The notes under the pieces were generated by a model. It made no database searches, had not been told where the DNA came from, and saw only the letters and a list, made by a program, of their open reading frames with translations. A program made the position numbers and the translations under genes. A stretch of DNA of 44,745 bases from an uncultured Deferribacterales bacterium (GTDB lineage Bacteria; Chrysiogenota; Deferribacteres; Deferribacterales; Mucispirillaceae), in contig CANTXF010000011.1 of NCBI GenBank assembly GCA_947853665.1, forward strand, positions 1-44,745, written 5' to 3'. Below, piece by piece: positions 1 to 44,745 of the stretch. Positions within the stretch are counted from its first letter, which is position 1; each line of letters begins with the position of its first letter.

Positions 1-2
1 AC

Positions 3-95
3 GGAACTTGGAAGAACACGCCTGCCAAAAACTGCATAGTGTGTCATAAAACAAGGCCCGTGCTTTCCAGCGGCGCTTTGCACAGCATGAATTAA
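3..95 (+). CDS. C-terminal end of a c-type cytochrome (partial)
   Basis: An open frame enters from the left edge and ends at TAA 93-95. The 30 visible residues include one complete CxxCH heme-attachment motif (C-I-V-C-H) followed by a short tail that ends in A-L-H-S-M-N. The spacing (about 20 residues from the last heme motif to the stop, with a further His near the end) is typical of small periplasmic multi-heme cytochromes, in which the His of the motif and a distant His ligate the heme. Only one heme motif is in view, so the total heme number and subfamily cannot be told. The tail resembles the tetraheme cytochrome at 27554-27892 only in general style. Confidence 0.7.
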   Translation, partial: GTWKNTPAKNCIVCHKTRPVLSSGALHSMN

Positions 96-133
96 GAATA
101 CTGTACTTCCCATACAGTATGCCTCTATAAAGA

Positions 134-162
134 GATAAGGCGGGCTTAAAGCCCGCCTTATC
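134..162. terminator. Hairpin between the convergent cytochrome and tetR genes
   Basis: A GC-rich perfect stem of about 13 bp (GATAAGGCGGGCT paired with its complement, loop of 3) lies between the two convergent genes. The T-tracts on either side are weak, so it may act as a modest bidirectional terminator. Confidence 0.6.
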
Positions 163-200
163 CGTAAATTCACTGAAATAAAAGGCGGATTGACCGTCTT

Positions 201-854
201 TTAAAAAATTTCCTTTTCGCATACGAAGGTTTCCGGGTATTTGCTGTCGTTTTCCAGAGCCAGGCTTTTCGCGAACATTTCCGTAAAATAATGAACCCTG
301 TTGCTTACGTTCGATTCCGGCAGACGGAAAGTAACCTTATGAAAAAGGGTAAAAGAGTTGACCATACCGACGAAAGTATCCACTATGTAGCGCAGGTTAT
401 GGCTTTTATGGATGGCCCCGCTGTCGGAGAAGCGTTTAAGGCGCTTTTCTATTGCTTCGTTGGAGCCGGTGATTTTATAAAGCTCGTGGCGGAAAGTCTT
501 ATTTACGGCGGCGATATTAGCCACGGTTTTCGTTTCGTTTTCGTATTTGATTATAGTATCCATCAGCACGTCGGCCAGCGAGTGCATTTCTTCGATAAGC
601 GTGTCCTTTACCGGGATATCGTCGAAAGATACGTTTATCCGCGAAGTCATTACGTTTACGGTGGCCTGCAGCAGCTTTTCCTTAGTGCCGAAATAGCGGC
701 TGATAAGTGAAATATTAAGATTGGCCAGCCTTGCTATTTCCGTGTAAGTGGCGTCTTCGTAGCCTTTATCCGCAAATACTGCGGCAGCGGCGTTTATTAT
801 CCGCGCTATGCTGGCTTCCTTATTACGCCTGATAATTTTTCTTTCTTCGCTCAT
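201..854 (-). CDS. TetR/AcrR-family transcriptional regulator
   Basis: This 217-residue protein has the size and layout of the TetR family. An N-terminal helix-turn-helix lies at about residues 15-60, with the family pattern A-R-I-I-N-A-A-A-x-V-F-A-D-K-G-Y followed by T-E-I-A-R-L-A-N and I-S-R-Y-F-G-T-K-E-K-L-L. The helical C-terminal part, expected to bind a ligand and form the dimer, is not recognisable by sequence. Family members are usually repressors of nearby genes. Here the neighbours are a convergent cytochrome and, upstream on the same strand, a cNMP/CBS protein that has its own terminator. The target is therefore unclear and could be the gene itself. An inverted repeat sits 37-69 bases upstream of the start. 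Confidence 0.88.
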   Translation of the reverse strand: MSEERKIIRRNKEASIARIINAAAAVFADKGYEDATYTEIARLANLNISLISRYFGTKEKLLQATVNVMTSRINVSFDDIPVKDTLIEEMHSLADVLMDTIIKYENETKTVANIAAVNKTFRHELYKITGSNEAIEKRLKRFSDSGAIHKSHNLRYIVDTFVGMVNSFTLFHKVTFRLPESNVSNRVHYFTEMFAKSLALENDSKYPETFVCEKEIF

Positions 855-890
855 TTACAGTTTTCCCATTTATAACTCATTACTTCTTAA

Positions 891-923
891 ATCCTTTTAA
901 CGCCCGCGCAGGGCTAAAAGGAT
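891..923. promoter_or_regulatory. Inverted repeat upstream of tetR
   Basis: A 9-bp perfect arm (ATCCTTTTA with TAAAAGGAT) surrounds a second 4-bp GCCC/GGGC stem. It begins 37 bases before the tetR start codon. It could be an operator for the regulator or a leader hairpin in its mRNA; the sequence does not decide between these. Confidence 0.35.
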
Positions 924-979
924 ATTATCCGCTTATTATAAAAAGACCTCCCCGCCCGTTTTACGTTCAAAACGGAAAA

Positions 980-998
980 GGCCGCCTTAAAGGCGGCC
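980..998 (-). terminator. Intrinsic terminator of the cNMP/CBS/DUF294 gene
   Basis: An 8-bp GGCCGCCT/AGGCGGCC stem with a 3-base loop lies 7 bases past the stop codon at 1006. Read on the minus strand it is followed by TTTTCCGTTTT. Confidence 0.75.
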
Positions 999-1005
999 GG
1001 CAGTT

Positions 1006-2892
1006 TTACAATTCTTTTAAAAGATTTGTGCCGAAGCTTGTGTAAATAGTAAGAAAATGGAGCGCTCTTTTCAGTTTTTCCTGATAAAAAAGCGACAGGG
1101 ACGTTGGGTTTATGTAGTTCGTTACGGGCTGCCCGTTTATGGACTGATTCACCTGCTCGTTTATAAGCGTTTCCACTATGGTATCGAAGGCGATGATTGT
1201 TTGGGTAGCCATATCTTCCGGTATTATGCGCTTGCGCGCCAGATGCTCTATCCTTTCCACAGTGCTCATATCGTTTATTCCCGCGTATACGGAAAGCAGC
1301 CTCGTGGTATTTACAAGGTAGTGCAGGGCCTGGGTCTGGAGGTTGAACATATCCTTATTGGGGCCGTCCTTCTCCACTATAAAGCTGCCGAATTGAGATA
1401 CCGGCACTTTCACGGGCGGGGAGAGGGTTATCAGATGAGCCATCACGGACGGCTTATCGGCTATTTTTTTAAGCATATAGTTCCGCACGCCCCAGGCCAG
1501 GGTAATGTCTCCGTCGAAAGCGGCCATATCAGTAACGCAGGAGAAGCAGCTCTTTATTTCCGTTGAGGTTTTGGAGGCCCACTGGTCCACCTCTTTGAGC
1601 CAGTCGGAATAGCGCATTACGAAATCGCTCCCCGTGGCACGCCTGTCGCATATTGAAGAATAATAGCCGACGGCGATAAGGTTGCTTGTAAACTTCGCCA
1701 GAAATTCCTGAAACTTTTTAAAGGTTTCTCCGTTCGTTTCGTCGTCCAGAATAACGGCGTAATTTATCTGGGGCCTTAAATCCATTTCGCGCCGCGCACC
1801 GGAACCGAGTATTAAAAAGCAATACCTGTGGTCGGAGAGAATAAGGCCCTCTTTTCCGGCGAATTCGTCGGAAGTGATTTTAAATACCTTTTTCTGTATC
1901 GCGTGGTGTATGGATGACAGAGCCGTAAGCTCCTCCCGGGACATTCTGGAGGAGGTGGCAAGGCTTTTCGCCACCCGATACATTCCGGAAAATATCTGCT
2001 TCAGCTCGTCCAGAGTTTTGATGCTGTCTATATGGGCGCAGTAAACGCTGGCGTTCTCAAAGAGGATTTTTGCTATATCGTGGGATGATATGACGCCCGC
2101 CGGTTTGCCGTTCTTGTTTACGAGAGCGTGGGTGGCCCCTGCCGCCTGCATTTCGTTAAGGGCCTCCACTATGGGAAATTCCGGGGGGAATACAAGGGGC
2201 TTTGTGTCCATATAGCGTTCCACTTCCGGATGAAGGGCGTTTTCCTCTATATCCGTCATAAATTTTACCACCAGGTTTTTGGAGGTAAGCAGGCCCTTTA
2301 CTATCTGCTTTCTGTTTACCACGAGAAGGCTGCTTATATTGTGCTCGCTCATAAGCCTGCTCGCTTCCGTTACGGATTTTCCCGTCTGTATGGATATTAC
2401 GGGAGAACTCATGCAGTTTCCCACGGATTTGAAGGTGGAATCCATCATGGAGGTGCTTGATGCGTTCTCAAGGTCGTTCAGCCTTGTCTGTATGCATTTT
2501 ATGAGCTGCTGCCTGAACTCGTCCGACAGCTCCATAAGCCTGTATATGCAAAGCTCGTGGACAAAAAGCAGATCGCAGTCCGTTTCCGCCACGGCGTTCA
2601 TGGTATACATGGTTTTTCCGAGGAAGGTGGATAAACCTACGGCTTCGTTCTCGCAGACTATCTTTAAGCTCGTGTTGGGCCTTGTGAGGGCTACCCTTCC
2701 GTTAAGCGCGAAGTAAATGCCTTTATGATAGCGCTCGCCCTTTCTGAAAGCCAGCTCGTCTTTAAGAAGATGCAGATCTTCCACCCTCGTAAGGGCGGAG
2801 GACAGGTCCTCTTCCGAAACGTGCTTGAAAAGGGCCTGGCCCTTCAGCTTGGCTACGTTTTCCGCGGAAAGTTTCTGATGTTCCCTGTGCAT
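1006..2892 (-). CDS. Cyclic-nucleotide-binding/CBS/DUF294 signalling protein with altered nucleotidyltransferase site
   Basis: The 628 residues show the order typical of this family: a cNMP-binding-like domain (about 15-140), a pair of CBS domains (about 155-280, with M-S-S-P-V and I-S-S-L-L-V-V), a DUF294 nucleotidyltransferase-like domain (about 300-440) and the DUF294 C-terminal helical domain (about 470-625). Such proteins are predicted cytoplasmic sensors of nucleotides. The nucleotidyltransferase signature G363-S364-G-A-R-R-E is present, but where active members carry an Asp-Gln-Asp metal-binding triplet this protein has Q375-I-N377. Catalysis by that domain is therefore doubtful, and it may serve as a binding or regulatory module. 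The start is supported by AGGAG upstream of ATG 2892. The gene is transcribed alone and divergently from the DUF815 ATPase. Confidence 0.85.
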   Translation of the reverse strand: MHREHQKLSAENVAKLKGQALFKHVSEEDLSSALTRVEDLHLLKDELAFRKGERYHKGIYFALNGRVALTRPNTSLKIVCENEAVGLSTFLGKTMYTMNAVAETDCDLLFVHELCIYRLMELSDEFRQQLIKCIQTRLNDLENASSTSMMDSTFKSVGNCMSSPVISIQTGKSVTEASRLMSEHNISSLLVVNRKQIVKGLLTSKNLVVKFMTDIEENALHPEVERYMDTKPLVFPPEFPIVEALNEMQAAGATHALVNKNGKPAGVISSHDIAKILFENASVYCAHIDSIKTLDELKQIFSGMYRVAKSLATSSRMSREELTALSSIHHAIQKKVFKITSDEFAGKEGLILSDHRYCFLILGSGARREMDLRPQINYAVILDDETNGETFKKFQEFLAKFTSNLIAVGYYSSICDRRATGSDFVMRYSDWLKEVDQWASKTSTEIKSCFSCVTDMAAFDGDITLAWGVRNYMLKKIADKPSVMAHLITLSPPVKVPVSQFGSFIVEKDGPNKDMFNLQTQALHYLVNTTRLLSVYAGINDMSTVERIEHLARKRIIPEDMATQTIIAFDTIVETLINEQVNQSINGQPVTNYINPTSLSLFYQEKLKRALHFLTIYTSFGTNLLKEL

Positions 2893-3003
2893 GGGCCGCT
2901 CCTAAACAAATATCGTCCTTTTTTCAATATAATCATACTTTTATCTAAAATACAATCGGTTTATTAATAATTTAGTTTAAAAAAGGACTGTCTTTTTATT
3001 TGC

Positions 3004-3031
3004 TTGACCTTAAGGGGAACAAATATATAAT
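3004..3031 (+). promoter_or_regulatory. Sigma-70-type promoter for the DUF815 ATPase gene
   Basis: TTGACC at 3004-3009 and TATAAT at 3026-3031 are separated by 16 bases. The predicted RNA start near 3038 gives a leader of about 80 bases before ATG 3120. Confidence 0.7.
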
Positions 3032-3119
3032 AGCTCTTTCAGTATATTGCGGGTAAACCTTTTTGCAGAAAGCGGCTTTCGTTAAGAGGGTTTACAGCGC
3101 GTTTTATTTCGGAGACTTT

Positions 3120-3851
3120 ATGTTTGACCGCCCGGCTTACAGATATATCAACGGTTCTCTTGAGGAAGCCGTAATAACGTCGGATATTTCCATGGAAGAG
3201 CTTAAAGCAGTTTCCTCCCAGGTCCTGCTGGCGGAGAGGAACGTGGTTTCCTTTATTTCCGGCGGCCCTTTTCTCAATATGCTTTTATGGGGGGAGAAGG
3301 GTAGCGGCAAGTCCACCCTTTTAAGGCTGCTTGCGGCCAAATACGGCGGCAGCGGCCTTGTTACCGTGGAATTTATCGACGACAGACCGGCGGGCGTATA
3401 CGGCCTTTACGGGATGATAAGGGCCTGCCCGGATAAGAAGTTCATACTTTATTTCGACGATATTTCCTTTAATGAGAGCGACGATTCTTACAGAAGGTTC
3501 AAATCCGCCGTTGAGGGCGGCCTTGAGGAAAAGCCCGGAAACGTCCTTTTCGCGGCCACTTCCAACAAGCGCCACCTTGTTTCCGATAAGGGCGGCGATA
3601 CGGGCGACATATACGACAGGGACGAAATGAACGAGCGCACCTCCCTTCAGGCCCGTTTCGGCCTTTCCATAGGGTTCTATCCGCTTAATAAGGACAATTA
3701 TATTAAAATATGCGCCATGTATCTTGACAAATACGGCGTCGAGGCCGTGCCCGGCTGGGAAAAGGCCGCCGAGGCCTACGCCATAGACAGGGGCGGCAGA
3801 AGCGGGCGCCTTGCGAAGCAGTTTGCCGCCTACACGGCGATAACGCGTTAA
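3120..3851 (+). CDS. DUF815 family AAA-type ATPase
   Basis: The protein of 243 residues has a Walker A loop (G-E-K-G-S-G-K-S-T, about residues 58-66) and a Walker B strand (I-L-Y-F-D-D-I) at about 110. It matches the DUF815 P-loop ATPases, a broadly distributed family of unknown cellular role related to AAA+ proteins. The pattern A-T-S-N-K-R-H-L about 40 residues after Walker B resembles the sensor-1 region and is typical of the family. The start was placed at ATG 3120 because GGAG lies 5 bases upstream of it; an upstream in-frame TTG at 3063 has no such site. It is the first gene of a plus-strand cluster with a small protein and a predicted outer-membrane protein, and the function of that cluster is not evident. 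Confidence 0.85.
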   Translation: MFDRPAYRYINGSLEEAVITSDISMEELKAVSSQVLLAERNVVSFISGGPFLNMLLWGEKGSGKSTLLRLLAAKYGGSGLVTVEFIDDRPAGVYGLYGMIRACPDKKFILYFDDISFNESDDSYRRFKSAVEGGLEEKPGNVLFAATSNKRHLVSDKGGDTGDIYDRDEMNERTSLQARFGLSIGFYPLNKDNYIKICAMYLDKYGVEAVPGWEKAAEAYAIDRGGRSGRLAKQFAAYTAITR

Positions 3852-3875
3852 AATTCATCAAAAGAGGTATAAATC

Positions 3876-4109
3876 ATGGAAAAAATAAAAATTCAGGCAA
3901 ATCTTTCCGTAGACAGGTCGGGAGGCCCGGAAAAGCTGCCTCTTATCATCGAAAAGGTAAAAGAAGCCGTGGAAGCCAAATATCCTGACGCCGATATAGC
4001 CGTAAGGAAAGGGTATTTTAAAACGATAGACGGCATCTGGGCAAGCGACGCGGCAGTGGAAAAGGATATTTTCGCCATAGTGGAAAGCGTAAGGAAACAG
4101 GTTCTTTAG
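3876..4109 (+). CDS. Small hypothetical protein (77 aa)
   Basis: This short gene has an AGAGG ribosome-binding site 10 bases before its ATG and codon use like its neighbours. The product is soluble, with no signal peptide or membrane segment. Its composition alternates strand-like and helix-like segments: a first strand with K-I-K-I-Q-A-N-L-S-V, a charged helix with E-K-V-K-E-A-V-E-A-K-Y, a middle strand and a final helix. I do not recognise the family. It lies 24 bases after the ATPase gene and 4 bases before the next gene, so it is probably co-transcribed with both. Confidence 0.7.
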   Translation: MEKIKIQANLSVDRSGGPEKLPLIIEKVKEAVEAKYPDADIAVRKGYFKTIDGIWASDAAVEKDIFAIVESVRKQVL

Positions 4110-4113
4110 CTCT

Positions 4114-5109
4114 ATGGCGCGTTCCGTTTTCAGATACGCGGCGTTTTTTATTTTTTTCTGCGCCGTATCCTTCCGCGCGGAAGCCGCGGAGAGCCGCTCT
4201 CCCATAATAGAGGGGGCGGCGGGCCCCGGGATAATGGCTTTCGAGCAGATGTTCATAGATAAATCCGTGGCCGGCGTTTCTGGCAATTTTATTCCCTATG
4301 GCCGCGTGCATCTGCGTTTTGGGGACGGAAAGTTCCTCCGCCCGGAAATAATAGCGGAGGATTCCGGCGCTTTTAATTTCGATATTTCGGGCATAAAGGA
4401 GGGCGGCGGCTCTTCTTCCTACAACAACTATTACCTTAAACTGCCTTTAGGCATACCTGTGCCGTTTTTTCATTACAGGTCGAGCCTTGCCCTGGACGCC
4501 AGATATTCCGTTTCCGTAACCGGAGTAAAGCTGAAGGACAAGGCCCTTGTAAATAACAGAATTTATGAAAGCGGCGGCAAGTTCAGGGCGGTTTCCTCAG
4601 AAATGACTTTCAGGCTGTATCTTAACACGCCAGTAGTTCCGAACCCCAGCTTTTTTGAGTATTCTTATTTCGGCGTGTTCTATTCGGAGCGGGTCCTTCC
4701 CAGAACCGCCGCTCCCCCCGGGTCAAGCCCGGACGAGCCGGATATTCTTGTAAGCACTCTTACGAGAACGGGCGGCATTTTCTACGACATGAAAAAGGAC
4801 ACGCCGCTTAAAGGGCTTAATTTCGACATATCCGCCTATCTGGGATACGGGGATATGTTCAAGCTGGAGGATATAAGCGCCATAGGAGCCTCTTTCGGCA
4901 ACACGAAAGAGCTGCTTACGATTTACGCCAAGGGCGGCCTGAGTTACAGGTATATTTTCGGCAACAATATGGGCCTGGACCTTAACCTTGGAGTGTCTTA
5001 TTTCGTTACCACGGAGTTTTTAAGCACCGCGGACGATTCCAAATACGCGGTAAACACCGGGGGCGACCTTAGATATTTCGCGTCCCTTAATTTTGTTTTC
5101 GGCTACTGA
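4114..5109 (+). CDS. Predicted outer-membrane beta-barrel-like protein
   Basis: The 331-residue product begins with a clear signal peptide (basic start, hydrophobic core F-F-I-F-F-C-A-V-S-F, cleavage likely after A-E-A at about residue 24). The mature part is rich in Tyr, Phe, Gly and Ser. It shows many short alternating hydrophobic stretches such as Y-Y-L-K-L-P-L and L-S-Y-R-Y-I-F-G, and ends with a strand F-A-S-L-N-F-V-F-G-Y. That terminal aromatic strand and the overall composition suggest an outer-membrane beta-barrel, though I cannot assign a known family. It starts 4 bases after the preceding small gene without a strong ribosome-binding site, so translation is probably coupled to that gene. 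Confidence 0.65.
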   Translation: MARSVFRYAAFFIFFCAVSFRAEAAESRSPIIEGAAGPGIMAFEQMFIDKSVAGVSGNFIPYGRVHLRFGDGKFLRPEIIAEDSGAFNFDISGIKEGGGSSSYNNYYLKLPLGIPVPFFHYRSSLALDARYSVSVTGVKLKDKALVNNRIYESGGKFRAVSSEMTFRLYLNTPVVPNPSFFEYSYFGVFYSERVLPRTAAPPGSSPDEPDILVSTLTRTGGIFYDMKKDTPLKGLNFDISAYLGYGDMFKLEDISAIGASFGNTKELLTIYAKGGLSYRYIFGNNMGLDLNLGVSYFVTTEFLSTADDSKYAVNTGGDLRYFASLNFVFGY

Positions 5110-5186
5110 TTTCCTAGCCTCTTGCAACCAGCCCCGGTTTATATTAAAGTAACCGGATTATATTAAACTTAAAAAAGGTCGGTAAT

Positions 5187-6200
5187 ATGCAACTTGATTT
5201 AACTCAGGCGTCGGGATTTGCCGGCGAGATAGCCGCCAGCTCCACATTGAGCGAGCTTAACGAGGTTAAGGTAAAATACCTTGGCAAAAAGGGGCTTATA
5301 TCCCTTCTTAATAAACAGCTTCCGTCTTTGGCGCCGGAGGAGCGTCCGGCTGCTGGAGAAAAAATACAGGGCCTCAGAAACGGCTTCGAGGCTCTTTTTC
5401 AGGAGCGTCTTGAAAAAATCGGCAGGGAAGCCAGAGAAAAAGCGATACTTTCCGAGTATATAGATATTTCCATGCCGGGATTTCCTTTTGTAAACGGTTC
5501 TCTGCACCCGGTGAACCGGGTTTACGACGAGATAGTGGATATTTTCACCATTGCGGGTTACGAGGTAAAGAGCGGCCCCGAAGTGGAGGACGACTATCAC
5601 AATTTCGAAGCGCTAAATATCCCTAAAACCCATCCGGCAAGGGATATGCAGGATACCTTTTATATCCACGGGGACATCGTTTTAAGAACCCATACGTCTC
5701 CCGTTCAGATACGTACCATGGAAAGCCAGAAGCCGCCGATAAAGATAATATCCCCGGGCAAGGTGTACCGCTGCGATTACGACGTTACCCACTCGCCCAT
5801 GTTCCACCAGGTGGAGGGCATCGTTGTTGATAAAGGCGTTACTTTCGGCGATATGAAAGGCGCTCTGAGGCTTTTTATATCCCGCATGTTCGGAGACGAC
5901 CTGGACGTAAGGCTCAGGCCCAGCTTTTTTCCCTTTACCGAGCCGTCGGCGGAGGTGGATATGGGCTGCGTTCAGTGCCGGGGCAAAGGCTGCCGTATGT
6001 GCAAGGGCACGGGCTGGCTGGAGATAGGGGGCTGCGGCATGGTGGACCCGGAGGTTTTCAGGTTCGTCGGTACCGATCCCGACGTTTACAGCGGCTTCGC
6101 TTTCGGCATGGGTATAGAGCGCATAGCCCTGCTTAAATACGGCATAGACGATATCAGGCTTTTTTACGAAAACAGCCTTAAATTCCTTAAACAGTTCTAG
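5187..6200 (+). CDS. pheS: Phenylalanyl-tRNA synthetase alpha subunit
   Basis: PheS is the catalytic subunit of the alpha2-beta2 enzyme that charges tRNA-Phe in the cytoplasm. The 337 residues are normal length. They include the N-terminal coiled-coil arm, the signature H-P-A-R-D-M-Q-D-T-F-Y, the class II motif around R-T-H-T-S-P-V-Q, and the motif 3 region G-M-G-I-E-R-I-A-L-L-K-Y. A cysteine knuckle C-V-Q-C-R-G-K-G-C-R-M-C precedes the G-C-G-M-V motif, as in many bacterial PheS proteins. pheT follows 12 bases later, as expected. Unlike many genomes, no infC-rpmI-rplT cluster precedes it. Confidence 0.97.
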   Translation: MQLDLTQASGFAGEIAASSTLSELNEVKVKYLGKKGLISLLNKQLPSLAPEERPAAGEKIQGLRNGFEALFQERLEKIGREAREKAILSEYIDISMPGFPFVNGSLHPVNRVYDEIVDIFTIAGYEVKSGPEVEDDYHNFEALNIPKTHPARDMQDTFYIHGDIVLRTHTSPVQIRTMESQKPPIKIISPGKVYRCDYDVTHSPMFHQVEGIVVDKGVTFGDMKGALRLFISRMFGDDLDVRLRPSFFPFTEPSAEVDMGCVQCRGKGCRMCKGTGWLEIGGCGMVDPEVFRFVGTDPDVYSGFAFGMGIERIALLKYGIDDIRLFYENSLKFLKQF

Positions 6201-6212
6201 GAGCGGGGTATA

Positions 6213-8591
6213 ATGAAGATAAGCGTAAACTGGCTTAAAAATTACGTCGATATAGATGGCATTTCGTTAAAGGAGCTTGCGGACGGCCTTACTCTGGCCG
6301 GTCTCGAGGTGGAGGGCATAGAGTCTTCCGAAAGGGTTTCGGGCGTCGTAACGGCGAAAGTCCTTGAGAAGGAAAAGCACCCCAATGCGGATAAACTCAG
6401 CCTCTGCACCGTTACGGACGGAAAGGAAACCGTTAAGGTGGTTTGCGGCGCGCCGAACGTGGCCGCCGGGCAGATTGTCGCCTTTGCCTCTCTTGGGGCC
6501 AGGCTTCCGGGTATCACCATAAAAGCCGCTAAAATAAGGGGCGTTGAATCCTGCGGCATGCTTTGCTCCGAAAGGGAGCTTGGCCTTACGGACGAACATT
6601 CCGGCATACTCGTTCTGCCGGAAGGCACGGACCTGGGGCTTGATATAAACGACGTTCTGGGCCTTGGGGACGCGGTTTTCGAGCTGAACGTAACTCCTAA
6701 CAGGCCGGACCTGCTTTCGGCCGTAGGCGTTGCCAGAGAAGCGGGAGCGGTGTTTTCCAGAAAAGTGAATGCTCCATCCCTTACCCTTGCGGAATCTCCG
6801 GAGGAAGCCGCCTCTTACGCTTTCGTAAAGGTGGAGGAGCCGGATAAATGCCCGGTCTATACGGGCAGGATAATAAAAGGCATAAAAATAGGCCCCTCGC
6901 CCCTGTGGATGCAGAACCGCCTGAAAGCTTCCGGCATAAGAGCGATAAACAACGTGGTGGACGTTACCAACTACGTTCTTATGGAATACGGCCAGCCCCT
7001 TCACGCTTTCGATATGAAGCGCGTCAAAAACGGAATAACCGTCCGCTCCGCCGTAGAAGGGGAGAAAATAGTAACCCTGGACGGAAAGGAAAGAACCCTT
7101 GACGGCGGTATGCTCGTTATCGCCGATGATGAAAAGGCTCTTGCCGTGGCGGGCGTTATGGGCGGAGAGTTTTCCGGCGTTGCCGGGGATACGGACACGG
7201 TGTTTCTCGAGTGCGCCTATTTCGCGCCTGATACGGTGCGCCGCACGTCTAAAAAGCTGGGCCTGTCGTCCGATTCCTCCTACCGCTACGAGCGCGGTAT
7301 AGACAGGGGAGCGGTGGAAGCGCTTTCCGACTATTCGGCTGCTCTTATGGCGCGGATATGCGGCGGAGAGGTTTTAAAGGGGCGCGTCGGCGGAGTTTTC
7401 AAAAAATATGAGACAGGGCCGGTTATTTCTTCCGTTTCCGGGATAAACGCCCTTTTGGGAACCGATATAAAGGCTTCGGAAATGGCGGATATTTTAAACG
7501 GCCTGGGTATTGTAACATCCATTGAGGGCGACAGGCTCGTTTCCGCTGCGCCGTCTTTTCGTGTGGATATAGAAAGGCCCGCGGATATAGCGGAGGAAGT
7601 GGGCAGAATCTACGGTTACGACAGGATAGAGACCACCGTTCCGCCAGTCAGGGCCGACGCCGGGCGCCTGCCTGCGGAGCTGAGGCTATCAAGGGGCGTA
7701 AGAGCCCGTATGGAAGCGTTAGGCTTTAACGAGGCCGTAAATTTTTCCTTTATGGGCGGTGATTATCTTTCCATGTTCGACGGGGACGAAAGGTTCGTGA
7801 AGATACTTAACCCTATTTCCGCCGACATGGCCTGGATGCGGACTTACGTTTTCCCCGGGATCCTGAAAAACCTTAAAACCAACTGGAACCAGGGTGAAAC
7901 GGACATAAGGCTTTTTGAAATATCGGCGTCCTACGTTTCCAGAGGGGCGGATAAGCTGGCGGAGGAAAGGCCGAAATTCGCTCTCGGCGTTATGGGCTCC
8001 TTTATGAGCGCATCCTGGATAAAGTCGGGCGATCAGGACGTTTATTTTTATCTTAAAGGCGTTCTCGACAATATCTTTTCCTTTATGCGGATAAAGGCGG
8101 AATATAAAAGACTTGAAGACCGCCCCTTTCTCCATCCGGGAAAATCGGCGGAGATTTCATGCAATGGCCGCGTTCTGGGCTTTATAGGCGCTCTGCATCC
8201 TGATTTTGCGGAAAAGCTCGATATGAAGGCCCCCGCCTATCTGGCGGAAATAGATTTTGCTCTGGCGTGCGAAATATCCGAAGGGAACCCGTTTTCCTAC
8301 GCTAAATTTTCAAGATTTCCTTCCGTGGAAAGGGATCTTGCCGTCGTCGTTCCGTCTGGGGCGGAGGTAGGGCCCATGCTTGAGGCGGTTCGAGAAATTT
8401 CGACGCTTATTTCCGATATAAGGCTGTTCGACGTTTATTCCGGCAAAGGCGTGGAGGAAGGCTGCAAAAGCGCGGCTTTCAGAATAACTTTTTCCGATTT
8501 GTCGAAAACTCTCAGCGAGGAGGATATAAATCCTCAGATAGAGCGTATCCTGGAAATGCTTGCGGAGAGGTTCGGCGCTAAACTGAGATAG
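6213..8591 (+). CDS. pheT: Phenylalanyl-tRNA synthetase beta subunit
   Basis: PheT pairs with PheS and binds and edits the tRNA. Its 792 residues show the standard domain order: an EMAP/OB-type tRNA-binding domain (about 40-150, with H-P-N-A-D-K-L-S and V-C-G-A-P-N), the B3/B4 editing region (about 210-365, with H-A-F-D), B5 (about 400-470), the catalytic-like core, and a C-terminal ferredoxin-fold anticodon-binding domain (about 700-792, F-P-S-V-E-R-D-L-A-V-V-V). AGGAG lies before ATG 6213. The gene is co-transcribed with pheS, and the following ankyrin/Sel1 gene starts 16 bases after its stop. Confidence 0.97.
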   Translation: MKISVNWLKNYVDIDGISLKELADGLTLAGLEVEGIESSERVSGVVTAKVLEKEKHPNADKLSLCTVTDGKETVKVVCGAPNVAAGQIVAFASLGARLPGITIKAAKIRGVESCGMLCSERELGLTDEHSGILVLPEGTDLGLDINDVLGLGDAVFELNVTPNRPDLLSAVGVAREAGAVFSRKVNAPSLTLAESPEEAASYAFVKVEEPDKCPVYTGRIIKGIKIGPSPLWMQNRLKASGIRAINNVVDVTNYVLMEYGQPLHAFDMKRVKNGITVRSAVEGEKIVTLDGKERTLDGGMLVIADDEKALAVAGVMGGEFSGVAGDTDTVFLECAYFAPDTVRRTSKKLGLSSDSSYRYERGIDRGAVEALSDYSAALMARICGGEVLKGRVGGVFKKYETGPVISSVSGINALLGTDIKASEMADILNGLGIVTSIEGDRLVSAAPSFRVDIERPADIAEEVGRIYGYDRIETTVPPVRADAGRLPAELRLSRGVRARMEALGFNEAVNFSFMGGDYLSMFDGDERFVKILNPISADMAWMRTYVFPGILKNLKTNWNQGETDIRLFEISASYVSRGADKLAEERPKFALGVMGSFMSASWIKSGDQDVYFYLKGVLDNIFSFMRIKAEYKRLEDRPFLHPGKSAEISCNGRVLGFIGALHPDFAEKLDMKAPAYLAEIDFALACEISEGNPFSYAKFSRFPSVERDLAVVVPSGAEVGPMLEAVREISTLISDIRLFDVYSGKGVEEGCKSAAFRITFSDLSKTLSEEDINPQIERILEMLAERFGAKLR

Positions 8592-8607
8592 GGGAGGGGC
8601 TGTAAAG

Positions 8608-9948
8608 ATGTTCTCATCCGGATTTTTGCGCGCGTTGGCGGGGGCCGTTTTCTGTTTTTGCCTGTGCGGGGCGGCTTCTGCCTCCGACGCTTATCTTGAT
8701 AACAGGCTTCTTGCCGCTTCTTCGAGGGGCGACACGCGGATAGTGAAGGACTCCCTTTTAAAAGGGGCCAATATAGATTCTAGGGACAGGCTTGGCAACA
8801 CGCCCCTTATCCTTGCCTCCGACGGCGGTTATCAGGAGATAGTGCGCCTGCTCATCGAGGAAGGCGCCGCCGTCAACGCCATGAACGTGTACGGGTACAC
8901 GCCTCTTTTATCCGCCGTTACCAATTCTCACAGATATATAGCTTCCCTGCTGTTTAAAGCCGGAGCCGACCCGGAAATTCCGAACAAGTACGGCACTACT
9001 CCGTCTATGTATATAAAAACCCTCGGGTTCTTTACCATGAACGAATACGCCGGCTTATCCGGGCCCGCCTTATCATCCCTTACGGACGACAGGCCGGAAA
9101 GGCGCGGCGCTGCGGGCGGTCTGCATAACCCTGTCTGGCGGGAGAAGTTTAACAGGCTTCTTTCGGAAGGCAAGGCTAAGGAGGCCGCGGATATTCTCGT
9201 TAAAACCGCGGAAACAGGGAACAGGCAGGCCATGTTCCTGCTGGGCTCCCTGCTGATAGAAAGGAACAATATTTCCTCCGGAATAAGCTGGCTCAAAAAA
9301 GCCGCCGACGGAGCGGACGCGGATATTCTTTATGAAACCGGCCGCCTTCTTGCCGGAGGGAGCGTCCCTTACGACAGGGATTTCGGGATGGCCTGTCTGA
9401 AACGGGCTATGGAAGGCGGCAGAGCGGAGGCCGGGGCCGAATACGCAAGGCTTCTGCTCTATGGCGGCAGCTACGCGGAAGCCTACCCCATATTCGTTTC
9501 CGCGGCGGAGAGTGGCAGCTTGGAGGGCGAGTTTTATCAGGGATATATGCTTTTTGCCGGTAAGGGCGTTAAAGCAGACGAGGAAAAGGGGCTATCCCTT
9601 ATAAATAAAGCGGCTTCCGGCGGATACGGCGAGGCTGAGGCGTTTTTAGGCAGACTGGGGCTTGAGGATATGATAAAGCGTGTGGCTTCTTCCTCCGTAG
9701 GCGATAGGGCCATGATCAAAGGAGATATTCTTTCCCTTAACGCCCATCTTATAAAAGGCCGGGAGGGCTGCGACACCTACGGTCTGGAAGAAGCTTTCGG
9801 CGGCGCTTACGGAGTGCGCAGGGCGGAGATATGCTATCCCGGCGACGGCACCGTAAAGGCTTTTTATTATATGGCTCCTTCGGCCGACAGGGACGGGGCC
9901 GCTTATTTGAAAAATACAGCGGGGAACGCGGAGTTCGTTTTCCCCTGA
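8608..9948 (+). CDS. Exported ankyrin-repeat plus Sel1-repeat protein
   Basis: The 446-residue product starts with a signal peptide (hydrophobic L-A-G-A-V-F-C-F-C-L-C-G-A-A-S-A, likely cleaved near residue 25). About three ankyrin repeats follow at residues 30-135, with cores such as G-N-T-P-L-I-L-A-S-D-G-G and Y-G-Y-T-P-L-L-S-A-V. Sel1-like helical repeats occupy about 205-350 (for example M-F-L-L-G-S-L-L-I-E and G-E-F-Y-Q-G-Y-M-L-F-A-G-K-G-V). The last 90 residues are not recognisable. Both repeat types mediate protein contacts, so a periplasmic scaffold role is inferred; the partner is unknown. GGGGAGGGG precedes the ATG, and the TPR protein gene follows 11 bases later. Confidence 0.82.
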   Translation: MFSSGFLRALAGAVFCFCLCGAASASDAYLDNRLLAASSRGDTRIVKDSLLKGANIDSRDRLGNTPLILASDGGYQEIVRLLIEEGAAVNAMNVYGYTPLLSAVTNSHRYIASLLFKAGADPEIPNKYGTTPSMYIKTLGFFTMNEYAGLSGPALSSLTDDRPERRGAAGGLHNPVWREKFNRLLSEGKAKEAADILVKTAETGNRQAMFLLGSLLIERNNISSGISWLKKAADGADADILYETGRLLAGGSVPYDRDFGMACLKRAMEGGRAEAGAEYARLLLYGGSYAEAYPIFVSAAESGSLEGEFYQGYMLFAGKGVKADEEKGLSLINKAASGGYGEAEAFLGRLGLEDMIKRVASSSVGDRAMIKGDILSLNAHLIKGREGCDTYGLEEAFGGAYGVRRAEICYPGDGTVKAFYYMAPSADRDGAAYLKNTAGNAEFVFP

Positions 9949-9959
9949 AAGAGCGTTTG

Positions 9960-11345
9960 ATGATAAAATTTTTAGCCTTGGTTTTCACCGTTTTTTTCGC
10001 TTTATCGGCTTACGGCAGGGAGGGAATAGTAAAAGCCGTTCAGGACGCTTTCGAGCTTTATTCCGTAGGCAGTTTCGACGAGGCCGCCCCTCTTTTCGAG
10101 GAAGCGGCCCAAATGATGAAGGAAAACGCCCCGTCCGACGTGAAAGGGCGTATCAAGGTTTCTCTTTACGCCGGGCTTTCTTACAGGGAGGCGGGGGATT
10201 ATCAGGCCGCGTGCCTGTGGCTTACGGAGGCTTTCAACCTGGCCGCTTCCTCCGGCGATAAGGCTTACGCCGTAAAGATTCTCGCCTATATAGCGGAAAC
10301 AAGGCGTATGCAGGGGGATTACGCCAAATCCTTAGAAGATTATCTGACCGCCATAAATTCCGGCCTTACGGAAGAAAAGGAAAAGGCGGCTCTTTATTAC
10401 GGCCTTGCGGAAAGCTACCGGCTTTCCGGCAAATACGGTGAGGCTCTTGAAGCCTGCGGTAGATCTGAGGAGATCTCCAAAAAATTTTCCATGGATAAGC
10501 TTTATCTTTCCTGCGTTATTGTGGACGGGGAATCTTACCGTATGAAAGGCGATTACGCCAAATCCATGCAGATGTTCGGCGTGGCTCTCGATACCGGCCG
10601 GGCCAGGAATTATCAGGATATAGCCGTGGCCGCTCTTAACGGGCTTGCTCTTGTGTCGGAGGTTCTCGGGCGCACTGACGCGGCAAGGGACAGATTCGAG
10701 GAAGCCTTATCCCTTTCCATAAAAAACGAGGCTTTCGACGGGGTCGTGCTTATAAGCGGCAAAATCCTTTCCCTGCTTCCGGAAAAAGGCTCTTTTTCCG
10801 AAAAAGGGGACGAAATATCGGAAACGGTCAAAAGCCTTGAACCGCTGAAAGACAGCGAAATGAAAATCGCTCTTTTAAAGCTCGCTTCAGGATATTACGG
10901 CGCTTCCGGCGTATATGACAAAATGTATATCGCTTCGGAGGCCCTTTATAACGAAGCCGTTGCCTCGGGAAGCGACGCCGACGCTTCCGGCGGCCTCTAC
11001 GGTATGGCAACGGCCCTTTTCGGCATGGAAAAATATCAGGCCGCCTCTGACAGGCTGGACGAGGCCGTTTCGAGAGCTGCCTCCGCCGGGGTTTCCTCCG
11101 GCATAGGGAAAATGTACGCCCTTAAAAGTGAGTGTTTCGTTAAAATGGGCTATTCGGAGGACGCGGCTCTGATTATGGAGGAAGCCGTGCGCAGCGCGGA
11201 GGACGAAAAGAGCAAAGCCGTATACGGGGCAAGGCTTATGGAGATAAAGGCGATGATAGGGCCCGTTTCCGGCGAGGGTCCCGCAGAAAGGGCGGAAGAT
11301 GCTTCCGCCCCGGAGGATAAGGCTGAAAACAGACTTTCAGAATAA
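9960..11345 (+). CDS. Exported TPR-repeat protein
   Basis: The 461-residue product has a short N-terminal signal sequence (M-I-K-F-L-A-L-V-F-T-V-F-F-A-L-S-A-Y-G). A long array of tetratricopeptide repeats follows, visible as recurring Y-x3-G-x-Y-x2-A and A-L-Y-Y-G-L-A-E-S-Y-R-L-S-G-K-Y patterns from about residue 25 to 440. The final 30 residues are acidic and low in complexity. Such proteins act as scaffolds in the periplasm. ATG 9960 was taken as the start because it begins the signal sequence; a longer frame reaching back into the preceding gene encodes an arginine-rich shadow. The gene sits 11 bases after the ankyrin/Sel1 gene, and the pair probably works together. A strong hairpin terminator closes the transcription unit. 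Confidence 0.82.
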   Translation: MIKFLALVFTVFFALSAYGREGIVKAVQDAFELYSVGSFDEAAPLFEEAAQMMKENAPSDVKGRIKVSLYAGLSYREAGDYQAACLWLTEAFNLAASSGDKAYAVKILAYIAETRRMQGDYAKSLEDYLTAINSGLTEEKEKAALYYGLAESYRLSGKYGEALEACGRSEEISKKFSMDKLYLSCVIVDGESYRMKGDYAKSMQMFGVALDTGRARNYQDIAVAALNGLALVSEVLGRTDAARDRFEEALSLSIKNEAFDGVVLISGKILSLLPEKGSFSEKGDEISETVKSLEPLKDSEMKIALLKLASGYYGASGVYDKMYIASEALYNEAVASGSDADASGGLYGMATALFGMEKYQAASDRLDEAVSRAASAGVSSGIGKMYALKSECFVKMGYSEDAALIMEEAVRSAEDEKSKAVYGARLMEIKAMIGPVSGEGPAERAEDASAPEDKAENRLSE

Positions 11346-11400
11346 ACGCCCGTTTTTATAAAGTGGCCGGTAACATGAAAAATAACCGCGTAAAATTAAA

Positions 11401-11426
11401 AAGCCCCGCTTAAGCGGGGCTTTTTT
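11401..11426. terminator. Bidirectional terminator between TPR gene and asparaginase gene
   Basis: AAGCCCCGC and GCGGGGCTT form a 9-bp stem, flanked by T-runs on the plus strand and an A-rich run on the left that becomes T-rich on the minus strand. It lies between two convergent genes and can serve both. Confidence 0.88.
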
Positions 11427-11431
11427 GGTTT

Positions 11432-12490
11432 TTAATATTTATTAAATATTTCCTGTATTTTTTTAGGGTCGTCGGTTTTAGTCAGCGCCAGCATAAGAAG
11501 CACGCGTGCTTTCTGAGGGTTAAGATTATCGGCTCCGATAAAGCCGTTCTTTTTGTCGTCCCCTTCTATAAGAACCAGGCCGGAGCCGGTTCTGCTGCTG
11601 CGGACGACGGCCGTTTTATTATTTTTCATAAGATTTAAAAGAGCTTCCTTCTGGTTCCGGTGTACGCTTCCAGCTCCGGAACCGGCTATTACGAGGCCCT
11701 TGGCTCCCGCCTTTACAAGAGCTTCCGCCGCCGGGGCGGAACCGTCGTTAGAGTAGGAATACAATATATCGACTTTAGGCAGGGTTTTCATCCCTTTTAC
11801 GTCAAATTCCGTGGCTGTTGTGTGGGGCTTTGCGGGCAGGGCGTAAAAGTACGGAACGCCGTCTATCACAGCGCCCAGGCTTCCGGAATTGGGGGCCTTA
11901 AAGGTGCTTGTTTTCATCGTGTTGGTTTTCGCCGCGTCCCGGGCGGATAGTATGGCGTCGTCCATAGATATCATCACACCTTTTCCTTTAGCCTCCGGGC
12001 TTGCGGCCAGAGCCACGGCATTATAAAGGTTTTTGGGGCCGTCGGCGCTTATGGCCGTGGCCGGGCGCATGGCTCCTACAAGAACCACCGGCTTGTCGCT
12101 TTTTACGACCATATTAAGGAAATAGGCCGTTTCTTCCATAGTATCCGTACCGTGGGTTATTACCACGCCGTCAATGTCTCTAGCAAGGAGGTCGTTTATG
12201 GTAGAGGCAAGCTCCAGCCATATATCGTCCGTCATGTTGCTGGAGTCTATGTTGCACACCTGCCTGCCGCTGATAACGGCCAGGCTCTGTATTTCCGGCA
12301 CGGCTTTTATAAGGGTTTCCACCGTCAGGACTCCAGCGGTGTATCCCGTGGTGGCTACCCCGCTTTCCACCGACCCGGCTATTGTGCCGCCGGTAGCAAG
12401 AATTGCCACTTTAGGCAGGTCCTTGCCCCAGCATAACGGCGCTGCCAGCAGGAACAGGGCCGCCAGCGAAAGATAGAAAAATTTCTTCAT
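11432..12490 (-). CDS. ansB: Periplasmic type II L-asparaginase
   Basis: The enzyme hydrolyses L-asparagine to aspartate and ammonia. The 352 residues start with a signal peptide (K-K-F-F-Y-L-S-L-A-A-L-F-L-L-A-A-P), so it acts in the periplasm. Both active-site regions are intact: A-T-G-G-T-I-A-G (nucleophile Thr36) and T-H-G-T-D-T-M-E-E-T-A-Y-F. The D-S-S-N-M substrate loop and the conserved region A-A-K-T-N-T-M-K-T-S-T-F are also present. AGGAGG lies 9 bases before ATG 12490. It appears monocistronic, bounded by a terminator downstream and by a MITE-like repeat about 60 bases upstream. Periplasmic asparaginases in anaerobes often feed aspartate/fumarate respiration, but that link is only inferred here. 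Confidence 0.95.
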   Translation of the reverse strand: MKKFFYLSLAALFLLAAPLCWGKDLPKVAILATGGTIAGSVESGVATTGYTAGVLTVETLIKAVPEIQSLAVISGRQVCNIDSSNMTDDIWLELASTINDLLARDIDGVVITHGTDTMEETAYFLNMVVKSDKPVVLVGAMRPATAISADGPKNLYNAVALAASPEAKGKGVMISMDDAILSARDAAKTNTMKTSTFKAPNSGSLGAVIDGVPYFYALPAKPHTTATEFDVKGMKTLPKVDILYSYSNDGSAPAAEALVKAGAKGLVIAGSGAGSVHRNQKEALLNLMKNNKTAVVRSSRTGSGLVLIEGDDKKNGFIGADNLNPQKARVLLMLALTKTDDPKKIQEIFNKY

Positions 12491-12548
12491 TATTTTTTTC
12501 CTCCTTAACGTAATAATATCCGTGGTAAGCGTCTCCCGGTATGCGGTA

Positions 12549-12711
12549 GGTTACGGCAGATCTTCGCAGCGACGGCCGGGCGGCGCCGGGCGCTTATGAT
12601 TTTATCCCGCTGGGAAAAGGCTTCCCCGCCTTAAACTTACGCCCTGCAAAAGGGCTTATGTACGGTTTTTTGCCGCCCCGGGCCTCTTTATTATAAATAT
12701 TTCCTATAATC
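12549..12711 (-). repeat. MITE-like intergenic repeat, copy B
   Basis: This 163-base segment matches the 29796-29968 element in inverted orientation. One end (12690-12711) reads on the minus strand as ATTATAGGAAATATTTATAA and continues TAAAG, with about 3 mismatches to the corresponding end at 29796-29824. The other end (12549-12570) begins GGTTACGGCAGAT, matching the opposite end of that element, though about 13 AT-rich bases are missing. The interior shares GCAGGGCG and TTTAAGGCGGG with the 19.3 kb copy. A 67-codon frame lying over it is judged non-coding. Confidence 0.65.
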
Positions 12712-12960
12712 GGGCCGATTTTCGTCAGGGACGCAGCAGACGTGGATGTTTCCCGCAGTTTTTGCCATGATCCTGCGCGAAAGAGAAGCCGCCGCACATT
12801 AAATATATATTAATAATTTTTATTAAACGCAATCAATATGAAAACTATGCGCAAAAGTGAACCGTGTTTTGATGAAAAAGACTCGGATATCAATCGGTTG
12901 AAAAATATCCCGCTTCGGAAAATTATTTTAAGACCGTCCCGCCAAAGCCGTGTTTTGAAA
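12712..12960. other. Intergenic stretch without recognised genes
   Basis: Between the repeat and the glyQ terminator there is an AT-rich core (12797-12840) and no convincing gene. A 49-codon plus-strand frame at 12838-12987 has no ribosome-binding site and runs into the opposite-strand terminator. Confidence 0.4.
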
Positions 12961-12985
12961 AAGCCCTCCCTATATGGGAGGGCTT
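12961..12985 (-). terminator. Terminator of the arg-glyQ operon
   Basis: AAGCCCTCCC and GGGAGGGCTT make a 10-bp stem with a 5-base loop just after the glyQ stop. On the minus strand a TTTTTCAAAA run follows. Confidence 0.85.
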
Positions 12986-12996
12986 AAAAATGATTT

Positions 12997-13866
12997 TTAT
13001 TTCTTTAAAAGCGGATATCCCAGCTCCTCTCGTTTCGCGGCGAATTTTTCCGCGCAGAGTTTAGCCAATGCCCGCACTCTCGCTATATAGCCTGTCCTTT
13101 CCGTAACGGATATGGCGCTTCTCGCGTCCAGCAGGTTAAAAGTGTGGCTGCATTTCAGGCAGTAATCGTAGGCCGGCAGCGGGAGATTCAGCCCGGCAAG
13201 CCTGGCGCATTCTTTTTCGTAAGTGTCGAAAAGCATAAAAAGCGTAGGCACGTCCGCTTCCTCAAAATTGAACTTTGAGAACTGGACTTCGTTTTCATGG
13301 TATATCTGGCCGTAGGTAACGTTTTCGTTCCATTTTACGTCGAATATGGATTCCGCCTGCTGCAGATACATGGTAAGCCGCTCGAGTCCGTAGGTAAGCT
13401 CGCCTGAAACGGGTTTCAAATCCATCCCGCCGGCCTGCTGAAAATAGGTAAACTGGCTTATTTCCATGCCGTCCAGCCATACTTCCCAGCCCAGGCCCCA
13501 TGCCCCCAGAGTGGGGGATTCCCAGTCGTCCTCCACGAAGCGTATATCGTGTTCGAGAGGGTTTATGCCTATGGCTTTAAGGCTGGAAAGGTAAAGCTCC
13601 TGAATATCGTCCGGAGAAGGCTTAAGTATTACCTGAAACTGATAATAATGCTGCAGCCTGTTGGGGTTTTCCCCGTACCGTCCGTCGGTAGGGCGGCGGC
13701 TGTTCTGCACGTAGGCCGCTTTCCACGGTTCCGGCCCCAGGCACATGAGGAAGGTGGCGGGGTTAAAAGTGCCTGCCCCAACCTCGTTGTCGTAGGGCTG
13801 GTAAACGATACAGCCCTGATCGGCCCAGTAACGCTGCAGGGTCATTATAACGTCTTGAAAATACAT
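12997..13866 (-). CDS. glyQ: Glycyl-tRNA synthetase alpha subunit
   Basis: GlyQ is the catalytic subunit of the bacterial alpha2-beta2 glycyl-tRNA synthetase. The 289 residues are full length and carry the strongly conserved family blocks: W-A-D-Q-G-C near the start, [42 protein letters not shown] and T-Y-G-L-E-R. It starts 2 bases after argG, so it is the last gene of the arginine operon. The usual partner glyS does not follow; a terminator comes next and then asparaginase on the same strand. glyS must lie elsewhere in the genome. Confidence 0.97.
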
Positions 13867-13868
13867 GT

Positions 13869-15080
13869 TTATTTTTTCTCTCTTTTCGCGTTGGCTTTTA
13901 GAGGCAGGGAGTGGAGCCTGATAAAACCGGTGGCGTCGCTCTGGTCGTAGGCCCCGTGGTCGTCGTCCATGGATACGACCATCATATCGTACAGGGAGTA
14001 GTCGCTTTCCCGCCCCATGCAGGTTATATTACCCTTATAAAGCTCCAGCTTTACCTTGCCGGTTACGTATCTCTGAGATTCTTCAAGGAGCGCCCTCAGG
14101 CAGTCCATTTCCCCGGAATACCAGTATCCGTTATATACCAGACCGGCGAATCTTGGCATAAGGGTTTCTTTCAGATTTATGACGCTTCCGTCGAGAGTCA
14201 GCCCTTCAAGATCTCTGTGGGCGGCCATAAGTATGGTGGCTCCCGGAGTTTCGTACACGCCTCTTGATTTCATGCCCACATACCGGCTTTCCACCATATC
14301 CACCCTGCCTATGCCGTTTTCGGCTCCGAGGCGGTTGGTTCCTTTAAGCATTTCATAGGGGGAGAGGGCTTTGCCGTTAAGCTTTACGGCCACTCCCTTA
14401 TCAAATTCAAGCTCTATTACTGTTCCCTTGTCGGGAGCGTTTTTAGGGCTTACGGTATATTCGAACATATCGGCGGGAGGCGTAGCCGCCGGATCTTCCA
14501 GAATACCCGCTTCGAAGCTGATGTGCATTACGTTGTCGTCGCTGGACCATGGTTTTGAAACGGTCGCTTTTACGGGGATGCCGTGTTCCGCGGCAAACTC
14601 CATGGCTTCTTTCCTGCCCTTTATCACGTTGTAAAACTCCGGTATTCTCCAGGGGACTATGGCTTTAAGCTCCGGCGCCAGCGCGGCTGCCGTAAGCTCG
14701 AAACGCACCTGGTCGTTGCCTTTGCCGGTGGCTCCGTGGGCAAAATATTTCGCCCCCGTTTTTTTTGCGGTTTCTATTATGCCTTTGGCTATTATCGGCC
14801 TTGCCAGGGACGTTCCCAGATAGTAGCGGCCTTCGTAAAGGGCGTTGAATTTTACGGCTGTAAAGACGAAATCCCTTACGAACTCCTCTTTAAGATCCGC
14901 CACGTAAAATTCCTTGGCTCCCGATTTCATGGCCTTTTCTTCCACGGCCTTCCAGTCGCCCTCCTGACCCACGTCCGCGACGAAGGCCACCACGTCGTAG
15001 CCTTTAAGGTCGAGCCATTTTAATATAACGGAGGTGTCGAGGCCCCCCGAATAAGCCAGAACTACTTTCTCCCGTGCCAT
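13869..15080 (-). CDS. argG: Argininosuccinate synthase
   Basis: This enzyme joins citrulline and aspartate using ATP, the penultimate step of arginine synthesis in the cytoplasm. The 403 residues match the family's usual length. The ATP loop A-Y-S-G-G-L-D-T-S lies at residues 9-17; [13 protein letters not shown] and W-S-S-D-D-N are the other family signatures. The ATG is 1 base from the argF stop codon, showing tight coupling inside argD-argF-argG-glyQ. argH is not in the window. Confidence 0.97.
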
Positions 15081-15081
15081 G

Positions 15082-16008
15082 TTAATTGCCTCCCAAACAA
15101 TCGAGCATGATTGCTTTCTGTATATGTAATCTGTTTTCCGCTTCGTCGAATATTACCGAGGCCTGGCTTTCAAGCACATCTTCCGACACTTCCTCCCCCC
15201 TGTGGGCGGGCAGGCAGTGCATAAAAAGGGCGTTTTTTCCGGCCAGCGACATAAGGCGGGAATTTACCTGAAATCCGGCGAAATCCTTTATGCGCTTCCG
15301 GGCCTCGTCTTCCTGCCCCATGCTGGCCCATACGTCGGTATATACCACGTCGGCGTTTTTAACGGCTTCTTCCGGGCTTTCCGTAAGAGTTATGGAGGAG
15401 CCGTGCCTTCCGGCCGTTTCAAGGGCTTTTTCATATATGGATTTATCGACGCGGTACGCGGCCGGGGAGGCTACTGCCAGATCCATGCCGAACTGGGCGC
15501 AGCCGTTCATCCAGGAGTTGGCCATATTGTTTCCGTCGCCTATATAGGCTACTTTTATCCCTTCGTACCGGCCTGTTTTTTCGTATATTGTCATTATATC
15601 GGCCATTATCTGGCAGGGGTGGTAGGTGTCCGTAAGGCCGTTTATCACCGGTACGGAGGCGTACTCCGCCAGCTCTCCGGCGCGTTCATGGGCGAAGGTG
15701 CGTATCATTATGCCGTGAACGTAGCGGGACATTACCCTCGCAGTGTCTTTTATCGTTTCCCCCCGGCCCAGCTGTATATCCCTGCCGCTTAAAAACAGAG
15801 GGTTTGCCCCAAGCTCCCTTATGCCTATTTCGAAGGACATACGGGTTCTTGTGGACGATTTTTCAAATATCATGGCCACGCTTTTGCCGTCCAGATATTT
15901 ATGCGGAACGCCTTTTTTGCGTTCTTCCTTCAGTTTCAGCGCCGTTTCGATAAGGGCTTTAAGCTCCTGCGGCGTTCTTTGCATAAGTGTGAGGAAATCT
16001 TTTTTCAT
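15082..16008 (-). CDS. argF: Ornithine carbamoyltransferase
   Basis: The enzyme makes citrulline from ornithine and carbamoyl phosphate. Its 308 residues carry the carbamoyl-phosphate motif S-S-T-R-T-R-M-S-F-E (about 54-63), the H-P-C-Q-I-M-A-D block, and the catalytic M-H-C-L-P-A-H-R-G-E-E near the C-terminus. The start ATG overlaps the argD stop by 4 bases (ATGA), and argG follows 1 base after its stop. Confidence 0.97.
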   Translation of the reverse strand: MKKDFLTLMQRTPQELKALIETALKLKEERKKGVPHKYLDGKSVAMIFEKSSTRTRMSFEIGIRELGANPLFLSGRDIQLGRGETIKDTARVMSRYVHGIMIRTFAHERAGELAEYASVPVINGLTDTYHPCQIMADIMTIYEKTGRYEGIKVAYIGDGNNMANSWMNGCAQFGMDLAVASPAAYRVDKSIYEKALETAGRHGSSITLTESPEEAVKNADVVYTDVWASMGQEDEARKRIKDFAGFQVNSRLMSLAGKNALFMHCLPAHRGEEVSEDVLESQASVIFDEAENRLHIQKAIMLDCLGGN

Positions 16009-17174
16009 TTCGTTTTTTCTTCCAGATTTTTTACCGATTTTATAAATCTTGAGGCGCCGTCTTTTATCTCCTCCTCCGACACGGTAAGAGGAGGGTAGAG
16101 ACGCACGGAGCCGTTTCCCGCGGTTATCACTACAAGCCCGTTTTTAAGACATTCTTCCGCCAGCACCTTAGGGTCGTGTTTGGTGCCCGCTCCGATGAGC
16201 AGGCCCTTTCCCCTTATTTCGCAGGCGTCTCCCAGGGCTTCCTTTATAACGGAGGCCAGGAGATTTCCTTTTTCCGTTACCTTATCGAGGAAGCCGGGCC
16301 TTGTCATTTCCTTTATAACAGCCTTTGCCGCAGCGCATACTATCGGCGTGCCTCCGAAGGTGGAGCCGTGGGTTCCCGGAGTCATGTACCGGGCGAATCT
16401 GTCCTTCGCCAGAAAGGCTCCCATAGGAAGGCCGTTGGCCATAGCCTTGGCCATAGTCATAACGTCCGGCTCTATGCCGTAATGCTCGAAGGCGAACATT
16501 TTTCCCGTTCTGCCGTAGCCCGTCTGAACCTCGTCTATTATAAGCATTATGTCGTTGGCCGTGCAGTAGTCCCGCAGCCGCTTTACGTATTGCTTATCCG
16601 CGGAGAGCACGCCGCCTTCGCCCTGGAAGAGCTCCAGTATCACGGCCGCCGTATCGCCAAGAGAGGCGGCTTTTTCAAGCTCCTCCATATCGTTGAAGGG
16701 AACGTAGACGTTATAGCCCGCAGCGGGCGTAAAGCCCTTCTGGACCTTGGCCTGGCCCGTGGCGGACAGGGTGGCGTACGTCCTTCCGTGGAAGGAATTA
16801 TACATGGATATTATTTTGTATCTGGCGCCTGAGTATTTTACGTTTCCGTAAAGGCGGGCCAGCTTTATGGCCCCTTCGTTGGCTTCTGCCCCGGAGTTGC
16901 AGAAAAATACCTTTCCCGGGAAGCTGTTTTCCGTTATAAGGTCCGCCAGCTCCTCCTGCTCCTTTACTATAAAAAGGTTGGAGGTATGCAGCAGCAGGCC
17001 GGCCTGGCGCCTTATTGCTTCCGTAACGGCCGGGTTGCAGTGGCCCAGATTCGTAACCGATATGCCGGAGCCGAAATCAAGATACGATTTTCCGCTGTCG
17101 TCCCACAGCGTGGAGCCTTCTCCCCTGACGAAGGCTATCTGAAACCTTGAGTAGGTGTCCATCAACGACGGCAT
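16005..17174 (-). CDS. argD: Acetylornithine aminotransferase
   Basis: This PLP-dependent class III aminotransferase converts N-acetylglutamate semialdehyde to acetylornithine. With 389 residues it is normal length. Visible landmarks are C-N-S-G-A-E-A-N-E-G-A-I-K, S-F-H-G-R-T-Y-A-T-L-S-A-T-G, the D-E-V-Q-T-G-Y-G-R-T-G block, and the cofactor lysine in M-A-K-A-M-A-N-G. The ATG at 17174 is preceded by AGGGAGG at a good distance; an upstream in-frame TTG at 17192 would put that site inside the gene. It heads argD-argF-argG-glyQ, with a promoter at 17219-17247. Members of this family sometimes also act on succinyldiaminopimelate. Confidence 0.95.
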   Translation of the reverse strand: MPSLMDTYSRFQIAFVRGEGSTLWDDSGKSYLDFGSGISVTNLGHCNPAVTEAIRRQAGLLLHTSNLFIVKEQEELADLITENSFPGKVFFCNSGAEANEGAIKLARLYGNVKYSGARYKIISMYNSFHGRTYATLSATGQAKVQKGFTPAAGYNVYVPFNDMEELEKAASLGDTAAVILELFQGEGGVLSADKQYVKRLRDYCTANDIMLIIDEVQTGYGRTGKMFAFEHYGIEPDVMTMAKAMANGLPMGAFLAKDRFARYMTPGTHGSTFGGTPIVCAAAKAVIKEMTRPGFLDKVTEKGNLLASVIKEALGDACEIRGKGLLIGAGTKHDPKVLAEECLKNGLVVITAGNGSVRLYPPLTVSEEEIKDGASRFIKSVKNLEEKTK

Positions 17175-17218
17175 GGGCTGCCTCCCTGACAATATATGCG
17201 GATACCGCTAAAATAAAT

Positions 17219-17247
17219 TTTATAAACCAGAATCGGTAAAAAAGCAA
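17219..17247 (-). promoter_or_regulatory. Promoter of the argD-argF-argG-glyQ operon
   Basis: On the minus strand TTGCTT (17247-17242) and TATAAA (17224-17219) are separated by 17 bases. The predicted leader is about 38 bases. No convincing ArgR box was seen. Confidence 0.65.
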
Positions 17248-17360
17248 TTTTTAAGATTGTAAAAAAGGGGCCGCGGGCTTTATTCGATTTTATCCGCAGC
17301 TTTTATACGCCTTCGCTCCGAAAGGGGGACGCTCCGCTCCATTACCGCCTAAAATACTTA

Positions 17361-17389
17361 TTGAAAATAAACTTATAAACTATTATAAA
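17361..17389 (+). promoter_or_regulatory. Promoter directly abutting the iorA-like gene
   Basis: TTGAAA at 17361-17366 and TATAAA at 17384-17389 are separated by 17 bases. The expected RNA start (17395-17397) coincides with the ATG at 17397, and there is no ribosome-binding site, so the message may be leaderless. Confidence 0.6.
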
Positions 17390-17396
17390 TTTCCCT

Positions 17397-18704
17397 ATGG
17401 ATATAAAAAACAGTAAAGAGATTATCGCCGGGTTTGTCGAGCGGTATAATTTTTCTCACATTTTTACTGACAGCGGGCTGCCTTTGGGAAAAGAGGCGGC
17501 CCCTCTTCGCTTAAGCGCCGGGGAGGCTGTGGAGTTTCTGCTTTCCTCGGCTCTTACGGGCAGCAAGGTCATCGGCTTTTTTGACAGGCTCCCGGCGGTT
17601 TCCGTAAAACGCTCCTTAAGAGGAGAGTGTATTTTCGTAAGCCGCAGGCTGCCTGAAAAAATAGACGTTCCCACTCTGTTCTGCCGCAGGTCCGGCGATA
17701 TCGCTTCTTATCTGGTTCTCGCCCTCAAAACTGCGGCCGACTGCAAGCTGCCCGTATCCGTCGTTATATCCGACGACGCTTTAAATAATTACGCGGACCC
17801 GGTGAAAACCGTATGCGACCTTGCCCGTACTTCGCCTTACCTTCATCCGGATACCTTTAAAAACCTTTTCGACGGGGCCTCTTTCGCTTCCTGCGCCGCC
17901 GTTGCGGAAAGCGCCTTCTCATCCGCTCTCGGCAGCGGTGAAACGGAGGGCGGCGTCCTTTCCTTTTCTGATAACGATCTGCCCTTTTTCCCTTATCTTC
18001 TGCCCGGCATCCTTCCGGAAAACGCGGAAAATTTAAAAGGGAAAACTATTAAGATCCCTGCCGGCGAGGCGCTGGCCGTAGTTTCCATGCTTAATAACAG
18101 CTACGCTCTGGCTGTCTCCCCGGAAAGCGCCGGGGAAGAAAAATGGCCGGAGACTGCGGATTTTCTTTGCCCGGGGTGCCCTTTTGTAAATATTTTTGCG
18201 AGGATCAGGGATAAGGAGGCGGTGTTTTTTACCGATATAGAATGTGAAGGCGCACTTAATTTCTTCCCTCTGAACCGGGTTTCTATCGAATCCTATATGG
18301 GGCTGCTGTCGGAAAGCCTTAACGTGAAAACCGTGTTCATAGGCCGCGCTTCCGGCTATAAGCCCTGTTACGACGGCCTTCTTAAAAACGGCCGCGTTAT
18401 ATTTTTAAACGACTGCGGCCTTTCGGGAATCAATATATGCGCTTCCGTAAAGCATCCCAAAAAAATCACGGGAGAAAAGAACGCTCTCTTTCCCTACGGC
18501 TGCGGAAATATTAAAAGCTATTCCAAAGTCAGGATAAATCCTAAAAAATGCCGCTGCATAAAGGACGGAGTGCCTCCCGCCTGCGCTGAAGCCGTAAAAT
18601 GCCCGGCCATATACGTTAAAAACGACGTAGCGGCCATAGACGGCAATATGTGCACAGGGTGCCTTGCCTGCAAAACCGCGTGCCCTTTCGGAGCTATATC
18701 ATGA
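17397..18704 (+). CDS. Degenerate IorA-like (indolepyruvate ferredoxin oxidoreductase alpha) protein
   Basis: The 435-residue protein follows the IorA layout but is about 150-200 residues short of it. Residues 40-130 align in pattern with the IorA N-terminal domain. C258-P-G-C-P matches the C-P-G-C-P-H motif before the thiamine-diphosphate (TPP) domain. T279-D-I-E-C then stands in the place of G-D-I-G-C, and F314-I-G-R stands where IorA has the G-D-S motif that binds TPP and magnesium. The C-terminus keeps one complete 4Fe-4S motif (C419, C422, C425, C429-P); the preceding cluster motif is reduced to scattered cysteines (C385, C387, C396, C402). Ordinary 2-oxoacid oxidation is therefore unlikely. 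The reading frame is intact and overlaps the IorB-like gene by 4 bases, which argues that it is still used. The role is unknown. Confidence 0.75.
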   Translation: MDIKNSKEIIAGFVERYNFSHIFTDSGLPLGKEAAPLRLSAGEAVEFLLSSALTGSKVIGFFDRLPAVSVKRSLRGECIFVSRRLPEKIDVPTLFCRRSGDIASYLVLALKTAADCKLPVSVVISDDALNNYADPVKTVCDLARTSPYLHPDTFKNLFDGASFASCAAVAESAFSSALGSGETEGGVLSFSDNDLPFFPYLLPGILPENAENLKGKTIKIPAGEALAVVSMLNNSYALAVSPESAGEEKWPETADFLCPGCPFVNIFARIRDKEAVFFTDIECEGALNFFPLNRVSIESYMGLLSESLNVKTVFIGRASGYKPCYDGLLKNGRVIFLNDCGLSGINICASVKHPKKITGEKNALFPYGCGNIKSYSKVRINPKKCRCIKDGVPPACAEAVKCPAIYVKNDVAAIDGNMCTGCLACKTACPFGAIS

Positions 18705-19171
18705 ATTACCGTATTATGACGGGCGGATACAGGTTCAAAACCTTTGATACATGCGTTAAGCTGCTTATATACAGCGCAAAAGAATCCGATTATATTATCA
18801 GCGTGCGCGGCCGCGCCGGTTTGTCGCCCGCATCGCCCAGTCTGCGCAGCGTGCTTCTTACCGGCAGCTCGAAAAAGACGTATAACGGCATAACCCTCGA
18901 TTTCGACGGAATTTTTGGAAACGACAGCGACGGCATAATATTAAACCCGGAAATACTGGGCCTGGACGCGGAGCCGTCGGCCTGCCACTATTGGGGTATG
19001 CTCGGCGCTCTGTGCAAGGTGATAAGCGACGTGTCTCCCGCTTACGTTACCGGGTACCTTCTTGAAAAAAATATGAAAAAGGAGCTGGAAATATTTACGA
19101 AATTTTCAAGCCAGCTTCCTTTTGCCCTTCAGGTGGCCGTAAACGAATCCATGAAAGATACGGCGGATTAG
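18701..19171 (+). CDS. Degenerate IorB-like (oxidoreductase gamma/beta domain) protein
   Basis: The 156-residue product overlaps the IorA-like gene by ATGA and is clearly its partner. The start M-N-Y-R-I-M-T-G-G matches the opening strand and glycine turn of IorB/POR-gamma domains, and S-V-R-G-R-A-G-L-S-P-A-S-P-S-L-R-S-V matches the region where IorB reads V-H-G-M-A-Q-R-G-G-S-V. H-Y-W-G-M-L-G-A-L matches the late helix. The glycine-rich G-V-G-G-Q-G loop is replaced by G-Y-R-F-K-T, and the protein is about 35 residues shorter than usual. It probably retains the fold and the contact with its partner but not the normal chemistry. The assignment rests on pattern matching by eye and needs a profile search. 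Confidence 0.6.
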   Translation: MNYRIMTGGYRFKTFDTCVKLLIYSAKESDYIISVRGRAGLSPASPSLRSVLLTGSSKKTYNGITLDFDGIFGNDSDGIILNPEILGLDAEPSACHYWGMLGALCKVISDVSPAYVTGYLLEKNMKKELEIFTKFSSQLPFALQVAVNESMKDTAD

Positions 19172-19185
19172 CTTATCCGCCTTTT
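19162..19185 (+). terminator. First terminator after the iorAB-like genes
   Basis: GGCGGAT and ATCCGCC form a 7-bp stem that includes the stop codon region, followed by TTTTGTCTTTT. Confidence 0.75.
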
Positions 19186-19204
19186 GTCTTTTAACGGGTC
19201 TTTA

Positions 19205-19243
19205 CGGGGCGGCTTTCGATAAAGCAGCCCCGAGCTTTTTCTT
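19205..19243 (+). terminator. Second terminator after the iorAB-like genes
   Basis: CGGGGC..GCTTT pairs with AAAGC..GCCCCG (11 pairs, one mismatch, 4-base loop), followed by GAGCTTTTTCTT. Together with the preceding hairpin it forms a tandem terminator. Confidence 0.75.
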
Positions 19244-19255
19244 ATATTAACTTAA

Positions 19256-19402
19256 AAATTATGGGAAATTTTATAACAGGGCGGCTTGGGCCCGCCAGTA
19301 AGAAGCAGGGCGGAGCGTCCTTTAAGGCGGGATGAACACGCCCGCGGCTTAAAACTTTTTTGGGAGATCCCGAAGCGTTTAACGCTGCTTTTTTCCGGTA
19401 TC
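19256..19402 (+). repeat. MITE-like intergenic repeat, copy C (degenerate)
   Basis: The left end, AATTATGGGAAATTTTATAA at about 19257-19276, resembles the 29796 element end, and GGCGGCTTG follows as it does there. The interior shares GCAGGGCG and TTTAAGGCGGG with copy B. The right end (AACGCTGC then CCGGTATC, 19381-19402) is only a weak match to the other terminal repeat. Apart from the terminators and this element, the 309-base gap 19172-19480 shows nothing else. Confidence 0.5.
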
Positions 19403-19480
19403 GGACGGGGCGGGATCTATGTATCACATAAAATACAGCCGGCTTAATATAGATATTAAGGGCAGCGGCCGTAAGGCTTT

Positions 19481-20566
19481 TTATCTTATTCCGAGAGCGT
19501 CACAGAGGGTGTTTATCTGCAAAGGCGATAGCCTTGATGCTTTGGACATGCCTATAAGCGTTCCTATTACGGATTTCAGGGCCGCGGCCGGGTTCCGCTT
19601 TATCCCTTCCTTATCGCTTATGGGAACTACGGACGCCAGCTTGTCGATATTTATGCCGGAAACGTCGTTTTTCGCTATGACTGCGTTTAATGTGTTTATA
19701 ATATCGGTTATATCAGGCTGACGCCCTTTGGACGGGGCGGAGGGCTGCTGCCTGCCGATATCCGCCTTAACGCCCGTAAGCGACGGCCCGGTTTCCCCCA
19801 GCTCCGCCGATGGTATTTTAGACATAAGTCTTTTTATGTCGTTTTTATCTATCTGAGAGGCTTCCAGAAGTCTGGTAAGCTCCGTTACAGTATTTTGCAG
19901 TATTTTGCGTATTTTGCCGGAGCGTTCTTCCGCTTCGGCCGCTTTGTAGGTTATGCCGCTTATTTCTTCCCGCAGTTCCGCGTTTACCTGCTTGAGCTTC
20001 TGAAAATTAGTGTGGTCCGTGTCCGCCTTCATGCGGCGTATCTGGGAAAGCTGGGAGGCGTTTACCTCTTTAAGCTCGTTTATCGTTCTGCGCATGGATT
20101 CAGTATCAGAGGCGCGGGAGGATTCAAGCCTGGCTTTAAGCTCAGATATCAAGGAATCCTTTTGCTTCGATTCTACGGCGAGCCTGGCCTGTTCCGATTT
20201 TACCCTTATAAGCTCTTTCTTTATGTTTGGGGCTTCCTGGCTTTCCGCCGGAGCTTTTTCAACGCCGCCGCTATTTGACAGAGCCTTTATAAAGAGCCCC
20301 AGCTTTTCCCCTTCCGGGTTGTCCTGAAAGATAATATATTTTCCGCCGCCCGTGTCGAAGCAGTAATAGGCAGAGGCTTTTCCATCCTTCTGAAATAGCT
20401 TGCGCACAGGGCCGTTTTCCGCCATGGAGACTATCCATGCGGGAGCCGCCGTCTCCTTTTCTTCCCCGCCGCTGAAATAGGATAAGCGGCCCGATTGGCG
20501 TTCGTAAACGTAAAGGGTTGTTTTTACGCTTTCGCTTAATGTATTCAGGGTATTTTTATCGTACAT
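19481..20566 (-). CDS. Coiled-coil protein of unknown function
   Basis: The 361-residue protein is soluble, without signal peptide or membrane segment. Residues about 1-90 look like a small globular domain (L-Y-V-Y-E-R-Q-S-G-R-L-S-Y-F-S-G-G, then K-Y-I-I-F-Q-D). Residues about 110-245 form a long heptad-patterned coiled coil rich in Lys, Glu, Arg and Leu. After a Ser/Pro-rich linker, the last 80 residues form a helical segment containing I-T-D-I-I-N-T-L-N-A-V. I do not recognise a family. It starts 37 bases after the selD stop, in the same direction, without an obvious ribosome-binding site. It may be the last gene of aminotransferase-selD, but no functional link to selenium metabolism is visible. 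Confidence 0.65.
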   Translation of the reverse strand: MYDKNTLNTLSESVKTTLYVYERQSGRLSYFSGGEEKETAAPAWIVSMAENGPVRKLFQKDGKASAYYCFDTGGGKYIIFQDNPEGEKLGLFIKALSNSGGVEKAPAESQEAPNIKKELIRVKSEQARLAVESKQKDSLISELKARLESSRASDTESMRRTINELKEVNASQLSQIRRMKADTDHTNFQKLKQVNAELREEISGITYKAAEAEERSGKIRKILQNTVTELTRLLEASQIDKNDIKRLMSKIPSAELGETGPSLTGVKADIGRQQPSAPSKGRQPDITDIINTLNAVIAKNDVSGINIDKLASVVPISDKEGIKRNPAAALKSVIGTLIGMSKASRLSPLQINTLCDALGIR

Positions 20567-20603
20567 GGTTTTAAATATAGTAAATTAACGAATTTTAGAC
20601 AAG

Positions 20604-21626
20604 CTATTTGTCCGCGGTAAGGCGGCCCTTTCCTGCGGCCGCTTCTCCTATTATCCGGGCCGCCGGGTATCCTGATTCTTTAAGCTCTGAAAGCAGGGCG
20701 TCCGCGTCTTCGGCGGACACGCCTATAAGAAGGCCGCCGCAGGTCTGGGGATCGAAAACAAGGCTCGTTTCTTCCTTTGATACGCGGCTTTCATAGCCGT
20801 CTCCAGCAAATTGCAGATTATTATACGCTCCCGCCGGAACCAGCCCCATTTTTGAATACTCCAGAGAGCCGGGCAAAAGGGGAATTTCAGAAAAATTTAT
20901 CGTTATATCCGTGCCGGAAGCCTTAGCCATTTCCAGACCGTGCCCGCCGAGACCGAACCCGGTAACGTCCGTGCAGGAGGACACGTCGTATTTTTTCATT
21001 ATTGCGGAGGCTTTGCCGTTTGATGTAAGCAGTGATTCCGTCATGGAGCGAGTTTCGCTCTCCGAAGCGAAAGCTGCCTTTATAGCCGTGGATATTATGC
21101 CGGTTCCTACGGGCTTTGTGAGTATGAGCCTGTCTTTCGGCCTCAGGAGGGAGTTTTTATATATCCTTTCTCCCTCTATAACGCCCGTAACCGCAAAGCC
21201 CAGGCGCACCTCGTCGCCCGAAAGCGTATGCCCGCCGCACAGCACGCACCCGTATGACGACAGTTCGTCGGCCGCTCCCTGTATCATAAGGCCTGCGGCC
21301 TCGCTTCCTATGGCGCAGGGATACATCATCACGGAAAGGGCTGTCAGCGGCCTGCCGCCCATGGCGTAAACGTCGCTTACGGCGTTCAGCGCCGCTATCC
21401 TGCCGAAGGTTTCCGGATCGTCCACTATGGGGCCTATAACGTCCACCGTCTGCACCAGCAGCGTATCGCCGTGCCTGAATACAGCGGCATCGTCTCCCGT
21501 CTCAAAACCCACGATAAGGTTCCGGCAGGGAGGCACGCGCACTTTAGAAAGGGCTTCCTGCAAGTCTCCCGGGCTTGCCTTTGCGGCTCACCCCGCGGAG
21601 CGGGAATATTGGGTCAGTTTTATCAC
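20604..21626 (-). CDS. selD: Selenophosphate synthetase containing selenocysteine (UGA at codon 13)
   Basis: SelD uses ATP to make selenophosphate, the selenium donor for selenocysteine and selenouridine. Read from GTG 21626 the frame gives I-K-L-T-Q-Y-S-R-S-A-G-U-A-A-K-A-S-P-G-D-L, where U is an in-frame TGA at 21588-21590. This is the SelD active-site segment: Sec13 lies at the place of the catalytic Cys/Sec, and Lys16 follows three residues on, as in other SelD proteins. The rest (G-D-D-A-A-V, D-V-I-G-P-I-V-D-D-P, C-G-G-H-T, D-V-T-G-F-G-L-G-G-H) is typical, and the total of 340 residues is normal. A frame that stops at the TGA would start at TTG 21563 and lack the catalytic residue. GTG overlaps the aminotransferase stop (GTGA), with AAGGA 11 bases upstream. 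A stem-loop follows the UGA. Confidence 0.92.
21548..21582 (-). promoter_or_regulatory. Candidate bacterial SECIS hairpin in selD
   Basis: Starting 5 bases after the UGA, AAAGG pairs with CCUUU (outer) and GCAAG with CUUGC (inner), giving an apical loop of CCCGGGAGA. Position and G-rich loop fit a bacterial SECIS element, which recruits SelB inside the coding region. The pairing was found by eye; no folding energy was computed. Confidence 0.55.
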
Positions 21627-22927
21627 AGGTCTTTGCATCCTTTATATATAAGCCCGAACATATCCTCGATGTCCTTTTCCTCCACGGAGGAGAACGCCAC
21701 CCGGATGTCCGTGCCGTTGGTGCTTATTACGCCCACCCCGTATTTATCCAGAAGGTGCAGGCGCAGCTTTTCGGATTCCACTCTGGCGAGCCTTATGCAC
21801 ATAAAATATCCCGAGTTAAAGGGATAGGCCGTAAACTCGTCGTTATAGCGGCCGGAGGAGAGGACCGCTTTTACTTTTTCGCAGCGTTTTTTTATAACTT
21901 CGTTGCAGGCCGCTCTCTGGGCGTAAAAGTCCGGATTGCGGAGGCTCTTTAAAACTGCGGATTGGGAAACGTGGGGCCCGTTGGATATGGTGGCCCTTAT
22001 AATGCCCGCAACTTTCGTTTCGAGGGCGGAAAACATCGCGGACTGATCCCCCGGCCCGGTAGCGCCGAAAGTTATGAACCCTACGCGGAAGCCCCAGGCA
22101 AATTCCTCTTTAGTGGCTCCGTCCAGCTTTACGGCAAGCAGGTTGGCGCTGCGCCCCGTAAGCATGGTAAAGGCCGATTCCTTAAAACATTCATCCCCGA
22201 AAAAGAGGCCGAAATAGGCGTCGTCCGCCACGGCCACTATTTTTACGCCGCTTTCGGCAATTTCCGTAAGGCCGTTAGCTATGGCGTTCATTTCCTCCGG
22301 CGTGGGAGTGTATCCCGTGGGATTATTGGGAAAGTTGAGCACGACTATTACTTTGTTATGGGCTTTTCCGCATTCCCTTACCTTTTCGAGCAGGCCCCCG
22401 GCGTTAAAGCCGCCTTCCGGCGTAAAGGTGGAATATGTAACTATCTCCGCCCCTCTGCGCAGGGCGAAAGTCATGCGGTAGTTGCCCCAGAATTTATCCG
22501 GCATTACGACGTAATCGTCCGTATCAACGAACATATCCGCCGTTATGCTAAGTCCGTGGGTAAGGGCGTTCGTAACGATGGGCAGGCTTGTCTGCCTGCT
22601 TTCCAGAAGCGGGTTGTCCTTTATCATTTTTTCTTTCCACGCTTTTCTTAAATCCGGCAGGCCGGAGGAAGGAGCGTAGGGAAAAAGCTCCGAAGGCTTG
22701 AAGTCTTTAAGGCTTTCATACATACAGTCCAGATACATCGGCCCGGCGTCCGTAGTGGCTATGCCTATGGTCGCGTTATACTTCCGGGCTTTTTCTTTGG
22801 CTTCGGCTCCCTGGGTGAGTATGCCTTTCGGCATATAGAGTTCCCTGCCGAGGTTCGAAAGCATATCCAGCACCGACAGATTGACGCCGGCAATCTGCTC
22901 GTTAAGGGTTTTTGCCAATGGGTTCAT
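21623..22927 (-). CDS. Class I/II PLP-dependent aminotransferase
   Basis: The 434-residue protein has the fold-type I aminotransferase pattern: Y-A-P-S-S-G-L-P-D-L-R near residue 90, N-F-P-N-N-P-T-G-Y in the middle, A-D-D-A-Y-F-G-L-F-F, the cofactor lysine in K-L-D-G-A-T-K-E, and G-F-R-V-G-F after it. The substrate cannot be read from the sequence, but the long N-terminal segment and the D-G-A-T-K-E-E lysine region place it with aspartate/aromatic-type enzymes. ATG 22927 has AAGGTG 6 bases upstream; an in-frame TTG at 22945 is less likely. It is the first gene before selD, which overlaps its stop. Its own promoter is at 22961-22989. Confidence 0.9.
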   Translation of the reverse strand: MNPLAKTLNEQIAGVNLSVLDMLSNLGRELYMPKGILTQGAEAKEKARKYNATIGIATTDAGPMYLDCMYESLKDFKPSELFPYAPSSGLPDLRKAWKEKMIKDNPLLESRQTSLPIVTNALTHGLSITADMFVDTDDYVVMPDKFWGNYRMTFALRRGAEIVTYSTFTPEGGFNAGGLLEKVRECGKAHNKVIVVLNFPNNPTGYTPTPEEMNAIANGLTEIAESGVKIVAVADDAYFGLFFGDECFKESAFTMLTGRSANLLAVKLDGATKEEFAWGFRVGFITFGATGPGDQSAMFSALETKVAGIIRATISNGPHVSQSAVLKSLRNPDFYAQRAACNEVIKKRCEKVKAVLSSGRYNDEFTAYPFNSGYFMCIRLARVESEKLRLHLLDKYGVGVISTNGTDIRVAFSSVEEKDIEDMFGLIYKGCKDL

Positions 22928-22960
22928 ATTTTTCACCTTAAACAATTATCGTAGCTTTGT

Positions 22961-22989
22961 ATAATACTTGATACGGGTTTAAAACACAA
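22961..22989 (-). promoter_or_regulatory. Promoter of the aminotransferase-selD unit
   Basis: On the minus strand TTGTGT (22989-22984) and TATTAT (22966-22961) are spaced by 17 bases, about 34 bases before ATG 22927. Confidence 0.6.
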
Positions 22990-23002
22990 GCGGGGAGTTA
23001 TT

Positions 23003-23938
23003 TTATGAAACGGGGCCGGGGTTTACGCCCAGCAGACCGTCTATGGCCCGGAAAAAGGCATCCTTTTCCGATATTTCTATTTCCATTTTAACGTATCCGA
23101 ATATTTCCCTATATTTTTCCGGCAGCTTTACGAAATCTTTTTCCGTTGTCAGAAAAAAATCCGCCCCTCCGGCCGAAGCCTTTTTTATAAGCGCTTCAAG
23201 CGTTTTTTCCGCCGGGGCGTAATGGTCTCTGAAACCTTTGAAGGCCGTTATTTTTATCCCTGCCGAGGAAAGGCCGTTGCGGAAAGCGTTATTGGAAGCC
23301 ACTGCGGAAAAGGCTCCCGCCGCCGTTCCCTTCAAATCTTCAATCTTTACGGTTCCCTGGGGAAACACTACTTTGTCCGTTACCGTTCTGCTGAAAAAAA
23401 CCGGTTTGCTATCCGCGTATTTCTTTGCCCTTTCGGGTATTCTGCTGCCGGAAGCCCTGGTAAAGACTATTATATCCGCCCGGCTTATGGCGGAGGGCGT
23501 TTCCCTGATATAGCCGAAAGGAAAGGGCAGGCCCGTGGAAACCGGGTTTTCGTAATCCAGAAGAAGCACGTCCGCGTCTCTTTTGAGGGCCCTGTGCTGA
23601 AAGCCGTCGTCTAGGACGGCCAGAGTGGAGCCGAAATTTTCCTGAGCGTAAAGCAGGGATTCGCCCCTGTTTTTCCCCGTGATTACCGCGGCTCCCGGGC
23701 AGTTAAGGGCCATCATATAGGGTTCGTCCGCCGCCATGGGGGGCTTTTGAAGAACGCTCTTTCCGTCGGAGATAACGTTCATGCCGTACCCCAGCTTTCC
23801 TTTATAGCCAAGGGAGAGGATAACGGGCTTCTCTCCACGTTTCAGGTATTCCCCGGTTATTTCTATTGTGTGGGGCGTTTTCCCGGCGCCTCCGAGAGCG
23901 ATGTTGCCCACGGATATTACTTTAGCTTTCTTTTTCAT
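23003..23938 (-). CDS. lpxK: Tetraacyldisaccharide 4'-kinase
   Basis: LpxK phosphorylates the lipid A disaccharide at the inner membrane. The P-loop V-G-N-I-A-L-G-G-A-G-K-T-P lies at residues 10-22, and D-D-G-F-Q-H-R-A-L-K-R-D-A-D-V-L-L-L-D and F-R-D-H-Y-A-P-A are typical family motifs. From ATG 23938, which has GGAGG 7 bases upstream, the protein is 311 residues. It begins almost at the P-loop, so the N-terminal membrane-anchoring helix and about 35 residues seen in most LpxK proteins are absent. The upstream frame codes only for the overlapping end of the glycosyltransferase gene, by 17 bases. It is the last gene of msbA-GT9-GT2-lpxK. Confidence 0.92.
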   Translation of the reverse strand: MKKKAKVISVGNIALGGAGKTPHTIEITGEYLKRGEKPVILSLGYKGKLGYGMNVISDGKSVLQKPPMAADEPYMMALNCPGAAVITGKNRGESLLYAQENFGSTLAVLDDGFQHRALKRDADVLLLDYENPVSTGLPFPFGYIRETPSAISRADIIVFTRASGSRIPERAKKYADSKPVFFSRTVTDKVVFPQGTVKIEDLKGTAAGAFSAVASNNAFRNGLSSAGIKITAFKGFRDHYAPAEKTLEALIKKASAGGADFFLTTEKDFVKLPEKYREIFGYVKMEIEISEKDAFFRAIDGLLGVNPGPVS

Positions 23939-24692
23939 CTTCGCGCCTCCGCATATCCCATAAAAACGCGTATTTGAGGAAGGAATACATATACGCGCTT
24001 GAAGCGGCCACAAGGCCGGGCACTCCGTCCAGCACGGCCAGATTAAGCACATACAGCTTAAAAAAAGCGAAGCAGGGGGAAAATATCATTTTTATCAGGG
24101 ACGGCTTTTTGCCCCGTCTGTAATAATCGGCGGCGGAAAGCTCCGCGTATTTTACGGTTTTTGCCATGTGGTCTGCAATTCCCCTGTAAGATCTGTGTAT
24201 CATGGGGTTTTTAAACCGTTTTACCTTGCCTTTTACTTTAAGGGCTTCGTGAACCAGCTCGCCCTCCCATCTGGGCGAGGCGGAGCGTTTTGCGAGCCTG
24301 AGCCTGTTGTCCGGCTGCCAGGAGCGTTTAAGCGTGCGGCCCAGGTATCTTGTGCGCCTGTTTATTATATAGCCGTCCGCCTGCGGGCTTTTAATGGCCG
24401 CTTTTATTTCTTCCGCCAGCTCAGGGGTCAGCTCCTCGTCGCAGTCGAGGCAGAGTATCCACTCTCCCGAACATTTTTCAAGGGAGGAGTTTTTCTGGGC
24501 GGCAAAGCCTTTCCACGCTTCTTCATAGACTTTCGCCCCGTAGGAGAGGGCGATTTCCCTGGTTTCGTCGGCAGAGCCGGAATCCACCAGCACTATTTCT
24601 CCCGCTATGTCCTTCACGCTTTCTAGAGTATGCCTTATTCTGTCCGCTTCGTTAAGGGATATCAGAGATACTGAAAGGGCAGGCCGCGCCAT
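23922..24692 (-). CDS. Family 2 glycosyltransferase, WaaE/KdtX-like
   Basis: The 256-residue protein starts with the GT-A nucleotide-sugar fold: L-S-V-S-L-I-S-L-N-E-A-D-R-I, L-V-D-S-G-S-A-D-E-T, and the metal-binding region C-L-D-C-D-E-E-L-T. The block G-R-T-L-K-R-S-W-Q-P-D-N-R-L-R-L and E-G-E-L-V-H-E resemble the lipooligosaccharide core transferases of the WaaE type. A hydrophobic C-terminal stretch (about 210-248) may associate with the membrane. ATG 24692 has AAGGA 10 bases upstream; an in-frame ATG at 24710 overlaps the GT9 gene. Its end overlaps lpxK by 17 bases. The exact sugar is unknown. Confidence 0.88.
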   Translation of the reverse strand: MARPALSVSLISLNEADRIRHTLESVKDIAGEIVLVDSGSADETREIALSYGAKVYEEAWKGFAAQKNSSLEKCSGEWILCLDCDEELTPELAEEIKAAIKSPQADGYIINRRTRYLGRTLKRSWQPDNRLRLAKRSASPRWEGELVHEALKVKGKVKRFKNPMIHRSYRGIADHMAKTVKYAELSAADYYRRGKKPSLIKMIFSPCFAFFKLYVLNLAVLDGVPGLVAASSAYMYSFLKYAFLWDMRRREDEKES

Positions 24693-24696
24693 TTTT

Positions 24697-25764
24697 TTAA
24701 TTTCCTTCATGCCGCGTTTTAAATTTGTCGAAAATCTTTAAGGCTATGCCGTTCAGTGTGTCCTCCGTTATGCAGTCGAAGGTTTTTTTCGAATAATCCT
24801 CGCCGGGGTTGTTTTCGTCGGGTATTACGTACTGGGCCAGATCGTCTCCGAAAAGCCCCCAGCGGAGGGGGGACTGGCTCTTTTTCGCCGGATATATAAG
24901 CACGGCCTTTTTTCTCATGTTCCCTGCTATGTGGCTTGGGCCGGTGGAGCCTCCCGCGTAAACTTCCGCCCTTTCTATAAGGGCGGCCAGGTCAAGTATA
25001 TCCGGGCCGTTTTTATATATCAGCACGTTTTTGGCCGGTACGGAGCTTTTTATGGCTTCAAGCCTGGGGAAATCGCTTTCGGAAGCCGTCATTATAATAA
25101 ACGAATCCGGCGTCATGGCGGCCGTTCTATCCGCAATGGCGGCGTATTGGGCTTCCGTAAGGTTTTTCGCCGAGCCTCCGGCAAAAGGGTGAATAATTAT
25201 ATACGGGCCTTTAACGCCGTTTTTCTCAAGGTAGGCTTCCGCCCGCCTTACGTTTTCCGCGGAGCAGGTTATTCTGCCGCCTATTTCATACCTTTTTCCG
25301 AAAAGCTCCGGGTTCAGGGTTTTTATTATGTCCAGATTATATTCGGCTTCGTTTTTTACGGAGCGCGAGCGCTTCTGTATTATCCCCTTGTTATAAACCA
25401 GCCATGAAAGGGGCTTGGACAGCGGCCCGGTTCTGAAAGGAGCGCCTGAGGCCGCGGCCGCCTTCAAGGTGGCCCCATCGGAATAAAGGGCGGCGAAAAC
25501 GTCCGCCCGGAAAGCCTTCATGCGTTTTTTCAAATCGGAAAAATCCCCGTCGATTATCCAGGTTTCGTCTATAAAAGGCAGGTTTTTCACTATCCCCGCG
25601 TTGTAGCTCCTTACAAGCACCGCTATGCGGCCCTCCGGGTACATCCTGCGGGCCATGTTGAAAGACGGTATGGACAGTATCAGGTCGCCTATTTTATCGG
25701 CCCGGGATATTATTATCCCCGGTTTATCCGGCACGTCCTTAAATGATGGGAGGAAAAGGCTCAC
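24697..25764 (-). CDS. Family 9 glycosyltransferase (heptosyltransferase-like)
   Basis: The 355-residue protein has the ADP-heptose:LPS heptosyltransferase pattern: I-I-S-R-A-D-K-I-G-D-L-I-L-S-I-P near the start, I-I-I-H-P-F-A-G-G-S-A-K-N-L at the start of the second Rossmann domain, and Y-A-G-G-S-T-G-P-S-H-I-A-G-N near residue 280. It should add a heptose or similar sugar to the inner core at the cytoplasmic membrane. GTG 25764 overlaps the flippase stop by GTGA. It acts in series with the GT2 and LpxK encoded downstream. Confidence 0.92.
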   Translation of the reverse strand: MSLFLPSFKDVPDKPGIIISRADKIGDLILSIPSFNMARRMYPEGRIAVLVRSYNAGIVKNLPFIDETWIIDGDFSDLKKRMKAFRADVFAALYSDGATLKAAAASGAPFRTGPLSKPLSWLVYNKGIIQKRSRSVKNEAEYNLDIIKTLNPELFGKRYEIGGRITCSAENVRRAEAYLEKNGVKGPYIIIHPFAGGSAKNLTEAQYAAIADRTAAMTPDSFIIMTASESDFPRLEAIKSSVPAKNVLIYKNGPDILDLAALIERAEVYAGGSTGPSHIAGNMRKKAVLIYPAKKSQSPLRWGLFGDDLAQYVIPDENNPGEDYSKKTFDCITEDTLNGIALKIFDKFKTRHEGN

Positions 25765-27473
25765 TCCTGCGCCTCTCCGAACTGCATTTCATAGAGCTTT
25801 TTATAAGTGGCCGAGGACTCTAAAAGCTCGTTGTGGCGTCCCATGGCTTCCACCTTTCCGTCGTTTAGCACTACTATCATATCGGCTCCCAGCACGGTGC
25901 TGAGCCTGTGGGCTATAACGAAGGATGTGCGCCCAGCCATAAGGTTGTCCAGGGCTTTCTGCACTACGCGCTCGGATTCCGTGTCCAGAGAGCTGGTCGC
26001 TTCGTCCAGAATAAGCACCGGCGGGTTTTTAATAAGGGCTCTCGCTATCGTCAGCCTCTGTTTCTGGCCGCCGGAAAGCCTTACTCCCCGCTCGCCCGTC
26101 ATAGTGTCGTAGCCTTCGGGCAGGTTTTTTATAAATTCGTCCGCGTAGGCCGCCCTGGCCGCCGCCAGTATTTCTTCCTCTTTTATGGATTCGTTGGCGT
26201 AGGCGATGTTGTTTCTTATTGTGTCGTCGAAAAGAAAAGGCTCCTGAGACACTACGCCGATATTCCTGCGCAGGGAGTGCACCTGATAATCCTTTATGTT
26301 TACTCCGCCTATTAATATTTCTCCCGAGGTTACGTCGTAAAACCTGGGGATAAGGTTTGCCATAGTGGATTTGCCCGCGCCGGACTGGCCTACGAAAGCC
26401 ACCGTGGAGCCGCTTTTTACTTTGATGTTTATATTGTTCAGCACATAAGGCTCGCCGTCCGCGTATCTGAAGCATACGTTTTTAAATTCTATGTCCTTGT
26501 TTTTGGCGTCGCAGGGCAAAGTGCCGTCGCTGTCCAGAATGTCGTTTTTTTCATCCAGCATGGAAAATACCCGCTGAGAGGCCGCTATGGCGGATTGTAT
26601 CACGTTGTTGGCGTTGCCTATGTCCTTTACCGGCTGATATACCATGGTAAGGGCCGCCAGAAAGGAGAAAAAGGCGCCGGGAGTTATGCTGCCGTTTATT
26701 ACCTGGGTGCCTCCGACATAGACTATGGCGGCTATGCCGAAAGCGCCTATAAATTCCATGAGCGGCGACGTTATCTCTCCGGCCAGTATGGTTTTTATCT
26801 CAAAATTTATGGCTTCGGAATTGGCTTTTTTAAATTTGTTGATTTCCTGATTTTCGTTTACGAACGCTTTGACTACCCGTATGCCCGAAAAGGCTTCCTG
26901 AAGGGTGGAGTTAAGCCCGCCCATCCTTTCCTGACCCTTGCGGCTGTAATTGCGTATTTTTTTGCTTATTACGAAAAGCGGGTGTATGAAAAGGGGATAG
27001 CACACGATAGCCAGAAGCGCCAGCTTCCAGTTCATGTAAAACACTACGCCTACGAGGCTTATTACGGTTATTATTGCCCGGAACATATTTATCATGGTTG
27101 GTATGGAGGACTGAACCAGGTTTATATCGTTCGTAATGCGGGACATGAGAACGCCCGTAGGCTGGTCGGAAAAGAATTTTACCGGCAGGTACACCATTTT
27201 TGTGAACATGGCATTTCTTAAGGCTTCTATCACTTTCTGGCCCACGTAGCGCATAATATAGTTCTGGGTAAACCGGAAAAGCCCCTTGGCGAAATATATG
27301 ATTATTACGAGAACCGGCAGGAAAACCAGCAGGCCGCTGTTTTTTTCGATAAAGATATTATCCATTACCGGCTTTACTATGTAGGCCAGAGCACCGTCCG
27401 TTCCGGCGGTGAGTATTGACGACAGCACGGCGAATGCCATAAGCCCTTTATACGGTGCGAAATACACCCACAA
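25761..27473 (-). CDS. msbA: MsbA-type lipid A/lipid flippase ABC transporter
   Basis: This fused exporter has six predicted membrane helices in the first 310 residues, with the family patterns Y-I-V-K-P-V-M-D-N-I-F and M-S-R-I-T-N-D-I-N-L-V-Q. An ATPase domain follows: Walker A G-Q-S-G-A-G-K-S-T, signature L-S-G-G-Q-K-Q-R, Walker B L-I-L-D-E-A-T-S-S-L-D and the switch A-H-R-L-S-T-V. Its place at the head of GT9-GT2-lpxK supports lipid A-core export over drug efflux. The start is uncertain: the first usual codon is TTG 27473, but the only good ribosome-binding site (AGAGG) is 18 bases further upstream and better fits an in-frame ATT at 27485, giving M/I-L-K-K-L-W-V-Y-F. Confidence 0.93.
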   Translation of the reverse strand: MWVYFAPYKGLMAFAVLSSILTAGTDGALAYIVKPVMDNIFIEKNSGLLVFLPVLVIIIYFAKGLFRFTQNYIMRYVGQKVIEALRNAMFTKMVYLPVKFFSDQPTGVLMSRITNDINLVQSSIPTMINMFRAIITVISLVGVVFYMNWKLALLAIVCYPLFIHPLFVISKKIRNYSRKGQERMGGLNSTLQEAFSGIRVVKAFVNENQEINKFKKANSEAINFEIKTILAGEITSPLMEFIGAFGIAAIVYVGGTQVINGSITPGAFFSFLAALTMVYQPVKDIGNANNVIQSAIAASQRVFSMLDEKNDILDSDGTLPCDAKNKDIEFKNVCFRYADGEPYVLNNINIKVKSGSTVAFVGQSGAGKSTMANLIPRFYDVTSGEILIGGVNIKDYQVHSLRRNIGVVSQEPFLFDDTIRNNIAYANESIKEEEILAAARAAYADEFIKNLPEGYDTMTGERGVRLSGGQKQRLTIARALIKNPPVLILDEATSSLDTESERVVQKALDNLMAGRTSFVIAHRLSTVLGADMIVVLNDGKVEAMGRHNELLESSATYKKLYEMQFGEAQE

Positions 27474-27520
27474 TTTCTTTAAAATGATGCACCTCTTAAC
27501 TTTTTCTTCGAATTTATAAA

Positions 27521-27535
27521 GGGCGCGCCGCGCCC
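27521..27535 (-). terminator. Short hairpin after the tetraheme cytochrome gene
   Basis: GGGCGC and GCGCCC form a 6-bp stem with a 3-base loop, followed on the minus strand by TTTATAAATT. It may partly separate the cytochrome unit from msbA. Confidence 0.45.
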
Positions 27536-27553
27536 CCGCGTTTTAAGGCGGCG

Positions 27554-27892
27554 TTATTTTTCGTGGCACTCAAGGCACGTGTCCAGGCTTGCGTGGGCTC
27601 CGTCTTTCGGCCACTGTGAATGGCACATGAAGCATCTGTCGCCGCAGCCGTCGTTGTTTGAAAAAAGTTTCAGCCTGGGTTTAGCCGGGTCGTGGCACGT
27701 TACGCAGGTTTTAAGCGAGCTGTGTTCCGGGCTTTTTTCAAGCTTGGGATGGCACGTCATACAGTCTCCGGCGCAGCCCGGCAGAGCCGCCGTTTCAAAG
27801 GACAGAAAAACCGCTACGCCCATAAACAGGACGAAAGGTAATCCAAAACGGAAGCTCCTCTTTTTGTGGTTCTCAAATATCCCGAATGCCAT
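27554..27892 (-). CDS. Small exported or membrane-anchored tetraheme c-type cytochrome
   Basis: The 112-residue product has a basic N-terminus (K-K-R-S-F-R) and one hydrophobic segment (about 17-38) that acts as a signal or anchor. Four CxxCH motifs follow (C44-H48, C63-H67, C87-H91, C106-H110), so four covalently bound hemes are expected on the periplasmic side. The protein is an internal duplication: C40-x3-C44-x2-C-H then H-S-S-L-K-T-C-x2-C-H, and C83-x3-C87-x2-C-H then H-A-S-L-D-T-C-x2-C-H. C40 and C83 are extra cysteines at equal places in the two halves. The gene overlaps the end of hemW by 79 bases in another frame. Electron transfer is certain only as a family property; partners are unknown. 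Confidence 0.88.
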   Translation of the reverse strand: MAFGIFENHKKRSFRFGLPFVLFMGVAVFLSFETAALPGCAGDCMTCHPKLEKSPEHSSLKTCVTCHDPAKPRLKLFSNNDGCGDRCFMCHSQWPKDGAHASLDTCLECHEK

Positions 27893-28890
27893 TCAAGCAA
27901 CCCCTGCTCTGTGTATTTGTTTATATTGTTTAGCAAATTTGAAGGTATTTTGCCAAACCTTTTTTCCGCTTCGTCCATCAGCACGCCTTTTTTCATCCTG
28001 AGGCCGAAAACGACCGTTTCCTTAAAGGCGGTTTCCGCGTCCAGCTTTTCCGCCTGAAATGCGGCCAGAGGCTCTTTTATATATCTTTCGATATCAGGCG
28101 GGTAGGAATACCTTACGCGGCAGCCGCCGGAGTAAAGCATCGAATGGGCTCCGGCACCTATGCCTGCGTATTCGCCGCCCGTCCAGTAGACCATGTTGTG
28201 CATACATTCCTTTCCCGGCCGGGCGAAGTTTGATATTTCATATTTTTCGTATCCCTTTCCGCTTAAAAAGGCTTCCATATCATCATACTGGCTTTCATCC
28301 GTGTCGAAACCGGGCAGATAGCCTGTGTCCTCCGGAGAGTAGGAGTAGGCGGATATATGGTCCGGCCCCAGGGCGGATAGCCTTTCCGCCGTGTCGAACA
28401 CGGTTTTGCGGCTTACTCCGGGAATATCGAATATTATATCGGCGTTAAGGGATACCCCCGTTTCAAGGAGCCTGACGGCGGCTTTTAAGGCTTCGGCGCC
28501 GTCGTGAATACGGCCCAGTTTTTTAAGGGTTTTGTCGTCCAGGCTCTGAACTCCGAGAGACACTCTCGTTACGGGGCAGTTTTTCACAAAGGCGGCGAAA
28601 TCCTCCGTAACGCTTTCCGGGTTGGCTTCAACGGAAAATTCGGTGCCCCTGAAATCCATGGCGGATAAAAGCCTCTCCGTAAACCTTTCGAGCGTTACGC
28701 CGGGTATGGACGAAGGGGTGCCGCCGCCTATATAGAGGGTGTCGAAGGTTTTATTTTCCAGAGCGCGGGCGCTTTCAAGGCAGGCTTCCAAGTATGGCTC
28801 CATAAGGTCCTCCGCCTCCGTTTCCGAATAAAACCCGCAGTAGGGGCATTTGGAGCGGCAGAAGGGCAGGTGGACGTAAAGTCCGCGCAT
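27814..28890 (-). CDS. hemW: HemW-type radical SAM protein (heme chaperone family)
   Basis: The 358-residue protein begins Y-V-H-L-P-F-C-R-S-K-C-P-Y-C, the radical-SAM cluster motif (C11, C15, C18) of the HemW/HemN-like family. G-G-G-T-P-S at about 55, S-L-G-V-Q-S-L-D-D and A-Y-W..Y-W-T-G-G-E-Y-A-G-I-G-A-G-A-H-S are HemW signatures. HemW is thought to handle heme for insertion into respiratory proteins rather than to oxidise coproporphyrinogen. That suits its neighbour, a tetraheme cytochrome whose start lies inside the end of this gene. It follows the Nudix gene by 5 bases. Confidence 0.93.
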   Translation of the reverse strand: MRGLYVHLPFCRSKCPYCGFYSETEAEDLMEPYLEACLESARALENKTFDTLYIGGGTPSSIPGVTLERFTERLLSAMDFRGTEFSVEANPESVTEDFAAFVKNCPVTRVSLGVQSLDDKTLKKLGRIHDGAEALKAAVRLLETGVSLNADIIFDIPGVSRKTVFDTAERLSALGPDHISAYSYSPEDTGYLPGFDTDESQYDDMEAFLSGKGYEKYEISNFARPGKECMHNMVYWTGGEYAGIGAGAHSMLYSGGCRVRYSYPPDIERYIKEPLAAFQAEKLDAETAFKETVVFGLRMKKGVLMDEAEKRFGKIPSNLLNNINKYTEQGLLEWHSGYLRTTKRGASVLDYLSSCLWA

Positions 28891-28895
28891 AACTG

Positions 28896-29438
28896 CTATT
28901 TCCCGCCGTTTATAAGGTAAAGGCCCAGGGCCGCCAGAGACAGGCTCTGGCGGAACGAGCCGTTTTTAGCCATTTCCATCATTTTTTCGTAGGGGACGGT
29001 TACCGCTTCGGCATCCTCGAATTTGTCCAGGCGCTGTTTGCCCGTTATGTGCGCGTTTCTGGCAAGAAACACGTGGCATTTGTTCGACATGAAAGCCGGG
29101 TTGGGGTCCATTATCCCAAGGGGTACGAATTCCTCCGCAGAGGCCCCCGTTTCCTCCGCCAGCTCCCTTACCGCAGCCTGAACGGGCGTTTCGCCCGGAT
29201 TTACGCCCCCGCCCGGAAATTCCAGGGTGTCCGACTCCGGCCCGGCTCTGAACTGGCGCACGATTATAAACTCGTTATCCGCAGTTACCGGCACTATCGT
29301 GGCCCAGTTATTCATCTCCACCACGGTAAAGGGCATGGAATCCGACGCATCCTCATAATAAAAATCCTTCTGGATTATATTTACTATGCCGTTTCTGAAT
29401 ACATTTTTCTCGCCCAGCTTGCGCCATTTGCCAGTCAA
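28896..29438 (-). CDS. Nudix hydrolase, ADP-ribose pyrophosphatase-like
   Basis: The 180-residue protein has a complete Nudix box, G-G-V-N-P-G-E..A-A-V-R-E-L-A-E-E-T-G, at about residues 75-97. The preceding R-Q-F-R-A-G-P-E-S-D-T-L-E-F-P-G-G sequence is typical of ADP-sugar (ADP-ribose) pyrophosphatases. It should be cytoplasmic and metal-dependent. The TTG start overlaps the stop of the preceding small gene (TTGA), and hemW follows after 5 bases, so the three are one unit. Confidence 0.9.
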   Translation of the reverse strand: MTGKWRKLGEKNVFRNGIVNIIQKDFYYEDASDSMPFTVVEMNNWATIVPVTADNEFIIVRQFRAGPESDTLEFPGGGVNPGETPVQAAVRELAEETGASAEEFVPLGIMDPNPAFMSNKCHVFLARNAHITGKQRLDKFEDAEAVTVPYEKMMEMAKNGSFRQSLSLAALGLYLINGGK

Positions 29439-29743
29439 AGTATTATCTTCCCGTCGGCGGCGCCGGTCTGGGCTATGCGGATATTCGACTTAGCCTCCGT
29501 ATATTTGTTTTTAAGCTCTTCTGGTATTTTGCTTATTTCGTATATAAGCCTGTCGTTGGGCAGAAAGCCGCCTATTTCGTCCTCAAAGGGAAATCCGAAG
29601 GGAAGCAGGGCTATGGATATGCTTCCGGAGGCGGAGGGCACTATCTGCACGGCGGCCACGTCCTTTATTCCGTTTTTTTCCTTGTCGTCGGCTCCTATCA
29701 CTATGTCGCCGGTAACCGTTTTTGCAAGCCTTATTTCAGCCAT
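29435..29743 (-). CDS. Small protein of unknown function (102 aa)
   Basis: ATG 29743 is preceded by GGAG at proper distance. The protein has no signal peptide. Its first 60 residues look strand-rich, as in a small beta barrel (I-R-L-A-K-T-V-T-G-D-I-V-I-G-A, V-A-A-V-Q-I-V-P, S-I-S-I-A-L-L-P-F-G-F-P-F), and a helix with I-P-E-E-L-K-N-K-Y follows. I do not recognise the family. It overlaps the Nudix gene by 4 bases and heads the unit with Nudix, hemW and the cytochrome. A MITE-like repeat lies 52 bases upstream. Confidence 0.72.
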   Translation of the reverse strand: MAEIRLAKTVTGDIVIGADDKEKNGIKDVAAVQIVPSASGSISIALLPFGFPFEDEIGGFLPNDRLIYEISKIPEELKNKYTEAKSNIRIAQTGAADGKIIL

Positions 29744-29795
29744 TATTATCTCCTTAAAGTTTTTCACGACCATTCCCTTACATAGATTAACGTAA

Positions 29796-29968
29796 AGTTA
29801 TGGGAAATATTTATAATAAAGCGGCTTGCTGCGGCAATGAATAATTAAGGCCGAAGCTTTGGCAAGGCGCCGTCTAAAAGGCCGGGGCCAAGAGTTTGCC
29901 TTGCCGCGGGGCTTTATTATAAACGCTTTTGACGCAGCGGAGCATTATTATAATTATTTGCCGTAACT
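29796..29968 (+). repeat. MITE-like intergenic repeat, copy A (best preserved)
   Basis: The 173-base element has imperfect terminal inverted repeats of 27 bp (29796-29822 and 29942-29968, about 23 identical), with core AGTTA-GG-AAATA-TTATAATAA. A second, inner inverted repeat pairs TTTATAATAAAGC..GCGGCAA (29810-29836) with TTGCCGC..GCTTTATTATAAA (29901-29923). The whole can fold into a large hairpin. No reading frame lies inside. A clear target-site duplication is not visible. It sits between the metal-transporter operon and the small-protein/Nudix unit, both on the minus strand. Confidence 0.7.
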
Positions 29969-30029
29969 ATCTGCGTTAGGGGATAGCCGCCTTTTATTTT
30001 AATTAATCCGTATAATTATGCGGACTCGC

Positions 30030-31175
30030 TTACGGGCTTTTAGTTTCAAGCCCGCGCCGCATTTTTATGCCCAGGGCTTCTTCCGCCTTTTCGCGCCCTT
30101 TTTCCGTAAGGGCAAGAAGGCCGTTTCTCTCTTCCGCAAGGCCCTCCCTTTCAAGGGCCAGGATGATTTTACCGGTAAAGCTCCCGCTCCAGGCCATAGC
30201 CGTATGCAGGCGGGCGGCTTCGACGCTCTTCCCCTCCGGGCTTTCTTTTTCGCGCAGATAAAGATGTGCGGAAGCTATGAGCATACCGGTGCGGAAGCGC
30301 TTTTTCTTTTTTTCCGAAAGCATGGGTATTATTCCCGTTTCAGGAGCCGCCGCCGCGCTTATTATAAAAAAGGCTCCCATTACGCACACGATGGTGCCCG
30401 CTATCAGCACGTTAGCCCTGTAAGCCAGGCCGAAGCCGGTAAGACAGGCCGTAACGCATATAAGGGCGGAAGTTATTATCAGGGCGGAGAGCCTTTTTGC
30501 ATAAAATCTGGCCGTGAGAGAAGGGGCCAGAATAAAGGCCGCCGCCATAAACGCTCCCGTAACCCTGAAAGCGGATGCGGCCGTAAGGGCCGTCATAAAG
30601 GATATAAGGATGTTTACCGCGTCCACTTTAAGCTGGGAGCTTCTGGCATAGCCTTCGTCCATGGAGGAGAGTTTTATTTCCTTATAGAATACCAGAACGC
30701 ACATCAGGTTAAAAAACAGCACGGCTCCCAGTATGTAAACGGCCGCCGGGCCCATATCGTATCCTCCCGCTTTTATCCTGTCGAAGGGGACGAAGGCCAG
30801 ATCTCCCGCCGTAACCGTGCTTATATCCGCGCCGGAAACGCCGGTAAAGCCGTTTATTATAAGTATTCCTGCCGCAAGCAGCACCGAGGAGACGGACGAG
30901 GCCGCGCTGTTTTTTTCCATGAGCTTTGCGGCCCGTATTTTATTGGCCGCCCATATTCCGAAAAGGGCCGCCGCCGTGCCAAGGGGTATAAGCGCCGCGG
31001 ACGGCAGCCACCAGGCTGAGGCGAACCCGGCCGCGAACCCGAAAACCGACGATTTTGCCGACGTGTCCGTAATGAAAGGGCTGCCTCTAAGAGCGATTAT
31101 CGTTCCCGGCACAGCGCAGGCCAGAGCCGCCAGTATGGTTATCGCTATTATTTCCAGCTCTATGAAGGAGGTCAT
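30030..31175 (-). CDS. Metal ABC transporter permease with C-terminal winged-helix domain (TroD-like)
   Basis: The first 275 residues form an ABC-3 family permease with about eight hydrophobic helices (start E-L-E-I-I-A-I-T-I-L-A-A-L, later S-A-F-R-V-T-G-A-F-M-A-A-A-F). Residues about 285-375 form a soluble tail with a winged-helix look: R-L-H-T-A-M-A-W-S-G-S-F-T-G-K-I-I-L-A-L-E-R-E-G-L followed by G-L-L-A-L-T-E-K-G-R-E-K-A. Such tails resemble the DtxR/MntR-like domain found on some TroD/MntD permeases. It is the last gene of the four-gene transporter operon and overlaps the preceding permease by 4 bases. Confidence 0.88.
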   Translation of the reverse strand: MTSFIELEIIAITILAALACAVPGTIIALRGSPFITDTSAKSSVFGFAAGFASAWWLPSAALIPLGTAAALFGIWAANKIRAAKLMEKNSAASSVSSVLLAAGILIINGFTGVSGADISTVTAGDLAFVPFDRIKAGGYDMGPAAVYILGAVLFFNLMCVLVFYKEIKLSSMDEGYARSSQLKVDAVNILISFMTALTAASAFRVTGAFMAAAFILAPSLTARFYAKRLSALIITSALICVTACLTGFGLAYRANVLIAGTIVCVMGAFFIISAAAAPETGIIPMLSEKKKKRFRTGMLIASAHLYLREKESPEGKSVEAARLHTAMAWSGSFTGKIILALEREGLAEERNGLLALTEKGREKAEEALGIKMRRGLETKSP

Positions 31176-32065
31176 TTAGTTTGCCTCCCCGAGGGCCTGT
31201 AAAAATATCCGGCCCGCTTTTTAATCAGCAGGCCCTTTCCCGGAGCCAGCAAAGCGGATATAAGCAGTAAAAGCCCGGCGAATATTATTACGGAGGGCCC
31301 GGAGGAGATATTGCTCTGCAATGCCGACAGGAACCCGCCTGCGGCTCCGGATATGCCTCCCGCAAGGCCGGATATAAGAGCCGCCGGTATGAAAGCTCTT
31401 GTCCAGAGCCCGGCCGTTACCGCCGGGATAACGAAAAGCGCCCCCATAAAAAGTATGCCCACCGTCTGTATTCCTACGATTGTTACCGCGGCCGTCATAA
31501 GGAACATAAGGGTTTCGTAGAAGGCAGACGGTATATGGGCCGTGCGGGCCAGTTCCGGGCTGAAAAGCACAGCTTTGAAACGCTTTATGCACAGGGCCGT
31601 TATTAAAACCGACGCGGCGCACACATAGAGGGCCGCGTCCGCTTCGCTTTTCATAAGTGTGGAGGCTTCGCCAAGAATAAATTTTTCCATGCCGGCGGCA
31701 AGCGCGTTTTTTTCCTGACGCAAATAAGTGAAAAGCACCATGCACAGGCCGAAGTTTACCGACGCTATAAGACCGTGAACCATAAATTTGTTGATTTTTA
31801 ACGTGTCGGCTATGAATTTCGCAAGAAAGAACGAAAGAAGGCACATAACGCCTGCAGCCGTCATTATAACGGAGCCGTTTCTGGTGCCTGTGAAAGCCGC
31901 CGAAATAAGCATTCCGGCAAGGGCTGCGCTGGCGGAGGCTCCAGCCATAAGGCTGCTTTTTTTCGTTATTATGAATACGCCCAGAATTCCCGCCGTGAAC
32001 CCCAGGGCGGCGGAGCCTTTTAATATGGTGTGGAAGGCGTATCCGTAAAGTATATCATTCAGCAT
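31172..32065 (-). CDS. Metal ABC transporter permease (TroC/ZnuB-like)
   Basis: The 297-residue protein is an ABC-3 family inner-membrane permease: about nine hydrophobic segments, with the conserved I-V-G-I-Q-T-V-G-I-L-F-M-G-A-L-F-V-I-P-A region near residue 195. It lacks the soluble tail of its partner permease, so the two make a heterodimeric channel. It overlaps the ATPase gene by 11 bases and the second permease by 4. Confidence 0.9.
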   Translation of the reverse strand: MLNDILYGYAFHTILKGSAALGFTAGILGVFIITKKSSLMAGASASAALAGMLISAAFTGTRNGSVIMTAAGVMCLLSFFLAKFIADTLKINKFMVHGLIASVNFGLCMVLFTYLRQEKNALAAGMEKFILGEASTLMKSEADAALYVCAASVLITALCIKRFKAVLFSPELARTAHIPSAFYETLMFLMTAAVTIVGIQTVGILFMGALFVIPAVTAGLWTRAFIPAALISGLAGGISGAAGGFLSALQSNISSGPSVIIFAGLLLLISALLAPGKGLLIKKRAGYFYRPSGRQTK

Positions 32066-32849
32066 CGCCGTTTTCCGGGGACAGGATTTTTATAAAGCTT
32101 ATTTTACTGCCGTAGGTAGCTTTAAGCGTTTCTTCGTTAAAAACTTCCGACACGGGGCCGGAAGCGATTTTGCGCACGTTTATGAACGCCGCTTCGTCGA
32201 AATATCTTGGCGTCGTAAGTATATCGTGGTGGGCTATTATGGCGGTCTTTCCGGCTTTTTTAACGCTTTCCAGCACGTTAAGGATTATTTCTTCGCTTTC
32301 TTCGTCGGCGGAGAAAAAGGGCTCGTCCATTATGTATATGCGCGGATCCTGAACCAGTGCTCTCGCTATAAGGGCCCTTTGCTGCTGTCCTCTTGATATG
32401 TCGCTTACTGGCTTTTTGCGCAGCTCCAGAAGCCCGGTTTTTTCAAGGGCTTCTTCCGCCAGCTCCCTGTCCGTTTTTTTTGGCCTGCCGCCCGTGCGGA
32501 GCCTGTTATAGGAGCCCATAAGGGCCACGTCCTGCACGGTCGTGGGAAAAGTCCAGTCCACGGAGGACCTTTCCGGCACCCAGCCTATATCGTTTTTCAG
32601 TGTCATGGTGGGCCTTGAAAAAACGTATACCCTGCCTGCGCTGGGTTTTACAAGGCCCAGCATGGTTTTAAGGAGCGTGGTCTTGCCCGCTTTATTGGGG
32701 CCGATAACTGCGGTTACGGAGCCTGCCGGGATTTCCAGATTTATATCCCACAATACTGGCTGCCCGTCGTAGGCCACCGTTACGTTTTCGGCCTGTATGG
32801 CCAGATCCAGGCGGTCTAGATGTTCCTTATGAGAACCTGCGCGCTTCAT
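32055..32849 (-). CDS. Metal ABC transporter ATPase (TroB/ZnuC-like) with unusual motifs
   Basis: The 264-residue ATPase energises the two permeases. Walker A reads G50-P-N-K-A-G-K56-T, with a Lys in place of the usual Gly. The signature motif reads I151-S-R-G-Q instead of L-S-G-G-Q. Walker B (I-Y-I-M-D-E-P, catalytic Glu176) and the switch histidine in I-A-H-H-D are present. The D-loop region F-F-S-A-D differs from the usual metal-transporter sequence. It starts directly at the end of the binding-protein gene. Despite the substitutions, the intact operon suggests it works. Confidence 0.9.
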   Translation of the reverse strand: MKRAGSHKEHLDRLDLAIQAENVTVAYDGQPVLWDINLEIPAGSVTAVIGPNKAGKTTLLKTMLGLVKPSAGRVYVFSRPTMTLKNDIGWVPERSSVDWTFPTTVQDVALMGSYNRLRTGGRPKKTDRELAEEALEKTGLLELRKKPVSDISRGQQQRALIARALVQDPRIYIMDEPFFSADEESEEIILNVLESVKKAGKTAIIAHHDILTTPRYFDEAAFINVRKIASGPVSEVFNEETLKATYGSKISFIKILSPENGDAE

Positions 32850-33800
32850 TTATTTTCCTTTTGCGTCTGCGGCGCCTGCAAGCGCTTTGACGATGGTGTC
32901 TATATTGTGCGTCATTGTTTCTATGTATCCGGGCGTTTCCCCGGAGCGGTTAATCAGAACGTCAGTATAGAGGGTTCCGCCTATTTTCACGTCGTATCCG
33001 GAAGCCCTTAAGGCCGCCTGCAGGGTAAGCATGTTCCTGGGCGGGACGGACGCTTCTGTAAACACGACCTTCACGTTGTTTTTTATAATATAGTCGGAAA
33101 GCCTGGAGACGTCCGCCTGGGATATTTCGTAATCCGCGTCCGCTCCCTGGAGGGCGGCCGTGCGGAAGCCGTAAGCCCGGCCGAAATAGTCGAAAGCGTC
33201 GTGTACCGTTATGAGCACTCTTTTTTCTTCCGGGATTTTTTCGGCGCTTTCCCTTATATATCTGTCCAGATCCTGGAGCTTCATAAGGTATAATTCTTCG
33301 TTCTGCCTGTATATGCGTTCGTTTACCGGGCTTATTTTTACGAGAGTATCGGTAATGTGGGAAACGGCCTTTATCCACAGCCTTACGTCCGTCCAGAAGT
33401 GAGGGTTGAAGCCGCCGCGCAGTGAGCCGTCCGGCATAAGGTCGCTTTTTTCCAGGCCGGAGGAGACCATGACGGCCGGTATGCTGCCGTCTATTTTTTT
33501 CAGCACGTCCTGAAGCCTTCCTTCAAGGTAAAGGCCGTTATAAAAGATGATATCGGAATCTGCCAGACGTATTATATCGTGTTCGTTGGCTCCGTAGGCA
33601 TGGGGGCCGCTTCCTCCGCGGGTCATCATGGAGACGGTTACGAAATCGTTTCCCACGCTGGAGGCGGCGTCTGCTATTATTTCCGTCGTGGCCGTTACTC
33701 TGGGGCGGTAGCTTCCCGGCCTGGAAAGGTCTTTGCAGGCCTGTATCAGAAAAAACGATGCCAGTACAGTAACGATAATGGACGCGCGGCGTTTAAGCAT
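32850..33800 (-). CDS. Metal-binding lipoprotein of the ABC transporter (TroA/ZnuA family)
   Basis: The 316-residue protein has a signal sequence ending in F-L-I-Q-A-C22, compatible with lipidation and anchoring at the membrane. Cluster A-1 metal ligands can be placed at H67, H134, H200 and D280, close to the H/H/H/D set of TroA. A Glu in third place would point to manganese-type proteins such as PsaA; the His here favours zinc or mixed Zn/Mn binding. The His-rich loop of classical ZnuA is absent. It is the first gene of the operon; ATPase and two permeases follow. A CZB chemoreceptor is transcribed divergently. Confidence 0.9.
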   Translation of the reverse strand: MLKRRASIIVTVLASFFLIQACKDLSRPGSYRPRVTATTEIIADAASSVGNDFVTVSMMTRGGSGPHAYGANEHDIIRLADSDIIFYNGLYLEGRLQDVLKKIDGSIPAVMVSSGLEKSDLMPDGSLRGGFNPHFWTDVRLWIKAVSHITDTLVKISPVNERIYRQNEELYLMKLQDLDRYIRESAEKIPEEKRVLITVHDAFDYFGRAYGFRTAALQGADADYEISQADVSRLSDYIIKNNVKVVFTEASVPPRNMLTLQAALRASGYDVKIGGTLYTDVLINRSGETPGYIETMTHNIDTIVKALAGAADAKGK

Positions 33801-34075
33801 AAGGCCACTTTATCAATTAAATATAACAACTTCAAGATAAATTGTGAAAAACGTCTCCGGTATCCGCCTGAGCGCTTACGGTGTTATCCATGAGCCGTTT
33901 AGGATATGTTTAAATATGCCGGCCAATCGTATAACGCCATTATAAGCGTAACCATTTACGAATATTTTACTTTACTTTTATCAAATTAATATATAGGATA
34001 TTTGTGTAACAATACGTTTATGCGTTTGCGCGGTGGCCTCAGGGTTATTTTATCAAATAATGGTGAGGTTTTGCT
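33801..34075. promoter_or_regulatory. Divergent intergenic region with three TTTATCAA-type motifs
   Basis: TTTATCAATTAA (33809-33820), TTTATCAAATTAA (33977-33989) and TTTATCAAATAA (34049-34060) lie between the troA-like gene and the chemoreceptor gene. The last is about 15 bases before ATG 34076, next to its GTGAGG ribosome-binding site. They could be binding sites of a metal or other regulator; AT-richness makes chance similarity possible. No clear sigma-70 pair was identified for either gene. Confidence 0.35.
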
Positions 34076-35575
34076 ATGTCTCTTTCAGACAAAACAGTCT
34101 GCCTTATATCTTTCGCTGCCTCCTTTGCAGCTTTTGCGGCCGTTATTTTCTGCCCGTGGTTTCCCGTATGGGCCAAATGCCTTATGGGGCTTGCCGCCGT
34201 TGCCGTAAATATGTTTGTATTGCGGCTTTACGTTTCCAGAATCAAACGGGCCGATGACGTTGTTTCTTTTATATCTAATGGTTCCGGTGGCTTGGATGTA
34301 ACCAGAAGGATATGCTCCGACGCTGGTGGCAGGCTGGGAAGTCTGCTGGGCAGTATTGATAGATGTTTGGATTATGTGAACGACAATTCCTTCCAGACTT
34401 TAAAGATAGTCGTGGAGGCCGGGGAAAAAGGTCTTTTTCTTACCAACGCCGTAGTGGACGTAAAAAACGCCGCATTTAAGAACAAGGAGCTTAATGTCTC
34501 CATTGCTCAGGTGGAGAAGGAAATGATCTCCGCCATAGCCAATATCGCCCAGAATACGTCCAACATAAGCGTCAAAGCCAAGGAGACCGTGGATATTACC
34601 TCTAAAGGTATGGATTTGATGTCCACCGCCAGGGATTTCAGCGAATCCATGCGCGCAGAAATCGCCTCCCTTAACACAAGGATAGGCTCGCTCAACGAAA
34701 GCGCCCAGCAGATAGGGCAGGTTATAGGCGTTATCGGCGAAATTTCCGACCAGACGAACTTACTGGCCCTTAACGCTGCCATAGAGGCGGCAAGGGCCGG
34801 GGAGGCTGGCAGAGGCTTTGCCGTTGTGGCAGACGAGGTGAGAAAGCTGGCGGAAAAAACGATGAAATCCACTTCCGAAATAGTGGATACGGTAAAGGGT
34901 ATGCGCGACAGTATCAACGAGGTGTCCGTTATGGCAGGCAGGGTAACGGACGTCCTTTCGGAGCAGCGGGTCGCCATAGAGGACTCTTATAAAAGCTTCG
35001 ACGATATAACCGACTCGGTAAAAGAGCTGGATTCCAGCATAAACGAAATACTCGTGGCCACGGAGGAGCAGAATTCCGTAAGCCAGACCATAAGCGAGAG
35101 CATAAGCATTATCAATGAAGAATCCGGCATAATATTCGACAGGGTACAGTCCCTGAGGGAAAATTTATCCGCCATGATGTCCGTGATGGGCGAGCTGGAA
35201 ACTAAATACGTGCAGAGCAGGTACAGCAACGCCAACGCGGTTTTTATTTCCGCCAAGGTCGCCCACCTGGCCTTTATGCGCAAGGTTCTCACGGCTTACA
35301 GTACCGGGACTCCCGTTTCGCTGCCGGATCACACCAAATGTAATTTCGGCCTGTTTTTTTACGGCGACGGCATGAACGCCTATAAAAACGACCCGGATTA
35401 TATGGCAATAGAGCAGCCCCATAAAATGGTGCATGAGCTGGGCTTAAAGGTTATGAGCGCTATCGCCTCCGAAAGCTGCGGCGAGGGCAGGTGCTCGGAA
35501 GATATGCGCAGGCTTGAGAACACGGTAAACGAGCTTTTGGGCCTTCTGGACAGATTAATAGAAAAATACAAGTAA
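34076..35575 (+). CDS. Methyl-accepting chemotaxis protein with C-terminal zinc-binding (CZB) domain
   Basis: The 499-residue receptor has two N-terminal membrane helices (about 9-27 and 33-53) with almost no periplasmic loop, so its input is not a periplasmic domain. The signalling hairpin, E222[26 protein letters not shown], is perfect for the MCP family. Residues about 390-495 form a CZB domain: H397, H419-T-K-C422-N-F-G, and H449-K-M-V-H453 supply the His and Cys of the zinc site. CZB domains sense zinc availability or oxidants through the cysteine. The gene is divergent from a zinc/manganese-type uptake operon. GAGG precedes ATG 34076. Confidence 0.93.
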
Positions 35576-35644
35576 AGGCGCAGGCTTTTTTAAGGCCGTC
35601 AAAACGGCTCCGCCCGGCCTTAAACGTTTCTTTAAAAAATCGCC

Positions 35645-35668
35645 GCCCGGCTTTAAGCCGGGCTTTTT
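35645..35668. terminator. Terminator between chemoreceptor and dipeptidase genes
   Basis: GCCCGGCT and AGCCGGGC form an 8-bp stem with a 3-base loop followed by TTTTT on the plus strand; the minus strand also has a T-run. A weaker TTAAGGCC/GGCCTTAA pair lies at 35595-35624. Confidence 0.8.
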
Positions 35669-35675
35669 GCGTATT

Positions 35676-37076
35676 TTAAAGGCCGTTTAGCCTGTAAAGG
35701 GCTTCGCCGTATATTTTAGCCGCCGTTTTTAAGGTTTCAAGGCTTATATGCTCGTTTTCGCCGTGAGCCAGCTCCGGGCTTCCCGGCATAAGGGCCCCGT
35801 AGGTTACCGCGTTGGGGAAAGCCTTGCAGTACGTTCCTCCGCCTATGGTAAAGGCTTTTCCCTTTTCTCCCGAAACGCTTTCGTAAGCGTCCAGAAGGGC
35901 TTTTATCTCGGCCGTATCGGCCGGTATGTAAAAGGCTTTTTTATGTGAGTTTACCTGAAGCAGCATGCCCAGCTTTTTCGCCGTCAGCCGGGCTGCTTCT
36001 TCCATTTCGTCCGGGTTCGCCGTAACGGGGTAGCGCATATCGAAGCGTATTATCAAATCCTTGCCGTCCGAATTTATCATGGCGGCGTTCAGGGTAAGAG
36101 GCCCGGATATTTCGTCCGACAGGGCTATGCCCAGAGAGCGGCCGTCCGTTTCGTTTTTAAGGAAGCCGGAGGCGGAGCGTATCCAGCGCATCAGTTCGTT
36201 CGGCACGAAATCTATTTCGGAGAGAATTTCAAGAAGCGCCTGTATAGCGTTTTTACCTTTTTCCGGGTGCATTGCGTGGGCCGAAAGGCCCGACGCCTTC
36301 ACTTCAAGAAATCCGTCTTTATACGACGTATGAATACGCGGGTCGTTTATTTTTTCAAGGGCTATTTCCACCTTTGCGGTATTGCCGGAAAAATACGCCC
36401 AGGCGGAGTCGGGCACCACGTTGAATCTTGAGCCGCCCTTCAGCCCCAAAAGCTTAACCGGCCCCGGTGCGGACTGGGCGAAAGAGCGCTTGAGAGAAAA
36501 CTGCAGTATGCCTTTTTCCCCGTTTATAAGGGGAAAGGAAGCGTCGGGAGAAAAGGAGAAAGAGGGCGTCTCTTCCGTTTCCAGGTATCTGTTTACGCAC
36601 CGGAAGGACGTTTCCTCATCCAGCCCGGCTATAAGCCTGAATCTGGCGTTCAGCTTTTCGCCGGAATCCTTAAGGGCTTTCATGGCGTAAAGGGCCGCTG
36701 CCGCCGGGCCTTTGTCGTCCTCCGAGCCTCTGCCGTAAATGGCCCCGTCTTTTATTTCTCCGCCGAAGGGGGGAGTCGTCCATTTTTCCGGGTCGCCTTC
36801 GGGCACTGTGTCAAGATGGGCCAGTACGCCGTAGAGCTTTTCCCCGGAGCCAATTTCCGCCCATCCTATCATATTATCGATATTTTTAGTGCGGAAGCCG
36901 AAAGACTCCGCTTTGGAGAGAAACGCTTTAAGACATTCGGCGGGGCCCTTTCCCAGAGGATATTCCGGGCCGGGGTCCTTTTTTCCGCACACGGATTTTA
37001 TCCTTATCAGATTGGCCGTGAAGGCCGTTTGCTCCTTGAAACAGCTTTCTATGAGACCGCTTATTTTTTCGTTCAT
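35676..37076 (-). CDS. M20 family dipeptidase (PepV/Sapep-like)
   Basis: The 466-residue enzyme has the metal-site motifs of M20 peptidases: H-L-D-T-V-P-E-G-D at about 87-95, I-Y-G-R-G-S-E-D-D-K-G-P, G-L-D-E-E-T-S-F-R-C, F-S-P-D-A-S-F-P-L and A-H-G-E-N-E-H-I near the end. These are the PepV/Sapep pattern, so it should cleave dipeptides in the cytoplasm with bound zinc or manganese. There is no signal peptide. AAGGAG is 7 bases before the ATG. It is monocistronic, convergent with the chemoreceptor and divergent from purL. Confidence 0.92.
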   Translation of the reverse strand: MNEKISGLIESCFKEQTAFTANLIRIKSVCGKKDPGPEYPLGKGPAECLKAFLSKAESFGFRTKNIDNMIGWAEIGSGEKLYGVLAHLDTVPEGDPEKWTTPPFGGEIKDGAIYGRGSEDDKGPAAAALYAMKALKDSGEKLNARFRLIAGLDEETSFRCVNRYLETEETPSFSFSPDASFPLINGEKGILQFSLKRSFAQSAPGPVKLLGLKGGSRFNVVPDSAWAYFSGNTAKVEIALEKINDPRIHTSYKDGFLEVKASGLSAHAMHPEKGKNAIQALLEILSEIDFVPNELMRWIRSASGFLKNETDGRSLGIALSDEISGPLTLNAAMINSDGKDLIIRFDMRYPVTANPDEMEEAARLTAKKLGMLLQVNSHKKAFYIPADTAEIKALLDAYESVSGEKGKAFTIGGGTYCKAFPNAVTYGALMPGSPELAHGENEHISLETLKTAAKIYGEALYRLNGL

Positions 37077-37308
37077 TTTACAGGCTCCTTTTTACGCAAT
37101 ATAATTAATATGTCCTTTCCGGTCAAGCGGGCTTGTAAGGAAAGAGTTTTTATAGTAATCTGATTTTTTCGCCGCGGTCCTGAAGCCGGGCGGCGGCGTT
37201 AATAAGGCGGCTCCATTTTTTTAGGCGCGGAGCCTGTCTTAACCGGTACTTTCTGCCTGAAATTATCCGTATCTGCGGATAGCCGCAAAAATATATAAGG
37301 AGTTTTCA
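37077..37308 (+). promoter_or_regulatory. Divergent leader region upstream of purL
   Basis: Candidate plus-strand promoter elements are TTGTAA (37133-37138) and a weak TAATCT (37156-37161) at 17-base spacing. Two small hairpins follow: GGCTCC/GGAGCC (37209-37234) and TATCCG/CGGATA (about 37264-37281). The motifs of a purine riboswitch are not seen. AAGGAG lies 6 bases before ATG 37309. Confidence 0.3.
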
Positions 37309-40300
37309 ATGTCTGTCCGGCGCGTTTACGTTGTAAAGAGAAAAGAGCACGCTGTGGAAGCGGGCGGCCTTCTTACGGCCCTGCGGGAAAATCTTGGCAT
37401 AGACGGCCTTGAGGATCTTGAAATATTAAACAGATACGATATAGAGGGCCTTTCCGAAAAGGAGCTGGAGCCTCTTTTAAACACCGTTTTCGCAGAGCCT
37501 ATGGTGGACGACCTTTATATTGAGGATTATCCTTTTTCAGAAGGCTCGTATTTCGCCGTGGAATATCTGCCCGGCCAGTACGACCAGCGCTCCGACAGCG
37601 CTGAGCAGTGCGCCATGGTAATGACCGGCGTGGGAAACGTGCGTGTGCGCAGCGCCAAAGTGTACGTTCTTAAAGGCGGCCTGCCGGAGGGCGCTCTTGA
37701 AACCGTGAAAAACTATATAATAAACCGCATAGACCAGAGAGAAGCGTCTATGGAGAAGCCGGCCACTCTGGAAATAAAATCCCCCGTTCCGGCTCCCGTG
37801 CCTTATATAGATGGCTTTTGCCGCCTTGAGGACGGAGAGCTGGACGCTTTTATCGCAAAATGGGGCCTTGCCATGAGCCGGGACGATTTGAAAACCGTCC
37901 GCTCCTACTTCCGCGACGGGGAAAAGCGCGACCCTACGGAAACGGAAATAAGGCTGCTCGACACATACTGGTCCGACCATTGCCGCCATACCACGTTCAA
38001 TACCGTCCTTACCGCGGTAAAAGCCGCGGATGGCCCTTACAGGGAAATATTCGACAGGGCTCTGGCCCGGTATCTCGAAATGAGAAAGGACGTTTACGGC
38101 GAAAAAAGCGCCGGTAAGCCTGTAACCCTTATGGATATGGCGGTAATAAACGCTAAATACGCCAGGAAGCACGGTTTTCTGGATAATCTGGAAATAAGCA
38201 GCGAGAATAACGCCTGCTCAGTGGAAGTGGACGTGGAAACGGATTCCGGCACGGAGCGCTGGCTGCTTCAGTTTAAGAACGAGACCCACAACCACCCTAC
38301 GGAAATAGAGCCTTACGGCGGGGCCGCCACCTGCCTGGGGGGAGCCATAAGAGACCCGCTTTCCGGCAGGGCCTACGTTTATCAGGCCATGAGGATAACC
38401 GGCTCCGGAGACCCGAGAGAGCCGGTTTCGGAAACAATGGAGGGAAAGCTGGCCCAGCGTAAGATAACCAGAGAGGCCGCCAGGGGCTTTTCCTCTTACG
38501 GCAACCAGATAGGGCTCGCCACGGGATACGTTCAGGAATTTTATCACGAGGGTTTTAAGGCCAAAAGGCTCGAAGCCGGGGCCGTCATAGGCGCGGTTAA
38601 GAAGGACCGGGTTATAAGGCGGGAGCCGGCTCCGGGAGATGCTGTTATTCTTGTCGGCGGCAGAACGGGACGTGACGGCATAGGCGGAGCCACAGGCTCG
38701 TCCAAAGAGCACGACCTTTCTTCCATAGAGGTGTGCGGAGCGGAGGTCCAGAAGGGCAACGCCCCGGAAGAACACAAAATCCAGAGGCTTTTCCGAAAAA
38801 AACAAGTGTCTCTTATGATAAAAAAATGCAACGATTTCGGCGCCGGCGGCGTAGGCGTGGCCATAGGCGAGCTTGCCGACGGCCTGCTTATAGATTTGAA
38901 CGCGGTGCCTAAAAAATACGACGGCCTTTCCGGCACGGAGATAGCCATCTCCGAATCTCAGGAAAGGATGGCGGTAGTGGTTTCCCCGGAAAACGCGGAT
39001 AAATTTATAGCCGAATGCGGCGCGGAAAACCTGGAAGCCACCGTCGTGGCCCGGGTAACGGGAGACCGCAGGCTCCGCATGATACACGACGGGCGTACGA
39101 TAGCCGATATTTCAAGGGATTTTCTCGACACGGCGGGAGCTGGACGTTATCAGGAAGCGCTGCTTGAAAGCCCTTCCGGGCCGGGCCCTCTTGGAGGGTA
39201 CGTCAGGTACTCCTCTTTTATGGAGGCGGCCGGAAATATACTTGCCGACCTTTCCGTATGCTCCCAGAAAGGGCTTGTGGAAATGTTCGATTCCACTATA
39301 GGCGCTTCGAGCGTTCTTATGCCTTTCGGCGGCGGAACGGGCAATACGCCGGCGGAGTATATGGCGGCGAAATTCCCGGTGGAAGGCTCCGGCACATCCA
39401 CCATATCCGTAATGGCTTCCGGCTACGACCCTTATATAAGCTCCTGGAGCCCTTTCCACGGAGGCATGTACGCCGTGCTTGAATCTGCCGCGAAGGTCGT
39501 GGCCGCGGGAGCCAGGCTTTCCGACGTGCGGCTTTCCCTTCAGGAATATTTCGAGCGTTTGGGCAGCGACCCTGCCAAATGGGGCAAACCTGCCGCCGCC
39601 CTTCTCGGCGCTGTAACGGCTCAGGACGGACTGGGCCTTGCAGCCATAGGGGGCAAAGACAGTATGTCCGGCACATTCCGGGATAAAAAAACGGGAGCGG
39701 ATATTAACGTGCCCCCCACGCTTATCTCTTTTGCCGTGGCTCCTTCCTCCGCCTTAAGAGTCGTTTCGCCGGAGTTTAAAGGGCCGGGGAGAAAGATATA
39801 TCTTATAAAAACCGGTATAGGAGAGGGCTTTATTCCAGATTTCAAAGCCTTTGCTGAAAACGCCGCCTCAATTTATAAAATGGCGGAGGACGGCGTTGCC
39901 GATTCCATATATACGGTAAAAAAAGGCGGTATAGTGGAAGCCCTTTCTAAAATGGCTTTCGGAAACATGGTGGCTTTTCGTCTTGAGAACGTGGAGGCCG
40001 GGGAGCTTGCCGCGCCTCTTTACGGCAGCTTTATCGTGGCCGCCGGAGGGCTTTTCGACCTTAAAGGCGTTAAAAACGCAGTGCTGATAGGCGAAACCAT
40101 AGAAGGAAGCGTAGTTGAGTATAATGACGAGCGGATACCCCTGGACAGCCTTCTTAAAATATGGAGCGAGCCGCTGGAAAGCGTTTTTCCCTCCAGAGGG
40201 CCTTCTCCCAGCGGCCGGGCTTTTAAAGCGGATTATTCCAGCCGCAGTTCTCTTAAATATTCCGGTATCCATGCCGGGCCGTCCGTGGCTCTGCTGGCCC

Positions 40301-41094
40301 TGCCCGGCACCAACTGCGAATACGACATGAAGCGTGCCTTTGAAACAGCCGGAAGCCGGGAAGTGGAACCCTTTATATTCAGGAACGGAACCGTGGAGGA
40401 GGCGGAGGAATCATGCCGCCTTTTCGCCGCTTTAATAGAAAAATCCCAGATACTGGCTTTGCCCGGCGGTTTCAGCGCGGGGGACGAACCGGAAGGCTCC
40501 GGCAAGTTTTTTGTTTCCGTGTTTAAAAACGGCTATATAAGGGACGCCGTGTCCAACCTGCTTGAAAGGAGGGACGGCCTGGCAATAGGTATATGCAACG
40601 GCTTTCAGGCTCTGCTTAAAACTGGCCTTCTTACCCGCGGCGCAATATGTGACCTTACGAAGGCCGACGCGACCCTGTCATTCAACTCCATAGGCCGCCA
40701 CGTTTCCCAGATGGTAAATATACGGGTTTCTTCCGTAAATTCTCCCTGGATGGCCTTAAAAAATATAGGGGATGTGGATATAGTGCCCGTTTCCCACGGG
40801 GAAGGGCGCTTTACCGCGTCGGAGAAGGTTCTGGACGCCCTTTTTGCCGGAGGCCAGGTGCTTTTCCAATACGCCGGGCCCGACGGAGAGCCTACTCTGG
40901 AACCTCCATTCAATCCTAACGGCTCCGAACGCGCCGTAGAGGGTATATGCTCTCCATGCGGGAGAGTTCTGGGCAAAATGGCCCATTCGGAGCGTATAGG
41001 CGATTTCGTGCATATAAACAGGGCTTACGGCAGCTTCGACCAGAAAATATTTCGGGCCGGGGTAGGGTATTTTACGGGAAACCTGGGTCGGTAA
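37309..41094 (+). CDS. purL: Phosphoribosylformylglycinamidine synthase, large fused form
   Basis: The enzyme turns FGAR into FGAM with glutamine and ATP, the fourth step of purine synthesis. This 1261-residue form contains all activities that other bacteria split into PurS, PurL and PurQ. The N-terminal about 170 residues form the PurS-like part. The synthase core follows with D-T-Y-W-S-D-H-C-R-H-T-T-F, E-T-H-N-H-P-T and G-G-A-T-G. A C-terminal glutaminase has L-A-L-P-G-T-N-C, nucleophile C1096 in G-I-C-N-G-F-Q and H1163 in S-H-G-E-G. The N-terminal style resembles the clostridial/Bacteroidetes type. It appears monocistronic, with a terminator after the stop. Confidence 0.96.
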   Translation: MSVRRVYVVKRKEHAVEAGGLLTALRENLGIDGLEDLEILNRYDIEGLSEKELEPLLNTVFAEPMVDDLYIEDYPFSEGSYFAVEYLPGQYDQRSDSAEQCAMVMTGVGNVRVRSAKVYVLKGGLPEGALETVKNYIINRIDQREASMEKPATLEIKSPVPAPVPYIDGFCRLEDGELDAFIAKWGLAMSRDDLKTVRSYFRDGEKRDPTETEIRLLDTYWSDHCRHTTFNTVLTAVKAADGPYREIFDRALARYLEMRKDVYGEKSAGKPVTLMDMAVINAKYARKHGFLDNLEISSENNACSVEVDVETDSGTERWLLQFKNETHNHPTEIEPYGGAATCLGGAIRDPLSGRAYVYQAMRITGSGDPREPVSETMEGKLAQRKITREAARGFSSYGNQIGLATGYVQEFYHEGFKAKRLEAGAVIGAVKKDRVIRREPAPGDAVILVGGRTGRDGIGGATGSSKEHDLSSIEVCGAEVQKGNAPEEHKIQRLFRKKQVSLMIKKCNDFGAGGVGVAIGELADGLLIDLNAVPKKYDGLSGTEIAISESQERMAVVVSPENADKFIAECGAENLEATVVARVTGDRRLRMIHDGRTIADISRDFLDTAGAGRYQEALLESPSGPGPLGGYVRYSSFMEAAGNILADLSVCSQKGLVEMFDSTIGASSVLMPFGGGTGNTPAEYMAAKFPVEGSGTSTISVMASGYDPYISSWSPFHGGMYAVLESAAKVVAAGARLSDVRLSLQEYFERLGSDPAKWGKPAAALLGAVTAQDGLGLAAIGGKDSMSGTFRDKKTGADINVPPTLISFAVAPSSALRVVSPEFKGPGRKIYLIKTGIGEGFIPDFKAFAENAASIYKMAEDGVADSIYTVKKGGIVEALSKMAFGNMVAFRLENVEAGELAAPLYGSFIVAAGGLFDLKGVKNAVLIGETIEGSVVEYNDERIPLDSLLKIWSEPLESVFPSRGPSPSGRAFKADYSSRSSLKYSGIHAGPSVALLALPGTNCEYDMKRAFETAGSREVEPFIFRNGTVEEAEESCRLFAALIEKSQILALPGGFSAGDEPEGSGKFFVSVFKNGYIRDAVSNLLERRDGLAIGICNGFQALLKTGLLTRGAICDLTKADATLSFNSIGRHVSQMVNIRVSSVNSPWMALKNIGDVDIVPVSHGEGRFTASEKVLDALFAGGQVLFQYAGPDGEPTLEPPFNPNGSERAVEGICSPCGRVLGKMAHSERIGDFVHINRAYGSFDQKIFRAGVGYFTGNLGR

Positions 41095-41103
41095 ACGCCA
41101 CTC

Positions 41104-41132
41104 GGCGGCTATTATTTATAAGGCCGCCTTTT
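41104..41132 (+). terminator. Terminator of purL
   Basis: GGCGGC and GCCGCC form a 6-bp stem around a 13-base AT-rich loop, followed by TTTTGTG, 9 bases after the purL stop. Confidence 0.6.
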
Positions 41133-41184
41133 GTGAATTTTATTTATCCCGGCCCTTATGTAGTATATACCAGTTTCCTTTTAT

Positions 41185-41312
41185 GCGGGCGCCTGCGGCC
41201 CGCTTAAAGCCCTGACGGGTATAAAAAACAGGCGGCTTCTTTTTTTAAGCCTCCTTTCGGAGCAGGCCGCTTCGTTATAAATATCTTTCATGCCCTTACT
41301 TCCGTCCCCTTA
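41185..41312 (-). repeat. Degenerate relative of the MITE-like repeat (copy D)
   Basis: Read on the minus strand from about 41294, ATGAAAGATATTTATAACGA and then AGCGGCCTGCTCCG match the 29796 element end at about 28 of 37 positions. Further in, CAGGGCTTTAAGCGGG resembles the CAGGGCG..TTTAAGGCGGG block of copies B and C. A GCGGGC/GCCCGC hairpin (41185-41203) lies at its far end. The other terminal repeat is not recognisable. Confidence 0.4.
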
Positions 41313-41394
41313 ACGGCGTAACTTGCAAAAAATATATTTCTATATATTTCTTTTTCATGTATAACCCTTAAGGAAATATCGGTTTTTTTGTAAT

Positions 41395-41433
41395 TTGTCT
41401 TATTTAGTAAGAAATATTTATTATCATTTCTTA
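41395..41433 (+). promoter_or_regulatory. Promoter with overlapping palindromic operator candidate before the nitronate monooxygenase gene
   Basis: TTGTCT (41395-41400) and TATTAT (41419-41424) are spaced by 18 bases. The perfect dyad TAAGAAAT-N10-ATTTCTTA (41408-41433) overlaps the -10 element, the position expected for a repressor site. The region 41313-41395 is AT-rich with nothing else recognised. Confidence 0.5.
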
Positions 41434-41495
41434 TTTTGTATGGCCAAATATACACGGTTATTTTCGCAAGATTTTTTGTTACGAGGTATTGTTTT

Positions 41496-42914
41496 ATGGA
41501 TTATCCGAAGATCATTCAGGGCGGTATGGGCGTTGCCGTAAGCGGCTGGCGGCTTGCCGGGGCGGTTTCGTCCGCCGGGCAGCTTGGCGTTGTTTCCGGC
41601 ACGGCTCTCGACGCCGTTATGGCTCTGCGCCTTAGGGCTGGAGATAAATGCGGGGAAATGCGCCGCGCTCTTAAAAACTTCCCTATAAAGGAGGTAGGCA
41701 GGAGAATCGTTGAAAAATTTTTCCTTCCCGAAGGAGCCGGGAAAGGCCCCGTTAAGCTGGAAAAGCTTTCCGTCCCTCTTTCTTCCGAAAAAGAGGAGGA
41801 AATAGTCGCGGCTAATTTTTCCGAAGTTTTTCTCGCGAAGGAGGGCCACAGGGGCATAGTAGGCCTGAACCTGCTTGAAAAAATACAGATACCCAATCTC
41901 GCGAGTATTTATGGAGCCCTTCTTGCAGGAGTGGATTATATAATAATGGGCGCGGGGATACCGAGGGATATACCCGCCGTTATCGAAAAACTGGTTAGGC
42001 ACGAACCTGTAAGCTGCCGTCTGAACGCGGAGGGCGCTTCCTCTGGGGACGATTTCCGATTTTCATTCGACCCGGCCCGCTACGGCCTTTCTTTTCTGAA
42101 GCTGAAAAAGCCGAAATTTCTCGCCATAGTGTCGTCGAACATACTTGCCGCCACCCTTATGAAAAAATCCGCGGTAAAGCCGGACGGCTTTATAATAGAA
42201 GCCCCGTCCGCCGGGGGCCACAACGCGCCGCCCAGGGCTCAGGGAGTTTTTTCGGAATCCGGTGAACCGGTTTACGGAGAAAAGGACGCGGTGGATATAG
42301 AAAAGATAAAGGACCTGGGAGCCCCTTTCTGGCTCGCCGGTTCGAGCTGCTCCAAAGAGTCTCTGGAGGAGGCTCTTTCAAAAGGCGCAAGCGGCGTCCA
42401 GATAGGCACGGCTTTCGCCTGCTGCCGTGAATCCGGCTTTACGGACGATATTAAAATGGCGGTTCTTGAAAACCCGGTATCCGTAAGGACGGACCCTTTT
42501 GCCTCTCCCACCGGGTTTCCCTTTAAAGTGGCCGCTCTGAGCGGCACCCTTTCTGAAAATGAAGTTTATGAAAAGCGCAGGCGGGCGTGCAACCTCGGGT
42601 ATCTTTTGCAGCCGTATAAAAGGGAGGATTCCTCTCTGGGATACAGATGCCCGGCGGAGCCTGCGGCCGCTTACGAGGCCAAAGGCGGTCTGCGCCGTGA
42701 TACGGAAGGCAGGAAATGCCTCTGCAACGGCCTTATGGCGGCTGCCGGACTGCCTTTGCCCTGCGCGGACGGAAGCCGCGAAAAGCCCCTTGTCACTTTG
42801 GGCGATACCGCCGGAAGCCTTGCCGGGTTCGGGCCTTACGGAGCGGCGGACGTTATAAACTGGGTGCTGAACGGAGAGCCGCCTGCTGGATTTAAGGAAA
42901 AGGCGGGCATGTGA
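41496..42914 (+). CDS. Nitronate monooxygenase / 2-nitropropane dioxygenase family flavoprotein
   Basis: The 472-residue protein has the FMN TIM-barrel pattern of this family: I-I-Q-G-G-M-G-V-A-V-S at residues 6-16, G-V-D-Y-I-I-M-G-A-G-I-P, E-A-P-S-A-G-G-H-N-A-P-P-R and G-A-S-G-V-Q-I-G-T-A-F. It is longer than the typical 330-residue enzymes. The extra C-terminal part contains a cysteine-rich stretch, R-K-C-L-C-N-G-L-M, as in a long subgroup with unclear substrate. Some long relatives are enoyl reductases linked to fatty-acid synthesis, so a nitronate substrate should not be assumed. ATG 41496 follows GAGG by 9 bases; an earlier in-frame ATG at 41436 has no such site. Confidence 0.88.
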   Translation: MDYPKIIQGGMGVAVSGWRLAGAVSSAGQLGVVSGTALDAVMALRLRAGDKCGEMRRALKNFPIKEVGRRIVEKFFLPEGAGKGPVKLEKLSVPLSSEKEEEIVAANFSEVFLAKEGHRGIVGLNLLEKIQIPNLASIYGALLAGVDYIIMGAGIPRDIPAVIEKLVRHEPVSCRLNAEGASSGDDFRFSFDPARYGLSFLKLKKPKFLAIVSSNILAATLMKKSAVKPDGFIIEAPSAGGHNAPPRAQGVFSESGEPVYGEKDAVDIEKIKDLGAPFWLAGSSCSKESLEEALSKGASGVQIGTAFACCRESGFTDDIKMAVLENPVSVRTDPFASPTGFPFKVAALSGTLSENEVYEKRRRACNLGYLLQPYKREDSSLGYRCPAEPAAAYEAKGGLRRDTEGRKCLCNGLMAAAGLPLPCADGSREKPLVTLGDTAGSLAGFGPYGAADVINWVLNGEPPAGFKEKAGM

Positions 42915-42934
42915 TTTGTTTTCAGGCTCCTTTG

Positions 42935-42970
42935 AAAGATTAAAACGCGGGCAGACGAGTTTTAATCTTT
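42935..42970 (+). terminator. Terminator after the nitronate monooxygenase gene
   Basis: AAAGATTAAAAC and GTTTTAATCTTT form a perfect 12-bp stem with a 12-base loop, followed by TGTTTATTTTTATTTG. Confidence 0.75.
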
Positions 42971-43029
42971 TGTTTATTTTTATTTGTTATAAATTAAAAG
43001 CGCCCGTTTTATTTTTTACAAGAAATGGG

Positions 43030-43059
43030 TTGACTTTTTAATATATTGGTATTTATACT
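43030..43059 (+). promoter_or_regulatory. Promoter of the second chemoreceptor gene
   Basis: TTGACT (43030-43035) and TATACT (43054-43059) are spaced by 18 bases. The predicted leader of about 105 bases ends in the poly-G tract. No flagellar sigma-28 motif was seen. Confidence 0.6.
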
Positions 43060-43152
43060 AAAAATGTGATTGCATATAATATCAATATAAATTCAAATTT
43101 TAAAATACGGTTATAATAAATTAATTCAGTGTCGCCCTGCGTAATTGTACGT

Positions 43153-43161
43153 GGGGGGGGG
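43153..43161 (+). repeat. Poly-G tract (9 G) at the ribosome-binding position
   Basis: Nine consecutive G bases end 10 bases before ATG 43172. No other ribosome-binding site is present, so the G-run itself probably pairs with the CCUCC of 16S rRNA. Homopolymer runs of this length are prone to slippage. Confidence 0.8.
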
Positions 43162-43171
43162 TAACATTTTC

Positions 43172-44745
43172 ATGCGTTTCACCATTTCTTTCAAAGTAAT
43201 CGCTTCCGTCGTGGCCCTTTTGGCGATGGCGAGCGTCATGGGCATCTACGCCGCCGTTTCCATGAGCCGGGCCGCGGTAAACGCCGAGCGGATAGAGAAG
43301 AAGCTCTTGTTCGCTTCCGAGTCCGTAACTTCCGTTTCGGAAAATATGCTGAGCGTTCAGAGGATTTTCGCCGAGTATCTTAGGAGCGGGGGCGAGGAGC
43401 TTTATAAGCAGGGCACGGATACGGCCGCGAAAGCGTCGGCGGATCTGGAAGCCCTCAATAAATTCTTTAACGAGGACCCGGGCAACGCGGAGCTTATGCC
43501 CGTTACCGGCAAACTGCTTCCCGATTATTCCGCCGCGGTAACTTCCTATCTGGGCATAGCCCTGAAAGCCGCGGAGGATTCCCAGCTTACCGCCAGTCAG
43601 GCCGCCGTTTTCCGCAATAAGATAAACGCGCTGCGCAGTTATGTGCAGTCCCTTCTGCCGATGATATCATCCCTTATTAACGAAAGGCTTAACGCCGGGG
43701 ATACGGAAAGGGTAAAAACGGCCTTCGCCACTTACGAAAGGGTGGTAAAAGCCAGCGAGACCTTAATGAACACGATAGACGCCTTTAACTCCGGCATCGA
43801 GTCCGGCAACACGGAATATTTTAAAAAGGCCTCCGGGCTTATGGAGGAGCTGGGCGCCATATATAAAGAGATCAGAGGCACGGCTCAGGGTGAAAATGCC
43901 CTTAAAATTATAACCCAGTCCTCGTCCGTTCACGGAGAGGCGGAAAAGGTGCTTTCCTCGATACTTTCCATATCCCAGGAGATAGATTCCCTCAAAGCCG
44001 AGCGGGTGTCTATTCTTGAAAATATGAATAAAATGTCTCTGGAAATGAACACCGCCACTAAAAATAATATGAGGAACATTCTTTCTACCGCTTCCTCTGA
44101 GCTTCAGAAAGCCGCGGGCGCTTCTGTCGTTCTTATGGTTCTTATGGCCGCTCTTGGCGTTGCCGCCATAATAGTTATGAGGCTCAGCGTAATAAACCCC
44201 CTCAACAGGTTTGTTGGCCTTGTTGGAGGGCTTTCCAGCGGCGACGGGGACCTTACCAAGCGTATAGACTCAAGCCGCGGCGACGAGCTGGGCGTTCTGG
44301 CTTCCAACTTTAATAAGTTCATAGAAAACATCCAGCAGATAGTGGTGGAGGTAAAGCTTGCCTCCGAGGATCTGGCTTCGGGAAACAACCAGCTGGCCGC
44401 CACTATGGAGGAGCTTTCCTCCACCTTCAATTCCCAGACGGAGCAGGTTACGGGCATAGTTTCCGATATGGACCATATAAAATCCGTTTCTGAAAAATCT
44501 TCCGTGGAATTGCAGAGCTGCCTTGACATCATGACGGAAACCTCCGGCAAAACAACCAGCGGCCAGGAATCTCTCGACCATGTCAAGACCCAGGTCATGG
44601 ATATAAACAGGCAGACGGATTCTCTGGCGGAAACTATCAAGGAGCTTTCGGCAAGCTCCGTTCAGATAAGCGAGATACTTACCGTTATAAACGATATAGC
44701 CGACCAGACGAACCTTCTGGCCCTTAACGCTGCCATAGAGGCGGC
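43172..44745 (+). CDS. Methyl-accepting chemotaxis protein with periplasmic sensor (partial, runs off the right edge)
   Basis: The frame from ATG 43172 stays open to the end of the window (524 codons). Residues about 7-30 form the first membrane helix (K-V-I-A-S-V-V-A-L-L-A-M-A-S-V-M). About 280 residues of helical, charged periplasmic sensor domain follow. A second membrane helix lies at about 316-337 (V-V-L-M-V-L-M-A-A-L-G-V-A-A-I-I-V-M), then a HAMP domain with D-G-D-L-T-K-R-I, and the signalling domain. The last visible residues, [18 protein letters not shown], are the start of the conserved MCP tip. The ligand is unknown. The architecture differs from the CZB receptor at 34076, which has no periplasmic domain. 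Confidence 0.93.
   Translation, partial: MRFTISFKVIASVVALLAMASVMGIYAAVSMSRAAVNAERIEKKLLFASESVTSVSENMLSVQRIFAEYLRSGGEELYKQGTDTAAKASADLEALNKFFNEDPGNAELMPVTGKLLPDYSAAVTSYLGIALKAAEDSQLTASQAAVFRNKINALRSYVQSLLPMISSLINERLNAGDTERVKTAFATYERVVKASETLMNTIDAFNSGIESGNTEYFKKASGLMEELGAIYKEIRGTAQGENALKIITQSSSVHGEAEKVLSSILSISQEIDSLKAERVSILENMNKMSLEMNTATKNNMRNILSTASSELQKAAGASVVLMVLMAALGVAAIIVMRLSVINPLNRFVGLVGGLSSGDGDLTKRIDSSRGDELGVLASNFNKFIENIQQIVVEVKLASEDLASGNNQLAATMEELSSTFNSQTEQVTGIVSDMDHIKSVSEKSSVELQSCLDIMTETSGKTTSGQESLDHVKTQVMDINRQTDSLAETIKELSASSVQISEILTVINDIADQTNLLALNAAIEA

Follow-up and report, generated by a model that had tools for sequence, protein, structure and literature searches.

In the Sulfolobus OFOR, Mg is bound by a Gly-Asp-Gly motif and an Asn, a Glu contacts N1' of TPP, and a CXGC motif ligates the proximal cluster (PMC5020499). 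In an alignment of 16 canonical IorA proteins (alignment A3), D406 of G-D-S-T, D433-N434 of L-D-N, and E57 were invariant (16/16), and E57 was read from this alignment as the catalytic glutamate. A precedent for a POR-derived domain being reused without TPP chemistry is the alpha subunit of fungal sulphite reductase, which contains POR-like domains; its architecture is different and flavin-based, and we liken it to the proteins reported here by its general description. A literature search found no paper on a protein of the kind reported here; a description elsewhere is possible.

The window, i.e., the whole stretch of DNA analysed (44,745 nucleotides), belongs to a genome whose phylum we take to be, probably, Deferribacterota, which includes gut and thermophilic anaerobes. 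On its + strand, to which all the coordinates of the pair refer, an intact open reading frame of 435 aa (17397-18704) is predicted to encode an IorA-derived, TPP-free Fe-S protein, here called alpha. It is followed by an intact frame of 156 aa (18701-19171) for beta, the constant neighbour of alpha, which may be related to IorB. The initial annotation had described both frames as undisturbed with a 4-base overlap, and this was borne out, the overlap being ATGA. The double terminator that it proposed was also recovered. A terminator-like hairpin at 19162-19181 overlaps the beta stop codon and is followed by a T run, and a second one at 19205-19232 has 12-nt arms (92% complementary), a 4-nt loop, and a T-rich tail; both look like real terminators. 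The good promoter, however, did not hold, as 3 promoter-like sites were found versus 3.0 expected by chance. An Rfam search for RNA elements gave zero match. Elsewhere in the window, positions 3063-3851 encode a DUF815-family AAA ATPase (PF05673, E 9.6e-58). At 20604-21640 on the - strand, the selD frame extends beyond the listed start of the ORF on its upstream side, reading across an in-frame TGA, which falls at the active-site position (IKLTQYSRSAG-U-AAKASPGDL); SelD (selenophosphate synthase) of the window is probably a selenoprotein, judging from this reading of the frame, and Rfam gave no match in the selD stretch.

In a single-sequence profile search, alpha matched TIGR03336, the IorA model, with an E value of 1.1e-7 and 30.6 bits, which is far under the curated equivalog cut-off of 650.9 bits. 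When the genome contigs were searched with the single alpha protein, a ferredoxin match was all that appeared. The comparison of an alignment of 26 alpha homologues (alignment A1) with alignment A3 by hhalign aligned 387 columns with a probability of 98.2% and an E value of 2.7e-14, and covered the PYR, PP, and ferredoxin parts, so that homology extends over PYR and PP. Since ferredoxin domains by themselves can yield such matches, the Fer4 part was removed and the comparison was repeated. The Fer4-free core of alpha scored 49.3 against IorA. By comparison, 60 shuffles gave a mean of 15.7 (SD 2.8) and at most 24.4, and the reversed profile gave 19.7. The contributors to this match were the PYR-like region (alpha residues 6-125, aligned to IorA 31-159) and the C-P-G-C region. 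On these profile comparisons, alpha is a shortened IorA relative. It has the PYR, PP, and putative dicluster ferredoxin parts in the same order as IorA, the four proximal-cluster cysteines, eight C-terminal cysteines by number, and the place of the first gene in a two-gene unit. Nevertheless, alpha is ~145 residues shorter than IorA, consistent with the middle region having lost a large part, its TPP/Mg site is without Asp, its catalytic Glu is not conserved, and its first ferredoxin motif is respaced. The initial annotation had regarded both subunits as recognisable; this stood for alpha, by its match to the IorA profile, but not for beta, whose family had no significant Pfam or NCBIfam match (26 members scanned). 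Structure prediction for each window protein as a single sequence was uninformative (mean pLDDT 38 and 40).

The nearly invariant columns of alpha are mostly cysteines, as expected if selection acts on cluster binding. The C-P-G-C-P motif occupies residues 258-262, and C258-P-G-C261 (18168-18179), invariant in 30 homologues and equivalent to C335 and C338 of IorA, contains the first two putative ligands of the proximal [4Fe-4S] cluster. The putative third ligand is C283 of D-I-x-C (18243-18245; C360 of D-I-G-C in IorA), and the putative fourth is C369 of P-Y-x-C-x-N (18501-18503; C507 of R-P-C in IorA), each likewise invariant in 30; the match of C369 with C507 rests on position across an hhalign gap, with the first Fer4 cysteine following 16 residues later versus 19 in IorA. 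All four proximal-cluster cysteines of IorA are accordingly present in alpha. We presume C258, C261, C283, and C369 to be the proximal-cluster ligands, partly from general knowledge of the enzyme family, beside the CXGC description for the Sulfolobus OFOR. The C-terminal dicluster ferredoxin domain (18531-18701) was delimited by a Fer4 match and by listing the cysteines. Fer4 (PF00037) scored 26.3 bits in the window alpha (E 5.9e-6), above the gathering score of 21.1, and was matched in 26/26 alpha members scanned (E up to 10). In the first ferredoxin motif, C385, C387, C396, and C402 of the window alpha are respaced as C-x-C-x8-C-x5-C-P-A, and the four cysteines are kept in 29/30 homologues, G031 being without two of the four; the second motif (C419, C422, C425, and C429) is standard and invariant. 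Counted singly, the proximal and C-terminal cysteines, C258 and C261 among them, proved invariant: C258, C261, C283, C369, C402, C419, C422, C425, and C429 occur in 30/30 and C385 in 29/30. The first ferredoxin cluster, which had been taken as lost, is thus respaced instead, and the reported survival of C-P-G-C-P and one 4Fe-4S cluster motif was correct as far as it went, with C283 and C369 now to be added.

Where canonical IorA has its G-D-S/T TPP-Mg motif, the window alpha has R317-A318-S319 (18345-18353), with no D at column 317. Among the 30 homologues, this column (D406 of IorA) holds N in 14, K in 5, R in 4, Y in 4, and S, Q, and H in one each, but never D, and the G-D-S of IorA is replaced by G-[N/K/R/Y...]-x-S family-wide. 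The loss of this motif, which had been claimed from the window sequence, was therefore upheld by 0/30 homologues with D at that position, and no homologue with an intact TPP motif was found among the 30. The position of the canonical D-N, whose Asn is a Mg ligand, is taken by N338-D339 (18408-18413); L-D-N of IorA becomes L-x-D in the alpha homologues (n=30), with D339 in 29/30. In the PYR-like domain segment (residues 1-125; 17397-17771), which was defined by the Fer4-free hhalign comparison, the catalytic-Glu column is not conserved: column 46, aligned to E57 of IorA, holds D in 17, E in 5, N in 3, Q in 2, K in 1, T in 1, and a gap in 1. Neither the TPP/Mg motif (G-D-S plus D-N) nor the catalytic Glu that mark an IorA is found in alpha. 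Compared with the Sulfolobus OFOR, alpha shares the CXGC motif, but the Gly-Asp-Gly, Asn, and Glu ligands of TPP/Mg are not kept (PMC5020499). The alignments suggest that the electron wire has been retained in alpha, where the clusters would still assemble, and that the TPP site has been erased. S319 and G302 are near-invariant (29/30 each), and D339 and S319 at the old Mg site, together with the acidic residue in the Glu column of 22/30 homologues, may point to a modified metal or cofactor site, which would speak against the reading of alpha as a pure electron carrier.

The 30 beta homologues share M-N-Y, G-S-x-K, and D-F-D together with a conserved C-terminal stretch. In the profile comparison with canonical IorB, the beta family scored 19.1 (hhalign probability 1.4%), a value reached by 3/60 shuffles and exceeded by unrelated neighbour families, which scored up to 21.6. 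The G-V-G-G-Q-G loop, reported as lost from beta, is absent from the window beta and from its homologues (0/30). Beta resembles IorB and the POR gamma domain (PF01558) in lying directly downstream of the alpha gene and in a roughly similar N-terminal register by eye. However, it is not detected by any profile, has neither G-V-G-G-Q-G nor H-G-M-x-Q-R-G-G, and is 127-157 aa long versus about 190 for IorB. Because of the downstream position and the loose end-to-end collinearity, descent of beta from IorB is plausible, and we lean somewhat towards it.

Since the active site is erased and the cluster cysteines are fixed, electron transfer or redox sensing is the simplest reading. We put at about 0.58 the probability that the pair forms a TPP-independent Fe-S complex, derived from IorA, which has taken on a new role in electron transfer or redox sensing. 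The initial annotation had likewise proposed an IorA-derived pair without TPP chemistry that is selected for another role, and the core of this proposal is supported by the lack of an intact TPP motif, the low dN/dS, and the invariant cysteines. Alpha and beta would bind each other as a self-contained two-protein complex, in which alpha is an IorA subunit shrunk by about 145 residues and devoid of its TPP/Mg site. The remaining cysteines of alpha would hold one [4Fe-4S] cluster in the proximal position and two more of ferredoxin type, and beta would be its dedicated partner, possibly a remnant of IorB. The favoured function of the complex is that of an electron-transfer module: electrons may enter near the proximal cluster from a donor protein or a small molecule, which would replace the TPP-bound 2-oxoacid, and leave via the C-terminal clusters, or they may take the reverse path. 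Alternatively, the clusters of alpha may serve as a redox sensor.

The main rival, which we consider rather unlikely, is that the protein is still a catalytic enzyme, whose old TPP cleft holds another cofactor or substrate, with S319 and D339 belonging to a newly formed site, and whose electrons are shuttled by the three clusters. The presence of S319 and D339 at the old Mg/TPP position in 29/30 homologues, and of G302 in as many, would fit such a site. However, outside the Cys, Gly, and Pro positions, near-invariant polar residues are scarce (S319, D339, N371, and K384), and a full catalytic set is not visible.

The distribution of the pair was surveyed in 51 genomes of the phylum. Full-length homologues of alpha occur within the phylum; in all, alpha was found in 34/51 and beta in 33/51, across eight families. 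The sole alpha carrier without beta (G024) holds an alpha fragment only, of about 165 residues. The pair is missing from 12/12 genomes of family f6, 3/3 genomes of family f10, and two incomplete MAGs. Outside the phylum, a full-length match was found in 0/334 genomes and in 0/386 of a second, overlapping sample; plasmids and viral contigs gave no match. The one match among phage records was rejected, since the phage-labelled contig encodes a canonical IorAB of bacterial type, complete with G-D-S and C-V-G-G-Q-G. This canonical IorA-IorB pair (MT836584.1, 2944-9768) lies in an UNVERIFIED 'Bacteriophage sp.' record from human faeces, which looks like a bacterial contig filed under phage. Wherever both genes could be seen, beta came immediately after alpha; the two were adjacent in 30/30, with an overlap of 4 bases in 27/30. 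In the alpha tree, families f2, f3, f4, f7, and f8 each formed one clade with full support, and f1 fell in two parts with no firm conflict; long branches restrict deeper inference from this tree. The pattern fits a broadly vertical inheritance of the pair with loss in f6.

No third gene is constant beside the pair, which leaves the operon without a hint of donor or acceptor. The argD-argF genes, often with argG-glyQ, lie divergently upstream of the pair in 10/21 neighbourhoods; a link to arginine biosynthesis was rejected, as the arg genes are not upstream in the other neighbourhoods, and the arrangement was taken as conserved gene order. In 11 genomes from four families (L079-L081, L083-L087, L090, L091, and L093), the pair is followed downstream by a convergent AMMECR1 gene, which was first identified by eye and subsequently through matches to Pfam PF01871 in these positions. 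AMMECR1 was rejected as a functional requirement, as the f1 genera g2 and g3 and family f9 keep the pair without it.

Most of the phylum has canonical IorA, and it is missing in sixteen carriers of the pair, i.e., 14/15 f1 genomes and 2/2 f9 genomes, whereas f6 and f10 have canonical IorA without the pair. These opposite distributions reject the pair as an accessory of canonical IorAB. The window genome itself has two canonical-type IorA proteins elsewhere (682 and 568 bits). The second of these (G000:C44:35565-37280) is under the equivalog cut-off, and its partner is a short IorB-like protein of 165 aa with an R-G-G-Q-G loop; by these features, they appear to be a divergent second IorAB. Nearly every genome of the phylum, whether or not it carries the pair, has a PFOR-sized protein (about 1200 aa) with POR domains; in those carriers that belong to genus g2 or family f9, no other POR protein remains. 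The pair could be a decoy, a modulating or a scaffolding partner of another 2-oxoacid oxidoreductase, e.g., this single-chain pyruvate oxidoreductase, for which the nearly phylum-wide presence of the PFOR-sized protein and its persistence as the sole POR protein in g2 and f9 carriers would speak. Yet it occurs equally in the f6 genomes, which have no pair, and a decoy would not need to keep all the cluster cysteines, so we regard this explanation as distinctly improbable.

A TPP enzyme that still oxidises 2-oxoacids seems more improbable again; its Mg site would be rearranged, with N in place of the former Asp and D339 in place of the former Asn. N317 in 14/30 and D339 in 29/30 would make a possible swapped ligand pair, and the acidic residues of the catalytic-Glu column would agree with it; however, the other 16 homologues have K, R, Y, S, Q, or H at column 317, and 7 have N, Q, K, or T in the Glu column, both hardly tolerable for TPP/Mg.

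The Nei-Gojobori dN/dS for close pairs was 0.11-0.25 for alpha and 0.03-0.14 for beta. Both are far below 1, contrary to the decay that a value near 1 would indicate, and the pair is under purifying selection. Alpha evolves faster than the neighbouring genes: its identity to that of G002, from another genus of the family, is 40%, compared to 79% for argG and 58% for argD. In the incomplete MAG G034 (C18, about 23231-24576), alpha is split into frames of 95 and 357 aa and is whole in the close relative G015, so the split is either an assembly error or a recent break. A decaying pseudogene pair, to which this split frame and the fast evolution of alpha might point, is already contradicted by the low dN/dS, the intact frames, the invariant cysteines, and the constant pairing across eight families.

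If the reading of the pair as a TPP-independent electron-transfer or redox-sensing complex is true, it would be a clear natural example of an oxidoreductase whose catalytic centre is gone and whose whole electron wire is still under selection. More tentatively, and with somewhat less than an even chance, the complex may be phylum-specific, a 2-oxoacid oxidoreductase that has dispensed with its catalytic cofactor and become a dedicated relay or Fe-S sensor, with a partner of possibly new fold, and needed even in reduced genomes without IorAB. For annotation, the pair should be corrected to something other than IorAB. Moreover, it is a small two-gene unit, and its removal would be expected to expose an unrecognised step of electron flow or redox sensing.
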